From assembly GCA_017999915.1 (NCBI GenBank), contig JAGNKX010000019.1:1-64000 (forward strand): 64,000 nt of DNA, written 5' to 3'. The first letter of the stretch is position 1. Every line of letters begins with the position of its first letter. Below are positions 1 through 64,000 of the stretch, piece after piece. The notes beneath the pieces were generated by a model, which saw only the letters and a program-made list of their open reading frames with translations, did not search any database and was not told the DNA's origin. The position numbers and the translations under genes are program-made. This stretch comes from Spirochaetota bacterium. GTDB taxonomy: Bacteria; Spirochaetota; UBA4802; UBA5550.

Positions 1-128
1 GCTATATCAAGGAATTCCCGGTGGAGCGCCTCTACCGCGACGCGAAGCTGGGCGAGATCGGCGAGGGCACCTCGGAGATCCAGCGGGTGCTGATCGCCAA
101 GGATCTGATCAAGAAGTACGCATCGTAG
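1..128 (+). CDS. Acyl-CoA dehydrogenase, C-terminal end (partial)
   Basis: The last 41 residues of an acyl-CoA dehydrogenase, open at the left window edge and ending at TAG 126-128. It reads through ERLYRDAKLGEIGEGTSEIQ, the C-terminal signature of the family. The Glu of GEGTSE is at the position of the catalytic base that removes the alpha proton in short-chain acyl-CoA dehydrogenases. FAD-dependent oxidation of an acyl-CoA to the 2-enoyl-CoA is the expected reaction. It is followed by a MaoC-type hydratase, the next step in beta-oxidation, so the two probably form one operon. Substrate cannot be told from this fragment. A second acyl-CoA dehydrogenase with the same GEGTSE ending lies at 3809-4966. 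Confidence 0.92.
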   Translation, partial: YIKEFPVERLYRDAKLGEIGEGTSEIQRVLIAKDLIKKYAS

Positions 129-144
129 TAAGGGCGCGGCAGAA

Positions 145-166
145 GGGGCACGGCATGCCGTGCCCC
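145..166. repeat. 22-bp perfect palindrome between two acyl-CoA genes
   Basis: GGGGCACGGCA and its exact reverse complement TGCCGTGCCCC abut with no loop. It lies 17 bases after the dehydrogenase stop. No T-run follows, so it is more likely a partial terminator, an mRNA-stabilising stem or a repeat remnant than a clean terminator. Confidence 0.6.
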
Positions 167-201
167 AACGGAGCCGCGCTCCAACGGAGCCGCGCTCCAA
201 C
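165..201. repeat. 16-bp tandem repeat, two copies plus a partial third
   Basis: CCAACGGAGCCGCGCT occurs at 165-180 and 181-196, followed by a partial CCAAC at 197-201. It overlaps the end of the preceding palindrome and ends just before the ribosome binding site of the MaoC gene (AAGGAGACACAC). It is probably slippage-generated; no function is evident. Confidence 0.7.
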
Positions 202-221
202 CAACTAACAAGGAGACACAC

Positions 222-656
222 ATGGAATACGAACTCGGTAAATCATACGACGAAATCAACGTAGGGGACAAGGCGTCTTTTTCAAAGACCATCACGGAGA
301 CCGACATCGCGCTGTTCGCGGCCATAACCGGCGACTTCAACCCGATGCACATGAACGAGGAGTTTGCGAAGAAGACCCCGTTCAAGACACGGATAGCCCA
401 TGGCGGCCTGCCCCACGGCCTTATCGCGCCGGTCTGGGGAACGAAGCTTCCGGGCCTGGGCACCATAGCCCTGGAGATCAAGACCCGCTTCAAGGCTCCC
501 ACCTATCCGGGTGATACGATAACCGCTTCGACCGAGGTTATCGAGAAGCTCGAGGAGAGGAAGTGGCTCAGGATGAAGCTGACCTGGACGAACCAGAAAG
601 GCGAGATCGTGGGGACCGGCGAAGGCTTGGTGATGCCGCCCCCGAAATTGAAGTAA
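222..656 (+). CDS. MaoC-family (R)-specific enoyl-CoA hydratase
   Basis: A 144-residue single hot-dog domain, the length of PhaJ/MaoC hydratases. The hydratase motif is present: ITGDFNPMHMNEEFA (around residues 42-56), with Asp and His at the catalytic positions, followed by IAHGGLPHGL in place of the usual AHGML segment. Such enzymes add water to 2-enoyl-CoA to give (R)-3-hydroxyacyl-CoA. The start is set by AAGGAGACACAC directly upstream. It follows an acyl-CoA dehydrogenase and is closed by a strong terminator at 671-706, so the pair performs dehydrogenation then hydration. In other bacteria a MaoC protein of this kind can pair with a DUF35 protein such as the one at 3109. Substrate is not determined. 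Confidence 0.9.
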   Translation: MEYELGKSYDEINVGDKASFSKTITETDIALFAAITGDFNPMHMNEEFAKKTPFKTRIAHGGLPHGLIAPVWGTKLPGLGTIALEIKTRFKAPTYPGDTITASTEVIEKLEERKWLRMKLTWTNQKGEIVGTGEGLVMPPPKLK

Positions 657-670
657 TTTGAGTATATTCA

Positions 671-706
671 CACTGAAGGCGCGGTTTCGAAACCGCGCCT
701 TCAGTG
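671..706 (+). terminator. Rho-independent terminator after the MaoC gene
   Basis: A 36-bp perfect palindrome (arms CACTGAAGGCGCGGTTTC and its complement) 15 bases after the stop, followed by TTTGTTTT. It should end the dehydrogenase-MaoC transcript before the AT-rich regulatory region. Confidence 0.88.
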
Positions 707-711
707 TTTGT

Positions 712-1067
712 TTTCCTCATTTTAATCCCACCACAGCAAAATCCTCAAATCTGAGGACAATTCCTTTTTTTGTTCAAATTAAATCATACAAAAGAATCAA
801 TAAGTAATATATTTTTTAATAATTATTCCACATTTTGCTTGACTTGTTTTGTTAATATTTATTATTGGTAAATATTAACAATATATAAATAATTCTTATT
901 GGTAAATATTTATTATTTATTAAAGTTAAGTAACTTATTAATAATTGTTAACTCTATTCCTCCTCCGCATAGGGGAGCGGGGGAATAATTAGCGCAAAGT
1001 ATAATTTTAAAACAATGATCATTTTGCTCTATCGCATGAGAATGCTATAGCACTGTAGGAATATACG
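712..1067. promoter_or_regulatory. AT-rich regulatory region upstream of the XRE-cupin gene
   Basis: About 355 bases without a gene and much more AT-rich than its surroundings. It holds a perfect inverted repeat, GTTAATATTT (851-860) and AAATATTAAC (870-879), and a 15-bp direct repeat TTATTGGTAAATATT at 862-876 and 896-910, 34 bp apart. These look like operator sites and could be autoregulatory for the XRE protein that starts at 1068. No clear -35/-10 pair was assigned. Confidence 0.5.
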
Positions 1068-1607
1068 ATGAACCTTGGCTCTATTCTTAGAAAACACAGA
1101 AAAGAACAGAAATTGACCATGAAGGAAGTGGCGGAAAAGGCCCATATTTCCGAGGGCTTTTTGAGCCAGATAGAAAATAATGTAAACACTCCTTCAGTCG
1201 ATACACTGATGAATATATGCAGCGCCATGGGAGTCAATGCCGGCGATATCCTGAACCAGGTGGAACGTCAGGTCAAGTTTGTGGTGATACACAAAAGCGA
1301 CTGGAGTGATATCGACGTGCCCCAGTCCGGATTCGCGACAAAGAGGTTTTTTCCGCCGGACAGCCGTACCGTCATAGATACGGCCATCCTCGTCATAAAC
1401 CAGGGGAAGACGATCCCGGTGAGAAAGAACATCAGGAACAGCCAGGAGCTCCTGAGCGTCCTCAAGGGTAAAGTCGAGCTGGAGCTCGGCGACGAGAAGA
1501 TCATGCTCTCGGAAGGGGATTCGATCCATTACTGGTCCATACCGGGTAAGGAGATGATCTTCGGGAAAAGCCCGACCTCGGTTGTCGTTTGGGTGGGAAC
1601 CATATAA
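1068..1607 (+). CDS. XRE-family transcriptional regulator with C-terminal cupin domain
   Basis: 179 residues. Residues 1-60 form an XRE/lambda-Cro helix-turn-helix (LTMKEVAEKAHISEGFLSQI, the usual turn and recognition helix). Residues about 105-175 look like a cupin barrel (VLKGKVELELGDEKIMLSEG). This HTH-cupin arrangement is common in one-component regulators in which the cupin senses a small metabolite. It sits between two acyl-CoA gene groups in the same orientation and is followed after 51 bases by the thiolase-fold gene. It therefore probably controls the acyl-CoA module, with possible operators in the AT-rich region at 851-910. Ligand unknown. Start supported by AGGAATATACG before ATG. 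Confidence 0.88.
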   Translation: MNLGSILRKHRKEQKLTMKEVAEKAHISEGFLSQIENNVNTPSVDTLMNICSAMGVNAGDILNQVERQVKFVVIHKSDWSDIDVPQSGFATKRFFPPDSRTVIDTAILVINQGKTIPVRKNIRNSQELLSVLKGKVELELGDEKIMLSEGDSIHYWSIPGKEMIFGKSPTSVVVWVGTI

Positions 1608-1658
1608 AGGCATCACATAAAAGATTATATAAAGATTTTAAAAAGAGGTGTTTCGTTT

Positions 1659-3095
1659 ATGATTAAATTCAGTGACAAACAATTGGCAACTCCGAAACTG
1701 ATGAGGCCGGTGTACCTTGTTACAGCCGGACAGTCAAAGTTCGACAGGGCCTTTCCGGAGAAGAGAACGGAAGAGCTCTGCGTCGATGCCCTGGTTCAGG
1801 CGGCAGAGATGATCAATATGTCCCCGGCTGAACTGAAGAGCTATATCCACACATGCTATTACGGCCACTTTGCCGATCACTTCGGCGATCAGCTTCTCGG
1901 CGAATCCGTCATTCATGACCGGCTCGGCCTGGACCCACTGGGAAACGTCGGCGTGAAAACCGGCGGCGCGACCGGTGGCTCGACCCTATGGGAAGGCCTG
2001 AAGGCAGTAGCGTCCGGATACTCCAACTGCGTGCTCTGCATGGGCTGGGAGCGGATGGACGAAGTCCCCACGGACGAAGGAAACTTCTACATTTCCTGCG
2101 CTGCCGACAAGGACTGGGAAGGTCCCCTGGGGCACATCTACACCGGGTACTATGCGGTCATGGCGCAGAAATACTGGCAGGTTTTCGGCAAGGAACAGGA
2201 TTCCTTCCGGAAGACCATGGCGGAGATCGCGGTCAAGCACCACGGCTATGCGCGCATGAATCCCTACGCGCACGCCCCGATGAAGATCACTGTGGAAGAC
2301 GTCCTCAAGTCACCGGTGGTGGCATATCCCCTGCGCGCCCTTGACTGCTGCGTCATGAGCGTCGGCGCGGCCTGCGGCATCCTGTGTGATGAAGAGACAG
2401 CGATGAAGTTGTCCAAGAATTCACCCCACAAGCCGCTCCGGATATGGGTCACCGCTGGTTCTCACACCCTTCGTCCCGCGGACCGGCGCGACATGGAGAT
2501 CCCGCTCCTGCCGAACGAGAGCAAGGACCAGTACAAGAACTTCGCGAAGGAGTTCCCCGGCGGCGAGCGCTATCCTGGCTTCACCGGCTTCCTCGCGGCC
2601 CGCATGGCCGCCTATTACGCCTACAACCAGGTCGGTATCAAGGACCCGACCGAGGACCTCGACGTCATCGAGCTCCACGACGCCTTCACCATCAGCGATA
2701 TACAGACTTATGAAGACATCGGACTGCGTCCCTACGGCCATGGCCGCGACTATGTCGAGTCGGGAGACTGCTATCACACGAATCCGAAGACCGGTAAGCC
2801 GGGCAAGCTGCCCTCGAACCTTTCCGGCGGACTCATCGGATGCATGCACTCGGTCGGCGCGACCGGCATCATGCAGGTATTCGAAATCGCGTGCCACATC
2901 TGGAACAGATGGGCCGAGATCCATGGAGACGAGAAGCGGTGGAAGGCCTTCGGCCGCCAGAAGCCGTCGGATTGGACCGACCTCCAGGTAAAGGGCGCCA
3001 AGCGGGCCCTGGCCATCAGCCACGCCGGCGTCGGTTCGCACGTAACATGTACGATCCTGCAGGATCCGGACAATCTCATTAAAAAGGACGCGTAG
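1659..3095 (+). CDS. Thiolase-fold (SCP2-type) protein lacking the nucleophilic cysteine
   Basis: 478 residues, a thiolase-superfamily protein nearest to SCP2-like/lipid-transfer thiolases. Conserved thiolase landmarks are present: CVLCMGWERM after the N-terminal half, ELHDAFTI, and HSVGATGIMQ, equivalent to the HPxGATG histidine loop. Where thiolases carry the acyl-accepting Cys (NxxC-[AS]-[ST]-G), this protein has KTGGATGG, placing Gly103 (bases 1965-1967) at the Cys position. Claisen-type thiolysis by the usual mechanism is therefore unlikely. Known Cys-less relatives include the Ltp2-type aldolases of steroid side-chain degradation, which cleave a 3-hydroxyacyl-CoA by retro-aldol chemistry and need a DUF35 partner. 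Such a partner follows after 13 bases. Inference: a CoA-ester lyase rather than a thiolase. Start chosen at ATG after AGAGGTG. Confidence 0.85.
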   Translation: MIKFSDKQLATPKLMRPVYLVTAGQSKFDRAFPEKRTEELCVDALVQAAEMINMSPAELKSYIHTCYYGHFADHFGDQLLGESVIHDRLGLDPLGNVGVKTGGATGGSTLWEGLKAVASGYSNCVLCMGWERMDEVPTDEGNFYISCAADKDWEGPLGHIYTGYYAVMAQKYWQVFGKEQDSFRKTMAEIAVKHHGYARMNPYAHAPMKITVEDVLKSPVVAYPLRALDCCVMSVGAACGILCDEETAMKLSKNSPHKPLRIWVTAGSHTLRPADRRDMEIPLLPNESKDQYKNFAKEFPGGERYPGFTGFLAARMAAYYAYNQVGIKDPTEDLDVIELHDAFTISDIQTYEDIGLRPYGHGRDYVESGDCYHTNPKTGKPGKLPSNLSGGLIGCMHSVGATGIMQVFEIACHIWNRWAEIHGDEKRWKAFGRQKPSDWTDLQVKGAKRALAISHAGVGSHVTCTILQDPDNLIKKDA

Positions 3096-3108
3096 AGGAG
3101 GAATAATT

Positions 3109-3699
3109 ATGAGCCAGATAGGACAAGTATCCGTCAAGAACGGACAGTATAAAATCAAAGGTGACTTTCACCATCTTGAGCTGGGACAGCCGATCCGCAG
3201 CGCGGACGAAAATTGGAAGCTGGTCGGAATCACCAACCCGCGGCAGCTGACGCACATGCACTCCTATGGTGGGGAAGCGCTGTTTTTCGAGTCCCTGAGC
3301 CAGGGAAAACTGATGGCGACCCGGTGCGACAATCCCAAGTGCGAAACCAAAGGTTCCATCTACCAGCCCTTCAGGATCCACTGCCCGGATTGCCTGGCGA
3401 AGATGACGCCGATCGACATGACCGACATAGCGAAGAAAACCGCGAAAGTCCACACCTTCATGGTGTGCGAGCGCTCCGGGGCCTTCAACTTCCTGGACAA
3501 GCCGATCAAGTTCATCAACATCGAATTCGAGGGAGTCGTAACGATCCTGATGAGCTACCTAGCGGTGGGCGAACCGAAGATGGGGATGAAGGTCGTTCCC
3601 TGCTTCAAACGCCAGGACCCCACTTTTACGATTCTCGATCTCTGCTTTGTTCCCGAAGGGACGAAGGCGGATCAATTGCCGAGAGGTTTTTCTTTCTAA
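3109..3699 (+). CDS. DUF35 Zn-ribbon/OB-fold acyl-CoA-binding partner protein
   Basis: 196 residues. The central part carries a rubredoxin-like zinc ribbon (CDNPKC at about 88-93 and HCPDCLAKM at about 109-117). The C-terminal half has the OB-fold beta pattern (AKVHTFMVCER, NIEFEGVVTILMSYL). Proteins of this DUF35/ChsH2-like family bind the CoA moiety and form obligate complexes with thiolase-fold enzymes, for example in archaeal HMG-CoA synthesis and in steroid side-chain aldolases. Here it lies 13 bases after the Cys-less thiolase-fold gene with its own strong GAGGAGG site, so a 1:1 complex is the natural reading. A GCAA-loop terminator-like hairpin follows. Confidence 0.86.
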   Translation: MSQIGQVSVKNGQYKIKGDFHHLELGQPIRSADENWKLVGITNPRQLTHMHSYGGEALFFESLSQGKLMATRCDNPKCETKGSIYQPFRIHCPDCLAKMTPIDMTDIAKKTAKVHTFMVCERSGAFNFLDKPIKFINIEFEGVVTILMSYLAVGEPKMGMKVVPCFKRQDPTFTILDLCFVPEGTKADQLPRGFSF

Positions 3700-3742
3700 C
3701 GACGAGACCTCCATTCCCCATAGGGGGGAAGTGAGCGTGGTG

Positions 3743-3770
3743 CCCCGGGCTTCCGCAAGGAAGCCCGGGG
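3743..3770 (+). terminator. GC-rich hairpin with GCAA tetraloop between DUF35 and dehydrogenase genes
   Basis: A 12-bp perfect stem (CCCCGGGCTTCC with GGAAGCCCGGGG) closed by GCAA, a GNRA-type loop, then AAACCTTATTTT. The downstream T content is modest, so it may attenuate rather than fully terminate before the dehydrogenase at 3809. Confidence 0.65.
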
Positions 3771-3808
3771 AAACCTTATTTTAAGATGGGAATAGTTGGA
3801 GGATAACA

Positions 3809-4966
3809 ATGGATTTTTGGTTGAACGATGAACAAAAAATGCTCCGTTACAATGTCAGGGAATTTGCCGAGAAGGAGATTAAACCCAAGGCGCAGGAGCT
3901 TGATGAGAAAGAGGAATTCTCATATGATATAACGAAGAAAATGGCAGAGCTGGGCCTCTTCGGGATCTATGTCCCTGATAAATGGGGCGGCGCCGGCATG
4001 GATTACCTGTCATATTGCGTGGCCGTCGAGGAGATATGCCGCATAGACGGATCTCACGGCGCGACAGTTGCAGCGGCCAACTCTCTCGGCATCGGCCCGA
4101 TTTATTATTATGGCAGCGACAAGCAGAAAGAAGAGTGGCTCCCCAGGCTTTGCAAGGGAGAGATACTGGCTTCCTTTGGCCTTACCGAGCCTGAAGCCGG
4201 GTCCGATGCAGGCGCCAGCAAGACCAACGCTAAGCTCGATAAGGGAGAGTGGGTCATCAATGGGAGCAAAATATTTATAACAAACTCTACCAATAAGATG
4301 GCGGGAATATGCACGGTCCAGGCCATTACCGGGAAAAAGTCGGATGGAAAGAACGAGGTCTCCTGCATCCTGGTGCCCAACGGAACGAAGGGTTACACCC
4401 AGAAAAAAATGACGAAAAAAATGATGTGGCGCGCCTCGGACACGGGGGAGCTCTATTTCGACGACTGCCGTGTTCCCGAGGAAAACCTTCTGGGCAAGAG
4501 GGGCGAAGGATTCCACCAGATGCTCCAGACCCTGGACAACGGGCGCCTGGCCATCGCGGCCATGGGACTGGGCGGGGCCCAGGGGGCCTATGAGCTTGCC
4601 ATGAAGTACGCGAAGGAGCGGAAACAGTTCGGCAAGCCCATATCCACCTTCCAGGTCAATGCCTTCAAGCTGGCCGATATGGCAACGGAGATAGAGGCTG
4701 CCCGCAATCTCCTATACAAGGCCTGCTACCTGAAAGACCAGAAAAAACCGTTCGGCAAGGAAGCGGCCATGGCGAAACTGTATTGCTCAGAGGTGATGGG
4801 CAGGGTCGTGGACGAGGCGGTGCAGCTCCATGGCGGATACGGACTTATGAAGGAATACAATATCGAGCGCTTTTACCGCGATTACAAGCTCCTCACCATC
4901 GGCGAGGGCACGTCGGAAGTTCAGCGCATCGTTATTTCGCGGAAGATAGGATGCTATGACGATTAA
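3809..4966 (+). CDS. Acyl-CoA dehydrogenase
   Basis: 385 residues, full length for the short/medium-chain family. The N-terminal helical domain starts DFWLNDEQKMLRYNVREFAE. The FAD-binding middle segment is seen as FGLTEPEAGSDA, and the C-terminal bundle carries GRLAIAAMGLGGAQGAYE and VQLHGGYGLMKEYNIERFYR. GEGTSEVQR near the end supplies the catalytic Glu. It transfers two electrons to FAD and on to an electron-transfer flavoprotein, giving 2-enoyl-CoA. GGAGGATAACA sets the start. It lies downstream of the Cys-less thiolase-fold and DUF35 genes and resembles the dehydrogenase fragment at 1-128. Two dehydrogenases could act separately or as a heteromer, as in ChsE1-ChsE2; the sequence alone does not decide. 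Confidence 0.93.
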   Translation: MDFWLNDEQKMLRYNVREFAEKEIKPKAQELDEKEEFSYDITKKMAELGLFGIYVPDKWGGAGMDYLSYCVAVEEICRIDGSHGATVAAANSLGIGPIYYYGSDKQKEEWLPRLCKGEILASFGLTEPEAGSDAGASKTNAKLDKGEWVINGSKIFITNSTNKMAGICTVQAITGKKSDGKNEVSCILVPNGTKGYTQKKMTKKMMWRASDTGELYFDDCRVPEENLLGKRGEGFHQMLQTLDNGRLAIAAMGLGGAQGAYELAMKYAKERKQFGKPISTFQVNAFKLADMATEIEAARNLLYKACYLKDQKKPFGKEAAMAKLYCSEVMGRVVDEAVQLHGGYGLMKEYNIERFYRDYKLLTIGEGTSEVQRIVISRKIGCYDD

Positions 4967-5046
4967 ACAGGGGATAGGGTCCCGTGACCCTTTCCGCTGT
5001 TGTAGTTGTTTGGATACTTAAAGCTAAAATGAACCTCTTTTACAGG

Positions 5047-5077
5047 TATGGCGCGCTTGTCGCGCCATATTTTTTTT
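5047..5077 (+). terminator. Rho-independent terminator after the dehydrogenase
   Basis: TATGGCGCG, a 5-base loop, CGCGCCATA, then eight T. It ends the rightward acyl-CoA transcript; the convergent antiporter gene ends at 5110. Confidence 0.85.
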
Positions 5078-5109
5078 CCGCCCGGCCGGGCACCATTGGG
5101 CGAAGCCAG

Positions 5110-6975
5110 CTACTGTTTGCTATTTTTGCTCGGTCCCGTTTCCCAGGCGTGGTCATTGATGGCGGGGTTCGCTTCCCTGTCGTTGGTCAGCAACTGCTCC
5201 TGTAACCGGATCTGCTCCCTCGCGTTTGAAATGTAAGTCGTTTTGTCATGGCAGTGGGGTGCCAGGATGATGATCGACGCCTCGTCGTATTTGATGAAGT
5301 TCTGCCCGGCCCTTACGGCGCTGTATCTTCTGTGCCCCAGCTTCACCAGGGCGTCGACGCCGAGGCGCACGGCGGTATCCAGGTAATCGCGGTACACGCC
5401 GTCGACGCAGGACTCGACCAGTTCATAGGCGTCCTGGCGGTTTTTTACCCTGGCCATGACGGACAGGCCGGGAAAATGCTTACGGATGCTGTCTATCAGG
5501 GCGGAATTCGATTCATGGTCCGTCAGGGTGGTTATGAACATGTCTGCGTCTTCGGCGCCTGCCGATTTCAGTATGTCAAGCCGTGTCGCGTCACCGTAAA
5601 ATACCCTGAATCCCATCTTCCGGAGAAGATCCACGCGGTCCGAATCGTTATCGAGGATGGTCGCGTCAACGCCGTTCGCCCTGAGAAAGCGGCCCACGGT
5701 GCTTCCGAAATCGCCGAATCCGGCAATGATGACCCTGTGCCGGGCGTCTATCGCGTCTGGCTGCTTCGCTTCCCTCTCGGGGGTGCCAAACCAGGGAAGG
5801 ATGAAGCGCTCGCCGGCGAAGAGGAGCAGGGGTGTGACGGTCATGGTCATCGCCGTCACGGCCATCATTATTTCGGTCCAGTCCCGGGGAAGTATGTTCA
5901 GCTGGCCCATGAAGGAGAAGAGGACGAAGGCGAACTCGCCTATCTGTGAAAGACCCAGGGTAAAGATGAGATTCTGGTCCAGGGAGAGCCTGAATATCCT
6001 GCCGGCGGCGAAGAGCACCAGGGCCTTTATGAGGACGGCGGCGCCGACGAGGGTGAAGATCAGGGCCGGAGACCCTGTTATGAGCCCGAAATTGATGGAG
6101 GCCCCCACCGATATGAAGAAGAGACCCAGCAGGAGGCCCTTGAAGGGCTCGATGTCGCTTTCCAGCTCATGGCGGAACTCGCTGTTGGCGAGGACCACCC
6201 CGGCGAGGAACGTGCCGAGGGCGGGGCTGAGTCCCACCAGGTTCATGAGAAAGGCGGTGGCGACGACAATCAGGAGCGCGGAGGCGGTGAATATCTCCCT
6301 CAGGTGAGCCCTGGCGATGAGGCGGAGAAGGGGGACTATCACATAACGGCCGCCGAGGACCACCAGGGCTCCCGCCCCGAGGACCGCCGTCGTCTGGAGC
6401 CAGCCGGGGAGGCCTTCGAGTACCGATCCGTTGTGTCCCGCCCCATTGCCGGCCGGTGACACGGCAAGAAGGGGCAGCAGCGCGAGGATGGGTATGACGG
6501 ACATGTCCTGGAAGAGCAGCACGGAAAAGGAGCTTCTGCCGGCGCTGGTTTCGGAGAGGCCTTTTTCTTTCAGGGACTGGAGGACGATGGCGGTCGACGA
6601 CATGGAAACGGCCAATCCCGCGGCGATAGCCGGTTTCAGGTCGAATCCGGCCAGGATAAGTCCGGCCGCCGCCAGCGCCGCGGTGGCCATGACCTGGATG
6701 GTGCCCATCCCGACGATAATATTGCGCATGCGCCAGAAATGGGAAGGCTCCAGCTCGAGGCCGATCAGGAACAGCATCATGACGACGCCGAATTCCGCGA
6801 AGTGAAGCACGTCCTGGCGCTCAGTGCCGACAAAGCCGAGGAAGAAGGGGCCGATGATCATCCCGGCTATGAGGTAGCCGAGGACGGACCCCATGCCGAG
6901 CCGCTTCGCCACCGGCACAAAGATGATGGCGGCGGTGAGATATATGAGAGCCTGTGGAAGAAATCCCTGTGTCAT
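5110..6975 (-). CDS. CPA2 monovalent cation:proton antiporter with TrkA-N/RCK domain (Kef type)
   Basis: 621 residues. The N-terminal 390 residues are an antiporter membrane domain of about 12 hydrophobic segments, with the typical LIGLELEPSHFWRM and GTFLAGVVLANSEFRHEL signatures. After about residue 395 a Rossmann nucleotide-binding RCK (TrkA-N) domain begins with VIIAGFGDFGSTVGRFL and continues to an acidic DNDSDRVD. KefB/KefC use this architecture to exchange K+ for H+ under control of glutathione adducts and NAD. The gene begins inside the stop codon of the flavodoxin-like gene at 6972, a 4-base overlap, matching the kefF-kefC or kefG-kefB pairs. The short tail after the RCK domain may affect gating. 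Confidence 0.9.
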   Translation of the reverse strand: MTQGFLPQALIYLTAAIIFVPVAKRLGMGSVLGYLIAGMIIGPFFLGFVGTERQDVLHFAEFGVVMMLFLIGLELEPSHFWRMRNIIVGMGTIQVMATAALAAAGLILAGFDLKPAIAAGLAVSMSSTAIVLQSLKEKGLSETSAGRSSFSVLLFQDMSVIPILALLPLLAVSPAGNGAGHNGSVLEGLPGWLQTTAVLGAGALVVLGGRYVIVPLLRLIARAHLREIFTASALLIVVATAFLMNLVGLSPALGTFLAGVVLANSEFRHELESDIEPFKGLLLGLFFISVGASINFGLITGSPALIFTLVGAAVLIKALVLFAAGRIFRLSLDQNLIFTLGLSQIGEFAFVLFSFMGQLNILPRDWTEIMMAVTAMTMTVTPLLLFAGERFILPWFGTPEREAKQPDAIDARHRVIIAGFGDFGSTVGRFLRANGVDATILDNDSDRVDLLRKMGFRVFYGDATRLDILKSAGAEDADMFITTLTDHESNSALIDSIRKHFPGLSVMARVKNRQDAYELVESCVDGVYRDYLDTAVRLGVDALVKLGHRRYSAVRAGQNFIKYDEASIIILAPHCHDKTTYISNAREQIRLQEQLLTNDREANPAINDHAWETGPSKNSKQ

Positions 6976-7583
6976 GTTCGTTCTTCTCCCCGTTGTGAGG
7001 CGATGAGATCGTTGAGATAGTCGCAGCCGGACAGCTCTTCCGGGCTGAATGCCCCGGCGGAAAGGCCTTCGAGAAGCGTACTATAATCGGCGGCTGCGGA
7101 GGCAAGCTCTTCCGCCGTAATGCGGTAGGTCCCCTGAACGGTGAACGGCGGCAGGTAGGTCATGTTGCAGAGGAGGGACGTCTGCTCAAAGGGGATGAGC
7201 AGTTCCCTGAGGGTAAATCCGCCCGAGCCAGCCTTCCGGAAGGTCTGGCGGGAGGCGCCCGAGGTCACCACGTTGAACGACACTTTTCCCCGCAGGCGCG
7301 TGCCGTCGGGGCCGTGGGCCCAGCCGAATTCGAGGACCATGTCTATCCATTGCTTGATGATGGGCGGGGCGCTGTACATGTACAGGGGGTGGTGCCAGAT
7401 CACGATGTCGTGTTCCATAAGCAGGCTTTTTTCAGCCTCGATGTCGATATTAAAGTCCGGGTACAGCTCGTACAGGTCCCTGATGGTGATGAAGCTTTTC
7501 CCCTTCAGGGGAGCGAGGAGAGCCCTGCTTATCCGTGATTTTTCAAATCGGGGATGGGCGAAAAGCAGCAGAATCCGTTTCAT
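6972..7583 (-). CDS. KefF/KefG-type NAD(P)H oxidoreductase, flavodoxin-like
   Basis: 203 residues of the flavodoxin-like NAD(P)H:quinone oxidoreductase family. It opens with RILLLFAHPRFEKSRISRAL, the FMN phosphate-binding region. HHPLYMYSAPPIIKQWID and GWAHGPDGTRLRGK are typical of the KefF/KefG branch. These proteins bind the cytoplasmic domain of Kef antiporters and are needed for full activity. Translation is coupled to the antiporter by the ATGA overlap at 6972-6975, which supports a functional pair. Whether glutathione is the ligand in this organism is not shown. Confidence 0.87.
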   Translation of the reverse strand: MKRILLLFAHPRFEKSRISRALLAPLKGKSFITIRDLYELYPDFNIDIEAEKSLLMEHDIVIWHHPLYMYSAPPIIKQWIDMVLEFGWAHGPDGTRLRGKVSFNVVTSGASRQTFRKAGSGGFTLRELLIPFEQTSLLCNMTYLPPFTVQGTYRITAEELASAAADYSTLLEGLSAGAFSPEELSGCDYLNDLIASQRGEERT

Positions 7584-7717
7584 TGTTTTAGCAAAAGGGA
7601 TGGAGTGTCACGGCGTCAAACATTTTTTCCACCGGCGCCGATGGCGGCGTCCATTCCTCAATCTCGCTGATATGCCGGATGGAATGGTATCTCATGTTCC
7701 TGTCAGCCATTGCCGAT

Positions 7718-7755
7718 TACTATCGGCGCCGGGTTGCACACTGGCACCGATAGTA
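7718..7755. repeat. Imperfect inverted repeat related to the CCGATA..TATCGG family
   Basis: TACTATCGGCGCC at 7718-7730 pairs with GGCACCGATAGTA at 7743-7755 with one mismatch over 13 bp. It lies between the leftward Kef operon and the 3' end of the first barrel gene. The arms share CCGATA/TATCGG and CTGGCACCG with the repeats at 47333-47393. It may act as a terminator-like stem for the leftward gene at 7776. Confidence 0.55.
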
Positions 7756-7775
7756 TCATTTCACTTCTATTATTG

Positions 7776-8531
7776 CTACTGATACGTGTCTGAAAACCTG
7801 ATCATGAAGGAGAAGGATCCGTATCCCTCAACACCGTGCTCCGTGAGCCTGTTACCCTTGAACCTGTTGAAGGCTATGTAGGGGACCAGGGGATTGTAAA
7901 GCTCCCTGTCCTGAGTCCCCGTGTTATAGCCGTAGGTGACGCCGGCTTCAAGTCCCACGGTCACGTAGTCGCCCAGGTTAAGGTTCACGCCGAAGGCAAG
8001 GCCCGCATCGGCTCCGAATATGCCGTATTTGGTCCGCTCCTTGAAGGTGCCGAAGGTGAAGTAGGGAGACGGCGGTATTCCAGTGGCGGCCACATAGGCT
8101 GATCCGGGAAGGTCGGTGCCGATGAACCACCGGTCGGCGCTTCCCCTGCGGTAGCTGAAGCCTATCTGCGGACCGATCCAGAATTTGACGTAGTCGTTCT
8201 TGACGGCCGCAAAGGCGAAGGTGTGGCTCATGTAAAAGCCGGTGTAGTCGATCCGTGAAAGAAAATCGGCCTTGGCCATGGCGCCGCCAAGCTTCAGTCT
8301 ATAGCTGAAATCGCTGTCGCAGGCCGCGCAGGTGTCGAATATCAAACCGGCCCTGAACCCGTAGTTGGCGAGCTTGCCGCCGGTGTCCTCAAGGGACCTG
8401 CTCTTGACCTTCCGGTACGATTCGCCGCCGGCGGCTTCAATGTAGGCGCCAATGCCCAGGGCGAAAGCCGATGACGCGGCCAGGACCAACATCACACCAG
8501 CCAGAATGGAAATCATGCGTTTTTTTACCAT
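7776..8531 (-). CDS. Predicted outer-membrane beta-barrel-like protein, paralogue 1
   Basis: 251 residues. A clear signal peptide (MVKKRMISILAGVMLVLAAS, cleavage near SAFA) is followed by alternating strands rich in Gly and aromatics and ending in a short aromatic-containing tail. It belongs to a local family of three: all share an N-terminal Gly-rich strand after cleavage and a central M[ST]HTxxxx...FW/FxGPxxGxxY segment, here MSHTFAFAAVKND and KFWIGPQIGFSY. No named family is recognised. A small envelope barrel is inferred from the pattern only. GGAGG lies upstream of the ATG. Its reading direction, size and position suggest origin by tandem duplication with the genes at 8749 and 9831. Confidence 0.7.
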   Translation of the reverse strand: MVKKRMISILAGVMLVLAASSAFALGIGAYIEAAGGESYRKVKSRSLEDTGGKLANYGFRAGLIFDTCAACDSDFSYRLKLGGAMAKADFLSRIDYTGFYMSHTFAFAAVKNDYVKFWIGPQIGFSYRRGSADRWFIGTDLPGSAYVAATGIPPSPYFTFGTFKERTKYGIFGADAGLAFGVNLNLGDYVTVGLEAGVTYGYNTGTQDRELYNPLVPYIAFNRFKGNRLTEHGVEGYGSFSFMIRFSDTYQ

Positions 8532-8670
8532 AGTAAATCCTCCACTTTCATGGTAATAATTTGATCGCTGGGAAGGATATGAGTTCTCATTTTTTTGAAA
8601 AAGGTGTTTTGTAACTCCACGACCCTATTTTTATAGGCGGATTAAATGCCTGATTGAGGGGCATGTAAAG

Positions 8671-8702
8671 TAAAAAAGCAGGCATGGTGGCCACGCCTGC
8701 TT
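8671..8702 (-). terminator. Terminator of barrel paralogue 2
   Basis: On the minus strand AAGCAGGC, an 11-base loop and GCCTGCTT are followed by TTTTTTA. The block AAAAAGCAGGCATGG recurs at the terminator of paralogue 3 (9746-9774), so the terminator was duplicated along with the gene. Confidence 0.75.
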
Positions 8703-8748
8703 GCTTATGCGAATATGCGCCTGGAGGCGGTACAACCAGATGCTAACC

Positions 8749-9438
8749 CTATTGCAGCTTGATGTCAGCAGGCTTTGACGCCTGGCCGTAGGTATCGTTG
8801 ATGCGGAACATAACACCGACCTTTGCATCGAAACCGAATCCGTGTCCGTTATTGGTGACATGGACATTGTAGTTCCCCATGTATCCGAAACCAAGGTCAA
8901 TGAAGATAGTCGCGATTTTCCCGATGTTGAAATTGACTCCAAAAGCAAGGAGAAGGTCAAAACCGATATAGTCCAGTTTGACAGTGACTTTATAAGGATA
9001 TGCCATTGGTGGGATCAGGTTTATTCTGATTGACGTATAGGAATCCCTGTAGTTCAGATAATGAAGCCCGATCCTGGGCCCGGCCCAGAACCTTATGAGA
9101 TCGGTTCTCACCATTCCGAATCCGAAGGTGTGCGACATGCTTACGCGGTGTACCGGCTCGCCTAAGTTGTCAGTTTTCTCGTGTTTACGCCTGTATTGCT
9201 CATATCCGACAGTGAGCCGATAATTGAAAAGTTCATTTTTCGCAGCGTTCGTATCAAAAACCGCACCGCATCCATAGATGACGTCCGTGGTCTTTACCGT
9301 TTCGGTCCTATCCTCATAATCCCATGTTGAAAGATTTATACCCCCCGTGCCATAGACGCCGATTGCGGCGGCCTGTGCCGATTGCGCAACGGCCAGTATC
9401 GCTGCGCACAGGCCGATAGAAAAAAGAATCTTCTTCAT
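8749..9438 (-). CDS. Predicted outer-membrane beta-barrel-like protein, paralogue 2
   Basis: 229 residues from the ATG at 9438, chosen because GGAGG lies 7 bases upstream and a signal peptide starts there (MKKILFSIGLCAAILAVAQS, cleavage near AQA); a longer reading frame to 9540 lacks both. Shares MSHTFGFGMVRTDLIRFWAG and the following PRIGLHYLN block with its neighbours, and ends VGVMFRINDTYGQ, similar to the MYRFNDSY ending of paralogue 3. Probably a small envelope barrel; function unknown. It is closed by the terminator at 8671-8702. Confidence 0.7.
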   Translation of the reverse strand: MKKILFSIGLCAAILAVAQSAQAAAIGVYGTGGINLSTWDYEDRTETVKTTDVIYGCGAVFDTNAAKNELFNYRLTVGYEQYRRKHEKTDNLGEPVHRVSMSHTFGFGMVRTDLIRFWAGPRIGLHYLNYRDSYTSIRINLIPPMAYPYKVTVKLDYIGFDLLLAFGVNFNIGKIATIFIDLGFGYMGNYNVHVTNNGHGFGFDAKVGVMFRINDTYGQASKPADIKLQ

Positions 9439-9830
9439 TGATAATCCTCCATTTTGCATGCCTTTAAGTTGATTGCGGGTGTTGATGTTAATCCGATAAT
9501 AAATTTTTCGTATAACGTACCGGCAGCTATCGTGTGTCAATTATTTATATTTTTTTTTATATATTAAAGTTGTTGCAGATCTGAATCTTTTAATCGGGGT
9601 TAAGGGGTGAAACCCCTTAAAAGCCCCCCGCAGGGGCTATCCTGCGAGCGCGAGACGCAGTTTCGCAACAAGTCTATTATTCAGGATATTTCCAGATCAT
9701 TTTTCAAGAAAGCGTGTTATTGGGCATTCCGGGGAGGTGCTCCATGAAAAAGCAGGCATGGAATTTCATGCCTGACTGCGTAATTATCTGAATTGCCAAT
9801 AATTATCCGATGAACGATATGCGTCGCCGC
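9439..9830. other. Intergenic stretch with GC hairpins
   Basis: About 390 bases between paralogues 2 and 3. An AT-rich part next to paralogue 2 probably holds its promoter. TTAAGGGG (9600-9607) pairs with CCCCTTAA (9613-9620), and AGCCCC pairs with GGGGCT at 9622-9638. A related AAGGGGC-GAA-GCCCTTT piece occurs at 12325-12341 before fliF. The terminator of paralogue 3 lies at 9746-9774. No gene seen. Confidence 0.6.
9746..9774 (-). terminator. Terminator of barrel paralogue 3
   Basis: Minus-strand hairpin CAGGCATG, 6-base loop, CATGCCTG (9753-9774), followed by CTTTTTC. It shares AAAAAGCAGGCATGG with the terminator at 8671-8702. Confidence 0.75.
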
Positions 9831-10505
9831 CTATTGAATGTCCTTGACGCGCACAACGTAGGAATCATTGAAGCGGTACATGTAGCCCATGGTGGCGAAT
9901 CCTTCAAAGCCGGAAAAGGACACCGTCCCCTTTTTGCTTCCCAGCATGACCCCGTAATTAATGCCGAATTCGAAGGTTATCGTCGATACATCCCCAAGGT
10001 TGAAGTTGAACCCGAGGAACACCAGTCCAAGATCGAAGCGGATGAGATCCAGACGCACCCGTTTGGTTTTTGGTAAAAACACGATATTTGCTCCCAGCAA
10101 ATAATCTTCCGGTTTCATCGTGTAGGGAGTGCTTGCCTCGCCGCCCAGGTAGTACATGCCGAGCCTGGGTCCGAAAAAGAATCGCGCCTCGTCACCCCGA
10201 AAGTTGACCGGGGAGAGGCCAAGGGTGTGGGTCATGCCTACCTTGTCGAGCTGCGGTTTTCCTGACATCATTTTCCCGCCGCCGAACTTGAAGCGGTAAT
10301 TAAAAATCTTGTTTTGAGCGGCGGCCGTATCGAGAATGATGCCGCCCGTGGGGATGACATCGGCACCGGCGCCGCTTGAGTAGCTTCCCCAGGAGGTTTG
10401 GCCGATCCCCATGTCGAAATACCCGCCCAATCCTATGGCCATGGCCGATGTCGTGATAAACAGAGTGGTGAGACAGATCAAGAAAGACAGTATGATGCTC
10501 TTCAA
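9831..10505 (-). CDS. Predicted outer-membrane beta-barrel-like protein, paralogue 3 (TTG start)
   Basis: 224 residues from a TTG at 10503-10505. This start is preferred over the upstream ATG at 10532 because GGAGG sits 6 bases before the TTG, exactly as in the two paralogues, and because translation from TTG gives a standard signal peptide (KSIILSFLICLTTLFITTSA). The mature part starts IGLGGYFDMGIGQTSW, comparable to VYGTGGINLSTW of paralogue 2. The conserved block reads MTHTLGLSPVNF and RFFFGPRLGMYYLGG. It ends near GYMYRFNDSYVVRV. Unknown function; envelope location inferred from the signal peptide and strand pattern. Confidence 0.68.
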   Translation of the reverse strand: MKSIILSFLICLTTLFITTSAMAIGLGGYFDMGIGQTSWGSYSSGAGADVIPTGGIILDTAAAQNKIFNYRFKFGGGKMMSGKPQLDKVGMTHTLGLSPVNFRGDEARFFFGPRLGMYYLGGEASTPYTMKPEDYLLGANIVFLPKTKRVRLDLIRFDLGLVFLGFNFNLGDVSTITFEFGINYGVMLGSKKGTVSFSGFEGFATMGYMYRFNDSYVVRVKDIQ

Positions 10506-10751
10506 TGTGAACCTCCATTGGAATGGATTCATTGCCGGTGAATCCTACCGTATGACTGAATGTTATATGCACCCCCCCCGGGGTCCATGCGACGCTTTAT
10601 GGAATGCGAGATCTGACATAACTGGCTATACCCGCCGTTTCCCGCGTCAACCACTATACTATTTTTGTCGGAATGTCATATAATTTGTCAAAGACTATTA
10701 ATGAAAATGATGAAAATGAAAAATAAATTATGTCCCGTGGCAAAAAATGCT

Positions 10752-10777
10752 TAAAGTATTTCAGAATTAGCCGATCA
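10752..10777 (+). promoter_or_regulatory. Sigma-28 (FliA)-type promoter for the flagellar operon
   Basis: TAAAGTAT at 10752, ten bases, then GCCGATCA at 10770-10777. The consensus known from enterobacteria is TAAAGTTT-N11-GCCGATAA, so all but two specified bases match and the spacer is one base short. It lies about 40 bases before flgB, which starts at 10819 after AAAGGAACCGGAC. A TATAAT at 10679 without a good -35 could be an additional housekeeping -10. Confidence 0.7.
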
Positions 10778-10818
10778 GAATAACAGGGACAAAATCTGCT
10801 TTTATAAAGGAACCGGAC

Positions 10819-11247
10819 ATGTTTGAACATAGCAAGATGATGACGACCAATTACCTTCTTGAAAAGGGCCTCTATATCGAATCGCTCCGGAGGAAGGTGA
10901 TCGCCAACAATATGGCCAATGTCGATGTGCCCCACTTCAAGAGGAGCGAGGTCAATTTCGAGAGCGAGCTGAAGAGGGCCATTATGGACCGGGAAGAGAA
11001 GGAGAACAAGCTGCCCGCCCTCATGAATGACGATCGGCATATCCCCTTTTTCGTGCCCCGGGACGTCACGACCGTGAAGCCCCGCATAAACCTTGATTAC
11101 AACAGCACCTCGCGGAATGACGGCAATAACGTTGACCCGGAAAAAGAGATGGTCGACGCCGCGAAGAACCTGATGCGCTATAACGCTTTTACGACGAACC
11201 TGAACCACAACTTCAGGATGCTCAAATCGGTCATGAGACCGGCGTAG
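10819..11247 (+). CDS. flgB: Flagellar proximal rod protein FlgB
   Basis: 142 residues, the usual length. The N-terminal flagellar rod motif is present (LRRKVIANNMANVDVPHFKR, the family ANNxANxxTPxYK signature), and the C-terminus carries the coiled rod helix ending NLNHNFRMLKSVMRPA. FlgB forms part of the proximal rod above the MS ring. First gene of the operon, 17 bases before flgC, downstream of the sigma-28-type promoter. Start set by AAAGGAACCGGAC. Confidence 0.96.
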   Translation: MFEHSKMMTTNYLLEKGLYIESLRRKVIANNMANVDVPHFKRSEVNFESELKRAIMDREEKENKLPALMNDDRHIPFFVPRDVTTVKPRINLDYNSTSRNDGNNVDPEKEMVDAAKNLMRYNAFTTNLNHNFRMLKSVMRPA

Positions 11248-11263
11248 GACAAGGAGATAATCG

Positions 11264-11728
11264 ATGGGAATGTTCGACAGCTTTAACATATCCTCCACGG
11301 GGCTTACTGCGCAGCGGCTCCGCATGGACCTTATCAGCAACAACATCGCCAACGCCAATACCACGCGGACCCCCGAGGGAGGGCCCTACGTCCGCAAGCG
11401 GGCCATATTCGCGCCGGTGAACATCAGGCCCAATTACAAATCGCCCCTGGTGCCGGAGCGGATCGAGCACGGCATGGGGAAGGGCGTTCGGGTCGTTAAG
11501 ATCGAGAATGACAAGGCGCCCTTCAGGCTGGTCTACGATCCGACCCATCCCGACGCCATCAAGACCGGACCCAAGACCGGGTACGTGGAAATGCCGAACA
11601 TAAACATCGTAACCGAGATGACGGACCTGATATCCGCATCGCGCTCCTACGAGGCAAACGTGCAGATGATAAACAACGAGAAAGCAATGTTCAACAAGGC
11701 CCTTGAGATCGGACGGGGCGGAGTATAG
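11264..11728 (+). CDS. flgC: Flagellar proximal rod protein FlgC
   Basis: 154 residues. The N-terminus SFNISSTGLTAQRLRMDLIS followed by NNIANANTTRTPEGGPYVRK is the FlgC rod signature. The C-terminal helix includes EMTDLISASRSYEANVQMIN. FlgC assembles with FlgB and FlgF into the proximal rod. ACAAGGAGATAATCG precedes the ATG. It is followed 10 bases later by a 53-residue gene rather than directly by fliE. Confidence 0.97.
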   Translation: MGMFDSFNISSTGLTAQRLRMDLISNNIANANTTRTPEGGPYVRKRAIFAPVNIRPNYKSPLVPERIEHGMGKGVRVVKIENDKAPFRLVYDPTHPDAIKTGPKTGYVEMPNINIVTEMTDLISASRSYEANVQMINNEKAMFNKALEIGRGGV

Positions 11729-11738
11729 GAGGTAGGCA

Positions 11739-11900
11739 ATGTACCGGGAATTAGCGACCAACACTGAGATTCACGTTTCGCATAACATGTCGAAGCGCTT
11801 CCAGCTCAAGCGCGGGGACCGGATCTGGGGCCATGTCGACGATCTGAATCTCAACTCGAAGATCGAGCTGCGGTATGACACGGTAAAAGGAGTGCAATAA
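11739..11900 (+). CDS. Small 53-residue protein encoded between flgC and fliE
   Basis: A short gene from ATG 11739 to TAA 11898-11900, with AGGAGGTAGGCA just upstream. Its stop overlaps the fliE start by one base (TAATG at 11898-11902), the arrangement of translationally coupled genes. The predicted protein is basic, starts MYRELATNTEIHVSHNMSKR and contains FQLKRGDRIWGHVDDLNLNS, a pattern that could form a few beta strands. No signal peptide or membrane segment. Not recognised. Codon use resembles the neighbouring flagellar genes, and its removal would leave an unexplained 160-base gap in a tightly packed part of the operon. Its place suggests a role in rod or export-gate assembly; that is inference. 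Confidence 0.72.
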   Translation: MYRELATNTEIHVSHNMSKRFQLKRGDRIWGHVDDLNLNSKIELRYDTVKGVQ

Positions 11901-12229
11901 TGAACACCATCAATGACGGACCCGTCGGCCACATTGTGAACATGAAGACCACGAACCCCCTTCACTATGACAACCGGGAAAAGCGCGAACCGGCGCTGGA
12001 CGACGTTTCAACGTCCTTCGCGGATTCCCTCATGAAGGCCGTAGGCAAGGTCAACGATCTGCAGGTCAACTCCGAAGACCTTGCCGAGAAGATGATCCAT
12101 TCGCCGGAATCGGTCGATATCCACACGGTGATGATCGCCACCCAGAAAGCTGAGGTGGCTCTCTCCTTTGCAAAGGCCGTCCGGGACGAGGCCATCAGGG
12201 CCTACCGCGAATTGATTAATCTGAGATAA
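11900..12229 (+). CDS. fliE: Flagellar hook-basal body protein FliE
   Basis: 109 residues. The C-terminal two thirds match FliE: SFADSLMKAVGKVNDLQVNS, then VDIHTVMIATQKAEVALSFA and VRDEAIRAYRELINLR. FliE links the MS ring FliF to the proximal rod and export apparatus. AAAGGAG lies 8 bases before the ATG, inside the preceding 53-codon gene. The first 35 residues are variable between species. It closes the first tight block of the operon; fliF follows after 290 bases. Confidence 0.95.
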   Translation: MNTINDGPVGHIVNMKTTNPLHYDNREKREPALDDVSTSFADSLMKAVGKVNDLQVNSEDLAEKMIHSPESVDIHTVMIATQKAEVALSFAKAVRDEAIRAYRELINLR

Positions 12230-12519
12230 TGAAAATTACCCCCCTTCCTTGAGGGGAGGGGGGTAATTGATAATCGATTGCCTCTGCCTCCAGGTTGAAT
12301 GAATACAGATCATTTTTTTGGGGTAAGGGGCGAAGCCCTTTGAAAACAAGAAACCGAATCAATTAATTTTTATGTATATTTTTATTGATATTTTTAGAAA
12401 AATTAATTGACATTTTTTTTTGTCCTGATAAGGTGTATTATGTCTCATTGCGCATTGACGAGTCGCGAATATCCGTAACGATTGCCGTTCCCCCATGGCG
12501 ATCAGAGGAGGAACATTAA
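12230..12519. other. fliE-fliF gap with hairpin and possible internal promoter
   Basis: 290 bases without a gene. A long hairpin at 12234-12268 (AATTACCCCCCTTCC, TTGA loop, then its near-complement) resembles the C/G-rich palindromes at 14241 and 16441 in the same operon. A small AAGGGGC-GAA-GCCCTTT stem lies at 12325-12341. TTGACA at 12407-12412 with TAAGGT at 12429-12434 (16-bp spacer) may be a second promoter for fliF and downstream genes. Confidence 0.55.
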
Positions 12520-14217
12520 ATGGAATTCCTAAAAAAATTGTTCGGCCAGATGAAGGAAATATTCAACAAGCTGGATCGGACCAAGAAAATAATCATCGGC
12601 GTCGTGACCGGCGTGGTCGTGGTCGCCTTTATCGTGCTCTTCTCCGTGTCGAGCGGGCAGCCCAACGTGGTGCTCTTCTCGGAGCTCTCGGCCGATGACT
12701 TCGGCCAGGTGACGAAGAAGCTGGACGAGATGGGCTACCATTATCAGGCCTCGGGGCAGACCAACATCATGGTGAAGCCCACCGATCGCGAGCTGATCCT
12801 CACCAAGCTGGCCCAGGAAAAGATGATTCCCAAGGGCATTCCGGGTTGGAAGCTCTTTGACATGACCAAGTGGACCGAGACGGAGCGGGAGCTTGACGTA
12901 AAATACATGAGGGCGGTGCGTGACGAGATCAAGCGCCACATCGAGTCCCTCGCCAGTATCGATAAGGCCGACGTGGATATCGCCATCACCGAGGACAGCA
13001 TATACTCGGAGACCGAATCTCCCTATACGGCCGCCGTTACGGTGCACCTCAAGTCGGGCTATGAAAAGCTTTCCAAGAAGGAGATCAAGGGGATCATATA
13101 CCTGGTATCCCGCGGCGTGGGACCCAGGCTGAAGCCGGAAAATATTACGGTGACCGACGAGACCGGGGCGATCATATCGGATTTTGACGACGAGCTCGAC
13201 AAGGCCAAGACCGAGTATACCATCCTCGAATACCGCCACAAGCTGGAAGAGCGCGCCCGCGTGAGAATGCTCAAGGACATACGGGCCGGCCTGGAGCGGA
13301 TCTATTCCGAGGATCGGATCCAGATACTCCGCCTCAACATGGAATTCAACTGGGACAAGATATCGGAAGAGCAGGAAGAATATTCTCCCATCGAGCTGGA
13401 AAAGCAGGATCCATCCAAGCCGTACAACACCAGGAAGATAAAGGATTCCCTGGTCATCTCCGAAAAGTCCACCAGGGAAAAGTTCCAGGGCCATGGATGG
13501 AACCCGGAGGGACCGGCGGGTACCGAGGGGAACACACCCCCGGGGTATAAGGCCAGCGACGACCAGTTCGCCAAGTACAGCAAAAAAGAAGACATCAGGA
13601 ACCATGCGGTGAACAAGACCAACCGGAAGATCGACCGGCAGCCTTTCGCTATCGAGAAGGTCTCGGTTGCCATAGCCATCGACGGTCAGCAGAACCTGCC
13701 GAAGCTTCCCAACGGTGATTTCGACCTTGACCCGACGAAAGAACCGGTCCAAACGGGGCTCACGCAGGAGGAGCTGAAAAAGGCCGAGAACATCGTCAAA
13801 AAATCGATAAACTTCAACGAGGGAAGGGGCGACCAGGTCGCGGTGGAGAACATCATGTTCGACCGGAGCAAGTACTGGGAATCCCTTCGGGCCGAGTTTA
13901 GGAAGAAAGAGCAGATCAAGAAGATACTCCTCGCCGCCCTTATCGGGGTCATCGTTCTTTTCCTCGGTTTCATCCTGTTCAGGGCTGTCACCAAGGAGCT
14001 GGAGCGCCGCCGGCGGGCCAAGGAAGAGGCCCTTGCGCTGGAGCAGCAGCGCATGAGGGAGGCCGCCCTGCGCGCGGCGGAGGAAGAGGGGATCGACGTG
14101 GAGCTTTCCCTGGAGGAGCGGGCCCGCCTGGAGCTCCAGGAGAACGCCATCAACCTGGCCCGGGAGCGCCCGGACGACGTGGCGCAGCTATTACGCACCT
14201 GGCTGGCGGAGGAGTAG
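12520..14217 (+). CDS. fliF: Flagellar MS-ring protein FliF
   Basis: 565 residues, full length. First membrane segment about residues 25-45 (IIIGVVTGVVVVAFIVLFSV), then the YscJ/FliF ring-building domain (LILTKLAQEKMIPKGIPGWK). A second membrane segment is at about 465-485 (ILLAALIGVIVLFLGFILFR). The C-terminal FliG-binding tail ends RPDDVAQLLRTWLAEE, the conserved last helix. FliF oligomerises in the inner membrane as the base of the motor and housing of the export gate. AGAGGAGGAACATTAA precedes the ATG. Confidence 0.97.
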   Translation: MEFLKKLFGQMKEIFNKLDRTKKIIIGVVTGVVVVAFIVLFSVSSGQPNVVLFSELSADDFGQVTKKLDEMGYHYQASGQTNIMVKPTDRELILTKLAQEKMIPKGIPGWKLFDMTKWTETERELDVKYMRAVRDEIKRHIESLASIDKADVDIAITEDSIYSETESPYTAAVTVHLKSGYEKLSKKEIKGIIYLVSRGVGPRLKPENITVTDETGAIISDFDDELDKAKTEYTILEYRHKLEERARVRMLKDIRAGLERIYSEDRIQILRLNMEFNWDKISEEQEEYSPIELEKQDPSKPYNTRKIKDSLVISEKSTREKFQGHGWNPEGPAGTEGNTPPGYKASDDQFAKYSKKEDIRNHAVNKTNRKIDRQPFAIEKVSVAIAIDGQQNLPKLPNGDFDLDPTKEPVQTGLTQEELKKAENIVKKSINFNEGRGDQVAVENIMFDRSKYWESLRAEFRKKEQIKKILLAALIGVIVLFLGFILFRAVTKELERRRRAKEEALALEQQRMREAALRAAEEEGIDVELSLEERARLELQENAINLARERPDDVAQLLRTWLAEE

Positions 14218-14240
14218 TAGTGGATTGGATGGCGGGCCTA

Positions 14241-14345
14241 TCCTCCCTCCCTTGATGGGAGGGGCCGGGGGAGGGTGATCATTATCAAACGAATCCGGGA
14301 ATATTTTAATCACCCCCTCCCATCCTCCCCCATCAAGGGGGAGGT
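14241..14345. repeat. Large imperfect palindrome in the fliF-fliG gap
   Basis: A 39-base left arm (14241-14279, containing TCCCTTGATGGGAGGGG) and a right arm (14309-14345, containing CCCCCATCAAGGGGGAGG) are about 80 percent complementary around a 29-base AT-richer centre. Each arm can also fold on itself. Same family as 16441-16566. It is inside the operon, so read-through must occur. Confidence 0.75.
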
Positions 14346-14496
14346 GTTTGGTAGCAACCCAATTTCTATTTGACTTTGATATATTAATAATGTTATTTAT
14401 ATGTATGGACCGATAATTAATATGGTAACAATCCGCCATATTAGGGATGGACGGGGTGACACCCGGGTCCACCCGGGCAACAGGATGGAGTAACCG

Positions 14497-15513
14497 ATGC
14501 TGCAATCGAAAAAGTCACAATTGACCGGGCGCCAGAAGGCGGCTATTTTTCTCGTTTCCCTCGGTTCCGAGGTTTCGTCGGAGATATTCAAGCATCTCAG
14601 GGAAGACGAGATAGAGCAGCTTACCTTCGAGATCGCCCGCCTTGACCGCATCGAGCCGGAGGACCGGGACAAGGTCCTCCAGGAGTTCCAGGAAATGATG
14701 ATGGCCCAGGAGTTCATCCAGAACGGCGGCATCGACTACGCCCGGGACGTCCTGGAGCGGGCCCTGGGAACCCAGAAGGCCATCGATATCGTGAACCGCC
14801 TCACCTCGTCGCTGCAGGTGAGGCCCTTCGATTTCATACGCCGCACCGACCCGAGCCACCTCCTTAACTTCATCCAGGGCGAGCACCCCCAGACCATCGC
14901 CCTGATCCTGGCGTACCTTGACGCGCAGAAGGCGGCATTGATACTGGGTGGCCTCCCGCACCAGATACAGGCGGACGTGGCCAAGCGGATCGCCCAGATG
15001 GACCGTACCTCGCCTGACGTTCTTCGCGAAGTAGAGCGTGTTCTCGAGCGGAAACTATCCACCCTGGCAAGCGAGGATTTCACCTCGGCCGGCGGCATCG
15101 ACGCCATCGTCGAGGTCCTGAACAACGTCGACCGCGGAACGGAGAAGATCATCATCGAGGCCCTGGAAGAGGAGGACCCGGAGCTGGCGGAGGAGATCAA
15201 GAAGCGGATGTTCGTGTTCGAGGACATCGTGCTGCTTGACGACCGCTCCATCCAGAAGGTTCTCCGCGAGGTCGATACCCAGGACCTGGCCAAGGCGCTC
15301 AAGGGCGTTGACGCCGATGTGCAGGAGAAGATATACCGGAACATGTCGAAGCGGGCGTCGGCCCTTCTCCGGGAGGACATGGATTTCATGGGGCCCATCC
15401 GGCTCCGTGACGTTGAGGAATCGCAGCAGAAAATCGTTAATATAATCAGGAAGCTTGAGGAATCCGGCGATATCATAGTGGCTCGCGCCGGTGAGGAGGA
15501 GCTGGTTGTCTAA
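14497..15513 (+). CDS. fliG: Flagellar motor switch protein FliG
   Basis: 338 residues with the three FliG domains. N-terminal FliF-binding part begins LTGRQKAAIFLVSLGSEVSS. The middle domain carries the EHPQTIALILAYLDAQKAA motif (EHPQT-I-A-LILAYL). The C-terminal torque domain includes FVFEDIVLLDDRSIQKVLRE, whose charged helix contacts MotA. GGAGTAACCG precedes the ATG. Its end overlaps fliH: the fliG stop codon is read out of frame after fliH has begun. Confidence 0.97.
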   Translation: MLQSKKSQLTGRQKAAIFLVSLGSEVSSEIFKHLREDEIEQLTFEIARLDRIEPEDRDKVLQEFQEMMMAQEFIQNGGIDYARDVLERALGTQKAIDIVNRLTSSLQVRPFDFIRRTDPSHLLNFIQGEHPQTIALILAYLDAQKAALILGGLPHQIQADVAKRIAQMDRTSPDVLREVERVLERKLSTLASEDFTSAGGIDAIVEVLNNVDRGTEKIIIEALEEEDPELAEEIKKRMFVFEDIVLLDDRSIQKVLREVDTQDLAKALKGVDADVQEKIYRNMSKRASALLREDMDFMGPIRLRDVEESQQKIVNIIRKLEESGDIIVARAGEEELVV

Positions 15514-16432
15514 GTTAGTATTCAAGCCTGGCGAGATCCGCCAGATGAACATGCCCAAGCAGATAGAGTTGCCGTCGAAGTACCAGAAGAACCTGATCGA
15601 GACGGAGGACTTCAAGGAGTTCGAGGTCGACGACGAGGGCAACCCGATAGACGTTTACCAGGGGCCGTCCATCGAGGAGATGGAAGCCGAGCTCGAGCGC
15701 TACCGCCGGGAGACCGAGGAAGAAGTCAAGGACATGCTCGAGCAGGCCCGCGCGCGGGCCAAGCAGATAGAGGAGGAGGGCCGCCAGGCCGCGTTCAACG
15801 AGCTCCAGTCGTCGAAGGAGCAGATCAACCTGGAGATGGAGCGCCTCAAGGTCGAGTCGGAGCGCGAGATAGAGCGCGGCAAGTTCGAGGCCGAGAAGAT
15901 GATCAAGGAGGCAGAGCTCAAGGTCTCCGAGATCGAGCACGAGGCGTACAAGAAAGGATACGACGCCGGCCGCGAGGAAGGTTACAAGGAAGGCCAGGCT
16001 GAGGTCATGCGCCTCATCGACCGCCTCGGCACCATCGTGTCGACCGCTGTCGACATCCGGGATGATATCATCAAGTCCTCCGAGAAGCTCATGACGGAGA
16101 TGATCCTCATGATAGCGCGGAAGGTCATCAAGGACGAGATCGTGGAGCGCCGCGAGGTCGTCATCAACAATATCAAAGAAGCGATCAAGCGCGTCAAGGA
16201 CCGCGACCGGATCGACATCCGGGTCAACTTCGCCGACCTGGACATGACCACGGCCCACAAGGACGAGCTGATCAAGATGATGGAATCGTTGAAGAAGGTC
16301 AATATATACGAGGATTCGCGGGTGGAGCGCGGCGGCTGCATCATCGAGACGGACGTCGGCGCCATCGACGCGAAGATCTCGACGCAGCTTGACGCGATCG
16401 AAGAAGCGATCAGGAGCACGACGGCGATATAA
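15506..16432 (+). CDS. fliH: Flagellar assembly protein FliH (TTG start)
   Basis: 308 residues from a TTG at 15506. This start is chosen because AGGAGG (15494-15499) lies 6 bases before it and because it gives an N-terminus SKLVFKPGEI similar to spirochaete FliH; a GTG at 15491 is the only upstream alternative. It overlaps the end of fliG by 8 bases. The middle is a long charged helix (about 45-170), and the C-terminal domain (KKGYDAGREEGYKEGQAEVM onward) is the V-ATPase-E-like part. FliH dimers bind and restrain the export ATPase FliI, encoded next, and help dock it at the export gate. Confidence 0.93.
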   Translation: MSKLVFKPGEIRQMNMPKQIELPSKYQKNLIETEDFKEFEVDDEGNPIDVYQGPSIEEMEAELERYRRETEEEVKDMLEQARARAKQIEEEGRQAAFNELQSSKEQINLEMERLKVESEREIERGKFEAEKMIKEAELKVSEIEHEAYKKGYDAGREEGYKEGQAEVMRLIDRLGTIVSTAVDIRDDIIKSSEKLMTEMILMIARKVIKDEIVERREVVINNIKEAIKRVKDRDRIDIRVNFADLDMTTAHKDELIKMMESLKKVNIYEDSRVERGGCIIETDVGAIDAKISTQLDAIEEAIRSTTAI

Positions 16433-16440
16433 GCAGATGT

Positions 16441-16566
16441 CCCCCCTCCCTTGATGGGAGGGGCAGGGGGAGGGTGCAGGCATCCTCCCCAAAATAATGG
16501 AGCATTATGAGACATAACGCAAATATCATCACCCCCACCCCGACCCTCCCCCCTCAAGGGGGAGGG
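16441..16566. repeat. Large imperfect palindrome in the fliH-fliI gap
   Basis: The left arm from 16441 (CCCTCCCTTGATGGGAGGGG) and the right arm ending 16566 (CCCTCAAGGGGGAGGG) are inverted copies, with the same GGGGGAGGGTG and CACCCCC inner edges as at 14241-14345. Second full copy of the family inside the flagellar operon. Confidence 0.75.
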
Positions 16567-16590
16567 AGGCATAGATAGGCATAGTGCGGC

Positions 16591-17991
16591 ATGATACGGA
16601 TACTCCCACATGAAAAGATCGATATCCTGTCCAAGTACAAGGATATCATCGAGGACCTGGAGCTCATCAAGTGCACCGGCAAGGTGGAGCGCGTGGTGGG
16701 CCTCACCATCGAGTCGATCGGCCCCGATGTGGAATACGGGGAGCTCTGCAAGATCAGGCTCGACCGCGGCGGGTATCTCTTCGCGGAGGTCGTCGGGTTC
16801 AACAAGAACCGCGTGATCCTCATGCCCATCGGCGACATGAAGGGGATCGTGCCGGGCGCCGATGTCATAGCGGCGGGAACGGCGCTCATGGTGCCGGTGG
16901 GAGAGGAGCTTCTCGGAAGGGTCATATCAGGCGTGGGCGTTCCCCTGGACGGGAAGGGCGATATCTACACGAAGAAGCGGTACCCGGTCACCGCGGAGCC
17001 GATCAATCCCCTCGAGCGCACGGTTATTGACCGGCCCCTTTCCGTGGGGGTCAGGGCCATCGACGGCCTCAACACCGTGGGACGGGGACAGCGCATCGGC
17101 ATCTTCTCCGGTTCAGGGGTCGGAAAGTCGACCCTCATCGCCATGATCTCGCGCTACACCGACGCCGATGTTAATGTGGTGGCACTCATCGGGGAGCGCG
17201 GCCGCGAGGTGAAGGATTTCGTCGAGAAGGAGCTCGGCCCGGAGGGGCTGCGCAAGTCCGTGGTGGTGGTGGCTACGTCCAATCAGCCGGCAATGATGCG
17301 CATCCGCGGCGCCTACCTGGCCCACGCCATCGCCGAGTATTTCCGGGACCAGGGGAAGCACGTCAACCTGATGATGGATTCGATCACCCGTTTCAGCATG
17401 GCCCAGCGTGAAGTGGGCATCGCCGCCGGCGAGCCGTCGTCGATGCGCGGCTATCCGCCGTCGACCTTTTCGCTCATGGCGAAGATAATGGAACGGGCCG
17501 GCACCATCGCAACCGGCGGCAGCATCACCGGTTTCTACTCAGTCCTGGTCGAGGCGGACGACATGAACGAGCCGATCGCCGACCACGCTCGGAGCATCCT
17601 GGATGGCCACATCGTGCTGGAGCGTCGCCTGGCCCACAAGGGGCATTACCCGGCCATCGACGTGCTCCAGTCCATATCCCGGTGCATGAAGGACGTGGTC
17701 ACGCCGGAGCACAACGCTGCGGCCAACAAGTTCAGGGAGCTCCTGGCTGCCTACACCGAGCACGAGGACGAGATCAGCCTCGGCGCCTACGCGCGGGGAT
17801 CGGTTCCGGCCGTGGACCGGGCCCTGGAGATGATGGACCAGATGAACGCGTTCCTCCGCCAGGGAATCTATGAGCAGGACTATCTGGAGGATATTAAAAA
17901 AAGACTGATAGATATGTTCGCGGAGCGCAGGGGACCGGTAAGGCCGGACATCGTGGCCAGGACCCCGGCCTTTGCGAGGATCGTGAGGTGA
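16591..17991 (+). CDS. fliI: Flagellum-specific export ATPase FliI
   Basis: 466 residues. The Walker A loop is FSGSGVGKSTLIAM (near residue 175); ERGREVKDFVE, LMMDSITRFSMAQREVG and GEPSSMRGYPPSTFSLMAKI are the F1-beta/FliI signatures. It hydrolyses ATP to unload and unfold export substrates with FliH and FliJ. No strong ribosome binding site is visible before ATG 16591, possibly because the palindromic element ends only 24 bases upstream. Translation may depend on that structure. Next gene fliJ follows after another repeat element. Confidence 0.97.
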   Translation: MIRILPHEKIDILSKYKDIIEDLELIKCTGKVERVVGLTIESIGPDVEYGELCKIRLDRGGYLFAEVVGFNKNRVILMPIGDMKGIVPGADVIAAGTALMVPVGEELLGRVISGVGVPLDGKGDIYTKKRYPVTAEPINPLERTVIDRPLSVGVRAIDGLNTVGRGQRIGIFSGSGVGKSTLIAMISRYTDADVNVVALIGERGREVKDFVEKELGPEGLRKSVVVVATSNQPAMMRIRGAYLAHAIAEYFRDQGKHVNLMMDSITRFSMAQREVGIAAGEPSSMRGYPPSTFSLMAKIMERAGTIATGGSITGFYSVLVEADDMNEPIADHARSILDGHIVLERRLAHKGHYPAIDVLQSISRCMKDVVTPEHNAAANKFRELLAAYTEHEDEISLGAYARGSVPAVDRALEMMDQMNAFLRQGIYEQDYLEDIKKRLIDMFAERRGPVRPDIVARTPAFARIVR

Positions 17992-18008
17992 TCTGCAAGA
18001 CGCGATAA

Positions 18009-18143
18009 CCCCTCATCCCCCGGCCCCTTCTCCCATTGAGAATTGACGAAAGGAGAAGGGGATCGAGGTGAAAGAGATGACTCGGAAACCCTCTCCTTTT
18101 TTCCAAGCTGAATGGGAGAGGGTGCGCGGAGCGCGGGTGAGGG
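18009..18143. repeat. 135-bp double-hairpin element in the fliI-fliJ gap
   Basis: It begins CCCTCATCCCCCGGCCCC and ends GCGCGGGTGAGGG. One hairpin is built on CCCCTTCTCCCATTGAG and GGAGAAGGGG, a second on CCCTCTCCTTTTTTCC and GGGAGAGGG. A second copy in the opposite orientation, enlarged by an internal segment, lies at 21965-22158. Confidence 0.78.
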
Positions 18144-18158
18144 ATAAAGGAGATTCCA

Positions 18159-18617
18159 ATGAAAAAATTCAAGTTCAAGCTCCAGACCCTTCTCGACATA
18201 CGTGAAGCGCGGGAGCGCGAGATACAGTACGAGCTGGCGAGGATCATAAGCCTGCAGAACCGGGAGCGCGAAAAGCAGGCCGAGCTGCGACGCCGAATCG
18301 ACGAGCAGAAGGCCTTTTTCGGCGAAAAGCTGAGGCGGGGCGCCTATTCCTCCAGCGAGGCGCTCCTGTTCGAGCGCTTCGTCGATGTGTCCCTCCGGGC
18401 CATCGATACCGCCGAGGAGCGGATCAAAAGCATGGAGCCCCAGATACAGGAGGTGCGGACGCGGCTGGTCGAAGCGTCGCGGGCGCGCAAGGTCGTTGAA
18501 AAGCTCCGGGAGCGCAAGCGGGCCCAGCACGCCTACGAGGTGAACCGTGAGCTCAACAAGGAGAACGACGAAACGAACCAGAAAATTTACGCAATGCGTA
18601 AAAAGGAAACAGCGTAG
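18159..18617 (+). CDS. fliJ: Flagellar export chaperone FliJ
   Basis: 152 residues, almost entirely a charged antiparallel coiled coil. It begins KKFKFKLQTLLDIREAREREIQ, the standard FliJ opening. FliJ is the central stalk of the FliH-FliI export ATPase and shuttles chaperones. AAAGGAGATTCCA precedes the ATG. The corresponding gene in Borrelia is called flbA. Identity rests on context and pattern, since FliJ sequences are weakly conserved. Confidence 0.88.
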   Translation: MKKFKFKLQTLLDIREAREREIQYELARIISLQNREREKQAELRRRIDEQKAFFGEKLRRGAYSSSEALLFERFVDVSLRAIDTAEERIKSMEPQIQEVRTRLVEASRARKVVEKLRERKRAQHAYEVNRELNKENDETNQKIYAMRKKETA

Positions 18618-18623
18618 GACGCC

Positions 18624-19217
18624 ATGATCGACAACATGTACACCGTCATGAAGCGCATCAACGAGATCAGGGGCCGTTTCGGCCTGAATCGACGGCAGGA
18701 TACGACGCCGGTCGGAACGCAGCCGGGCCGCCAGAGCTACCAGGAATTCCAGAAAAGGGCCATGGCCGCCAGTGACAGCGGCGGGATCACGGCTGCTGAC
18801 AGCGCCATCGCGGGGATCAAGGGAAATAGCGTGGAGGAGATACGGAAGATCGCCGATTTCTACGCGGCCAAGAAGCTGGTGCCGCCGGCGCTGGTGAAGG
18901 CCGTCATCGAGGCGGAATCAAATTTCAATCCCAACGCCGTGTCGCCCAAGGGAGCCAAGGGGCTGATGCAGCTCATGCCGTCGGTCATACGTGACCTGGG
19001 TGTCGGGGATCCCTTTGACCCCGGTGAAAATATTGAGGCCGGCGTCTCCCTTTTAAAGGATCTCCTCAAGGAGTATAACGGCGACTATACCAAGGCGCTG
19101 GCCGCGTACAATGCCGGGCGACGCGCCGTGAATGAAAAAGGCGGGGTTCCGGATATACCGGAAACCCGCGAATACGTGAAAAAGGTCATAAACGCGTACG
19201 TAAAGAACAGCCAGTGA
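18624..19217 (+). CDS. Lytic transglycosylase (SLT domain) in the flagellar operon
   Basis: 197 residues. A variable N-terminus of about 70 residues without a clear signal peptide precedes an SLT/goose-lysozyme-like domain. VKAVIEAESNFNPNAVSPKG holds the catalytic Glu (IEAES), AKGLMQLMPSVIRDLG is the second family motif, and YTKALAAYNAGRRAV the third. It should cut glycan strands of peptidoglycan to let the rod through, the role FlgJ has elsewhere. It starts 6 bases after fliJ, so it is clearly part of the operon. Export may use the flagellar apparatus, since no signal peptide is seen. Confidence 0.9.
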   Translation: MIDNMYTVMKRINEIRGRFGLNRRQDTTPVGTQPGRQSYQEFQKRAMAASDSGGITAADSAIAGIKGNSVEEIRKIADFYAAKKLVPPALVKAVIEAESNFNPNAVSPKGAKGLMQLMPSVIRDLGVGDPFDPGENIEAGVSLLKDLLKEYNGDYTKALAAYNAGRRAVNEKGGVPDIPETREYVKKVINAYVKNSQ

Positions 19218-19238
19218 AGCGTAGATAGGAGGACATAA

Positions 19239-19844
19239 ATGAGAAACATATCCAACAGAGCGAAAATCATGTACCTGCTTCTGCTGATCCTGTTCATTTC
19301 GGCATGTGGCGTTTTCTGGATGGATTACATAGGACTTTTTAATATTTCGGGATACGTGAACCGCTTCAAGGGCGAGCCGCCCCTGGTGACCGAGGCAAAG
19401 GACGACGAGCCGTCGCTGGTGGAGCGGGAGGAATTCGAAAAGGAAAAGCAGAAGCTATCGGAGCGGATCGAGGACCTGGACAAACGCGAGGCCCTGATCG
19501 CCGAGAAGGAAAAAGAGATTGATTCCATGAAGGAAAAGATGGAGGAGATGCGCAAGGGCGTTGACCTGGAGAAAAAGAAGCTGGACCAGGAGAAGACCCG
19601 GTATTCCGGCTACAAGAAGAACGTAAAGGTCCTGGCTAACAAGATGATCAACATGCCGCCTGAAAGCTCGGTGGATATCATGCTCAACTGGGAGGATCCC
19701 CTCATTATAGACGTGCTCAGGCAGATTGACGCAGACGCCCTGGACGTGGGCCGGACAAGCATCACGCCCTATATCATCCAGCTCATGTCCGCGAAAAAGG
19801 CCGAGCGGGCCAGCCGCATCATGTACCTCATGACGCAGATTTGA
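19239..19844 (+). CDS. flbB: FlbB/MotE-like periplasmic flagellar collar protein
   Basis: 201 residues. One N-terminal membrane segment (about 9-28, IMYLLLLILFISACGVFWMD) is followed by a charged coiled coil (about 60-135). The C-terminal domain resembles the MgtE N-terminal fold shared with MotE (MPPESSVDIMLNWEDPLIID, then YIIQLMSAKKAERASRIMYL). In Borrelia the gene after the FliJ equivalent is flbB, about 205 residues, needed for the periplasmic collar and stator assembly. Length, layout and position agree. TAGGAGGACATAA precedes the ATG. Last gene of the operon: a terminator follows, so flgD, flgE, motA and motB must lie elsewhere. Confidence 0.8.
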   Translation: MRNISNRAKIMYLLLLILFISACGVFWMDYIGLFNISGYVNRFKGEPPLVTEAKDDEPSLVEREEFEKEKQKLSERIEDLDKREALIAEKEKEIDSMKEKMEEMRKGVDLEKKKLDQEKTRYSGYKKNVKVLANKMINMPPESSVDIMLNWEDPLIIDVLRQIDADALDVGRTSITPYIIQLMSAKKAERASRIMYLMTQI

Positions 19845-19873
19845 TCCTCATCCAACGGCGGATCTTGCAATTT

Positions 19874-19904
19874 AAAAGGGCGATTGTGAAACCGCCCTTT
19901 TTTA
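19874..19904 (+). terminator. Terminator of the flagellar operon
   Basis: AAAAGGGCG and CGCCCTTTT form a stem around a 10-base loop (19874-19901), followed by more T. It lies 30 bases after the flbB-like gene. Confidence 0.88.
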
Positions 19905-19958
19905 TTGCCCTGGGACAGGAATGGCTTCGGGCATCCGGAACAATTAAGAAATAAAAAC

Positions 19959-19987
19959 TTGACAACTGGCCAATTCAATTTTTTACT
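19959..19987 (+). promoter_or_regulatory. Sigma-70-type promoter of the diguanylate cyclase gene
   Basis: TTGACA at 19959-19964, a 17-base spacer, and TTTACT at 19982-19987; TACTAT two bases further is an alternative -10. It lies between the flagellar terminator and the GGDEF gene. Confidence 0.6.
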
Positions 19988-20041
19988 ATGAGCAATCGTT
20001 TGGGTCACCGGTTCAGCCCGGATGGGCGGTGAAACGGCCCG

Positions 20042-20875
20042 GTGTCTTCAACAAGGGGGGCGCAACAACAACTTACGACAGGCAGCGGTATGGGCGGCAA
20101 AGAAGATCAAGACGAGAAAGAACGGGAACTGGGCAGTTTCGATTTAAACGTCATCAATATCATGACACATCTGTACAAGAGCGGTGCCGTTGATGATGAC
20201 GTGATGGAAACCCTGCGGATGCTCAATTTTGAATATCACACCCTCCTTGACAAGAACAGCATCCTCGAAGAAAAGGTCAATATAGACTGGAAGACCAATC
20301 TGCTGAAATACCGCGATGACTATCTCACCATGATCATTAAGTCCGCGTCACGGACCCTGGACACCGTTCCCAGCGACAAGTATAAAATAACCTACGTGCG
20401 TTTCGATATCGATAATTTCTCCAAGCTCAACAACCGCTTCGGCCATGACAAGGGAGATACTGTCCTCGTGGACCTGGCGGAGATACTGAAGGAGAACTCG
20501 CGCCCCACCGATTACCTGATCCGATTCGGGGGCGAGGAGTTCGACGTGATGCTTCCCTCGACCGACCTGAAGGGCGGGGTGACCTACCTCGACAAGATGT
20601 ACAGGAGCTTCAAGTCATTGAAGTACAACTTTGATAATAACGAAGTCCTCGTCACCGTCAGCGCCGGCCTGGCCGTGTTTTCCATGAACTTCGGCAAGCT
20701 CAGGCGCATCAAGACGGACAGTACTAAAGAGGAATATTTAAAGCTGCAGAAGGCCGCCGACGACGCCCTCTATGACGCCAAGCTGTCCGGCAAGAACCAG
20801 TACAAGATCTACAACGACAAGATCGACTACAAGGATATCCGCTCCAGGTACACGGATATAATCGGCCGCGCCTAA
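20042..20875 (+). CDS. Diguanylate cyclase (GGDEF domain)
   Basis: 277 residues. About 100 N-terminal residues of unknown type (no membrane segment) are followed by a GGDEF domain from about residue 110. The active-site motif reads RFGGEEFDVML. RPTD five residues earlier is an intact RxxD inhibitory site, so feedback by c-di-GMP is expected. It should join two GTP into c-di-GMP. The GTG at 20042 is the longest start; ATG at 20090 is an alternative, and neither has a strong ribosome site. It directly follows the flagellar operon and overlaps the convergent engB by 4 bases. The HD-GYP protein at 45299 is a possible opposing phosphodiesterase. Confidence 0.9.
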   Translation: MSSTRGAQQQLTTGSGMGGKEDQDEKERELGSFDLNVINIMTHLYKSGAVDDDVMETLRMLNFEYHTLLDKNSILEEKVNIDWKTNLLKYRDDYLTMIIKSASRTLDTVPSDKYKITYVRFDIDNFSKLNNRFGHDKGDTVLVDLAEILKENSRPTDYLIRFGGEEFDVMLPSTDLKGGVTYLDKMYRSFKSLKYNFDNNEVLVTVSAGLAVFSMNFGKLRRIKTDSTKEEYLKLQKAADDALYDAKLSGKNQYKIYNDKIDYKDIRSRYTDIIGRA

Positions 20876-21474
20876 TCCGCGGCGGTCGCCGCCGGCGCGG
20901 AGTATTCTCCGATCAGCCTCAGAATTTCCCTCCTGCCGTCGCCGCTTTTTGCCGAGCTCGTGAAGAGAGAATCCCGCGAAATGCCGAGGGTCTCGCTGAT
21001 CTGCCGGATGCGCTGGTCCCGCCGGCTCCGCGAGAGCTTGTCGCATTTCGTGAGGGTTATGGCGGCCGGGATCTCCCTCTGGGAAAGGAGGGAGAGTATT
21101 TCCACCTCGTAGTCGTCAGGGGTGCGCCTGATATCGATGAGGAGGAACGCAAGCCTCAGGTTCGACCGCGTCGCGATGTACTTCTTTATGAGGGGAAGAA
21201 AGGCCTTCTTCATCTCCAGGGGGACCTTGGCGTAGCCGAAGCCGGGCAGGTCCGCGATGGAGATCGCGTCGTTGAGAACAAAGAAATTGACTGTCTTGGT
21301 CACGCCCGGCCTGGACCCGGTCTTCACCAGGTCCTTCTTTTTCATCAGCATGTTGATAAGAGACGATTTTCCCACGTTGGACCGGCCCAGGAATGCGAAC
21401 TCCGGATAGGAATACCGGGGAAACTGCGATGGGACGCTGCAGCTTTTAAGGAAGTGTACGTCCTGGATCTTCAT
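20872..21474 (-). CDS. engB: Ribosome biogenesis GTP-binding protein EngB (YsxC/YihA)
   Basis: 200 residues, the usual length. The GTPase motifs are in order: G1 GRSNVGKSSL, G2/G3 region GVTKTVNFF and DLPGFGYAKV, G4 TKCD, G5 SSAKSG. The spacing and PGFGYAKVP are diagnostic of EngB. It is needed for assembly of the large ribosomal subunit. The stop overlaps the rimI-like gene start by 4 bases at the upstream side, so the two are co-translated. Confidence 0.96.
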   Translation of the reverse strand: MKIQDVHFLKSCSVPSQFPRYSYPEFAFLGRSNVGKSSLINMLMKKKDLVKTGSRPGVTKTVNFFVLNDAISIADLPGFGYAKVPLEMKKAFLPLIKKYIATRSNLRLAFLLIDIRRTPDDYEVEILSLLSQREIPAAITLTKCDKLSRSRRDQRIRQISETLGISRDSLFTSSAKSGDGRREILRLIGEYSAPAATAAD

Positions 21475-21911
21475 GGTTCAAGAACCCGTTCCATCAGTAT
21501 TGCGTCCACATTGTCATAATAACCGGCGCGGCGGCCCGTTTCAACGAAACCGTTTCTGCCGTAAAACATCCGGGCCGTATCATTGTGCTCGCTAACCTCG
21601 AGGACGATTTTCACCGGCCTGCGGGTTTCCCGCGTGTCGCTGACAATGCGGTCAAGGAGCCCCGTGGCCAGTCCCCGACGGCGTCGGTCCCTGCTGATGC
21701 CGATATCGTTGAGCTGTATCTCGTCGGCGACGATCCAGGCTACGGCAAAGCCGATAATAACGCCGCCGTCTTCCATGACATAGAACCGGGAAAAATTGAG
21801 GTCCAGCTCGTCGGCGAACTGCCGCCTGTTCCACCGGGCATGGCCATCCAGCTCGATGGCGCATACGGCGTCGAGATCGGCTTCAGCGGCTTTTCGTATT
21901 ATCAAATTCAT
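21471..21911 (-). CDS. rimI: GNAT acetyltransferase, RimI-like
   Basis: 146 residues from ATG 21911 (NLIIRKAAEADLDAVCAIEL). The reading frame extends to 21986, but its first residues fall next to and into the repeat element at 21965, so the internal ATG is preferred; no strong ribosome site decides. GNAT motifs: DIGISRDRRRRGLATGLLDR is the acetyl-CoA loop, and EVSEHNDTARMFYGRNGFVE the C-terminal signature of RimI. RimI acetylates the N-terminus of ribosomal protein S18; broader substrates are possible. Overlaps engB by 4 bases. Confidence 0.85.
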   Translation of the reverse strand: MNLIIRKAAEADLDAVCAIELDGHARWNRRQFADELDLNFSRFYVMEDGGVIIGFAVAWIVADEIQLNDIGISRDRRRRGLATGLLDRIVSDTRETRRPVKIVLEVSEHNDTARMFYGRNGFVETGRRAGYYDNVDAILMERVLEP

Positions 21912-21964
21912 TATTGAGTCCCGACATATAACATTTTTATATTCATTCATTTTAACAATAATTA

Positions 21965-22158
21965 CCCTCACCCGCGCTTTGCGCACGCAGAGCGCTTTTC
22001 GGCCGTCCTGGCCGCGCTCGGCACTGCGACCTCCTGTCGGGAGCCTCTCCCATTTAGCGTGGAAGAAAGGAGAGGGTTTATGTATGAGCGGCCTTTAATA
22101 TATCTCCCCTTCTCCTTTCTTCAATTTTCAATGGGAGAAGGGGACGGGGGATGAGGGG
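21965..22158. repeat. 194-bp double-hairpin element, inverted copy of 18009-18143
   Basis: Reverse complement of the element at 18009 over its ends and both hairpins: it starts CCCTCACCCGCGCTTTGCGC and ends GGGACGGGGGATGAGGGG. An extra segment of about 60 bases follows the left end. It fills the gap between the rimI-like and crotonase genes. Confidence 0.78.
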
Positions 22159-22193
22159 CAAAGCACATATATGCCGGGATGTGTGTGGTATTT

Positions 22194-22970
22194 CTACTTG
22201 TCCTTCGCCACCGGGTCGCGCTTTTCGAGAAAGGCGGCCACGCCTTCGCGCTTGTTTTCGGTTTCGCAGAGCATTCCAAAGGAGTCGCGCTCCAGCTTCA
22301 GGGCCGCGGCGAAATCCATGGTGACGCCCCTCCGGATGACATCCATTGCGATCTTGATGGCCGGCCTGCCGCGGAGCGCGATGACCGACGCCAGCTTCTT
22401 CGCCTCGTTCACGACTTCGCCCTTGGGGACGCAGCGGTTGACCAGGCCGTACTCGGCGGCCTGCCTGCCGCTGATGAAATTCCCGGAGAGGACGAGCTCG
22501 TAGGCGCGGCCGGTCCCGAAGAGCCGCGGCGCGCGCTGCGTGCCCCCGAAGCCGGGGATGATGCCGAGCTTGATCTCGGGGAGGCCCATCTGGGCCGTTT
22601 CGTCCACGAGGCGGATGTGGCAGGCCAGGGCCACCTCGGTGCCGCCGCCCAGGGCGTAGCCGTTGATGGCGGCGATAAAGGGCTTGTCCGCGTTCTCGAT
22701 GATGTTCAGAAGGTCCTGTCCCTGCTTTACCCAGTCGCTACCCGCCTGCTGCGTGTTAAGGTCGAGGAATTCGGGGATATCTGCGCCGGCGATAAAGGCC
22801 TTTCCCTCGCCGGTGAACACGACCACGCGGACCGCGTCATCCTTGATGGCCTTTTCCACGGCCTCCTTGATGTCCTTGATGACCTGCGTGCCGAGGGCGT
22901 TCATCGGCGGCTTGTTGATGACCATAAGGGCGACGCCCTGGCCGTCTACGGTATAAGTGCATGTTGACAT
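22194..22970 (-). CDS. Enoyl-CoA hydratase/isomerase (crotonase family)
   Basis: 258 residues, standard crotonase length. The first oxyanion-hole motif is FTGEGKAFIAGADIPEFLDL, the second YALGGGTEVALACHIRLVDE. GLPEIKLGIIPGFGGTQRAP carries the Glu used for hydration. It adds water to trans-2-enoyl-CoA giving (S)-3-hydroxyacyl-CoA, the opposite stereochemistry to the MaoC protein at 222. AAGGAGCCGATC precedes the ATG. Single gene with no clear operon partner. Confidence 0.93.
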   Translation of the reverse strand: MSTCTYTVDGQGVALMVINKPPMNALGTQVIKDIKEAVEKAIKDDAVRVVVFTGEGKAFIAGADIPEFLDLNTQQAGSDWVKQGQDLLNIIENADKPFIAAINGYALGGGTEVALACHIRLVDETAQMGLPEIKLGIIPGFGGTQRAPRLFGTGRAYELVLSGNFISGRQAAEYGLVNRCVPKGEVVNEAKKLASVIALRGRPAIKIAMDVIRRGVTMDFAAALKLERDSFGMLCETENKREGVAAFLEKRDPVAKDK

Positions 22971-23114
22971 GATCGGCTCCTTGTATGTGGTATTTGCTGT
23001 TCATCGCCGCTGGGGGATGAATCAAGTGATCCGGCGTAATGCAGAAAAGTCTTTGTTGATCGGCGATTTTTGTAAACAACTTTTTGATGCTTCGCCCCGG
23101 CAGGAGGGCGACAA

Positions 23115-25220
23115 TTAAAACCGCGGCTCTTCCCCGGTGGGTCCATGAAAATATTTCACCACCGTGACCTGGTTTCCCCTGTCATTGAAGGCCATCACGT
23201 CGAAGGACTTGCCGGCGATGATGAGGCCCCGTCCGTGGGCGAGGAGGTCCCGGTTTATGGTGTCCAGGGACACGGCCATGACGCTTCGATGGTCGAAGCC
23301 CTTTCCCTCGTCCGTTATGCGGTAAGCCACCATGGCCGGTGACAGCGAATACTCTATGATCACTTTTTTCCCTCGGTACAGGGGGTCTTTCTGGCGGTCG
23401 CGCACGAATTCCAGGTAGGAGCGGCCTGCCAGCGCGGCGGATTTCTCGCTGAACTCTATGTCCAGATTGCCATGCTCGATGGCGTTGATGATCATTTCCA
23501 GGAGGCCTGTTTTTACCGATTGTATGCCAGGCTGGTCCAGGTGCTTGCCCAGGTTTTTCACCAGGCGCTGGCAGAGGAGCTCGGCATGGCTGAAGTTGTT
23601 GTCAATGTAGTATACCTGGCGCTCGTTGTCCATGAGGTTCAGGACGATGTCGTCCGTCACGACGGAAGCGGTGCCGAATATGCCGGCTTTCCCGTCTGAT
23701 GTGATGTAATCGAGCTTCACCGACAGCGTCACCGGGTCCCGGTGGTATTTTGTCTTGAAATCGCTCCTGAAGGTTATCGATGTATTGTCCTTCCCCAGGC
23801 CGGCAAGGTATTCCTCAAAGATGTCCCGGTGCCTGCCGACCTCATTTTCAACGCTCGGGTCTATATAATCAAGGAAGCCGGTATCAAGCACCTCCCGCGG
23901 ATCGTAACCCAGCAGCTTTTGCATAGCCTTGTTTACGGCAATGAAGCGGAACTTCTCATCGAGGTTGAAGATTATATCATTGGAACTTTCGAGAAGATGT
24001 ATGTATTTCCGCTGCGCCTCTTCCACCTGGAGCCTCATGAGGTTAAGGCGGTCGGCCAGGCCGAGGGAAAGAAGAATGACCATGGCCACCCACCCGGCCT
24101 GGAGGCTGTAATTTGTTATAATATTTCCAGGGATGAAACCATATGTTTTCATGATATACAGTATCACGCCTATTATGAGAATGCATACGGCGGTAAGGAA
24201 GGACCGGGCTGTGCGCGACTTTTTCACCAGGGTGAGTATCGCCAGGATATAAATGCAATAGAACATGCTCGCGAGGGTTATGGCCGTAGTGGCCAGGATG
24301 CTGAACCGGTAAATCCGTATCACAAGGGTGGAAATACCGGCGGTAAAGCAGAGGACGATGAGCAACGTGAGGATGATGTCCGCACGGGGCATTAATTTCC
24401 GCAGGTCCACATAATACCTGCCGAATTGAAGGAAAAACGCGGTGGTAAGCCCTATCATGACCGGGTTGTTGTACCGCTCCCACCAGGGATTTCCCGGCCA
24501 GAGGTGCTGGAACGACATGCCGTTCAGGCCCATGGCGAGGAAGAGCATGAAGGCGATCGAAAGCATATAATACAGGTAGCCGATATCCTTCACGGAAAAG
24601 AACAGGATGAGGTGGTACATGACCATGACCAGGAGCATGCCGTAAAAGATCCAGAGAAGGGCCGATTCCCGATCGTCCTTCCGCTTGAACATGTCAGGCG
24701 CGTACAGGGCAAGATCGATGTTGAGGGCGCTATCGGACCGGAACCGAAGATAGCAGGTGATCGTTTTTCCATCCTTGATCGGCAACGGGAATACAAATGT
24801 TCTGTAGTCGAGGGGCCTGTGGGAGAAAATGTAACTGTGGCCGGTTTTATATACCGTGAGGGAGGCGCCGTCGTCAATATAGCAATCGATGAAGCTGATC
24901 AGGGGATAGTTCTGTTCAAGGTAGCAGGTAAAATCGGCGCCGGTGTTGTTTGCGACGCTGAAACGGACCCAGCAGGCCGTCCTGGTGAAGCCGAGTCCGA
25001 GAGATTCGTTGGCGGACATCCGCCAGTTCAGCGGGTCGCCGGTACCGTCCTTTCGCGTTTTCGCGCGAACATCCTCTATGCCAAGGCGCCCGTCCGGATC
25101 GGTCAGATACTCGATGCCGGGGCCGAGGGGCGTCTTCCTGAAACTCTTCTCAAGGGTAACCGTCGCGGACAGTGCGTCTATCGATATGAAAATGATAAAT
25201 GCGAGCACTGATAGCTTCAT
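23115..25220 (-). CDS. 7TMR-DISM sensor with PAS and RsbW-type ATPase domains
   Basis: 701 residues. Signal peptide 1-19; extracellular 7TMR-DISM sensing domain about 20-180; seven membrane helices about 186-393 (7TMR-DISM type). A PAS domain spans about 402-525 (LESSNDIIFNLDEKFRFIAV). The C-terminal HATPase domain spans about 545-692, with N box EMIINAIEHGN, G1 DEGKGFD and G2 AHGRGLIIAG. There is no HisKA dimerisation helix with a phospho-accepting His, so this is not an ordinary histidine kinase. The ATPase resembles RsbW/SpoIIAB anti-sigma or anti-anti-sigma kinases. A partner-switching output is inferred, and the SpoIIE-type phosphatase at 32399 is a possible opponent. Confidence 0.85.
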   Translation of the reverse strand: MKLSVLAFIIFISIDALSATVTLEKSFRKTPLGPGIEYLTDPDGRLGIEDVRAKTRKDGTGDPLNWRMSANESLGLGFTRTACWVRFSVANNTGADFTCYLEQNYPLISFIDCYIDDGASLTVYKTGHSYIFSHRPLDYRTFVFPLPIKDGKTITCYLRFRSDSALNIDLALYAPDMFKRKDDRESALLWIFYGMLLVMVMYHLILFFSVKDIGYLYYMLSIAFMLFLAMGLNGMSFQHLWPGNPWWERYNNPVMIGLTTAFFLQFGRYYVDLRKLMPRADIILTLLIVLCFTAGISTLVIRIYRFSILATTAITLASMFYCIYILAILTLVKKSRTARSFLTAVCILIIGVILYIMKTYGFIPGNIITNYSLQAGWVAMVILLSLGLADRLNLMRLQVEEAQRKYIHLLESSNDIIFNLDEKFRFIAVNKAMQKLLGYDPREVLDTGFLDYIDPSVENEVGRHRDIFEEYLAGLGKDNTSITFRSDFKTKYHRDPVTLSVKLDYITSDGKAGIFGTASVVTDDIVLNLMDNERQVYYIDNNFSHAELLCQRLVKNLGKHLDQPGIQSVKTGLLEMIINAIEHGNLDIEFSEKSAALAGRSYLEFVRDRQKDPLYRGKKVIIEYSLSPAMVAYRITDEGKGFDHRSVMAVSLDTINRDLLAHGRGLIIAGKSFDVMAFNDRGNQVTVVKYFHGPTGEEPRF

Positions 25221-25398
25221 GCCTGGGAAATCAACCTCCTTGCCAATATCTCCTGGTATGCGGTCACCATCGGGGAACCGGATTATTCGTTCAAAGTACA
25301 GGTGTATTGCCGATCGTTGTCAATGATAAAAAAAGCGGGGAGCAATGGCGCGATGTACGGAAGAGAGGCGGGGCTTCTCTGAAAAGTGCCCCCGCGTA

Positions 25399-25740
25399 TC
25401 AGCCTTTAAAAATAAAATATACCGCTCCCATGAGGCAGAGCCCGGCCCAGAGGTAGTTCAACCGTATCGGCTCCTTCATGTAAATGAGGGCGAAGGGGAC
25501 GAATACTGACAGGGTGATAACTTCCTGAAGGATCTTCAGCTGCGGCAGCGACAGTGTCGTGTACCCGATCCTGTTCGCCGGCACCTGCACCAAGTACTCG
25601 AAAAGGGCGATTCCCCAGCTGGCGAAGGCGGCGATGTACCAGGCGAAATTGTTAAGGTTCTTCAGGTGGGAATACCACGCGAAGGTCATGAAGATATTGG
25701 AAATGGTAAGAAGGATGATCGTTTTTGCTATGACGGGCAT
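25399..25740 (-). CDS. DUF486-family small membrane protein
   Basis: 113 residues from ATG 25740, preceded by GGAG 7 bases upstream. The frame runs further to 25866, but DUF486 proteins are about 115 residues, and the first 42 residues of the longer form are unlike the family. Four hydrophobic segments are seen, beginning IAKTIILLTISNIFMTFAWY. SWGIALFEYLVQVPANRIGY is the family hallmark, and the end reads LNYLWAGLCLMGAVYFIF. The family is related to small drug/metabolite transporter folds; function unknown. Adjacent upstream is a 75-bp palindromic element that may have inserted near its promoter. Confidence 0.85.
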   Translation of the reverse strand: MPVIAKTIILLTISNIFMTFAWYSHLKNLNNFAWYIAAFASWGIALFEYLVQVPANRIGYTTLSLPQLKILQEVITLSVFVPFALIYMKEPIRLNYLWAGLCLMGAVYFIFKG

Positions 25741-25877
25741 GTCGTTCTCCGGATGCGATAGACTATAGGGTGAAAGAAATACCGCGCCTCGAAAAAGCAA
25801 GGATATTTTTCGGATTTTTTTGAACTTAACGCCATAGAGCCGGCGCGACATTCGGTTTAAAATCAATGGTATTGTTT

Positions 25878-25952
25878 GGACATCGGGTAGCAGTATTTTT
25901 TTAGGGAGGGCCCATGCCCCCTCCCTAATTTACGAGTGCTACCCGGACATCG
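25878..25952. repeat. Stem-loop element flanked by 8-bp direct repeats
   Basis: GGACATCG occurs at 25878-25885 and 25945-25952. Between them GGGTAGCA (25885-25892) pairs with TGCTACCC (25937-25944), and TTAGGGAGGG (25901-25910) pairs with CCCTCCCTAA (25919-25928). The arrangement looks like a miniature insertion with target duplication, lying between the divergent genes at 25740 and 26040. No second copy was noticed in the window. Confidence 0.6.
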
Positions 25953-26039
25953 CAAAAGTAAAAAAACCTTGCATTTTCTCGATAAGGACCGCATTAATGA
26001 AGGGCGCGGATACTGATAATTTTCGGGGAGGTTCATGCC

Positions 26040-26804
26040 ATGCCATCCAGATTGCGTCTGGCCGTGGCCTTTTTCGCGGTATTCATCGAGATAAACCTGA
26101 TGATGATTACCATAGTCTATACCGTTAACTATTACAAGATGTCGCCGGCATCCTTTATCGTCAATGTCCTGGGCTGGTCCCTGGCGCTGATAGCGGTCGG
26201 GTTCCTTGTGAAATCGGCCCTGAAATCCAATGCAGTATTCATATTCCCCTTCCTGTGCGTCATGGCCTCCCTGGTCGTGGCCGTATCATTCAATAATACC
26301 TTTACCATTCTCACCGGCAAAGAGGTGAAGAACGTGTCAGTGGCGGACGCGGAATCGTATAGGGATGCGGCGGTCATCGGCTTCAGGGACGGCAGGCTGG
26401 AAAGCGGATACATGGGGGTGCATGTCGACCGGAATATGTCGCGGAAGTCTTCTTCCGCCTCGACGTATTATGCCGTACCCTATGTTCCCGATTCCTGGGA
26501 TAAGAGCCGGCCGGTCACGGTCTGGGTATTATGCAAATACAGCACGGATGCCTGCCTGGCCAATACCCGCACGGCCGTGGTCAAGGATGTCTTTCCCGGA
26601 GGAGTGAAGGAGGCCGAGGAGAAGTACGGCCTGAAATCCGACCCGAAGGCGCTGACGGTCCACTGGATCGCCGATGCCGGCAGCGAAATAGCAAGGGGCA
26701 GGCTCGTGATCATGGCCGGAATGGCCGCCGTCAACGCGGCATGGCTTCTGGTATTCCTCGCCTCGGTCTTTTGGCACTACCGCGGGGGACGGCAGGGCGC
26801 ATAG
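26040..26804 (+). CDS. Membrane protein of unknown function
   Basis: 254 residues. Three hydrophobic segments at about 5-28, 38-60 and 66-88 are followed by a soluble stretch of about 125 residues with many Ser, Asp and Tyr, then a membrane segment at about 222-243. The soluble part holds YYAVPYVPDSWDKSRPVTVW and a CKYSTDAC pair of cysteines that could form a disulfide if it faces outward. No family recognised. GGGGAGG precedes the ATG. The next membrane protein begins 8 bases after its stop, so the two are likely co-expressed and may work together. Confidence 0.75.
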   Translation: MPSRLRLAVAFFAVFIEINLMMITIVYTVNYYKMSPASFIVNVLGWSLALIAVGFLVKSALKSNAVFIFPFLCVMASLVVAVSFNNTFTILTGKEVKNVSVADAESYRDAAVIGFRDGRLESGYMGVHVDRNMSRKSSSASTYYAVPYVPDSWDKSRPVTVWVLCKYSTDACLANTRTAVVKDVFPGGVKEAEEKYGLKSDPKALTVHWIADAGSEIARGRLVIMAGMAAVNAAWLLVFLASVFWHYRGGRQGA

Positions 26805-26812
26805 AAATCATC

Positions 26813-27766
26813 ATGGATCGGCAAGCATCTTTTTTCCGGAAGTATATCTTCCGCCTCAACCTGGATGAGCTGTTATTCGACATTTTTCTCATCGCCTACG
26901 CCGAGTTCTTCCTGTACAGGTTCGTCACCGGCGGCAAGTGGCTTGTCGAGATCCTCTCCATGAAAACCCTTCTTCTCGGCGGCGTGTTCATCGATTTTTT
27001 TATCATCTGGTACCTTGGCATTATCCTCAAGGAATACCTGGGCTATTACAAGAAGCCCCTTGTCATAGTGATGTACGGTATCGCCGCCCTCTGGATCGTG
27101 TGCGCCCTCCATATAGGCATCGCGAAGAATGTCTTTGACATTTTCGGCAAACCGGATTTTATCGTGATGTCCGTGTTCGCTTATCTCATGGTCACGGTGG
27201 GCATCGGCGGCGGCATCGTCTTCGCCGGCACCGAAGTGCAGCGGGGCGGGGGAACGCCGGTGGCTGCCGTACGGGCGCGGGCGCTGAAGATTCTCCTTCC
27301 CTTCGGCATGTGGGCCATGAACATATACCTCATCTACTATCTCCTCGATGCCCTGCGAATGAAATACATCCTTATCGGTATACCCCTCTGGGCGCTCTTT
27401 ACCTTCCTCGAATTCTACCTGCTCTGGATTATCGAGAAGCGCTTGAGAAAGGGCGCGTCCGCTGAGTGGGGGCCTTCCGGGGCGGACACGGTTTTCAGGA
27501 AGTTTATTTTCCCTGTCATCGCGGTCACGCTTCTCTGTCTCTGGGACGAGATCTTTCTCTGGGGAAGCATCACCCGGGCGTTGAAGAACGGGAATACCCC
27601 CTCCATGGGCGGCACCCTGGCCTATCTCACCCTCGCCGGGATCGTGCCGATGCGTGTCATCCTGGTCTTCCAGCCACCGCTGAGCCTGGTCAACCTCGCC
27701 ATCGGCGTGGGTTCCATGGGATACTTCCTCTATTCCGTGGCATTGCTTATCAAAGGGTTTGCCTGA
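26813..27766 (+). CDS. Polytopic membrane protein of unknown function
   Basis: 317 residues from ATG 26813; the frame stays open back to 26531, but that part overlaps the preceding gene and is unlike a protein. About eight hydrophobic segments are seen, for example ELLFDIFLIAYAEFFLYRFV, IMYLI-type segments in the middle, and ILVFQPPLSLVNLAIGVGSM near the end. No conserved motif known to me. Ribosome site weak, so translation may be coupled to the gene ending at 26804. Paired unknown membrane proteins suggest a complex or transport function; nothing more can be said. Confidence 0.72.
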   Translation: MDRQASFFRKYIFRLNLDELLFDIFLIAYAEFFLYRFVTGGKWLVEILSMKTLLLGGVFIDFFIIWYLGIILKEYLGYYKKPLVIVMYGIAALWIVCALHIGIAKNVFDIFGKPDFIVMSVFAYLMVTVGIGGGIVFAGTEVQRGGGTPVAAVRARALKILLPFGMWAMNIYLIYYLLDALRMKYILIGIPLWALFTFLEFYLLWIIEKRLRKGASAEWGPSGADTVFRKFIFPVIAVTLLCLWDEIFLWGSITRALKNGNTPSMGGTLAYLTLAGIVPMRVILVFQPPLSLVNLAIGVGSMGYFLYSVALLIKGFA

Positions 27767-27790
27767 ACAATATGTGGAAAAAAGAAAAAT

Positions 27791-27922
27791 TTCTCGCGGA
27801 GCCGCCGAGTCGCAGAGTTCAAATGATTCGCCCATGGTATTCAATAACGGCATAGACCGGGGTAATGGATTTCATTGTATTGATTCTTTATTATTCTCTG
27901 CGCCTCTGTGTCTCTGCGAGAA
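27791..27922. repeat. 132-bp element with 27-bp terminal inverted repeats
   Basis: The left end TTCTCGCGGAGCCGCCGAGT (27791-27817 in full) and the right end (27896-27922) are inverted copies with four mismatches over 27 bases. The centre has no gene. The ends resemble the TTCTCGC-rich interspersed repeats common in environmental bacterial genomes; no transposase is present. Confidence 0.72.
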
Positions 27923-27981
27923 CCCCCGATCCGGTGTTATGGAAAATCCTGAATACAAATCTGGAAAAAATACTTGCATTT

Positions 27982-28002
27982 AAACATAACACTGTTATGT
28001 TT
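27982..28002. promoter_or_regulatory. Operator-like palindrome upstream of the Fe-S protein
   Basis: AAACATAAC (27982-27990), ACT, GTTATGTTT (27994-28002): a perfect 9-bp inverted repeat. TTGCAT at 27975-27980 and TATGTT within the right arm could be -35 and -10, which would put the palindrome across the promoter. Located 37 bases before the ATG at 28039. Confidence 0.55.
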
Positions 28003-28038
28003 GGATTGATTTTATGATATTAACCGGCGAGGTGCACC

Positions 28039-29124
28039 ATGGCAGATGATGTATACTACAGGCTCAGGGATATTCTTGACAAGATGCCCAACGGCTACCC
28101 ATCCACTGATGACGGTCTTGAGATAAAAATCCTTAAAAAGATATTCACCGAGGAGGAAGCGGAGGTCGCCACGAAGATGCGGATGAAATTCGAGACCGCG
28201 GAGGCCATGGCGGCGCGGACCGGCCTCGACGTAGAATACCTGAAAAAAATGCTCCCCCAAATGGCCAATAACGGCCAGATCTTCGGCGTCACCATCGGGG
28301 GCGCGAAGATATACAAGCTGGCGCCCTTCGTGTTCGGGGTCTATGAATGGCAGGTATACCGCCTCGACCGGGAGCTGGTCGACTTGTGCGAGGAGTATTT
28401 CGAGCGCGGGTTCGGCGAATATTTCTGGAGCAAGACCCCGGCCCTGACGAAAGTAGTCCCCGTGGAACAGGAGATACCCGCCGGCTCCGTCGTGGAGCCG
28501 TACGAATCCATTACCGGATTGATCGAAAAGGCGAAATCATGGGCCGTGGGCGACTGCATTTGTAAAAAGGAAAAGATGATCCTCGGAGAAAAGTGCGACA
28601 ATCCGATGGAAGTGTGCATGGCGCTCTCCCCGATAGAGAACATGTTCGAGGGCTACTTCTGGGGAAGGCCCATCACCAAGGAGGAGGCCTATGCGGTTCT
28701 GAAAAAAGCCGAGGATTCCGGCCTTGTTCACATGATCTCCAACACGAAGGAAGGGCACATCTTTATCTGCAACTGCTGCGGCTGCTGCTGCGGCATCCTC
28801 CGGGGCGTCAATCAACTCGGCCTGGATTCCGCCATGGCGCGCTCCAATTACCGGGCCGTGGTGGACGAGAACCTCTGCACCGCCTGCGGCGCCTGCCGTG
28901 ACCGGTGCCAGGTAAAAGGGGTCATCGAAATCGGCGGCACCGCCATGATCAGCGACCGCTGCATAGGGTGCGGCCTCTGCGTGTCATCGTGCCCCCTCGA
29001 AGCGATAAAAATGACAAGAAAAGAGGACGCCGATATCGAATATGTGCCGATAGATGAAAAAGAGTGGAACAAAAAGCGGGCCGAGGGCCGCGGCAGGGAC
29101 GACTACAAGGAACTGCTGAAATAA
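28039..29124 (+). CDS. Fe-S protein with helix-turn-helix-like N-terminus and two ferredoxin clusters
   Basis: 361 residues. The N-terminal 95 residues look like a winged helix (AEAMAARTGLDVEYLKKMLP, then a beta hairpin GVTIGGAKIYKL). The middle carries VGDCICKKEK and CDNPMEVC and, near residue 251, the dense Cys motif CNCCGCCCG. The C-terminal region has two [4Fe-4S] ferredoxin motifs, CTACGACRDRC and CIGCGLCVSSCP. Similar proteins occur in anaerobes with CoA-ester metabolism, but I do not know a proven function. It could be an electron carrier or a redox-responsive regulator. A palindrome sits over its promoter. Start supported by GAGGTGCACC. Confidence 0.8.
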   Translation: MADDVYYRLRDILDKMPNGYPSTDDGLEIKILKKIFTEEEAEVATKMRMKFETAEAMAARTGLDVEYLKKMLPQMANNGQIFGVTIGGAKIYKLAPFVFGVYEWQVYRLDRELVDLCEEYFERGFGEYFWSKTPALTKVVPVEQEIPAGSVVEPYESITGLIEKAKSWAVGDCICKKEKMILGEKCDNPMEVCMALSPIENMFEGYFWGRPITKEEAYAVLKKAEDSGLVHMISNTKEGHIFICNCCGCCCGILRGVNQLGLDSAMARSNYRAVVDENLCTACGACRDRCQVKGVIEIGGTAMISDRCIGCGLCVSSCPLEAIKMTRKEDADIEYVPIDEKEWNKKRAEGRGRDDYKELLK

Positions 29125-29162
29125 CATGGTGCATTGCCCGGCAGCCCCCCATCTCTATCCAT

Positions 29163-29243
29163 CTCCCCCCTGAATCCCCCGGAGGGGAACTTGTATTGTT
29201 AATATTGATCAGTGAAGCCCCCGCCAGGGGTTTTTAGGGGGGA
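29163..29243. repeat. Imperfect inverted-repeat element before the peptidase gene
   Basis: The left arm 29163-29192 (CTCCCCCCTGAATCCCCC at its start) and right arm 29215-29243 (ending TTTTTAGGGGGGAC) are inverted copies with mismatches, each able to fold. It fills the space between the Fe-S gene and the peptidase. Confidence 0.65.
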
Positions 29244-29267
29244 CAGATTACGGCAAGGATATGCCAT

Positions 29268-30335
29268 ATGCGTTTAAAGAAACTGAAAAGAGCTCTCCAG
29301 GACCGGGGGGCGCTCCCCTACCTTGTCACTGACCTGGTGAACGTGCGCTACCTCACCGGTTTTTCCGGATCCTACGCGAGCCTGGTCATCGGCAGTGAAC
29401 GGTCCTATTTCATATCCGATTCGCGGTACGAGGAGTACGCCCGCTCCATCATGCCGAAGGGCGTGGAATTCGTCCTCCAGAAAATAGACTTTCTTGAAAC
29501 GCTGAAATCGGTCCTGAAGACCATCGGCGCGAGGGAGCTGTTCCTCGAAGAGCACTCAACCCCCTTTTCCGTGTACCGTAACATGAAGAGGAACCTGAAA
29601 GGCGTGAAGCTCATGCCGGGCGGCGACGAGGTGAACACAGTCCGCATGGTGAAGGACGAGGACGAGCTCGCCATTCTCAGGGAGGCCGCGAAGATCACCG
29701 ACGCCTGCGTCGAGCATCTCAAGAAGATCATCAGGCCTGGGGACGGGGAGTGGGACATCGCCGTGGAGATCGAGCATTTCTACCGGAAGCACGGCTGCCG
29801 AAAGACTTCCTTCGACTGCATCATCGCCTCCGGCCCGGGCTCGTCGATGCCGCACTACGCCACCTCCATGACCAAGAAGGTGCGGGCCGGGGAGGTCATC
29901 CTCATCGACATGGGGTGCGAGTTCCGGGGCTATAATTCAGACTTGACAAGAACCATGTTCATTTCTAATGTTGACCCCGCCCTTGAGCGCATATACCGCA
30001 TTGTCCAGCAGGCCCAGGAGGCGGCCGTTGACGCGGTGCGGCCCGGGATCACCACCGGGAAGCTTGACGCGGCGGCGCGGGACATCATTGCGGAAGCCGG
30101 CTACGGCGACCGTTTCGGCCATTCCCTCGGTCACGGGATCGGCATGGAGGTCCATGAGCTGCCGGCCATCAAGCTGGGAGACCTGAAGCTGAAAAGGAAC
30201 ATGGCCATCACGATCGAGCCCGGCATATATGTGCCCGGCGTCGGCGGCGTCCGCATAGAGGACATGGTCGTGGTCACCGCGAAGGGGCGCGAGGTTCTGA
30301 CCAAATCATCGAAAGACATCATTGTTATAGGATAG
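29268..30335 (+). CDS. pepP: Xaa-Pro aminopeptidase family M24B
   Basis: 355 residues. A creatinase-like N-terminal domain (about 1-125, LVTDLVNVRYLTGFSGSY) is followed by the pita-bread metallopeptidase domain. All five metal ligands are in place: Asp in LIDMGCEFRGYNSDLTRTMF (two Asp), His in FGHSLGHGIGMEVHE, Glu in AITIEPGIYVPG and Glu in GVRIEDMVVV. It removes N-terminal residues before proline or acts as a dipeptidase. The efp gene begins 6 bases after the stop, an arrangement seen in many bacteria. Start supported by AAGGATATGCC before ATG. Confidence 0.93.
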   Translation: MRLKKLKRALQDRGALPYLVTDLVNVRYLTGFSGSYASLVIGSERSYFISDSRYEEYARSIMPKGVEFVLQKIDFLETLKSVLKTIGARELFLEEHSTPFSVYRNMKRNLKGVKLMPGGDEVNTVRMVKDEDELAILREAAKITDACVEHLKKIIRPGDGEWDIAVEIEHFYRKHGCRKTSFDCIIASGPGSSMPHYATSMTKKVRAGEVILIDMGCEFRGYNSDLTRTMFISNVDPALERIYRIVQQAQEAAVDAVRPGITTGKLDAAARDIIAEAGYGDRFGHSLGHGIGMEVHELPAIKLGDLKLKRNMAITIEPGIYVPGVGGVRIEDMVVVTAKGREVLTKSSKDIIVIG

Positions 30336-30341
30336 TTGAAT

Positions 30342-30905
30342 ATGATCTCTGTAAACGATCTCAGACGCGGACACGTCATAATTATCGACAAGGAATTATT
30401 TTCCGTCATCGAGCAGCAGCACCACAAGCCCGGCAAGGGCGGCGCCATCGTCAGGGTCAAGATGCGCAACGTCAGGAAGGGTAACGTCATAGACCGGACC
30501 TGGAACGCCGGCGTCATGATAGAGGACGTGCGCCTCGAAAAGCGGCCCATGCAGTATCTCTACCGCGAGGGGGACTCGGTGGTGTTCATGGACACCGAGA
30601 CCTTCGACCAGGAGCATGTTCCGGCCGACGCCATCGGGGACGCCCTGCAGTTCATGAAGGAAGAGGATGTTGTCCAGATAGCCTTTTACGAAGGCGAGGC
30701 GCTCACCATCGAGCCTCCCGCGTCGGTGGTGCTCAAGGTCACCTATGCGGAGCCGGGCCTGCGCGGCGACACGGCGACCAACGTGCGCAAGCCCGTCAAG
30801 GTCGAGACCGGCGCGGAGGTCAAGGTCCCGCTCTTCGTCAACGAGGGCGATTACATCAAGATCAACACCGAGACCGGGGAATATATCGAGCGGGTTAAGA
30901 TGTAG
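30342..30905 (+). CDS. efp: Translation elongation factor P
   Basis: 187 residues from ATG 30342 (ISVNDLRRGHVI); a TTG two codons upstream is less likely. Three EF-P beta domains. The loop that reaches the peptidyl transferase centre reads HKPGKGGAIV, with Lys at the position that is modified by lysylation in many bacteria. The C-terminus has PLFVNEGDYIKINTETGEYI, the EF-P signature. EF-P relieves ribosome stalling at polyproline. Directly after the Xaa-Pro peptidase gene. No modification genes are in the window. Confidence 0.96.
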   Translation: MISVNDLRRGHVIIIDKELFSVIEQQHHKPGKGGAIVRVKMRNVRKGNVIDRTWNAGVMIEDVRLEKRPMQYLYREGDSVVFMDTETFDQEHVPADAIGDALQFMKEEDVVQIAFYEGEALTIEPPASVVLKVTYAEPGLRGDTATNVRKPVKVETGAEVKVPLFVNEGDYIKINTETGEYIERVKM

Positions 30906-30907
30906 GC

Positions 30908-31135
30908 ATGGATTTCTTCGAACAGATCGCCGACTGGATAAAGAAGAACCCCGGGAAAACCATCGGCGCCGCCTTCGGCTTTGTCATCGGGATTCTCCTG
31001 CTCACCATCGGGTGGTGGAAGACCCTCATCGTTCTCCTCCTGGCCTTCATCGGCTTCATCATCGGCAAGTCCCGCGATGAAAATATCCCTGTCGTGGACA
31101 TGATTACCTCCTTTTTTCGGCGAAATCGTGATTGA
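30908..31135 (+). CDS. DUF2273-type small membrane protein
   Basis: 75 residues with two adjacent hydrophobic segments (GAAFGFVIGILLLTIGWWKT and LIVLLLAFIGFIIG) and short charged ends. This matches the DUF2273 family, found in Gram-positives beside Asp23 envelope-stress proteins. It starts 2 bases after the efp stop, and its own stop overlaps the next gene. Its role is unknown; the operon position suggests co-expression with EF-P and the TPR membrane protein. Confidence 0.8.
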   Translation: MDFFEQIADWIKKNPGKTIGAAFGFVIGILLLTIGWWKTLIVLLLAFIGFIIGKSRDENIPVVDMITSFFRRNRD

Positions 31136-32382
31136 CGGAGCGACCGCGGTGGTTTCATAATCAATCCGTGGACTCGGCACAGGTACATTACCGCCTCATA
31201 AGGGACGCCTACGGCTCCCTTGACAGGAAGAAATACCAGGAAGCCATACTGGTGCTGGAGAAGGTGCTCGCGTCGGGCGCCGGGGACATCTACGTTCTGC
31301 TCCTTCTTTCCGTGGCCTACCTGCACACCGACCAGTTCGGGAAGCTCGCCCGCTTCGTCGTCAAGATGCGGGAGATGAACAGGTCCTACATGCCCCTCAT
31401 CCAGCTCGACGCTTTCCTGAAGCTTAAATCCGCCGCGACGCGGGAAGAGGCGCTGAAGCTCTACATCGAGCTCATGGCGAAATTTCCGGCGGACGCCCAT
31501 ATCCACCGCGGCCGCACCCTGGTCAGCGAAGCGGAGGATTTCCGCGAGCTCCAGAAGAACGCCCGCCTCCAGGATTTTGTCAGCATCCCGCCTCCGCCGA
31601 AGACACTGAAAACCGCGGCCAAAAACAGGGCCTATATCGGTATGCTGGAGAAGCGGGGGATACGCATCCTCCGCGAGGGCGGCGCTTCCCGGCGCCGCAT
31701 CGCCATTGCAGCCGCGGCCGTCATCCTTGCCGTCATCCTGGCGCTCCTGGCCGTATGGCTCTATTCGGGGCCGGGGCTCTTCACCGGAGCCGTACGGGGG
31801 CTGCGCGCGAAGCACCGCGATTACAGCGGCATCGACCGGGTGGCCCTGGGCGGCACCGAATTCGACCTGGTCAAAAAAATGGGCCGGGACCGCGTCCCCG
31901 TCTATTACCGGTCGGTGCGCGACGTCACGAACGATTTCGACCGCGCCCGGAGGCTCATCAAGGCGGAAAAGCACAATGACGCCCTTTTCATCCTGAACGG
32001 CCTCTACAACAGCAATGTCAATTTCGTGGTGAAGGAAAAGGTCGCCTTTCTCATCAAGTTCGTCACCGACCTGGAGGACCGGGAGTTCGCCGCCGTGCCC
32101 TATGGAGACATAGAAAAGAAGAGGTACCGGTACCGGGGATTCGCGGTGCGCTGGAAGGGCAGGGTGGTGAAAATCAGGGAACGGGACGAGAGCCAGCACC
32201 TCGCCGTACGTCTTGACGGGCCGGAGGGAAAATCCGGCGGCGAAATCGACGTCTACTCACCGAAGCTCGTTCCGGGACTGTCAGGCGGAACGTCCATCAT
32301 GTTGGAAGGGGTCATCATGGATTTCATCGGCAAGGAAAAACGAGCCTATGTCGTGTCGAAGAATATCCTGAAGGTGAAGTGA
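31132..32382 (+). CDS. TPR-like membrane protein of unknown function
   Basis: 416 residues. Residues about 15-130 form helical repeats of TPR type (KKYQEAILVLEKVLASGAGD). A single membrane segment at about 189-208 (IAIAAAAVILAVILALLAVW) divides it from a C-terminal part rich in strands. Near the end VRWKGRVVKIRERDESQHLA and LEGVIMDFIG look like an OB-fold-type barrel. The start is a TTG overlapping the DUF2273 stop (TTGA); a GTG at 31168 is an alternative. Cytoplasmic TPR with an outward domain is the likely topology. No named family recognised. Confidence 0.72.
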   Translation: MTERPRWFHNQSVDSAQVHYRLIRDAYGSLDRKKYQEAILVLEKVLASGAGDIYVLLLLSVAYLHTDQFGKLARFVVKMREMNRSYMPLIQLDAFLKLKSAATREEALKLYIELMAKFPADAHIHRGRTLVSEAEDFRELQKNARLQDFVSIPPPPKTLKTAAKNRAYIGMLEKRGIRILREGGASRRRIAIAAAAVILAVILALLAVWLYSGPGLFTGAVRGLRAKHRDYSGIDRVALGGTEFDLVKKMGRDRVPVYYRSVRDVTNDFDRARRLIKAEKHNDALFILNGLYNSNVNFVVKEKVAFLIKFVTDLEDREFAAVPYGDIEKKRYRYRGFAVRWKGRVVKIRERDESQHLAVRLDGPEGKSGGEIDVYSPKLVPGLSGGTSIMLEGVIMDFIGKEKRAYVVSKNILKVK

Positions 32383-32398
32383 TGTCCGCGGCGCCCCG

Positions 32399-34984
32399 TC
32401 ATGTTTTCCTGATGATGACCATGGTGACGTCGTCGATGCACTGAAATCCCTCGAGCTCCTCCAGTACGGCGTCACGTATTTCCTCCGCGCTCCGGTTGTG
32501 GTTGCACAGGAGTATGTCGGCCAGCCGGTCCTGCCCGAACATGTCAAGCCGGGGATTGCGGCGATTGCGGACGCTCCCCTTGCGCCACGATTCGGTGATG
32601 CCGTCCGTGTAAAGGAGCATCACGTCGCCCCGTTCAAGGTTCAGCTCCCTGTCCTCGGGATTGTATTCGAGCAGGTCCTTCAGGCCCAGCAGGATGCCGG
32701 CGGGCCGGAACGCCTCAACGCGCTTTGACAGCGATCGGTAAATCAGGATATCCTGGTGAAGGCCCGACACGGTAAGTCTCCCGCTGCTCAGGCAGGCGAT
32801 GACCGTTATGGTCATGTACTTGTCTTCCCTCAGCTTTTTTATGTTATCGGTGATGACCGTGTTGACGCGCTCCAGAAGGTTGGAGGGCCTGATGCCCGGG
32901 TTGCCCGCGAGGATCGTGTGAATGGAGGTCTGCACCATCATCATGATGATGCCGGCCGGAACCCCGTGGCCGGAAACGTCACCGATAACGACCCAGTCCA
33001 TGCCGCCCTGGTTGATGATGTCATAGTAGTCGCCTCCCACCATTTCCGCGGGGGCCATGTAGGCGGTGACCTCGTATCCATCCATCCGCGGATGATCCGG
33101 CACCAGGATGGTCTGCATCTTCCGCGCCAGCTCCATCTCGCTCCATATGGTGTCGCACGCCTTTTCCAGCTCCAGGGTGCGCTCATTGACCATCTTTTCC
33201 AGGTTTTCCGCGTAATCGGAGAGGGCCTCCCGGGACATCTGGAGGGTGCCGGCCATTTCGTTGAAATTATGGGAAATGTAGCCAAGCTCGTCATTGACCG
33301 TGATGGGAATCGCGATATCGTAGTTCCCCTCCCGGACACGATTTATCGCGTCAAGGAGTCGCTTCAGGGGCCTGACATAGGCGCCGAGAAAGAAGAAGCG
33401 GAAGCCGAGGAATATCGCCGCAATGATGACGGCGAATATGATGATATGCTTCTTCGCGGTGCGATGGTGGAATTCGCGATAGGCGCGATAGTCAAAGGCC
33501 GCCTCATGGAGGACCTTCCGGACGGGATCGAACTCCATGAAGGCGATATGGTGAGTCATTCCGTCCGCGCCGGTACGATAGCGCCTCTGTCCGACAGGAC
33601 GCATCGGCGAGAGGAAACCGAGTACCTCCCGCTTCAGCTCGGGTCCGTCGGCCCGCGCGGCCGCGATGTGGGAGAGAATGGCTCCGCTGAAATGCTCCAT
33701 GCCGCCATGGCTGCCGTGAAGGTGATCCCGGAGACGGCCGGCAAAGCCATGGTCCGGCAATTTTGATATCCCGACGGCCATCGAGGCGACACGGAGCTGA
33801 AGCGAGTCGATCTCCCCGATGATTTCCGCGCCGGGGTCGGTCGTATCGGCCGGAAGACGGTCGACCTTCGCCAGGATTGCGGCGCGGTATCCGCCGAAGA
33901 ATGGGGGCGTGACGTCCAGTATTTTATGAATCTCATCACGAAATGAAGTGAGTGATCGCGCACCGATGAGCCTGATACGCTCGAGGAGGACCGTGTTGAA
34001 ATATTCGCTCCGCAGGGACTGGAAATCAATGGCCGTGCCTGACATGGCGCCTTTCCGCATTTCCGTACGATCGTCCCCGCAGCTGTATTCGACCAGGTAG
34101 GAGAGGTCAGGGACGGTCCGGTTCGTGTCCATGACTATGACCATGTCGTTTTTCTTCAGCGTATCATAGAAGGCATCAAGGCTTCTCAGGGAGAAGTAGG
34201 ATACGGCCTGGATCATGATCAGCAGGGTTGCGTAGCTGATGCCGAGTATCTTCACCAGGAGGCTGGTGCGCTCCTTGGTGGTGTTGAAGAAAATGACGAA
34301 CACGGCGAAGAAACCGATGACGGTGGAGATGTACTGGGTGATCTGGTACGTGCCCCGGTCAAGGATGCCGTTTCGGCTGAGGAGATTGGCAATGGCGGGG
34401 ATCATGATGCTGATGAAAATGAACATCAGTATGGATAATATGGTCCAGCGAAGACCGGATTTTATGATGATAATCCGCCACAGGCCAACGGCAAACAAGA
34501 GTATCAGGTACGCAATGATCAGTATCGCGATATAGGTGCTTATGGCGTCGGCGTCAAAATCCCAGTAGTGGCCGGCGAAGTGATAAATCTTCGGGGAATG
34601 GTAGGTGATAATCGCAAATGCGACACATGACGCTCCCGAGACGAAATAGAGCACCATGCCGAGAATACGGCCCGCGCGGGGATATTTTTCCTCGGGGAGG
34701 TTCAGAAGTGAAAGGATGAAGTGTATCTCCGCAAAGGTGACGAACCCCGCGGTAATCCACCGGTGATAGGCCGCCGCCGGATGATAGACCATGGCGGCGA
34801 TAACGTACCCGAAAAAGAAGAGCGCCATCATTATATAGGTGGTGCCAAGATGCAGGGTCGCCTTCGATTTTCGGGGCACCATCAGGAGGATTGTCCCCAG
34901 CGAAAGCATGAAGGTGGCCGGGATCAGGGCGCAGACGGAATAGAAGTTATGATAGATAGAGGCAATGATGCCGCTTGGTTCCAT
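32399..34984 (-). CDS. Membrane sensor with HAMP and SpoIIE-type PP2C phosphatase
   Basis: 861 residues. Seven or so N-terminal membrane segments (about 10-235) are followed by an outer domain of about 240 residues and a further membrane segment near 520. HAMP-like region about 535-590 (RLLDAINRVREGNYDIAIPI). A coiled linker leads to a SpoIIE/RsbU phosphatase domain. Metal-binding Asp motifs are seen in GGDYYDIINQGGMDWVVIGD, then VSGHGVPAGIIMMMVQTS, and LLYTDGITESW. Such enzymes dephosphorylate anti-sigma antagonists in partner-switching cascades. The RsbW-type ATPase protein at 23115 could be its counterpart, although no STAS protein lies in the window. Confidence 0.88.
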   Translation of the reverse strand: MEPSGIIASIYHNFYSVCALIPATFMLSLGTILLMVPRKSKATLHLGTTYIMMALFFFGYVIAAMVYHPAAAYHRWITAGFVTFAEIHFILSLLNLPEEKYPRAGRILGMVLYFVSGASCVAFAIITYHSPKIYHFAGHYWDFDADAISTYIAILIIAYLILLFAVGLWRIIIIKSGLRWTILSILMFIFISIMIPAIANLLSRNGILDRGTYQITQYISTVIGFFAVFVIFFNTTKERTSLLVKILGISYATLLIMIQAVSYFSLRSLDAFYDTLKKNDMVIVMDTNRTVPDLSYLVEYSCGDDRTEMRKGAMSGTAIDFQSLRSEYFNTVLLERIRLIGARSLTSFRDEIHKILDVTPPFFGGYRAAILAKVDRLPADTTDPGAEIIGEIDSLQLRVASMAVGISKLPDHGFAGRLRDHLHGSHGGMEHFSGAILSHIAAARADGPELKREVLGFLSPMRPVGQRRYRTGADGMTHHIAFMEFDPVRKVLHEAAFDYRAYREFHHRTAKKHIIIFAVIIAAIFLGFRFFFLGAYVRPLKRLLDAINRVREGNYDIAIPITVNDELGYISHNFNEMAGTLQMSREALSDYAENLEKMVNERTLELEKACDTIWSEMELARKMQTILVPDHPRMDGYEVTAYMAPAEMVGGDYYDIINQGGMDWVVIGDVSGHGVPAGIIMMMVQTSIHTILAGNPGIRPSNLLERVNTVITDNIKKLREDKYMTITVIACLSSGRLTVSGLHQDILIYRSLSKRVEAFRPAGILLGLKDLLEYNPEDRELNLERGDVMLLYTDGITESWRKGSVRNRRNPRLDMFGQDRLADILLCNHNRSAEEIRDAVLEELEGFQCIDDVTMVIIRKT

Positions 34985-35192
34985 TGGCGTTATGGCGTAT
35001 TAGGTGATTTCGTTCCTGCCCTGCCTCATTCGATATCGCATCACCGCCGGGACCCGGCCTCCGTGACGCAAAGTACGGCATAACCGATAAAGCCATAAAA
35101 GAAAAAACGGGATTAGTGTACGGGCTGGAATGAAAATTATCAATCAATATTTTTCCCCGGGGAATATTTCCGCTGCGGTGGCCGGTGAAGCA

Positions 35193-35217
35193 AACAGGGC
35201 GCTTGTGGCGCCCTGTT
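35193..35217 (-). terminator. Hairpin after the acyl-CoA ligase gene
   Basis: AACAGGGCGC, TTGTG loop, GCGCCCTGTT: a perfect 10-bp stem 59 bases past the ligase stop. On the minus strand it is followed by TTGCTTC, a weak T-tract. The 291-base gap between the genes at 34984 and 35276 holds nothing else evident. Confidence 0.6.
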
Positions 35218-35275
35218 GTCATATATTGTATACTGAGGGTTCCAGGGATGGCACCCTCAGCCGCTTCTCCGGGGA

Positions 35276-36832
35276 TCAGTTCACCGAAGCGAACATTTCT
35301 TTCAGCTCCCGTTTTAAAATCTTCCCCGAAGGGTTCTTCGGCAGACTGTCCGCGAGAATGATTCTCTTGGGGCACTTGAACCCGGCAAGATTATTCTTGC
35401 AGTAGTCGATGATATCTTTTTCGGACGCGCCGGAGCCTTTTTTCAGTACGACCACCGCCGCGACCAGCTCTATCCATTTCGGGTCGGGAAGGCCGATAAC
35501 GGCCGCCTCTGCGATATCGGCGTGCTGGTAAAGCACTTCCTCCACCTCGCGGGACGCCACGTTCTCCCCTCCGGTCTTGATCATGTCCTTCTTGCGGTCC
35601 ACCACGTAGAGGAATCCGTCCTCGTCGAACCTGCCCAGGTCGCCGCTGTGGAACCAGCCGTTGGCGAAGGCCTCCTTTGATTTTTCCTTATCGTTCAGGT
35701 ATCCGGTCATGACCTGGCCGGAGCGGTGCACGATCTCGCCCACGGAGCCGACGGGGACGAAGTTGCCGTCATCGTCCATCAGGCGGGTCTCGACGTTGAT
35801 GACCGCCTTGCCGGCCGAGCCGGGCTTCTGGAGCTGGTCCTCGGGCTTGAGGATGGTCGCGACCGGTCCCATCTCGGTCTGGCCGTAGTAATTCCAGAGG
35901 CGGAGCCCCGGGAACGTGTCGGACAGCTGCTTGATGATCTCCACCGGCATGATGCTGGCGCCGTAGGCGGCCTTCTTGAGGCTTGACAGGTTGAAGTCCC
36001 GCAGGCGCGGATGGTTGAGCAGGCCTATCCAGACCGTGGGGGGCGCAAACATGTGGGTGACCTTGTATTTCTCGATGCACCGCATCATCTCCAGCGGATC
36101 CGCCTTGTGCAGAATTATATTCTCGGCCCCGGTATAGAGAAAGGGCATGAGGAAGCAGTGGAGCTGGGCGCAGTGAAACAGGGGGAGGCCGTGGAGGCTC
36201 ACGTCCTGCGCCTCGTACTGGCCGTCTATCATGCAGCTGAAGTACTGGGTCATGAGGGCCCGGTGGGACAGCATGGCGCCCTTGGGCCTGGATTCGGTGC
36301 CGCTGGTGTAGGGGATCTGGACGATATCCTCGGCTTCAACCGCGACATCGGGATCGTCCGCCGGCACGGCGGACATTTCATAGTCAAGGTCAAAGAAGCC
36401 CGAGGGGATATCGGAACCCGCCAGGGGTATCAGCCCCCATGACTTTATGTTTTTGAAGAGATTGTTCTTTGACTGGATCACGGGAAGCAGGGAGTCTTCC
36501 ACGAGGAATATGTTAGCCCCGGAATGGGTGACCACGTAATCGATCTCTTCGGCGTTGAGCATGAAATTGATCGGCACCTGGATTGCGCCTATTTTTGCGA
36601 GTCCCAGGAGGCTTATGGGATAGTGATGGGAATTGTAAGAATTTATGGCTACCTTGTCACCCTTTTTGACACCCAGTCGGATCATCAGATTGGCAAAGGA
36701 GCATGCCTTTCGCTCAAGGTCGGCAAATGAAAAGTTTTTGTCTCTAAAAACTATGGCTGTTTTATCATTGAATTTTGCCGCTGCTCTTCGGGAAATATCT
36801 CCTAAGGTATCTCTACTCATCTTATTGGACAT
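35276..36832 (-). CDS. Acyl-CoA synthetase (AMP-dependent ligase)
   Basis: 518 residues of the ANL superfamily. The ATP-binding A3 motif is YTSGTESRPKGAMLSHRA; other core motifs are YYGQTEMGP and GWFHSGDLGRFDEDGFLYVV. VDRKKDMIKTGGENVASREV marks the hinge, and PKNPSGKILKRELK carries the catalytic Lys. It activates a carboxylic acid via acyl-AMP to acyl-CoA. Medium or long chain substrates are usual for this subgroup; specificity cannot be read from motifs. GGAGGCGTCAC precedes the ATG. It could supply substrates for the acyl-CoA genes at 1-4966. Confidence 0.93.
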   Translation of the reverse strand: MSNKMSRDTLGDISRRAAAKFNDKTAIVFRDKNFSFADLERKACSFANLMIRLGVKKGDKVAINSYNSHHYPISLLGLAKIGAIQVPINFMLNAEEIDYVVTHSGANIFLVEDSLLPVIQSKNNLFKNIKSWGLIPLAGSDIPSGFFDLDYEMSAVPADDPDVAVEAEDIVQIPYTSGTESRPKGAMLSHRALMTQYFSCMIDGQYEAQDVSLHGLPLFHCAQLHCFLMPFLYTGAENIILHKADPLEMMRCIEKYKVTHMFAPPTVWIGLLNHPRLRDFNLSSLKKAAYGASIMPVEIIKQLSDTFPGLRLWNYYGQTEMGPVATILKPEDQLQKPGSAGKAVINVETRLMDDDGNFVPVGSVGEIVHRSGQVMTGYLNDKEKSKEAFANGWFHSGDLGRFDEDGFLYVVDRKKDMIKTGGENVASREVEEVLYQHADIAEAAVIGLPDPKWIELVAAVVVLKKGSGASEKDIIDYCKNNLAGFKCPKRIILADSLPKNPSGKILKRELKEMFASVN

Positions 36833-36966
36833 GTGACGCCTCCATGTCTAGGTTTATGTCCAATCCTGTAACCGACATATTGTCTGTCTATAATTATATC
36901 TGGATCCTACTAACTGATTTTTGTGATTTTTCCCATAATGAAATCCATGATGCTTTAGGGGAGTTT

Positions 36967-36983
36967 GCCGATAGTTATCGGTT
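36967..36983. repeat. Dispersed palindrome GCCGATAGTTATCGGTT
   Basis: CCGATA-GT-TATCGG is a 14-bp palindrome. The same 14 bases occur twice more at 47334-47347 and 47378-47391, and a diverged pair lies at 7718-7755. Confidence 0.7.
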
Positions 36984-37090
36984 AACAGGTGTCAGGGTAA
37001 GATAATTTTCAAAAAAAATCTTGGCGGTGTAAGACTAACAAGTACAAACCCGGGAATAAATTCTTGACTGGACGGATATAAACGATATTT

Positions 37091-37118
37091 TAAAATCAGT
37101 CATCCACTTTTTCGATCT
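37091..37118 (+). promoter_or_regulatory. Sigma-28-like promoter of the chemoreceptor gene
   Basis: TAAAATCA at 37091-37098, 12 bases, TTCGATCT at 37111-37118. TAAA and CGAT match the flagellar sigma consensus; the spacer is one base longer than the N11 standard. Chemoreceptor genes are commonly of this class. Confidence 0.45.
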
Positions 37119-37169
37119 TTATATCTTACTATTCTGGCCCCAAACACTTTGTTTTGTGGAGGAGGTATC

Positions 37170-38558
37170 ATGTATAGTCGCCTGTTATCAGATGCATTGG
37201 ATAAATATAAAGAAGAATCCTACATGACGCAGCAGAAGGTCAAGATTTTCCTGTACATGATTGGAATCCTGTCGGTTCTTGTGGTTATCTTGTCCGTCTC
37301 TCTCAATATTGCCATGAGCGAATCCCTGCTGACCGGTCGAAACGCCATGAGGGCTTCGATTTTTTTGATGATCGTTGTCGCCTATTTCCTGGTTCGCTCC
37401 GGCAAGTATTCCATCGGCGCAAACCTTGCCATATTCGGCTCCCTTGCCGCCATGGGGCTACAGATCGTCCTCACTGATTACAAAAGCGCCCTGGAGTTCT
37501 CCAACCGCCTCCACATGCTCTATATTTTCATGATCATAACCGCTCTCTTCTCATCCCGCTGGGCGATGATAATGACCATGTTTGTTTCCATGGCCGTAGC
37601 CGTGGCGGCCGGATTGAACGCTTCCGCGCTGACACCGGTTGATGTGAAGGGAACCATCGTCAGCTTTGCCGAGAGCATGATTATAATCGCCATCGCCTCG
37701 TTCATACTGATGAAAATGGTGGAGGATACCATCAGGCGGCTGGAAGCGAGCATGAAGACCGAAGAGGAGCACACTGTCATGAAGAACCTCCTCAACTCGG
37801 GCCTTGACCTGTCGCGGAACCTTGCCGCTCTTTCCGACGGCCTGAACGATGAAAACCGTCACCTGTCCCAGAGGACCACGGAGCACGCCTCGGCCTTCGA
37901 AGAGGTCACCGCCACCATCGAGGAAACCGTGGCTACCATCAGAAGGAACACGGAGAATACCGGCCAGGCGTCGCGTCTTGCCGCCGAGTCGACGCGGGTT
38001 GCCGAGGAAGGGGTAAAGATGATTGTTGAAGCCGTTGATTTCATCAAGGACATAGACAAGTCCGGGGAAAAGATATCCCAGATAACGGCGGTCATCAACG
38101 AGATCGCCTTCCAGACCAATATCCTGGCCCTCAATGCCGCCATCGAGGCCGCCCGGGCCGGCAAGGCCGGCAGGGGCTTCGCCGTGGTGGCGGGGGAGGT
38201 GCGGAACCTGGCGAAGCGGGCCGGTGACGCCGCGAAGGAGATCAGCGGCCTCATCGACCAGTCCCTGTCGCGCATCCACGAGGGCACCGAGCTGGTCGGG
38301 AAGAGCGGCGGGGCCCTCAACAAGATATGCACGTCGATCCGCGATGTGGATACGGTCATCAAGGACATCAACCGCCAGAGCGACGAGCAGCAGCACAGCA
38401 TCGAGGAGATACGGGTTTCCCTCACCCAGATGGACAAGGTCGTGCAGGAGAACTCGGTCCTGGTGGAAAAGACCTCCTCGGTGAGCGATTCCCTGTCGAA
38501 GCAGGCCCGTGACCTGACAGCCATGCTCCAGAACGCGGAGGTGCTGGTGAAGGCCTGA
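37170..38558 (+). CDS. Methyl-accepting chemotaxis protein with polytopic membrane sensor
   Basis: 462 residues from ATG 37170, selected by GGAGGAGG just upstream; the frame extends 7 codons further without a site. About six membrane helices lie between residues 22 and 190, with only short loops and no large periplasmic domain. No HAMP domain is visible. The signalling tip is intact: NEIAFQTNILALNAAIEAAR followed by AGKAGRGFAVVAGEVRNLAK. It should control CheA-CheW; a ligand sensed within or near the membrane, or energy state, is the inference. Preceded by a sigma-28-like promoter. Confidence 0.92.
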   Translation: MYSRLLSDALDKYKEESYMTQQKVKIFLYMIGILSVLVVILSVSLNIAMSESLLTGRNAMRASIFLMIVVAYFLVRSGKYSIGANLAIFGSLAAMGLQIVLTDYKSALEFSNRLHMLYIFMIITALFSSRWAMIMTMFVSMAVAVAAGLNASALTPVDVKGTIVSFAESMIIIAIASFILMKMVEDTIRRLEASMKTEEEHTVMKNLLNSGLDLSRNLAALSDGLNDENRHLSQRTTEHASAFEEVTATIEETVATIRRNTENTGQASRLAAESTRVAEEGVKMIVEAVDFIKDIDKSGEKISQITAVINEIAFQTNILALNAAIEAARAGKAGRGFAVVAGEVRNLAKRAGDAAKEISGLIDQSLSRIHEGTELVGKSGGALNKICTSIRDVDTVIKDINRQSDEQQHSIEEIRVSLTQMDKVVQENSVLVEKTSSVSDSLSKQARDLTAMLQNAEVLVKA

Positions 38559-38568
38559 GGCCGGCCGG

Positions 38569-39057
38569 TCAGATGTTCAATCGCCAGAGGAAGAAATTGA
38601 GCACTGCCGCGAAGCTTACCCAGAGGATATAGGGCACCAGTAGGAGGCCAGCGGCCCGCGATATCCTCATGAAGAAAGCCAGGGTCGCGGCGATGGCAAG
38701 CCAGAGGGCTATGATTTCGACGAAGGCGCCGAAAGGACTGTGCAAGTAGAAAAAGAGGTATGACCAGGCGAGATTGAGGGCAAGCTGGACGCCGAAGGCC
38801 GTAACCGCAAGCTTTGCCTCTCTCCGTGACAGGCCGTTTTTCCATACCAGGAAGAGGGCTATCCCCATCATCAGGTATAAGGCGGTCCACACCGGCCCGA
38901 AGATCCAGTCTGGAGGATTGAAAGACGGCTTGTTCAGGGCGGCGTACCATGACCCAATGGCGGGGGCGGTGAGGAAACCGCCGATAGCGCCTGTTGCCTG
39001 GGGAATGAGTATGCTTATGATGAGCCTGATGATGACCGGTTTCTTATCCGCTTCCAT
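38569..39057 (-). CDS. tspO: TspO/MBR family protein
   Basis: 162 residues with five membrane helices. Family motifs: WYAALNKPSFNPPDWIFGPV, WTALYLMMGIALFLVW, and NLAWSYLFFYLHSPFGA. TspO proteins bind porphyrins and other hydrophobic ligands and affect stress responses. It begins within the malQ stop (TAATG, one-base overlap at 39057), so translation is coupled to malQ, an unusual partner. Confidence 0.94.
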   Translation of the reverse strand: MEADKKPVIIRLIISILIPQATGAIGGFLTAPAIGSWYAALNKPSFNPPDWIFGPVWTALYLMMGIALFLVWKNGLSRREAKLAVTAFGVQLALNLAWSYLFFYLHSPFGAFVEIIALWLAIAATLAFFMRISRAAGLLLVPYILWVSFAAVLNFFLWRLNI

Positions 39058-40598
39058 TATTCATCCTCCCCGGTGTCTTCCGGCAGCCTGCGGTAGATCT
39101 GTGCCATCCTCCTGAGCCGTTGGGTCATGTCATGGGTCATGCTCCCTTCCATGAGCTTGAAGCGCCAGTTCCCTTCGGCGGTGCCGGGCCGGTTCATGCG
39201 GAATTCCGGACCGAAGCCGAGGATGTCCTGGACCGGGATGATAACCATGTCGGCCACGGTGCGGTAGGCCTGGCGGATCAGCTTCCAGTGGAAATCGGAC
39301 CAGTCCTCGAGGCCCAGGTATTCCATGATGTAGCGGCGGGCGTTCTCGTCGATCTCGGTGCCGTAGAACCAGCCGTTGGTGGTGTTGTTGTCGTGGGTCC
39401 CGGTATAGAGGATGCAGTTTGGATTGTCGATGTTATGGGGCAGGTAGTAGTTCTTATTGTTGAAGTCGAAGGCGAACTGCAATATTCGCATGCCCGGCAG
39501 GTCCAGGTCGTCCCGGAGCTTCTCGACTTCCGGCGTTATCACTCCCAGGTCTTCCGCTATGAGGTGGAGATGCCCCAACTCCTGGTGGAGCTTTTTAAAG
39601 AACTGGATGCCCGGGCCCTTGACCCACTTTCCGTTGACGGCGGTCGTTTCGTCCGCGGGAATGGACCAGTAGGATTCAAATCCCCGGAAATGGTCGATGC
39701 GGATGATGTCCGCGAGCTTCATTAAATGGCGGATGCGGCGCGCCCACCAGCTGAATGTCTCAGCGCACAGGGCCTTCCCCTGGTGCCAGCGGTACAGGGG
39801 GTTCCCCCAGCGCTGGCCCGTATTGCTGAAATAATCGGGAGGAACGCCGGCCACGGTGAGGGGCAGGCGCGTATTTTCGTCCAGCTGAAGGATTTCGGCG
39901 TTGGACCACGCGTCCGCGCTTTCCATGGTTATATAGATAGGTATGTCGCCGATAATCTCGATGCCAAGGTCACGGCAGCTTTCCCGGAAATCCGCCCACT
40001 GTTTGAAGAATAAGAACTGGATGAAGCTGTGGTAGCGGATCCGGTCCTTCAGCAGATCTCTCCAGCGCCGGAGGGCCTCCGGTTTGCGCATCGATAAATC
40101 GTTATCCCACTCCAGCCAGTCCGTGGTTTCCGTTTCCTCGGCGACCGCGGAAAAGAGGGCATAGTCATCCAGCCAGTATCCCTCCGATTCGAGGAATTTT
40201 TCGTAGGAGCGGATCTCTTCCCCCGATGCCCCGGCGAAAAAATCGTCGCAGGCCTTTGCCAGAAGGGGGAGCTTGAAGGCGACCGCCTCTTCAAAGGGGA
40301 CCGCGTGGCCTTCCGGCAGGGGAAAGGGACCCGGCGCGGCGGAGAACCACTTTTCTGCGGAAAGTTTTTCCAGGCTGATGAAGTGCCAGTTGCCGGCGAA
40401 GGCGGAGATCGACGCGTAGGGAGAGTAGTCGAGCTTCGCGTCAACCGGGCCGATGGGCAGGATCTGCCAGTATCGCATGCCCGCGTCCCTGAGGCGCTCC
40501 GCGAAGGCCGTGGCTTCAGGACCGAGGGTGCCGATGCCGTATTTCCCCGGCAGGCTGGTGATATGGAGCAGCGCCCCGCTCGAGCGTTGGAGGTTCAT
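39057..40598 (-). CDS. malQ: 4-alpha-glucanotransferase
   Basis: 513 residues, GH77 family. Begins NLQRSSGALLHITSLPGKYG, the usual opening. The catalytic triad is present: nucleophile Asp in IIRIDHFRGFESYW, acid/base Glu in HLIAEDLGVITPEV, and the third Asp in YTGTHDNNTTNGW. It transfers glucan segments between maltodextrins and takes part in glycogen metabolism. No other glycogen gene is in the window. tspO overlaps its stop by one base. Confidence 0.96.
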   Translation of the reverse strand: MNLQRSSGALLHITSLPGKYGIGTLGPEATAFAERLRDAGMRYWQILPIGPVDAKLDYSPYASISAFAGNWHFISLEKLSAEKWFSAAPGPFPLPEGHAVPFEEAVAFKLPLLAKACDDFFAGASGEEIRSYEKFLESEGYWLDDYALFSAVAEETETTDWLEWDNDLSMRKPEALRRWRDLLKDRIRYHSFIQFLFFKQWADFRESCRDLGIEIIGDIPIYITMESADAWSNAEILQLDENTRLPLTVAGVPPDYFSNTGQRWGNPLYRWHQGKALCAETFSWWARRIRHLMKLADIIRIDHFRGFESYWSIPADETTAVNGKWVKGPGIQFFKKLHQELGHLHLIAEDLGVITPEVEKLRDDLDLPGMRILQFAFDFNNKNYYLPHNIDNPNCILYTGTHDNNTTNGWFYGTEIDENARRYIMEYLGLEDWSDFHWKLIRQAYRTVADMVIIPVQDILGFGPEFRMNRPGTAEGNWRFKLMEGSMTHDMTQRLRRMAQIYRRLPEDTGEDE

Positions 40599-40622
40599 GC
40601 CTCAATAATCCCTCTTTCAATT

Positions 40623-40668
40623 AGCCTTCTGATAGCCCGGGGTTTAAACCCCGGGCTATCAGAAGGCT
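40623..40668. repeat. 46-bp perfect palindrome
   Basis: A 23-base arm beginning AGCCTTCTGATAGCCCGGGG meets its exact reverse complement at TTTAAA with no loop. It lies between malQ and the UPF0182 gene, touching the latter's stop codon. No T-run follows on either strand, so it is not a standard terminator, though it can form a very strong stem. Confidence 0.85.
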
Positions 40669-43373
40669 TAACGCAGGCTGTTCATCCTCTCCAGTATTTC
40701 CTTGAGCATGTTGATATGCTCTCCGTACCTGGCCCAGTTTCCTTCCCGCATGCTGGCTTCGGCCTGGTTGTAGTGGTTCATGGCCCGCACGGCCAGGTCG
40801 CGCAGCCTCGTCTCCAGGGAGCCCTCCGTAAGGCCGGTGTCGATGAAGGTCGTTCCGGAGAAGAGCCGCTCCAGCGCGCTGGGCAGGTCCTTCTCCATGA
40901 CGATCTTGTCCGAGAAGGCCACGATGACCCGCTTGAGCTCCGGCATTTCGCTCGATTCCGCCTTCAGGTAGAGCGGCTCGATGAAGAGGATCGATTCCTC
41001 GATGGGGATCGCCAGCATGTTCCCCCTGATGATGCTGGACCCTTTCTGGCTCCAGAGGGTGAGCTGCTTGGATATTTCCGGGTTCTGGTTAATGCGCGCC
41101 TCCACCTGGAGGGGCCCGTAGGAAAGCTTATCCTTGGGGAGCATGTAGAGCTTCAGCTCGCCGTAATCGGGCATGTCGCACTTGACCGTGAGGAAGGCGA
41201 TCATGTTGTCCTTCTTGTAGGGTGTAAAGGGCATGATGAGGATGAACTCGTCCCGCTTCTCGTCGGGGAGCCTGGTCACGAGGTAATAGCTGTGGACAGG
41301 CTCCTCCTTGCTCTCGAAGACCTGGCGGGCGATATGCCAGGCGTCCTCGTTGTTGTAGAATACATGGGGATCGGTCATGTGATAGCGCAGGAGCGTGCGC
41401 GACTGAACGGTGAAATAGCTTTCCGGGTAGCGGAGGTGGTTTTTCAGGTCCGCGGGCATTGCCGACATCTTTTTGAAGATGCCCGGGAATATGTTCTGGT
41501 ATACCTTGATGATCGGGTCCTTTTCATCGGACACGTAATAGTCCATGGAGCCGTTGTAGGCGTCGATGACGATCTTGACGCTGTTGCGCAGGTAGTTGAT
41601 CTTTCTATTACCGATCGAGATCGGGGTGGAGTAGGGGAACTGGTCGGACGTGGTATAGGCGTCGATGATCCAGTAGAGCTTTTTGTCGGATATGACCAGG
41701 TACGGATCGGTGTCAAAGTCGAGGAACGGGGTGAATTCCCGCGCCATCTCGACGATGTTCCGGCGGTAATGGATGCGGCTGTTGCCGTCAATGGTCCCGG
41801 AGATGAGGATGTTGATGTCCTTGAAAGCCGCGGCGTAGAGCATGCGCTTGAAGACTGAGTCGAGCCGGACGCCCCCGGAGCCCTTGTAGACCGTGAACTT
41901 GTTCACGTCTCCGTATGGGTAGTCGAATTCCATCATGGAAGTGTTCGTGATAATATAGGAATTGTTATGCTCGCCGAAATAGATTTCAGGCCGGTCAATG
42001 GGGATATCGACGTCGAACTTGGGCGGGATATCGTAGATGAGCATCTCCGGCTGGCCTTCAGAGGTGATCTTGTCCACCCGGGACAGGACGACGCCGTAGC
42101 CGTGGGTGTAGAGGAGCCGCTGGTTCTGCCAGGTCTGGCTGTTTTTGCCGAGGCGGTCGATCGAGAGCTCCCGCGCGGACACGTTCACTGCGCTCTTCCG
42201 GTTCTTGATCATGTAGCGGTCGACGTCGACATCGTTAAAAAAGTAGTAGGGCTTGAGCTCCTGCATCTGCTTGTAGGTCTGTTTCAGGGGACGCCAGTCC
42301 CACAGCCTCACGTTCTCCAGGGTGTTCCGGTTCCTGGCGATGTCCTGGTAGGTGAGGTTCTGCTTGTTGGCGAAGGGCGTTTCGCGCACCTTCTCGATGT
42401 CGTAGGCGATACGCGTGTACTTGATGTTGTACTCGATGTAGGCCTTTTCCTTCTCAAATTCGTTCGGCTCCACGATGAACCGCTGCTGGATCCCGGGGAA
42501 GACCTTGCCCAGGATGAAGAAGACCGGCACGATCGCCGCGAGAAGGATGAGGGGGAGCTTGAAGCTCCGCTTGAAGATGTTGAACAGGAAGAGGGCCGAT
42601 GCAATGAACGCTATGGCCATGGCGACGTTGTAGGCGAGGAGGTTCGCGTGCACGGCCGTGTACCCCGCGCCGTAGAACTTGCCGATCTTGGAGAAGAGGA
42701 GCCCGTAGGCGTCCAGCTTGTACCCGAGGCCGAAGAGGAAAACGATCATCGCCAGGAGCGTCGAGATGTGAGCCCGGGCGAAGAGGGATAGTTCGAGCTT
42801 CGCGTTGTTGAAAATTATGCCGCCGTTGACAACATGGAATACGATGGAAAAAAGCGCCGTTATGACCAGGGCCGACATGAGCCAGCCGTAAAGGAACTGG
42901 AGGAACGGGAGCCTGAACACGTAGAATCCCAGGTCCATGCCGAAGATCGGGTCGCTGGGGAATCCCGTGAAGGGGACCGCGTTCATGAACATCAGGTATT
43001 CCTTCCAGAAGGACGACGCAGCGCCGCCCATCATGAATCCGGCGACGACAACGCTGACCGCCAGGAGTATGAAGAGGGCCCTCTTCGGCGATCCGAGGAC
43101 CGGCAGCTGGAGGCGGTTGAGGATGTTGTTCGTGAATATGCGTCCCTTTCCGCCGAGAAGCCGTATCAGGAGAAAGTTGAATGAAAAAATGCCGATGAAT
43201 ATGAGGGCGAAGAGGAAGTGGACGTTGAATTTCGTGAAAAAGAGGACCCAGAATATCTTGAGACCGTTATATACCCTGAACCATTCAAGGTCGGCATAGA
43301 AGCCGGATGAGAAGGTGATCAACGCGTATGCTATGACGAAGACAGTTGTGGCTATGATAATTTTTTTGTTCAT
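40668..43373 (-). CDS. UPF0182 family membrane protein
   Basis: 901 residues, the usual length. About seven hydrophobic segments occupy the first 310 residues (IIIATTVFVIAYALITFSSG at the start, FKLPLILLAAIVPVFFILGK at the end). A large soluble domain follows, with the UPF0182 features KYTRIAYDIEKVRETPF, NVRLWDWRPLKQTYKQMQ and HGYGVVLSRVDKITSEGQPE. The C-terminus is helical and acidic. Function of this widespread family is unknown. Single gene divergent from the aminotransferase. Confidence 0.92.
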   Translation of the reverse strand: MNKKIIIATTVFVIAYALITFSSGFYADLEWFRVYNGLKIFWVLFFTKFNVHFLFALIFIGIFSFNFLLIRLLGGKGRIFTNNILNRLQLPVLGSPKRALFILLAVSVVVAGFMMGGAASSFWKEYLMFMNAVPFTGFPSDPIFGMDLGFYVFRLPFLQFLYGWLMSALVITALFSIVFHVVNGGIIFNNAKLELSLFARAHISTLLAMIVFLFGLGYKLDAYGLLFSKIGKFYGAGYTAVHANLLAYNVAMAIAFIASALFLFNIFKRSFKLPLILLAAIVPVFFILGKVFPGIQQRFIVEPNEFEKEKAYIEYNIKYTRIAYDIEKVRETPFANKQNLTYQDIARNRNTLENVRLWDWRPLKQTYKQMQELKPYYFFNDVDVDRYMIKNRKSAVNVSARELSIDRLGKNSQTWQNQRLLYTHGYGVVLSRVDKITSEGQPEMLIYDIPPKFDVDIPIDRPEIYFGEHNNSYIITNTSMMEFDYPYGDVNKFTVYKGSGGVRLDSVFKRMLYAAAFKDINILISGTIDGNSRIHYRRNIVEMAREFTPFLDFDTDPYLVISDKKLYWIIDAYTTSDQFPYSTPISIGNRKINYLRNSVKIVIDAYNGSMDYYVSDEKDPIIKVYQNIFPGIFKKMSAMPADLKNHLRYPESYFTVQSRTLLRYHMTDPHVFYNNEDAWHIARQVFESKEEPVHSYYLVTRLPDEKRDEFILIMPFTPYKKDNMIAFLTVKCDMPDYGELKLYMLPKDKLSYGPLQVEARINQNPEISKQLTLWSQKGSSIIRGNMLAIPIEESILFIEPLYLKAESSEMPELKRVIVAFSDKIVMEKDLPSALERLFSGTTFIDTGLTEGSLETRLRDLAVRAMNHYNQAEASMREGNWARYGEHINMLKEILERMNSLR

Positions 43374-43714
43374 TGTCGCATTCCGGTAATTATTATGTTG
43401 AGCAGGCTATGAAATACGTTTTGTTCGGGCCGATGGCTCAATGGGACCACCACGCTGGCAAGCATGTAATAATTTACATGGTTTATCAAGCTATTTTTTT
43501 AAAGAGCTCAGCCGGGATCCCGGGTCTATTTCGTCAATTTCGCCTTGACACAATCATTTGTTTTTATTGTTATGGGGCACATGATAAGGCCCTCCGTTCG
43601 CCGAAGGAGGGCCTTTGCATAGCGGGCGAGGATAAAAAACCGGGCTTCATCAACATGGATTGCGGCACTATGGAAAAACATGGTACAAATGGTAATTCCG
43701 AGAATAACAAGAAG
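43374..43714. other. Leader region of the aminotransferase with hairpin
   Basis: 341 bases between the divergent UPF0182 and aminotransferase genes. The aminotransferase frame is open through it, but the encoded sequence is unlike the family. AAGGCCCTCC (43586-43595) pairs with GGAGGGCCTT (43606-43615), and TTCG/CGAA pair inside the loop. This stem is followed by TTTGCAT and could be an attenuator. No gene assigned. Confidence 0.5.
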
Positions 43715-44860
43715 ATGATCTCCCACAAGGTGCTTGGCGTGAAGCCCTTCATGGTCATGGACGTGATGGCCCGGGCGGAGGAGCTGGAGCACGACGGCAA
43801 GGACATCATTCACCTGGAAGTGGGCGAGCCCGATTTCAAGACCCCGGAAGTCGTCCGCGAGGCGGCCATCGAGGCGATCAGGTCAGGGAAAACCCACTAC
43901 ACCCATGCCATGGGCATCCTCGAGCTGCGGCAGGAGATCTGCGATTATTATCACCGGGAATACGGCGTCTCCTTTTCGCCGGACCAGGTCCTGGTGACCT
44001 CCGGCACCTCGCCGGCGATGCTCCTCATGATGCTGTCCATCCTCGAGCCGGACGAAGAGGTGATCGTGTCGAACCCGCACTATGCCTGCTATCCCAATTT
44101 CATCGAAGCCGTGGGCGGCAGGGTTGTGGAGGTGCGCACCCATCCGGATGACGGGTTCCAGTACCGGCCGGAGCAGATCCGCTCGGTCATGACCGGGAAG
44201 ACCAAGGCCATCATGATCAATTCGCCGTCCAATCCCACCGGGATCGTCATGACCGAGAAAAACATGGAGGAGATCGCCGGGTTCGGGAACCAGTTCATCC
44301 TCTCCGACGAGATTTACCACGGCCTGGTGTACGAGGGGAGAGCCCATTCGATCCTGGAATACACGGACAGGGCCTTTGTCATAAACGGCTTTTCCAAGCT
44401 CTACGCAATGACCGGGTGGCGCCTCGGGTATCTGATCTTCCCGAAAGAATTTTCCCGCGTCATGGAGCGGCTCCACCAGAACTTCGCCATATCGGCCAAC
44501 AGCTTCGTTCAGATCGCGGGCATCGCCGCGCTCCGGCACAGCGGTCCTGACATCGAGCGGATGAAATCGACCTACAACGAGCGGCGCGTGTACATGATCC
44601 GCCGCCTCAAGGAGCTGGGCTTCCGGCTCCACGTGGAGCCCACCGGAGCGTTTTACGTCTTCGCCGACGCAAGCCACTTCTGCACAGACTCGTACCATGA
44701 GGCTTTCAGGATCCTTGACACCGTCAGGGTGGGTGTCACCCCGGGCATCGATTTCGGCTCCGGTGGAGAGGGCTTTCTCAGGTTTTCCTACGCCAATTCA
44801 CTGGAGAACATCAAGGAAGGCCTTGACCGGATCGAGAAATACCTGAAAGGGCGCGTATAG
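43715..44860 (+). CDS. Pyridoxal-phosphate aminotransferase class I (AspB-like)
   Basis: 381 residues from ATG 43715 (ISHKVLGVKPFMVMDVMARA), the usual beginning in this family; ATGs at 43655 and 43670 would add an atypical extension, and none has a strong ribosome site. HLEVGEPDFKTPE, NSPSNPTGIVMTEKN and SDEIYHGLVYEG are the fold-type I signatures. The PLP Lys lies in VINGFSKLYAMTGWRLGYLI (SKLYAMTGWR). It transfers amino groups between an amino acid and a 2-oxo acid; aspartate, aromatic and alanine types cannot be separated here. Possible attenuator hairpin upstream at 43586-43615. Confidence 0.9.
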   Translation: MISHKVLGVKPFMVMDVMARAEELEHDGKDIIHLEVGEPDFKTPEVVREAAIEAIRSGKTHYTHAMGILELRQEICDYYHREYGVSFSPDQVLVTSGTSPAMLLMMLSILEPDEEVIVSNPHYACYPNFIEAVGGRVVEVRTHPDDGFQYRPEQIRSVMTGKTKAIMINSPSNPTGIVMTEKNMEEIAGFGNQFILSDEIYHGLVYEGRAHSILEYTDRAFVINGFSKLYAMTGWRLGYLIFPKEFSRVMERLHQNFAISANSFVQIAGIAALRHSGPDIERMKSTYNERRVYMIRRLKELGFRLHVEPTGAFYVFADASHFCTDSYHEAFRILDTVRVGVTPGIDFGSGGEGFLRFSYANSLENIKEGLDRIEKYLKGRV

Positions 44861-44906
44861 GATGGGCGACCCGGAATTCCGCAGGGAGACCGGGTGCGTT
44901 ATACGG

Positions 44907-45290
44907 TCAATTCTCCCCGACTAATTCGCGTATGGCGCGTATCATGGCCTCCATGTCGATGACGGGCTTCTGGAAGACCTGCTCCGTGCGGATGCCGATG
45001 TCCATCAATGACTGTGGAAGGACGTAGGTCATGGAGCCGGTATGGATGAGGAACTTCATCGACGGCTGTATCCGGTGTGCCCTCAATATGAAGGCGTTGC
45101 CGTCCATGCCGGGCAGGCGCATATCGATGATGCCGATATCGAATTTCCGCCTGTTGACCTGCGCGATGCCTGCCTCTCCGCTCGATGCGGTGTCCACGAT
45201 ATAGCCCTCGTCCTCCAGGTATGCCACAAGGTTTTCCTGGAGGTGTTCCTCGTCGTCCACGATAAGAATGGTCGTTTCCAATACCTTCAC
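44907..45290 (-). CDS. Single-domain response regulator
   Basis: 127 residues, one CheY-like receiver. ILIVDDEEHLQENL gives the acidic pair, GIIDMRLPGMDG the phospho-accepting Asp, and QVFQKPVID the conserved Lys. The usual Thr/Ser position is filled by Thr in IHTGSM. No output domain. It starts at a GTG 8 bases after the HD-GYP protein gene, so the two form an operon. It probably competes for or relays phosphate within that pathway. Confidence 0.9.
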   Translation of the reverse strand: MKVLETTILIVDDEEHLQENLVAYLEDEGYIVDTASSGEAGIAQVNRRKFDIGIIDMRLPGMDGNAFILRAHRIQPSMKFLIHTGSMTYVLPQSLMDIGIRTEQVFQKPVIDMEAMIRAIRELVGEN

Positions 45291-45298
45291 CGTCTCGT

Positions 45299-46471
45299 TC
45301 AGTTGGTCTTGACCGCATCGGCAGCGTGTACACTCGACGCGTCCTCAAAGGAAAAATTTTTCTTTTGAAAAAGGTCCACGCAGGCCTGCACCACGCGGGG
45401 GTCATAGTGTGTTTTCGCTTTGTCCGTTATCTCCCGGATGGCCGGCTCTTTGCCGAGGGCTTTCCGGTAGGGACGGTGCGAAACCATTGATTCGACGACA
45501 TCGGCCACGCGAATTATCTTGGCGTAGAGAAGTATGCCGTCGCCGGTCAGGCCCTGGGGGTAGCCCGATCCATCGAGATTCTCATGGTGCTGGAGCACGA
45601 TCTGCGCGACGGGCCACGGGAACTCTATCATTTTCAGGACATCGTAGCCGGCCTGGCAGTGCTGCATGATGTATTTGTATTCTATGGGATTGAGGTCGCC
45701 GGTCTTGACCAGTATTTCTCCCGGTATCGATATCTTTCCGATATCGTGAAGCATGGCCGACACATACACTCCCTTGATCTCGTCTTCCGACAGCTTCAGC
45801 TCCTGCGCGATGGCCCGGGAGAGCCTGGCCACCCGCTGCTGGTGGCCGCCGGTAAAGGGGTCGCGTATTTCCGCGATGGACGAAAGGGTGCTGATGGTGC
45901 CCTCGATGGATCGCTCGAGGCTGGATACGGATTTCGTCAAGGCCTCCTCGACGAGGATCCTCTCTTTTATCTCGATCGTGAGGATCCTGTTGAGCTCCTG
46001 GAGCTCGGCGGTGGTCTTTTCAAGGGCGGATGTCCTTTTTCGTATCTCATCCTCCAGGTGGAGGCGGTAGCGCTCGTTTTCCTCAAGCAGGCGCGTTCGC
46101 TCCATGGCCTTGGTGATGGCGTATTCAAGGACCTGCATCTCCAGGATCGGCTTGGTGATGAAATCCGAGGCTCCCAGGTGGATTGCTTCGATGGCGTCTA
46201 TGATATTGCCGGTTCCGGATACGATGATGACCGGCGTGTTGGGCGATTTTTTCCGAATTTGCGCCAGCACCTCCAGCCCGCCTATTCCCGGCATGCGCAG
46301 GTCAAGCAGTACCAGGCCCGGATTGCGCTGGCTGAACAAGTCGAGCCCCCTCTGCCCATCGGCCGCCTCAATGACGCTGTAGCCGCTGTCTTCAAGATAG
46401 GTTACGATGTTGCTTCTGAGAATGTCCTCGTCTTCTATAGTCAGGATCACGATGTGGGATTTATCATCCAA
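45299..46471 (-). CDS. Response regulator with HD-GYP c-di-GMP phosphodiesterase
   Basis: 390 residues. Receiver domain 1-125, with Asp in VLLDLRMPGIGG and Lys in FITKPILEMQ. A coiled coil at about 125-180 links to an HD-GYP domain. HD is in SAMLHDIGKISIPGEIL; the GYP signature reads HHENLDGSGYPQGLTGDGI, complete. It should hydrolyse c-di-GMP when phosphorylated or released. Opposes the GGDEF protein at 20042 in principle. The cognate kinase is not in the operon. Confidence 0.94.
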   Translation of the reverse strand: MDDKSHIVILTIEDEDILRSNIVTYLEDSGYSVIEAADGQRGLDLFSQRNPGLVLLDLRMPGIGGLEVLAQIRKKSPNTPVIIVSGTGNIIDAIEAIHLGASDFITKPILEMQVLEYAITKAMERTRLLEENERYRLHLEDEIRKRTSALEKTTAELQELNRILTIEIKERILVEEALTKSVSSLERSIEGTISTLSSIAEIRDPFTGGHQQRVARLSRAIAQELKLSEDEIKGVYVSAMLHDIGKISIPGEILVKTGDLNPIEYKYIMQHCQAGYDVLKMIEFPWPVAQIVLQHHENLDGSGYPQGLTGDGILLYAKIIRVADVVESMVSHRPYRKALGKEPAIREITDKAKTHYDPRVVQACVDLFQKKNFSFEDASSVHAADAVKTN

Positions 46472-46650
46472 TTGCGTCTCTCATGAGATTGAATATCACT
46501 CGCAAGGCCGTTGAAAATTCCATGCACGTATGCATCTGTTAGATAATTTATCAATTATTCAATTAAATTTCTATAGCAATTGGATATTTATTCATATTTT
46601 ACTATATTTTACAATGGGTATGGTGTATATTTTATCAGCAGTACCGGGCC

Positions 46651-47325
46651 ATGAAGAAGGATGCCGTTATTTTATTTCTCCGCTACCCGGAGAGGGGCAA
46701 AATGAAAACGCCCCTTTCGGCGGAGCTTGGCGATGACGCGGCCTATGATCTTACTATCTGCTTTATCAGGGATATACTCGGCACGCTCCGGGCGGTGGAA
46801 GCTGAAACCATCATAGTCGGTACCGGGTCAACCGGCAAAGGGCCGCCGGGGATTTTCGGCGGAACCCTCAGGCTGGTGCAGCGCGGCCACGATCCGGGGG
46901 AGCGCCTCTACCATGCCTTTGCAGACGTGTTTTCCCGCGGATTTTCCCGCGCGGTCCTGATCGGCGTTGATTGTCCCGGGATTTCCGCGGTCCGAATCAG
47001 GCAGGCCTTCAGCGAGCTGGGAAACCATGAGGCCGTCATCGGACCGGCCAATGACGGCGGATATTACCTGGCCGGATTCCATGACAGGTCGGTGCGGCCG
47101 GACTTTTTCCGGGACATTTCGTGGGGCACCGGCAGGGTCCTTGCGGAGACCATTGGAAAAATAGAGGATACCCTCATGGAGCTTTCCATCCTGCCGCAGC
47201 TTGAAAGAATCGAGACGGCCAACGATCTCAGGCGCTTCGCCGATGAGCGGGAACGGTCGGCCATGGCTGCGTCTACCATGAATTATGTGACGCTAAACAG
47301 GGAAAGGCTCTTTGGCGAAAAATGA
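46651..47325 (+). CDS. TIGR04282-type glycosyltransferase-like protein (DUF2064)
   Basis: 224 residues. The opening KKDAVILFLRYPERGKMKTP corresponds to the F-x-K-x-P-x-P-G-x-x-K-T-R signature, with a small shift (KMKTPLS). LIGVDCPGISAVRIRQAF and VIGPANDGGYYLAGFH are the conserved GVDCP and GPA-DGGYYL motifs. The family has a GT-A nucleotide-sugar fold and often occurs with radical SAM/selenium genes, none of which are here. Activity unknown. AT-rich sequence from 46472 to 46650 probably holds its promoter. Confidence 0.88.
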   Translation: MKKDAVILFLRYPERGKMKTPLSAELGDDAAYDLTICFIRDILGTLRAVEAETIIVGTGSTGKGPPGIFGGTLRLVQRGHDPGERLYHAFADVFSRGFSRAVLIGVDCPGISAVRIRQAFSELGNHEAVIGPANDGGYYLAGFHDRSVRPDFFRDISWGTGRVLAETIGKIEDTLMELSILPQLERIETANDLRRFADERERSAMAASTMNYVTLNRERLFGEK

Positions 47326-47332
47326 CGGAGGA

Positions 47333-47393
47333 GCCGATAGTTATCGGTGGGCGGATGCTCTGGCACCGCCTGAGACGCCGATAGTTATCGGTG
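47333..47393. repeat. 44-bp tandem pair of the GCCGATAGTTATCGGTG repeat
   Basis: GCCGATAGTTATCGGTG occurs at 47333-47349 and 47377-47393. Similarity continues to the right of each (GGGCGGATGCTCTGG and AGTGGCTGCTCTGC), so the unit is about 32 bases in a 44-base period. Located between two convergent genes. Each core is a palindrome. Confidence 0.75.
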
Positions 47394-47430
47394 AGTGGCT
47401 GCTCTGCCCCTTCTTTGTAGTACCGTCTGA

Positions 47431-48558
47431 TCAGATATTGATCTGGAATATGCGATAGCCCTTGTAGCGGTCGGCGTTGACATACTTCAGGGCGCCGATC
47501 ATCTTCTTGTTGGTTTCCACGATCAGGGAACAGTCCGATTGATTGTATCCGAGGCCTATCCCTATTTCTATGGTCATAAGGATAAGGATCTGGTCTATAT
47601 TCTGGCCCCGGTACTCGGGCAGAACCCCCAGGAGGATCGTTCTGAGCGTCTTGGTGCGTTTCACTTTCCAGAGGAGCTTGACTATCCTCCAGGGAAAGAG
47701 CCTGCCGTCAAGCTCGGCAAATCCGGGATTCGCGTCCGGTATGGAAAGGATGAACCCGATGGTCTTTCCGTCCTTTTCCGCGAATATGGCAAGGTCCGGA
47801 ATGACAATTAGCTTCAGATCGTCAAAGAGATGGGCAAACTGCTTGTCCGTGAAGGGAAGGTGGCCGGAGTTGCCTTCCCATGCAGCGTTGAAGATGTTCT
47901 TAATGTCGTCGGCCCTTTTGGGTATCTCCTTCTTAGATGTGGTGTAAAACCTGATGTCGGACTGCTTCTGGAGCTGTTCGCGGATTTTGAACATCGGCTC
48001 CCAGTTGAGGCCGTCCTCCTTGACCATGAAGCAGAACCAGTCTTCATATTTTTCCAGCCCGTAGGCCAGGGCGTGTTTTTCATACCAGTGCGCGTAATGG
48101 AACATGCCGATGACCGGCATCCTCCCGTTATTGATGCAGTCAAAGCCGACCTCGTCGTAAATGGTGAAGCTCTGGGGGCCGTTCATCTTTTTCTTCCCCT
48201 TCGCGCGGAGGGCCTCCCGGGCCGTATCGAAAAGGGCTTTTGATACTGCCAGGTCGTCGATGCATTCATAGAAGCCGAAGAAGCCGGTGTCCTTGCTGTA
48301 TTTTTCCTCATAGCGCTTGTCCGTGTGGGCGGTTATCCTCCCCGCGGGCTTTCCGTTTTTATAGGCGATAAAGAACTCGGCCTCGCCATGTTCGAAAAAG
48401 TAACCGTGCTCGGGATCGAAGAATTTCACGCGGTCTGCGATGACGGGAGGCACCCAGGCCGGGTCCCTATCATAGATATGGGCCGTCCATGGCACCTTGA
48501 TGAATTCCAGCATCATTTTTTTATCGGTTACTTTTTTTACTTCGATTTTTGATTCCAT
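47431..48558 (-). CDS. GNAT-fold protein, about 375 residues
   Basis: 375 residues from ATG 48558 (ESKIEVKKVTDKKMMLEFIK). The longer frame to 48744 adds an unlikely 62 residues. N-terminal part has PWTAHIYDRDPAWVPPVIAD and FIAYKNGKPAGRITAHTDKR, as in GNAT-like proteins of environmental bacteria. The C-terminal half contains IFAEKDGKTIGFILSIPDAN and GVLPEYRGQNIDQILILMTI, the acetyl-CoA loop. It looks like a double-GNAT protein; substrate unknown. Confidence 0.78.
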   Translation of the reverse strand: MESKIEVKKVTDKKMMLEFIKVPWTAHIYDRDPAWVPPVIADRVKFFDPEHGYFFEHGEAEFFIAYKNGKPAGRITAHTDKRYEEKYSKDTGFFGFYECIDDLAVSKALFDTAREALRAKGKKKMNGPQSFTIYDEVGFDCINNGRMPVIGMFHYAHWYEKHALAYGLEKYEDWFCFMVKEDGLNWEPMFKIREQLQKQSDIRFYTTSKKEIPKRADDIKNIFNAAWEGNSGHLPFTDKQFAHLFDDLKLIVIPDLAIFAEKDGKTIGFILSIPDANPGFAELDGRLFPWRIVKLLWKVKRTKTLRTILLGVLPEYRGQNIDQILILMTIEIGIGLGYNQSDCSLIVETNKKMIGALKYVNADRYKGYRIFQINI

Positions 48559-48611
48559 TGCTGTGGCCGTTCCTTGTTTAAAAATGTATTTTGCTTTATT
48601 AATAGATATCT

Positions 48612-48639
48612 TATATATACAGCGCAACACCTTACGCAA
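48612..48639 (-). promoter_or_regulatory. Promoter-like sequence of the GNAT gene in the divergent region
   Basis: Minus strand TTGCGT (48639-48634), 16 bases, TATATA (48617-48612), about 55 bases before the ATG at 48558. The 317-base space between the GNAT and EF-G2 genes (48559-48875) holds no gene that I can support. Confidence 0.4.
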
Positions 48640-48875
48640 GTCTTGGACTATATGTCCATTCTTTTTTATGAAATTATAATGATGCATGAGTGACAACTCA
48701 TGGGGTGGCCGGAAAATAAAGTTCTTTACAAAAAATTGCTTCATTATTACTTTCCCTTAAAAGTTTCCCTGAAAAACTCCTTCCATGGAGTTATTCTTAG
48801 AAAATATGCTGCCTGTGCGCGGTTCCGCAGGCTCCGGCACAGTCTCATGTGATACAGTTCTTGGGAGGTCCCTGA

Positions 48876-50987
48876 ATGCTTAAGGAATACAAAGCTGATC
48901 AAATACGGAATGTCGCCATCGTAGGCCACGGAGGAACCGGTAAATCCACTCTCTTTGACGCAATGCTTCTGGCGGGGGGGAAAATCGACAAGATCGGAAA
49001 CCCCAACCAGGGCACCCTCACATCCGATTATGACGATGATGAAAAGAAAAAAATGATGTCCATACGGAGCGCCCTCGGGTTCGTCGAGCATGACGGGGTC
49101 AAGATAAACTTCATAGATACGCCGGGAACGGCGGATTTCATCGGCGAGGCGCGGGCGGCGGTTCAGGTCGCCGAAACGGTAATCCTGGTGGTCGATTCGG
49201 TTGACGGCGTCCAGATCGAGACTGAAAAGGCATGGCGGTACCTGTCCGAGAACAATATCCCGCGGATCATCTTCGTGAACAAGATGGACAAGGAGCGGGC
49301 CAGCTTCGACAAGGTCATGGAAAACCTCAAGACCGGCCTGAAGGCGAACATTGCGCCGCTGTGCATCCCCAGCGGGGAAGCCGACAAGCTCGCCGGCGTC
49401 ATCGACCTGTACCAGATGAAGCTCCAGACGCCGAAGGGCGGCGGCAAGGACGTTGCAATCGCGGACGTGCCGGCCGACGCGAAGGCGAAGGCCGAGGCGG
49501 AGCGGAACAAGCTGGTCGAGGTGGCGGCCGAAGGCGACGACGCCCTGATAGAGAAATTCCTGGAGGGGGAGGCCCTCACCGACGACGAGATCAAGAAGGG
49601 GCTCCAGGCCCAGCTGGCCAACGCGAAGCTCTTCCCGGTGGTTTGCGGCTCATCACAGTCGGCAATCGGCGTGAAGAACCTCCTCAGCGTGATAAAAGAA
49701 TTCGCGCCGGCGCCGATGATGGGCAAGGAGTATACAGGCCATGACGCCGATGACGCCTCAAAGGAAATAAAAGTGCAATCCGGCGACGGCGGCGCCCTGG
49801 CGGCCGTTGTCTGGAAGACCTACATTGACCAGTACGCGGGCCGGTTCAACTACCTGAAGGTCATATCCGGCAGCATGCTGCCCGATGTCGAGGTATACAA
49901 CGCGAGCAAGAAACACCGTGAGCGGATATCCAAGGTCTACACCATGATTGGGAGCAAGCAGGAAGATATGCCCAAGATCAACGCCGGCGACATCGGCGTG
50001 GTGGTGAAACTCGACAAGACGGCCACCTGTGATACGCTCTGCGACTCGAAGAAGCCGGTGGTGCTTCACATCATCAAGCTCCCGAACCCGGTATTCTCCT
50101 ATGCCATCGAGGTCGTGAACAAGGCCGAGGTCGACAAGGTGGGACAGTTCTTCACCAAGGTCACGGAGGAAAATCCGACCCTGACATATACCTACAGCGC
50201 CGAAACGGCAGAGTCGGTCCTTTCCGGCATGGGCGAGATCCAGCTGGGGATCGTGCTCAATGCTCTCAAAGAAAAGAATAAGATTGAAGTGAGGACCAGG
50301 GAGCCCCGCGTTCCCTACCGCGAGACCATAACCAAGAAGGCCGAATCCAATTACCGCCACAAGAAGCAGTCCGGCGGCCACGGCCAGTTCGGCGAGGTAT
50401 ATATCCGCATGTCACCGAAGCCCCGCGGCTCCGGGTTCGAATTCAAGGAAACCATCTTCGGCGGATCCATACCGAAACAGTATATTCCCGGCGTCGAAAA
50501 GGGCATCGTCGAGGCCCTCGATGAAGGCGTTCTCGGCAAGTTCCCGGTCGTCGACGTCGAGGTGGAGCTCTACGACGGAAAGTACCACGATGTGGACTCC
50601 TCCGAGCTTTCCTTCAAGATCGCCTCGCGCACGGCCTTCAAGCTGGGGATGGAGAAGGCGGGCCCGCAGCTCCTGGAGCCGGTCATGGATGTCCATATCT
50701 TCGTGGATAAGCAGTTCATGGGCGACATCCTGAGCGACGTCACCAGCCGCCGCGGGAAGGTCCAGGGCATGGAGAGCGCCGACGAGACCGGCGGAAGCGT
50801 GTCGGTGATCCGGGCGCAGATCCCCCTGGCCGAGATGCTCCGCTATACCATCGACCTGCGCGGCATGACCAGCGGCAAGGCCACTTTCGAAATGAAGTTC
50901 TCCCACTACGATCCCATTTCCGGACGCGAGGCGGACAACGTCATCGCTGCGCGGAAAAAGCTCCTTGAAGAAGAAGCCAATAAGTAG
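48876..50987 (+). CDS. Elongation factor G-like GTPase (EF-G2 type)
   Basis: 703 residues with the five-domain EF-G layout. The P-loop is GHGGTGKSTL, not the AHIDAGKTT of translocating EF-G. Switch I lacks RGITI and has KKKMMSIRSA instead. IDTPGTADFI (G3) and VNKMDKER (G4) are present. The C-terminal domains are complete (YRHKKQSGGHGQFGEVYIRM, domain IV; LRGMTSGKATFEMKFSHYDP, domain V). This is the EF-G2/EF-G-like subfamily, present as a second copy beside a normal fusA. Its cellular role is unclear; a specialised or stress ribosome role is inference. Not next to tuf or ribosomal genes, which also argues against canonical fusA. Confidence 0.87.
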   Translation: MLKEYKADQIRNVAIVGHGGTGKSTLFDAMLLAGGKIDKIGNPNQGTLTSDYDDDEKKKMMSIRSALGFVEHDGVKINFIDTPGTADFIGEARAAVQVAETVILVVDSVDGVQIETEKAWRYLSENNIPRIIFVNKMDKERASFDKVMENLKTGLKANIAPLCIPSGEADKLAGVIDLYQMKLQTPKGGGKDVAIADVPADAKAKAEAERNKLVEVAAEGDDALIEKFLEGEALTDDEIKKGLQAQLANAKLFPVVCGSSQSAIGVKNLLSVIKEFAPAPMMGKEYTGHDADDASKEIKVQSGDGGALAAVVWKTYIDQYAGRFNYLKVISGSMLPDVEVYNASKKHRERISKVYTMIGSKQEDMPKINAGDIGVVVKLDKTATCDTLCDSKKPVVLHIIKLPNPVFSYAIEVVNKAEVDKVGQFFTKVTEENPTLTYTYSAETAESVLSGMGEIQLGIVLNALKEKNKIEVRTREPRVPYRETITKKAESNYRHKKQSGGHGQFGEVYIRMSPKPRGSGFEFKETIFGGSIPKQYIPGVEKGIVEALDEGVLGKFPVVDVEVELYDGKYHDVDSSELSFKIASRTAFKLGMEKAGPQLLEPVMDVHIFVDKQFMGDILSDVTSRRGKVQGMESADETGGSVSVIRAQIPLAEMLRYTIDLRGMTSGKATFEMKFSHYDPISGREADNVIAARKKLLEEEANK

Positions 50988-50995
50988 CATAGCCC

Positions 50996-51025
50996 CCCCG
51001 GGGAGGTCCGCGGACCTCCCCGGGG
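50996..51025. terminator. 30-bp perfect palindrome after the EF-G2 gene
   Basis: CCCCGGGGAGGTCCG followed by its exact complement, 8 bases after the EF-G2 stop. No T-tract follows (GTCGATTATCC). It may stabilise the transcript end or terminate weakly before the GlmU-like gene at 51045. Confidence 0.6.
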
Positions 51026-51044
51026 TCGATTATCCGGAAAAAAA

Positions 51045-52316
51045 ATGAACATCATCGTATTTGAAGACGGCCTCCATGATAATTTCTATCCCCTTTCGCT
51101 TACAAAACCGCTCTGGGAACTGCGGTCGGGACTGTACTCGTTTCGTGAACGCCTTGAGCTGTTTATCCGGAAGGACCCGAAGCTTTCCAATGCCGGTCTT
51201 TATTTCTTTACCAGGGAATACCTTGCCCCTTTTTTCAGGGAACGATATCCTCACCTCTCGATAAACGACTATTCCGTGTTCGACGGGAACGGTGAATGCT
51301 TTTTCCTGAATGCCGTTGCCTATCCATCTGCTTCAGACTTTGCCCTTGAGGTAAACAGCGTCGTGATGATGGGCCCGGTGCCGGTGGCGGCGCGGATCGG
51401 CGCGGAGAGTATGCGGAAACCGGAGGATTCGATACCGGCCATGCTGGCGAACCCCGGACTTTCCGTGATTGAATATGACGGTTATCCCGCGGGAACGGGA
51501 AAGGGTCGAAAGGCGGAATACATCTGGGACCTGATGGACTCGAATCCGTGGGCCCTCGGGAATGATTACGCCCTGGCCGGTTTTGCCGGCAACGGCTATT
51601 TGCGAAAAGATGTAACAATTTCCGGCGACGCCACTCAGGTATATATTGAAGAGGAGGCGGCCTTCGAACCCTTTGTGTTCATCGAAGCTTCGGAGGGGCC
51701 GGTCTTTATCGGGGCCGGCGCCAGGATCAATTCCTTTTCCAGGATCGAGGGGCCCTGCATGATCGGCCGTGAATGCGTCATCTACGGCGCCAAGATCAGG
51801 AGCGGATCGTCCATCGGCCCGTTCTGCCGGATAGGCGGGGAGATCGAGCAATCGATATTTCACGGCTACAGCAACAAGTACCATGACGGGTTCATCGGCC
51901 ATTCCTACATCGGCGAGTGGATCAATATGGGAGCCCTGACGACGAACAGCGATTTGAAGAACAATTACACCAATGTCAAAGTGTACACCTCCGCCTCGCG
52001 CAGAAAAACGGGCAGGACAAAGATCGGATGCTTCATGGGGGATTTCGTAAAGACCAGCATCGGCACGCTCATAAACACCGGCTCGAGCATCGGCCCCGGG
52101 GCCATGCTTGTCCACGCGGGGAAGCTGACGCCATGCCATATCCCGTCCTTTTCCTGGTATATCGACGGGGAAACCGGGAGACCGCTCCTCTTCGATGATT
52201 TCATGGCGGTCTGCCGCAGGGCCATGGCGAGGAGAAATGTCGAGGTGTCGGAGGAATTCAGCGCGCTTATGCGGACCGTCTATGACATGACATCACCGGA
52301 ACGGACGCAGCCATGA
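51045..52316 (+). CDS. GlmU-like sugar-nucleotide protein with left-handed beta-helix
   Basis: 423 residues. Starts IIVFEDGLHDNFYPLSLTKP, the opening of the Bacteroidetes-type alternative GlmU family. The N-terminal region (about 1-190) lacks the canonical nucleotidyltransferase motif LAAGxGTRMxS and is probably divergent in activity. The C-terminal left-handed helix hexapeptides run from about 205 to 370 (VFIGAGARINSFSRIEGPCM, ALTTNSDLKNNYTNVKVY). GTLINTGSSIGPGAMLVHAG closes the helix. Expected role: transferase on a hexosamine or related sugar phosphate for envelope synthesis. Overlaps the next gene by 4 bases. Confidence 0.82.
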   Translation: MNIIVFEDGLHDNFYPLSLTKPLWELRSGLYSFRERLELFIRKDPKLSNAGLYFFTREYLAPFFRERYPHLSINDYSVFDGNGECFFLNAVAYPSASDFALEVNSVVMMGPVPVAARIGAESMRKPEDSIPAMLANPGLSVIEYDGYPAGTGKGRKAEYIWDLMDSNPWALGNDYALAGFAGNGYLRKDVTISGDATQVYIEEEAAFEPFVFIEASEGPVFIGAGARINSFSRIEGPCMIGRECVIYGAKIRSGSSIGPFCRIGGEIEQSIFHGYSNKYHDGFIGHSYIGEWINMGALTTNSDLKNNYTNVKVYTSASRRKTGRTKIGCFMGDFVKTSIGTLINTGSSIGPGAMLVHAGKLTPCHIPSFSWYIDGETGRPLLFDDFMAVCRRAMARRNVEVSEEFSALMRTVYDMTSPERTQP

Positions 52317-53218
52317 ACCGACAGGGAGAACTCCAGATATCCCTCACCCTGATCATGTCCTTTTTCATCCATCTGATCGTTATGGTGACGATCATCCTGC
52401 CCCAGATCGGCGATCTATGGGGCTCCCAGAAAATGTTAAAGGACATTTTCGGCGACGAGGGGATCGGAAGGGACATCATTGTCAATATCAACCAGGATGA
52501 CAGGCGGGTCGTGACGCCGGAAACGCTCTTATCGGACAGGGATTCCAGCGCGAAAGGATATGTCACGAGGAAAGCGGGCAAACGGTGGCTCAATAATTCG
52601 CTCGACTTCCGCGTGCTCAAGGGGAGCCAGGGCAAGGGTAAGGGAGATAATAAGTCAGCCGCCGCCCATGCCGGCAGGGACAGGATCATGGTGTCCGATG
52701 ATTCCGAGATGACGGCCGTGATCGAGCGCAATGACAGCGCCGGCCGCGAGGCGGGAAATTACGGCATTTTCGACGAGACGCTCATCCCCGATAAGAACGA
52801 TGTTTCCCGCGAGAATGCCCTTTTCTATTCAAGCGACGGCCGTTTCAGCTTCAACACCGTCAAGTTCAAGGATTTCAAGTATTTCAAGGACATGAAGGAC
52901 AGGATCGCCTCGAACTGGTACCCGCCTCTCATGGCCAACTCCATGGTGCAGGGATACAATCCGCTTTCCGGCGAATACGCCCCGGGATACACGCGCATCA
53001 TGGCGATTCCGAGCCAGGAAGTGAAAACCGTTTTTGTGCTGAACCGGAAGGGCGATATCATACATATCCAGATACTGGATTCCCTGGGGAACAAGCCCCT
53101 CAACGCCTCCTGCTACGACGCGATCAAGCTTTCGAAGGGCTTCGGCCCCGTGCCCAAGGATCTATTAAAGGGCGACGTGCTGGTAATACCTTTTATCTTC
53201 GGCTATTACGTGTATTAA
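52313..53218 (+). CDS. TonB C-terminal domain protein
   Basis: 301 residues. Single N-terminal membrane segment (about 10-31, ISLTLIMSFFIHLIVMVTII). The middle is polar and low in structure (residues 60-200). The last 95 residues match the TonB/TolA C-terminal fold: RIASNWYPPLMANSMVQGYN, then VKTVFVLNRKGDIIHIQILD and NASCYDAIKLSKGFGPVPKD. Partners would be an outer-membrane TonB-dependent or secretin-like protein; no ExbB/ExbD is nearby. Coupled to the GlmU-like gene by the ATGA overlap at 52313-52316 and convergent with the YihY gene (4-base overlap at 53215-53218). The Pro-rich spacer of true TonB is absent. Confidence 0.8.
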   Translation: MNRQGELQISLTLIMSFFIHLIVMVTIILPQIGDLWGSQKMLKDIFGDEGIGRDIIVNINQDDRRVVTPETLLSDRDSSAKGYVTRKAGKRWLNNSLDFRVLKGSQGKGKGDNKSAAAHAGRDRIMVSDDSEMTAVIERNDSAGREAGNYGIFDETLIPDKNDVSRENALFYSSDGRFSFNTVKFKDFKYFKDMKDRIASNWYPPLMANSMVQGYNPLSGEYAPGYTRIMAIPSQEVKTVFVLNRKGDIIHIQILDSLGNKPLNASCYDAIKLSKGFGPVPKDLLKGDVLVIPFIFGYYVY

Positions 53219-55515
53219 TCCTTGTCGATCAGCTCTTTCAGCGTCATCTCGCCGACCGCTTTTCTCCTGCTTGCCGATATCTGGCTGAACAGCTTATCCA
53301 GAAATATCTTGAACGACGACTTGCCCGCTGTCACCGGCATGTCGAGGCTTATGTCCATGATGATGTCGATCACCCTGTTTACCTGGATATTTTCAGACTT
53401 ATTGGCGGGCAGGTAATTGCCGTCGCCGTCCTGGATGATGAGCTTCTCGTCAAGGTACGGCCTGATATACCGGTCGATTTGCTCCGACCCCCCGGCCATG
53501 GCCTTGCGGAGCTCTTTGAGGGAGCTGGCGCCGCCTCCGGACTCGAAGGTGCGGTACACCTGGTGGATCAGCGCCAGACCGTAATAGACGTACAGCTCAT
53601 TCCTTTCTTTGGAGGCCTTTTTAAGGCTTCGGTAGGTGTGGGGATGCATCAGGGTGTATGCCACCTCCGCGCCGAAGAGGATGATGACCGACGAGGCGTA
53701 AACCATCAGCAGGAAGAGCGGAATGGCCGCGAGGGCGCCGTATACCGCGAAGGTTCCGGTGGCGAATCCCTTCACGTACACGATGAAGAGCAGTATAAAG
53801 ATGACCCACACGGCCGCGGTAAAGGACGCTCCCAGCGCCGCGGGCTTGAAGGGAACCCGTGTGTAGGGGAGCGTGATATAGGCCAGCAGGAACAGGAGCC
53901 AGATGAAGGCGAATGGCGCCAGGAAATTGATGATGGTGTATCCGAATTTTTTTCCTTTTTTTACCGGGACCCATTTCTTGCCGAGATCCTTCGACATCAT
54001 GAGGGTTCCCGCGTCGCCGATGGCCCACAGCTTGTCGTTCCGGAAATGGAATGAGTTTATGCGGATGGTGGGAAGCGTCGTTTCCTCCCAGCTTTCACCC
54101 CCGTTGCCTGTGCGGATGACCGTTCCATCGTCTCCGCCCACGACCCCTTCGTCCGGGTTGAAAAACCATGCGGCATAGTAATTTATCTCCTTGTATTTTC
54201 TCGATTCCCATGTTTTGCCGCCATTTTCTGATAAAAGGATCATCCCCTCGTTGCCGACGAGGATGATCTTGTTTTCATTGATGAAAAAGGCATCATGTAA
54301 ATTTACCGGTCGGTTCCTCCGTTTCGCCGACGCTATATGCTGCAGCTCCCATTTTTTACCGCCGTCCTCGGTCCGTATAATGACGCCCCGGCTGCCGGTA
54401 ATGATTCCCCGGTCCTTGAAGAAGGCTATGGAGACCAGGTTCGGCCGTTCCTCCCACTCTTCGACAGACCAGGTGTCCCCGCCGTCGGCGGTCGTCAGTA
54501 CCGCACCGTTTTCGGTGACCATGACGCCGCGGGTATCGGTCAGCATCCGGATCGCATTGAAATTGAAGGCGCCGAATTTCCTTAACTGCCACCGGTTCCC
54601 CCCGTCCGATGTCATGAGAAGTATGCCGTTGTGGCCGATGATCCATCCTTTTTTACCGACGAATTGGACGCCGCGGTACTTTGATTTCATCAATTCAAGG
54701 GGCTCGATGCGTCCTTCCTGCTCCGAGAAGCTCTTGTCGCTCGGCTCATAATAGTATACTTTCTGGTTGTCATAATCGATTTTGCCGCTGTTTGCGACTA
54801 TGTTTTTGAAATCCCATTTTTCCTGTTTCCCGGTGTCAGAGTAAAGTATCGTTGATTTATCGCCGGCGACCCAGAGATGATCGGCATCGGTAATGTAAGC
54901 CGCGTTATAATTTGGCGAGGAGAGGATTATGGAAAGCTGGGTGGCGACGGTCATGCCGGCTGCAAGCATGATGGGGCCAAGGGTCAGAGCGGCCCAGTAA
55001 TAGATGATTTTGAGAAGTATCGGCCGTCCCTGCTTGATTTTCCAGATATCGTTCATCGACTTTTCAAGGGTCCTCAGCATGGCCGTCGCGGAAAAGATCA
55101 TCACGGCGGCGCTTATCCCGCCGATCTTGCCGGCATTTTCAATGAGCCCCAGGATGGTATCGAAGATGGGATCGATATTGAGCTTGATGTTGTTTTCATT
55201 CAGAAACAGCAATATACGATCAAATAATTCCTGCTTGTTTTCACCCACGCCATAATAAAAGGAATAGATGGTAAGGCCCACGGTAAGGGCCGGCACCAGC
55301 GACAGGATAATCGTGTATGTTATGGATGATGCCTTTGTCTGGCAGTCGTCGGTGATGAATTTTCTCGTGGAGACGATAAGCACTTTGGCGGCATTGATTA
55401 TCTTGCTCAATATTCCGCCGGAATTTTCTGCACCGTGATATATCTTCTTGAAGATCGATACTATGGTATTCCAGAAAAAGCGAAGTTTTTGTGTCATTAT
55501 TCCTTTGCCTGGCAT
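53215..55515 (-). CDS. YihY/BrkB-family membrane protein with inserted seven-repeat Ycf48-like propeller
   Basis: 766 residues. Residues 40-200 and 525-660 are the split halves of a YihY/BrkB domain (DDCQTKASSITYTIILSLVP; LEKSMNDIWKIKQGRPIL; FATGTFAVYGALAAIPLFLL; VIILFGAEVAYTLM). Between them, about 205-517, sit seven repeats of the type W-x-x-G-x-x-G-x-I-x-x-T-x-D-G-G-x-x-W. They are centred near 215-234, 290-309, 330-349, 370-389, 416-436, 457-476 and 497-515 (for example GIITGSRGVIIRTEDGGKKW). Ycf48/HCF136 proteins, photosystem assembly factors in plastids, are seven-bladed propellers with the same repeat. A C-terminal wHTH-like tail (660-766) ends the protein. The propeller replaces one loop between membrane helices and probably faces the periplasm. 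AAGGAGCCGTACC sets the start. Confidence 0.85.
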   Translation of the reverse strand: MPGKGIMTQKLRFFWNTIVSIFKKIYHGAENSGGILSKIINAAKVLIVSTRKFITDDCQTKASSITYTIILSLVPALTVGLTIYSFYYGVGENKQELFDRILLFLNENNIKLNIDPIFDTILGLIENAGKIGGISAAVMIFSATAMLRTLEKSMNDIWKIKQGRPILLKIIYYWAALTLGPIMLAAGMTVATQLSIILSSPNYNAAYITDADHLWVAGDKSTILYSDTGKQEKWDFKNIVANSGKIDYDNQKVYYYEPSDKSFSEQEGRIEPLELMKSKYRGVQFVGKKGWIIGHNGILLMTSDGGNRWQLRKFGAFNFNAIRMLTDTRGVMVTENGAVLTTADGGDTWSVEEWEERPNLVSIAFFKDRGIITGSRGVIIRTEDGGKKWELQHIASAKRRNRPVNLHDAFFINENKIILVGNEGMILLSENGGKTWESRKYKEINYYAAWFFNPDEGVVGGDDGTVIRTGNGGESWEETTLPTIRINSFHFRNDKLWAIGDAGTLMMSKDLGKKWVPVKKGKKFGYTIINFLAPFAFIWLLFLLAYITLPYTRVPFKPAALGASFTAAVWVIFILLFIVYVKGFATGTFAVYGALAAIPLFLLMVYASSVIILFGAEVAYTLMHPHTYRSLKKASKERNELYVYYGLALIHQVYRTFESGGGASSLKELRKAMAGGSEQIDRYIRPYLDEKLIIQDGDGNYLPANKSENIQVNRVIDIIMDISLDMPVTAGKSSFKIFLDKLFSQISASRRKAVGEMTLKELIDKD

Positions 55516-55666
55516 GGTACGGCTCCTTTTATCGAGATAAAGTTAATTATAGCCACAAAAAAAGCAATGGTCAACCACATTTATACGAATATGGATGATG
55601 GGATGTTGAGAAAAAATGGGGAGGGCGGAGTGATTTTTTTGTGAAAACATCCGGGATTAATTATTA

Positions 55667-55695
55667 TTGACAAAAAATACATCCTTCACTAAAGT
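55667..55695 (+). promoter_or_regulatory. Sigma-70 promoter of rpsU
   Basis: TTGACA at 55667-55672, 17-base spacer, TAAAGT at 55690-55695, 53 bases before the rpsU ATG. Confidence 0.7.
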
Positions 55696-55747
55696 GCCAA
55701 CACATTATGAAAAATGTATTATTTTAATAACAAAGGATGTGATTTAG

Positions 55748-56023
55748 ATGACGAGTCCCTTAGAAGTCGACGTTAATGGCGATATTGAAAAAGCATTCAA
55801 GAATTTGAAGAAAAAAATGGCTTTTGAAGGCATTTTCAAAGAGCTGAAAAGACGTCGGTACTATGAGAAACCCAGCGAAGAGAAAAAGCGGAAAAAGGAA
55901 GAAGCCGAACGCCGCCGTTTGAAAAAGATCCGCAGGATGAATGTTTCGCAAAGCAGGGTCAAGAAGTCTCCCACCATGAGGGGCGGTAAAGACTTTTCTC
56001 GTGATGAAAGCACAGATGCATAA
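55748..56023 (+). CDS. rpsU: Ribosomal protein bS21
   Basis: 91 residues. The bS21 core is visible: LEVDVNGDIEKAFKNLKKKM, GIFKELKRRRYYEKPSEEKK and a basic tail KRKKEEAERRRLKK. The C-terminal 20-25 residues extend past the usual 58-71 residue family length. bS21 is near the platform of the 30S subunit and helps initiation. Own promoter and terminator, so monocistronic. Confidence 0.92.
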   Translation: MTSPLEVDVNGDIEKAFKNLKKKMAFEGIFKELKRRRYYEKPSEEKKRKKEEAERRRLKKIRRMNVSQSRVKKSPTMRGGKDFSRDESTDA

Positions 56024-56045
56024 ATGATCTTATTATCTAAGGAAA

Positions 56046-56072
56046 AAAAATCCGGCTTTGCCGGATTTTTTT
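56046..56072 (+). terminator. Terminator of rpsU
   Basis: AAAAATCCGGC, TTT loop, GCCGGATTTTT and further T: a textbook rho-independent terminator 22 bases past the stop. Confidence 0.93.
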
Positions 56073-56269
56073 GTCTTTACTTATCAGCCATGGTTATCCT
56101 TAAAAATATATAATTGACCTGTTGCATAACTTTATTATTATCGATGGGTGCCGTCTCAGAAGACTCCCCGGAGGGGGGCTTATTGGACGGCCCCTGCATC
56201 AAATAATATTATTAGTTTTACAGCAAGTCTAAAGTTTATTGATGCCAGTGGCTGATACATTATAAGCAT

Positions 56270-57553
56270 ATGGAAATCACCGATACTCTCAGTCCCCTTG
56301 CCGATAGGTGTCGGCCTCGAACAATAGAAGAATTCATTGGTCAGGAACATCTTTTATCTGAACATAAAATATTGAACACCATAATAGATAAGGGGAAAGC
56401 CTTTTCCCTTATATTATGGGGTGATCCCGGCTCGGGAAAAACTACCCTGGCGCGTCTCATTGCGTCCTACTGCAATCTGGATTCGCATTTTTTAAGCGCC
56501 ATATCGGCCGGTGTAGCCGATGTGCGGAAAGTAATAGAAAAGGGTAAAGAAAACAGGCTGAAAGGCCTCCAGACACTTCTCTTCCTGGATGAAATTCATC
56601 GTTTTAACAAGGCCCAGCAGGATTCAGTGCTGGGTTCCGTTGAATCCGGCGATATAATTCTTGTTGGCGCGACAACGGAAAATCCATCGTTTAATGTAAT
56701 ATCGCCTCTTCTGTCCCGTACCCGGGTATTGAAGCTTTCTCGCCTATCTGAAAAAAATCTCCTTAAAATCCTTCATCAGGCATTGCAGAATGACAATATT
56801 CTAAAAGAAGGAAATGCGAGGTTTGCCGATGACGACATCAAGGAAAAGCTCGTTGCCATATCCAATGGCGATGCCCGGCGCATGCTTAATATCCTGGAAA
56901 CGGCTTTTACCCTGGCCCCCGATGGTCTGATAACGGGCGACCATCTGGAGGAAGCTGTCCGCAACAGCATGCTCTATTATGACCGCGCCGGAGACAGGCA
57001 TTACGATACCATATCCGCCTTCATCAAGTCCCTCAGGGGCTCTGACCCCGATGCGGCCGTATATTACCTTGCACGCATGATACTGGTCGGCGAGGACCCG
57101 GTCTTTATCGCGCGCCGGATGGTCATATTCGCATCCGAGGACATAGGGAATGCCGCGCCCAATGCCCTTACGGTGGCTGTTGCCGCCATGACGGCAACGC
57201 AGAATATCGGTCTGCCCGAAGCACGGATAGTTCTCTCTCATTGCGCCACCTTCCTGGCCGCCGCCCCGAAAAGCAACGCTTCCTATCTGGCCATCGATAA
57301 TGCCATGGCGGCAGCGAAAGATTCAAATTATGAGATACCCCTTCATATTCGCAACGCTCCGACGGACCTCATGAAAAAGCTCGGATACCATAAAGGATAC
57401 AAGTATCCCCATGATTATGACCGTCATTTCGTAAAGGAAACATACCTCCCTGATGAAATCAAGGGGGAAGTGTTCTATAAACCCGGCGAAGAGGGCGGGG
57501 AAAAGGCAATCCGGGAGAGGTTGAAGTCTCTATGGCCGGAACGGTATAAATAG
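56270..57553 (+). CDS. rarA: Replication-associated recombination protein A
   Basis: 427 residues, AAA+ clamp-loader-like ATPase of the RarA/MgsA/WRNIP1 family. Walker A LWGDPGSGKTTLARLIASYC; Walker B LFLDEIHRFNKAQQDSVLGS; sensor GATTENPSFNVISPLLSRTR. The C-terminal part has DRAGDRHYDTISAFIKSLRG and MVIFASEDIGNAAPNAL, both RarA hallmarks. It acts at stalled replication forks and on SSB-coated DNA. No strong ribosome site before ATG 56270. The 246-base upstream region is AT-rich and includes a CCCCGGAGGGG segment. Confidence 0.97.
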   Translation: MEITDTLSPLADRCRPRTIEEFIGQEHLLSEHKILNTIIDKGKAFSLILWGDPGSGKTTLARLIASYCNLDSHFLSAISAGVADVRKVIEKGKENRLKGLQTLLFLDEIHRFNKAQQDSVLGSVESGDIILVGATTENPSFNVISPLLSRTRVLKLSRLSEKNLLKILHQALQNDNILKEGNARFADDDIKEKLVAISNGDARRMLNILETAFTLAPDGLITGDHLEEAVRNSMLYYDRAGDRHYDTISAFIKSLRGSDPDAAVYYLARMILVGEDPVFIARRMVIFASEDIGNAAPNALTVAVAAMTATQNIGLPEARIVLSHCATFLAAAPKSNASYLAIDNAMAAAKDSNYEIPLHIRNAPTDLMKKLGYHKGYKYPHDYDRHFVKETYLPDEIKGEVFYKPGEEGGEKAIRERLKSLWPERYK

Positions 57554-57563
57554 TATGATAGTT

Positions 57564-57629
57564 GCTCTGACCCCTCGATAATAGCCGGATCGGTGAAATG
57601 GACATGGATACAAAAAATGCTCTGACCCC
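57564..57629. repeat. Repeated GCTCTGACCCC motif around the transglutaminase start
   Basis: GCTCTGACCCC is found at 57564-57574 and 57619-57629, 55 bases apart. The second copy lies within the first codons of the transglutaminase-like gene (NALTPT). Similar TGCTCTGACCCC sequences are known as pieces of palindromic repeats near REP-associated transposases; none is present here. Confidence 0.5.
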
Positions 57630-58293
57630 AACGTATTTTATAGACAGCGACAACCCGGCCATTATCGAACAGGCCGGGGCAATCGTCGTGCCCGGCGACA
57701 GCGCCCTTGACCGGGCGGTGAAGATTTACTACTGGGTCCGCGACAGGATACCGTACAATCCCTACCGCACGACCTTTGATCGCGGGAATTACCGGGCAAG
57801 CTTCATCCTGCGCCAGGGCGACGGATTCTGCGTGCAGAAGGCTGTTCTCGCCGCCGCTCTTTCCCGGGCCGCCGGTGTTCCCAGCAGGCTCCGCTTCGCG
57901 ACGGTCCGCAATCACCTGATCACGAAACGCCTCCGTGAGGCGATGAAGACCGATCTCTTCGTGTACCACGGTCTTGTCGAATTTTTCCTGGAGGGCCGGT
58001 GGGTGAAGGCGACGCCGGCCTTCAACCTGTCCCTGTGCGAGAAATTCGGCATACTGCCCCTTGAATTCAACGGCCGGGAGGACTCGATCCTCCATCCCTT
58101 TGACAGGGAAGGGAACAGGCACATGGAGTATCTCCATGACTTCGGGGCCTTCGATGATCTTCCCTTCGAGCGGATGATGGAGGAATACAGGCGCTGCTAT
58201 CCTCACCTTGAGGAGCTGCTGAACGCGATGAAGCGGATGGAGACGCCGCCGGCCGATTTCGAACGTGAGGCCGAAGCCGAGAACAGGGGATGA
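57598..58293 (+). CDS. Transglutaminase-like cysteine protease-fold protein
   Basis: 231 residues. The transglutaminase core shows IYYWVRDRIPYNPYRTTFDR, the Cys loop RQGDGFCVQKAVLAAALSRA with the nucleophilic Cys, then GVPSRLRFATVRNH. The His is in FVYHGLVEFFLEGRWVKATP. The third residue of the triad, usually Asp a few positions after the Trp strand, is not evident: ATPAFN instead of a D-P-x-x-D-type segment. Activity may be altered. The first 8-12 codons contain the GCTCTGACCCC repeat, so the true start may be further in. Role unknown. Confidence 0.82.
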   Translation: MDMDTKNALTPTYFIDSDNPAIIEQAGAIVVPGDSALDRAVKIYYWVRDRIPYNPYRTTFDRGNYRASFILRQGDGFCVQKAVLAAALSRAAGVPSRLRFATVRNHLITKRLREAMKTDLFVYHGLVEFFLEGRWVKATPAFNLSLCEKFGILPLEFNGREDSILHPFDREGNRHMEYLHDFGAFDDLPFERMMEEYRRCYPHLEELLNAMKRMETPPADFEREAEAENRG

Positions 58294-58333
58294 TCCGGCC
58301 CGTCAATGGGCGGCTTCACCGGAGGAAAGGCCA

Positions 58334-58888
58334 ATGAGCGATCAGAAAATAACCGGGATCCTTGAGTACATTCTGCGGCACGCCACCCGCCATGAGCTTG
58401 AGCTCGTGGGCGAGGCCCTGCGCAAGCGCATGGAGCGGGAATCGACCCTGGGCATGGGGCAGATCGACGTAAACCAGATGGCGCGCGATATGGCGGAGGA
58501 TATAGGAAGGCGGATGGGGATGAACGGCGACGCGGTGCACAATATGTCGAAGCGCCTGGTGGCGGATATGATCCGGCTGGAAAAGCCGGATATCCCAGAG
58601 CGGGAGCTCCAGGCGCTCATTAACCAGTGGGTGCCGGGCGCCGGCGGGAAAAGACAGGGGGGGATACCCCGGGACATGCTCCTGGCCATGATAACCCAGT
58701 TTGTCGCCTACAGCCTGGGGGAGATCAGCGAGGAGGAGAAGAAACAGTTCCCCAAGGATTGGCACAAGAAATACTGGGAGGCCTTCCCCCAGGAAATACA
58801 GCTCCTCATCAGGGATTATATCCTCGGCAAGATCGGGAAGAACCAGTTCTGGAAGGGGATCAGGGAATCTCCGGTCATGTCGAAATAA
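58334..58888 (+). CDS. Hypothetical helical protein
   Basis: 184 residues from ATG 58334 with GGAGGAAAGG upstream. The frame extends to 58265 but overlaps the preceding gene. All-helical and charged, with no signal peptide or membrane segment. Contains MAEDIGRRMGMNGDAVHNMS, LQALINQWVPGAGGKRQGGI and QFPKDWHKKYWEAFPQEIQL. No family recognised. It lies 41 bases after the transglutaminase-like gene and may be co-expressed with it. Confidence 0.72.
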   Translation: MSDQKITGILEYILRHATRHELELVGEALRKRMERESTLGMGQIDVNQMARDMAEDIGRRMGMNGDAVHNMSKRLVADMIRLEKPDIPERELQALINQWVPGAGGKRQGGIPRDMLLAMITQFVAYSLGEISEEEKKQFPKDWHKKYWEAFPQEIQLLIRDYILGKIGKNQFWKGIRESPVMSK

Positions 58889-58940
58889 TACTTGCCTCCA
58901 TCTGGTACCGTGTATCATGTGGAAATGTACTTTTATGAAA

Positions 58941-58960
58941 GCGCGGTCATGTGACCGCGC
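58941..58960. repeat. 20-bp perfect palindrome before pyrE
   Basis: GCGCGGTCAT and ATGACCGCGC abut. It lies in the 105-base gap between the hypothetical gene and pyrE. Without a T-run it is a stem with uncertain role. Confidence 0.6.
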
Positions 58961-58993
58961 CTCCTGCATCTAATTTTTCACTGAGGTCATGCC

Positions 58994-59572
58994 ATGAGTT
59001 CCAATCGCGACAAGCTGTTCGACATCCTGTTCACCAAGTCCTTTATCTACCGGGAAGATCCGCCCTTTACCCTCGTATCGGGCCGCCAGAGCTTCTACTA
59101 TTTTGACTGCAAGGCCACGACCCTCGACGCGGAAGGGGTGACCCTCATCGGCGAGGTCATGTGTGACGCCATTGAGCCCTTAATCGGCCCCCTGGCCATA
59201 GACGGCATCGGCGGCCTCACCCTCGGCGCCGATCCCATTTCCATATCCACGGCAATAGCCGCCGGGAAAAGGGGGCGGACGATATCGCCCCTCATCGTGC
59301 GCAAGGAGCCCAAGAAGCATGGGACGCAGAAGTGGATCGAAGGCGACGCCGGCCGGGTGAAGAACGTGGTTGTCATCGACGATGTCATTACCACCGGCGG
59401 CTCCACCATTACAGCAATCGAGCGGCTGCGTGAATCGGGGCTCACGGTGGTGAAGGCCGCGGTCATCATCGACCGTGAGGAAGGGGGGCGCGAGGGCATC
59501 GAGCAAACCGGGGTCGAGGTGGTCTCGCTCTTTAAAAGATCGGATTTTGATGCCCGCAGGCTCGGAAAATGA
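58994..59572 (+). CDS. pyrE: Orotate phosphoribosyltransferase
   Basis: 192 residues. Begins NRDKLFDILFTKSFIYREDP; the PRPP-binding loop is VVVIDDVITTGGSTITAIER, and substrate residues lie in TLVSGRQSFYYFDCKATTLD. It attaches orotate to PRPP to give OMP in pyrimidine synthesis. The PRPP motif and length match. The opposite-strand lipoprotein gene ends at the next base, so the two genes converge with no spacer. Confidence 0.95.
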   Translation: MSSNRDKLFDILFTKSFIYREDPPFTLVSGRQSFYYFDCKATTLDAEGVTLIGEVMCDAIEPLIGPLAIDGIGGLTLGADPISISTAIAAGKRGRTISPLIVRKEPKKHGTQKWIEGDAGRVKNVVVIDDVITTGGSTITAIERLRESGLTVVKAAVIIDREEGGREGIEQTGVEVVSLFKRSDFDARRLGK

Positions 59573-60160
59573 TCAATTGATATCGTCCAGGAATGTGACG
59601 CCGCAGTCCGCGTTGATAGTTATCGTGAAATCGACGCTTTCCGTTGAGAAGGTGGTGTACCTGAGCCGGTAGAGGGAATTGCCGTCAAGGTTTTTGAACG
59701 GCTCCGATACGCTGGAGACCAGGGTCAGCTCCTTCTGACGGTTCCAGTCCGGATCAAAGTTTCTGCCGATTTCCGCATAGAAGTATTTGTCCTTTCTGTT
59801 TTTCAGGCCGGACATGTCGATGATCTTTTCCACGACGAAATAGGTCTTTCTGGTCTTTCTCGTGCCCGTGACATCGGCCGTATATTCGGCCGAGATGCTT
59901 ATGGAGAGGGCCTCCGAGGCCTTATCCAGCTTGAAAAAGATCATGGACGCCGCGTACCGGTCTATGGGGTCCGCCGATCTGGTCGCCTCGATGCTGGAAA
60001 GGGTTTTTACGCTGCTGTGCTTGTATGTTCTCGCTTTCTTGTCGGCGGCGGTGGGGGATGCGCTGGCGCAGCCCGATCCCGTAAGGACAGGGAGCCCCGC
60101 GAGGGCAATGATCGCGATGCCGCAGCTTATGGCGTTTTTCAATTTTTGGGCGGGTCCCAT
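59573..60160 (-). CDS. Hypothetical lipoprotein
   Basis: 195 residues. N-terminal signal with a lipobox, LTGSGCAS, lipidated Cys at residue 31. The mature part is mostly strand-like and includes FVVEKIIDMSGLKNRKDKYF and EPFKNLDGNSLYRLRYTTFS. No family recognised. It ends on the base next to the pyrE stop (convergent). Divergent from smc, with 167 bases between the two starts. Confidence 0.78.
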   Translation of the reverse strand: MGPAQKLKNAISCGIAIIALAGLPVLTGSGCASASPTAADKKARTYKHSSVKTLSSIEATRSADPIDRYAASMIFFKLDKASEALSISISAEYTADVTGTRKTRKTYFVVEKIIDMSGLKNRKDKYFYAEIGRNFDPDWNRQKELTLVSSVSEPFKNLDGNSLYRLRYTTFSTESVDFTITINADCGVTFLDDIN

Positions 60161-60327
60161 ACTTTCGATATTGGCGGATTCCCGGCGGAGTCAAGGATTA
60201 TTTGCCGGATTGGAAATGAATTTTTTTTGATTGATTTTAAAATCTTCTTGCATTATGTCGTCATAATAAAAAATCTTCTGCTTGGGTCGGGTTTAACCCG
60301 GCCCTGACGTATTAATTGGATGGATCT

Positions 60328-63075
60328 ATGTTCCTGAAATCGCTGGATTTATACGGCTTCAAGTCCTTTGCCGACAAGACACAGGTCACCTTTGAGCCGG
60401 GAATTACCGTTATAATCGGCCCCAACGGGTGCGGCAAGTCCAACGTCGTCGACGCCATCAAGTGGGTCCTGGGCGAGAAGCAGGCGAAGAACATCCGCGG
60501 CGAAAAGATGGAAGACATCATTTTCGCCGGCACCGAGCAGCGCAAGCAGCTGTCCCTCTCCGAGGTATTCGTCACCATCGACAACTCCAACCGGGTCCTC
60601 GATTTCGATTCGGACTCGGTCACCGTGGGCCGCCGCATCTTCCGCGACGGCGAGTCCGAATACCTCATCAACAAGTCGCCGGTGCGCCTCAAGGACGTGG
60701 AAAAGCTCTTCATGGACACCGGTATCGGCAAGGCGTCATACTCCGTCATGGAGCAGGGCAAGATGGACCTGATCCTGTCGACCCGGCCGGAGGACCGCCG
60801 CTACATCTTCGAGGAGGCGGCGGGCATCTCCAAGTACAAGTTCCAGAAGAAGGAGTCCCTCAAGAAGCTCACCGAAACGAGCGACAACCTTGAGCGCATC
60901 AACGATATCATAAAGGAGATCGAGCGCGAGAAGGATTTCAAGTCGAAGCAGGCCGAGACCACCAAGGTATATATCTCCCTCCGGACCGAGCTCTCCGATC
61001 TGGATGTCAGGATCAACACGATCCGCTACCAGGAGCTGTCGAAGAAGCAGGCGAAGATCCAGGAGGATATCGAGCGGCACAACATGGAGCGCGAGGCGAT
61101 ATCCTCCCGTGTGTCCACCACCTCGGCCGACAACGAGAAGGACGAAAAGCGCAAGAACGACATACAGCACCAGCTCTTCGAGCTGGAAAAGCGCCTCCAC
61201 GCCTACCGGATCCGCGTCGAGGACATCGACGTCAAGACCGAGAAGAACCGGGGCCTCATCGAGGAGGAACAGAATCTCAAGAAGGGCATTGAGAACAAGA
61301 TCGTCGAGCGGACAAAGAACCTGGAGCGCCTCCAGGAAGAAAAGCAGAAGAGCGAGCAATCGGGCGTCGAGATAGGAAAGAAGATCGAGGACGACAAGCA
61401 GAAGCTGGCGGCCTTCTTTGCGACGAGGAAGCGGAAGATTGATTCCATCCACGCATCGCGGGACTCCATCGAGGAGAAGAAGGCCGGCATCAAGAGCGCC
61501 GAGGCCGACCTGAAGGAGCTCCAGGCTCTTCTCGAGGAGGTCATCCGGAAGCTGGTCGACGCCATTGAAAAACGCAAGGCCGAGCTGGAGGGATCGGAGC
61601 AGGAGCGGGTCCAGGTGCGGGGCCTCATCCATGACAGGATACGCTCTATCGAGGAGTCCCTCCGCAAGGCCGCGGCCGATCTCCGGGGCGGCATGGCCGA
61701 CAGCGCCCTGGCCGCGCTGGAGGCCGTCGACATGGATTCCCTGAAGCGGGACATCCTGAAATTCGAGAGCTACGAGGACGGCTTCCGGTCGATACTTTTC
61801 GACAAGACGGGGATCCACGCAGAAAAGGAGAACCTTGACCGGAGGATACGGGAGAAGATAGACGGCATCGAGCGGTTCCGGAACGAGATAGCCGCCCTGG
61901 AGACCCACATCCAGCACGAGCAGACGGAGCTGGAGGACGTCAACCAGATGATCACCCGGGTGGAGAAGGACCTCTCCCGCAACGAGAACGAGCGGGACTG
62001 GATCGAGAAGCACATCCAGTCTCTGTCGACCCAGATCGTGGACTTCAAGAAGCAGATCGACAACTACCGCGAGGAGATACTCCGGGCGGAGAAGAAGATC
62101 AAGGAGCTCAATGACGAGATACGGGAATGGGACCAGCGCCTCGTCGAGTTCAACGAGCGGAGCGAATCATTGCTGAAAGAGATCGCGGAGCTCACGGCCA
62201 AGCGCGAGGAGATCGAAAACAAGATCCACGATCGGAAGAACGTGGCCCGCAAGGACGAGGAGGAGCTGCAGCGGATCGTGGAGAAGATCACCAACCTGGA
62301 CAAGTCGCAGGTGGAGCTCATCTTCAAAAAAAACAGCATCGAGGAGCACCTCTGGATCGAGTACGAGAAGAAGATCAAGGATGCAGAAAACCTGAGCGTT
62401 ATGGAGTCGCAGCTGGAAGGCCTGATGTCCCGCAGCCAGGATATCAAGAAGCAGATACAGGACCTGGGCCCCATCAACAACCTCGCCATTGAGGAATACC
62501 GCAATCTGAAGAAGCGCTTCGAGTATTACATCAAGCAGAAGAAAGACATAGAGAAGGCCCGGGAGGACATCTTCACCGTCATAGAGGACATCAACCGCAC
62601 GTCCATCGAGATGTTCATGGAAACCTTCAAGAGCATACAGAAAAACTTTTCCGATATATTCAGGCAGCTCTTCGAGGGAGGGGAGGCGGCCATCGAGCTG
62701 AACGAGCCGGACAATCCCCTGGAGAGCGGCATCGAGGTCATGATACGCCCGCCGGGGAAAAAGCTGAAAAACATCAACCTCCTCTCCGGGGGAGAGAGGG
62801 CCCTGACCGCCATAGCCCTTCTTTTCGCGACATACATGGTCAAGCCCTCGCCGTTCTGTTTCCTTGACGAGATCGACGCGCCTTTGGACGAGCAAAATAT
62901 AGGCCGCTTTGTAAGGATGCTCAAGGAGTTTGCCCGGGGGTCGCAGTTCATAATCGTCACTCATAATAAGAAAACCATGAGCATAGGCGAGACTTTATAC
63001 GGCGTAACCATGGAAGAACCCGGCGTTTCCAAGCTTGTGTCCATAAAAATGGACAAGATTGAAGGAACTAATTGA
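60328..63075 (+). CDS. smc: Chromosome segregation protein SMC, short form without recognisable hinge
   Basis: 915 residues from ATG 60328 (FLKSLDLYGFKSFADKTQVT); TTG 60316 is less likely. Head motifs: Walker A TVIIGPNGCGKSNVVDAIKW; SMC/ABC signature NLLSGGERALTAIALLFATY; Walker B FCFLDEIDAPLDEQN; EQGKMDLIL also typical. Coiled coils run about 175-450 and 500-715. Canonical bacterial SMC proteins are about 1150-1200 residues with a globular hinge of about 150. Here only some 50 non-coil residues (about 450-500, FESYEDGFRSILFDKTG) lie between the coils and show no hinge motifs. It may use a different dimerisation element. Neighbouring scpA/scpB are absent. Confidence 0.93.
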   Translation: MFLKSLDLYGFKSFADKTQVTFEPGITVIIGPNGCGKSNVVDAIKWVLGEKQAKNIRGEKMEDIIFAGTEQRKQLSLSEVFVTIDNSNRVLDFDSDSVTVGRRIFRDGESEYLINKSPVRLKDVEKLFMDTGIGKASYSVMEQGKMDLILSTRPEDRRYIFEEAAGISKYKFQKKESLKKLTETSDNLERINDIIKEIEREKDFKSKQAETTKVYISLRTELSDLDVRINTIRYQELSKKQAKIQEDIERHNMEREAISSRVSTTSADNEKDEKRKNDIQHQLFELEKRLHAYRIRVEDIDVKTEKNRGLIEEEQNLKKGIENKIVERTKNLERLQEEKQKSEQSGVEIGKKIEDDKQKLAAFFATRKRKIDSIHASRDSIEEKKAGIKSAEADLKELQALLEEVIRKLVDAIEKRKAELEGSEQERVQVRGLIHDRIRSIEESLRKAAADLRGGMADSALAALEAVDMDSLKRDILKFESYEDGFRSILFDKTGIHAEKENLDRRIREKIDGIERFRNEIAALETHIQHEQTELEDVNQMITRVEKDLSRNENERDWIEKHIQSLSTQIVDFKKQIDNYREEILRAEKKIKELNDEIREWDQRLVEFNERSESLLKEIAELTAKREEIENKIHDRKNVARKDEEELQRIVEKITNLDKSQVELIFKKNSIEEHLWIEYEKKIKDAENLSVMESQLEGLMSRSQDIKKQIQDLGPINNLAIEEYRNLKKRFEYYIKQKKDIEKAREDIFTVIEDINRTSIEMFMETFKSIQKNFSDIFRQLFEGGEAAIELNEPDNPLESGIEVMIRPPGKKLKNINLLSGGERALTAIALLFATYMVKPSPFCFLDEIDAPLDEQNIGRFVRMLKEFARGSQFIIVTHNKKTMSIGETLYGVTMEEPGVSKLVSIKMDKIEGTN

Positions 63076-63082
63076 AAAAAAC

Positions 63083-63111
63083 TTGACATTTCATATAGAT
63101 TAATTTAAATT
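63083..63111 (+). promoter_or_regulatory. Sigma-70-type promoter for the gene at 63212
   Basis: TTGACA at 63083-63088, a 17-base spacer, TAAATT at 63106-63111, in the AT-rich 136-base gap after smc. Confidence 0.6.
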
Positions 63112-63211
63112 TCTAATTGAGTAGTTGTGTGTATCTAATGACCGCCAGAATTTAGCAAAGGCAACTACCCGGGCTCATGATAGCCTGTATCAACACAAAG
63201 GAAGGTGTGAA

Positions 63212-63778
63212 ATGAAAGTATCCATTGATGGGATCCTTGGGACAGCCCAAAAGATCAACAGCCAGAAGGAACTGGAAGAAAACAATCCCAACAAAAAACG
63301 AAGCGACGTCAAGACCGATTCGGTTACCATAGGGGGCCGGATCAACACGCGCCTTGACGCCATGGAAACGGAATTCCGCGAGGTGCAATCGTCACTTACG
63401 CGGAACCAGATCGTCCGTGAGGGCATTGATCAGCTCAGGACCGATCTGCAGAAAGGCGCGCCGCAGCAGCAGAACATCCTCAATAACGTAACCTTCGAGG
63501 GGGCCACGGTCCTCCGGAGCTTCGTGGGCGAGGCTTTGTCGGAGCCGCAGCTGAACGCGAAGATGGAGAGCGCCAACAAGCTCATAAGCGAGGATATTAC
63601 CAGGCTGAAAAAGCTTCAGGTGGAGCTCGATAATATTACTGCCTCGGACCTGGTCGGCCAGGATCGGCTGAAGAATATTGTGTCCAACGTGGATTCGATC
63701 TTCACCAGGGCGGGGATGACGAACATCGAGAGCATATCGTCCCTGAGGCCCGATGCCGTTATGAGGCTTATCAAATAG
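63212..63778 (+). CDS. Hypothetical helical protein
   Basis: 188 residues from ATG 63212, preceded by AAGGAAGGTGTGAA; the frame continues upstream to 63125 without a site. The start KVSIDGILGTAQKINSQKEL is followed by helices with heptad character (RLDAMETEFREVQSSLTRNQ). A central FEGATVLRSFVGEALSEPQL precedes two more helices. No signal peptide. A soluble cytoplasmic or flagellar-associated protein is possible. No family recognised. Own promoter and terminator. Confidence 0.75.
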   Translation: MKVSIDGILGTAQKINSQKELEENNPNKKRSDVKTDSVTIGGRINTRLDAMETEFREVQSSLTRNQIVREGIDQLRTDLQKGAPQQQNILNNVTFEGATVLRSFVGEALSEPQLNAKMESANKLISEDITRLKKLQVELDNITASDLVGQDRLKNIVSNVDSIFTRAGMTNIESISSLRPDAVMRLIK

Positions 63779-63787
63779 CAACTAACT

Positions 63788-63813
63788 AAAAAGGAGGCTT
63801 TCGCCTCCTTTTT
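63788..63813 (+). terminator. Terminator after the gene at 63212
   Basis: AAAAAGGAGGC, TTTC loop, GCCTCCTTTTT: strong rho-independent terminator 9 bases past the stop. Confidence 0.93.
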
Positions 63814-63821
63814 ATCATCAC

Positions 63822-64000
63822 ATGGCGCGATTGAGAGAGATGTTTCCTTACGGGCGGAAAAGCCGCCTATCATACCCGATATTAATCCTGCTGATTTTTG
63901 CGCCCTTTACGGCATACGATCAGGAGAAGCCCTATCTGCTGGTGATAAATCCCTGCTCCGGTCGTTATAATGCTTTCATGAAGGATTGGCGCATGCCCTT
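63822..64000 (+). CDS. Exported or membrane-anchored protein, N-terminal part (partial)
   Basis: The frame is open from ATG 63822 to the window end (59 codons). Basic residues (RLREMFPYGRKSR) precede a hydrophobic stretch (LSYPILILLIFAPFTA), a signal peptide or membrane anchor, then YDQEKPYLLVINPCSGRYNA. ATG 63840 (GAGAGAG upstream) is an alternative start. Identity cannot be told from this fragment. Confidence 0.55.
   Translation, partial: MARLREMFPYGRKSRLSYPILILLIFAPFTAYDQEKPYLLVINPCSGRYNAFMKDWRMP

Follow-up and report, generated by a model that had tools for sequence, protein, structure and literature searches.

A Ycf48-type beta-propeller inserted into a YihY/BrkB membrane protein of the Spirochaetota

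Introduction

The YihY/BrkB family (UPF0761; PF03631, TIGR00765) consists of membrane proteins with a six-helix core, and no proven molecular activity of any YihY protein was found in the literature searched. Ycf48/HCF136 (PDB 5OJ5, 8AM5) is a seven-bladed, extracytoplasmic Asp-box propeller, free or lipid-anchored, which binds D1 from the lumenal side through an Arg patch on its top face (PMC10403576). YCF48-related proteins of the same propeller family are also encoded in non-photosynthetic bacteria (plasmid-borne in Rhizobium, Pseudomonas and Massilia). Asp-box repeats are likewise found in Sortilin/Vps10 (PF15902), whose propeller is larger, with ten blades.

Here we describe a gene, in a 64,000-nucleotide stretch of a spirochaete genome (the window), in which a Ycf48-type propeller lies within a YihY/BrkB protein. 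The family is known, but the architecture is new; among the openly available papers searched, none was found that names YihY and Ycf48 together, or YihY in spirochaetes.

Results

The gene (53215..55515, complement strand, coordinates and strand exact) is one uninterrupted open reading frame of 766 amino acids with an ATG start. BrkB (PF03631) matches in two stretches flanking an insert (151 bits, cut-off 33.7) and PSII_BNR (PF14870) in four stretches inside it (108 bits, cut-off 27), and the same two-sided BrkB and internal PSII_BNR matches are found in 27 of 27 members of the A2 set. The protein also passes TIGR00765 (113.9 against 73.15 bits). It shares a C-terminal extension with the fusion family PRK04214, but scores far under the cut-off of that family (140.6 against 500) and of PRK01637 (123.6 against 307). 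An earlier note, made from the DNA letters, had described a YihY domain split by a Ycf48-like seven-bladed propeller, which these matches and the fold comparison below bear out. It had put the insert at residues 205-517; the position between the YihY halves is correct, while the limits are about 203-521, with the join shown by the propeller-less orthologue described below.

The N-terminal half of the YihY core (TM1-TM3; residues 45-198; 54922..55383, complement strand, as for all parts of the gene below) matches PF03631 over residues 56-199 and has predicted helices at 60-88, 131-158 and 166-198. The propeller (residues 203-521; 53953..54909) occupies the TM3-TM4 extracytoplasmic loop, which is longer by about 320 residues than in other YihY/BrkB/UPF0761 proteins. 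The C-terminal half of the core (TM4-TM6; residues 524-630; 53626..53946) contains the second PF03631 stretch and helices at 524-548, 556-585 and 590-623. It is followed by a putative cytoplasmic Rrf2-like winged-helix domain (residues 643-766; 53218..53589), modelled as helix-helix-helix-wing, with a profile match to the Rrf2-family protein 4cic_A over 647-767 (E 7e-5); PF02082 is below reach in the window protein and is matched in some relatives. The gene product is most likely an inner-membrane protein in three storeys, with a winged helix, a YihY/BrkB core and a periplasmic propeller. The source genome also encodes a second, plain YihY of 320 amino acids (L170:3687-4649; G000:C11:173815-174609), and this pair of paralogues recurs in several relatives.

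The AlphaFold2 model of the propeller alone (residues 198-526; pLDDT 93, pTM 0.91) has seven four-stranded blades, its closure being judged from the strands, the pTM and the fold matches rather than by inspection of the model coordinates. The earlier note had named failure of a seven-bladed propeller to close as a reason to abandon its reading; a closed one is predicted. In the full protein, modelled with a 27-sequence alignment, pLDDT is about 90 for the propeller and about 50 for the membrane core, whose six helices are of low confidence. Blade 1 (residues 203-238; 54802..54909) has four strands in the models and a degenerate Asp-box (SDTGKQEKW). Blades 2 (280-314; 54574..54678), 3 (319-353; 54457..54561), 4 (360-393; 54337..54438), 5 (406-440; 54196..54300), 6 (446-480; 54076..54180) and 7 (485-519; 53959..54063) are each defined by the models and an Asp-box. 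The motif [ST]x[DN]xGxx[WF] occurs six times in the insert, against at most three in any of 20,000 shuffles of the insert, and only seven times when the 64 kb window is translated in all six frames. The seven motif copies counted previously thus correspond to seven blades by structure but only six canonical Asp-boxes.

Between blades 1 and 2 there is an excursion (residues 239-279; 54679..54801) with an IDFxNQ motif, modelled as an additional two-stranded hairpin (residues 246-266), in which D247 is invariant across a 47-protein alignment. An eight-blade reading, with the hairpin as half a blade, was rejected as the less probable since Ycf48 fits better and has the same blade register. The first twelve Foldseek matches are all Ycf48/HCF136 structures (TMt 0.69-0.76, rmsd about 3.3-5.2 Å; top match Ycf48, TMt 0.72-0.76), with eight-bladed designs ranking after them (TMt 0.60-0.65), and sequence profiles also give Ycf48 (E 4e-26). 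Sequence identity is 19-21% to Ycf48/HCF136 and 26-32% to the YCF48-related proteins of non-photosynthetic bacteria, where the alignments are confined to the propeller. The Sortilin/Vps10 profile reaches 44 bits; both sequence and fold agree better with Ycf48, and membership of Sortilin/Vps10 was rejected, there being seven blades rather than ten.

The propeller differs from Ycf48 in being looped into a membrane protein, in its extra hairpin and in most of the Arg patch. Scored over six Ycf48 residues (R180, R196, R215, R219, R220 and R237), the patch is represented by R376 at the R196 position, an arginine kept in 60% of the order; the R180 position is Asn, the R237 position is Glu, and the loop corresponding to R215-R220 is basic, though without residue-by-residue alignment. 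The Ycf48 equivalog PRK13684 is not reached (102 bits, cut-off 326), and no D1/D2 reaction-centre gene (PF00124) was found in the source genome or 43 relatives, with a Synechococcus control positive. On these three grounds the protein was rejected as a Ycf48 equivalog, to which the photosystem II role of Ycf48 does not extend.

Outside the Asp-boxes, D247 (100%) and K220 (82%) are conserved in the propeller. The top- and bottom-face loops differ weakly in charge (+0.6 and -6.5 per 100 residues) and entropy (2.39 and 2.46), and no strong binding surface stands out from these two measures. The fused protein is the sole PSII_BNR protein in almost all genomes of the order.

The side of the membrane on which the insert lies can be judged from the loop charges. 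The N-terminus (14.7 K/R against 6.8 D/E) and the loops at 153-168 and 549-558 (3.0/0.8 and 1.9/0.1) are positive, whereas the loop at 89-130 is net negative (4.8/6.3). This distribution agrees with the positive-inside rule and supports a periplasmic location for the propeller, as the earlier note had proposed. Together with the six modelled helices, it would fit a core with both termini on the cytoplasmic side. In the model the linkers are about four residues long: TM3 ends at 198 and the first strand begins at 203, and the last strand ends at 519 and TM4 starts at 524. The start of strand a and the end of strand d in a propeller blade share one face, the top, and an insert entered by strand a and left by strand d therefore has both ends there. 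With linkers this short, the top face would lie against the membrane or the core, and the D247 hairpin, a d-to-a excursion, would be on the top face also. Strand order and topology, rather than contacts, which are not visible in the low-confidence core, thus point to a propeller that covers the outer mouth of the core with its top face downward. The predicted geometry would be that of Ycf48 on D1. A propeller simply presented outside the membrane, as first suggested, is right as to the side, but a cap lying on the core fits the topology and four-residue linkers better than a free-standing domain.

The same domain order was sought in related genomes, and the search of 59 relatives gave 33 genomes of the order, the source included, with the fusion in one open frame; in the other 32 the protein is 40-78% identical to that of the window. 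The named records, MAGs of Spirochaetota/Spirochaetia, come from many projects and were assembled by different groups. Sampling across the phylum gave 59 proteins with the fusion, in 12 family codes (Spirochaetota MAGs), and in all 59 an insert of 316-401 residues is at the same TM3-TM4 junction. The fused-profile searches cover the Spirochaetota, and confinement of the fusion to the phylum is not implied. Among 72,556 plasmid records, no place covers 80% of the fused protein. In one genome (G009; L022:5698-7843) the fused gene is broken into three frames, either as a pseudogene or by sequencing error.

Propeller inserts of one family code (f34: L137-L145, L151, L152 and L155) are strongly diverged and 348-401 amino acids long. 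The divergent inserts of this family match a propeller HMM built without them (E 6e-5 to 3e-20), and the C-terminal winged helix is missing from five of its proteins (L140, L141, L143-L145). Most divergent inserts also have a recognisable K-[IV]-D element some 40 residues after the insert begins, at the position of the excursion between blades 1 and 2, and its presence speaks for common descent. A sister YihY group without a propeller (f15: L147, L148, L149, L150, L153, L154 and L027), presumably Brachyspira-like and with a GC content of about 28%, has an insert of 110-158 amino acids in the TM5-TM6 outer loop (e.g. L149, residues 257-411) with no Pfam match; this is a second outer loop that accepts inserts. 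In a spirochaete of another family, a 1491-aa open frame (G070:C234:9258-10934) has several tandem matches to Ycf48-type propellers.

In a tree of 95 YihY cores, from which the insert was left out, the fused state is explained by two changes, a single gain and a single loss, and the fused clade has an SH-aLRT of 89. A single origin of the insertion is favoured by this tree, though not proven. The insertion was probably gained in the ancestor of a large part of the Spirochaetota, is old, and has been cleanly lost at least once. The absence of the gene from two further genomes (G001 and G002) was not scored as a loss, since its neighbour there is lacking or lies at the edge of a contig.

The loss is seen in a genome of the same genus (G005), where the orthologue L021 (468 amino acids) is missing exactly the propeller (join RISTALST/MTFVRTIINF). 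L021 sits inside a set of four with 100% support in the core tree, is 65% and 61% identical to the window protein on the two sides of the insert, and lies at the same locus with the same neighbours, at 127 kb within a contig of 303 kb. No PSII_BNR protein was found at any other place in its genome. Of 111 conserved core positions, 103 are unchanged in L021. Of the eight changed, four are in outer loops, which is unremarkable beside the other rows of the alignment, and a fifth is the deleted junction glycine. With a core dN of 0.16 and a dS of about 1.5 (near saturation), the L021 core is under purifying selection, and therefore functions, or is at any rate maintained by selection, in the absence of the propeller. 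Retention of both core and neighbours marks the propeller as an accessory module. In two comparisons between species the dN of the propeller is 3-7 times that of the core (0.19 against 0.028 and 0.37 against 0.12), against a propeller dS, near saturation, of 1.5 and 1.6. The faster change would fit a partner-binding domain.

In the window the gene stands alone, divergent from the bS21 gene and convergent with a gene for a 301-aa protein with a weak C-terminal TonB_2 match (52313-53218), with which it shares four bases at the stop codons; synteny of this TonB-like gene with the fused gene is found in 28 loci. An EF-G-like GTPase gene (48876-50987, 703 aa) is in conserved synteny in 25 loci. As these neighbours are convergent or divergent, no functional link is drawn despite the order-wide synteny. 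No operon partner was found in an order-wide comparison of neighbourhoods, so no particular ligand is supported.

Discussion

The reading that we favour, while rating it a little below an even chance, is that the propeller caps the periplasmic mouth of the YihY core and serves there in docking and gating; the core's own function stays unproven. The top face and the conserved IDFxNQ hairpin would contact the core or the lipid surface, while the fast-evolving outer side would recruit a periplasmic partner, either a protein or an envelope polymer, and this recruitment would couple YihY activity to that partner. The activity itself would probably be directed at a membrane lipid or at a substrate linked to a lipid. 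This substrate is a guess, prompted by a single report, a YhjD suppressor reportedly described in Kdo-depleted E. coli by Mamat et al. in 2008, and like the docking and gating role it is unproven. The earlier note had imagined a sensor or scaffold on a channel-like core; the outward orientation stands, and the terms sensor and channel-like go beyond what is shown.

That the propeller might instead be a built-in assembly chaperone, holding an envelope protein or YihY itself as Ycf48 holds D1, is doubtful but deserves some weight, since its nearest fold is Ycf48 and both would turn the same face to the membrane. Against it, the Arg patch is mostly not conserved, and both reaction-centre proteins and a linked client gene are absent. 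A transmembrane one-component regulator, in which the propeller binds a periplasmic signal, YihY transmits it and the winged helix acts on DNA, would have its three domains in the right compartments, and the Rrf2-family match of the C-terminal domain, with PF02082 in some relatives, is in its favour. However, the putative recognition helix (the third helix, residues 676-690) is acidic, with a mean of 1.7 K/R against 4.1 D/E in the order, several fused relatives have no winged helix, and the propeller-less orthologue retains it, indicating that the two domains are not obligate partners. Judged from these sequences, a DNA-binding sensor-regulator is unlikely and is given a small probability.

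A neutral or weakly constrained insertion, kept because it is harmless in a permissive loop, would explain the tolerance of this loop for long inserts, the different insert in the next outer loop of the Brachyspira-like relatives, the clean loss in G005 and the faster evolution of the propeller than of the core. It is nevertheless improbable, as 12 family codes retain the propeller, its dN is far lower than a near-saturated dS, and it has conserved residues (D247 and K220) that are not part of the Asp-boxes. The possibility that two genes were joined by an error of frame or assembly, raised by the earlier note, has nothing in its favour but the three-frame gene of G009; it is refuted by the single open frame in 33 genomes of the order from different assembling groups, and its probability is negligible.

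In a bolder reading, a Ycf48-type assembly propeller that spirochaetes have tethered for good to a YihY core could form a cis-acting assembly and docking machine for their envelope, a proposal that we regard as a long shot. If it were true, the YihY family, which is present in 10 of 14 control genomes, would be the membrane platform of a general, unrecognised step of envelope assembly, served elsewhere by separate partners.

The fusion extends Ycf48-type propellers beyond photosynthesis in a tethered arrangement. With an apparently single origin, it may mark much of the Spirochaetota. For the very widespread YihY/BrkB family, a folded extracytoplasmic domain fused to the core offers a clue to function, since it hints at which side and which face of the protein matter and where docking would occur, and the natural deletion of the propeller within the same genus is a ready-made comparison.
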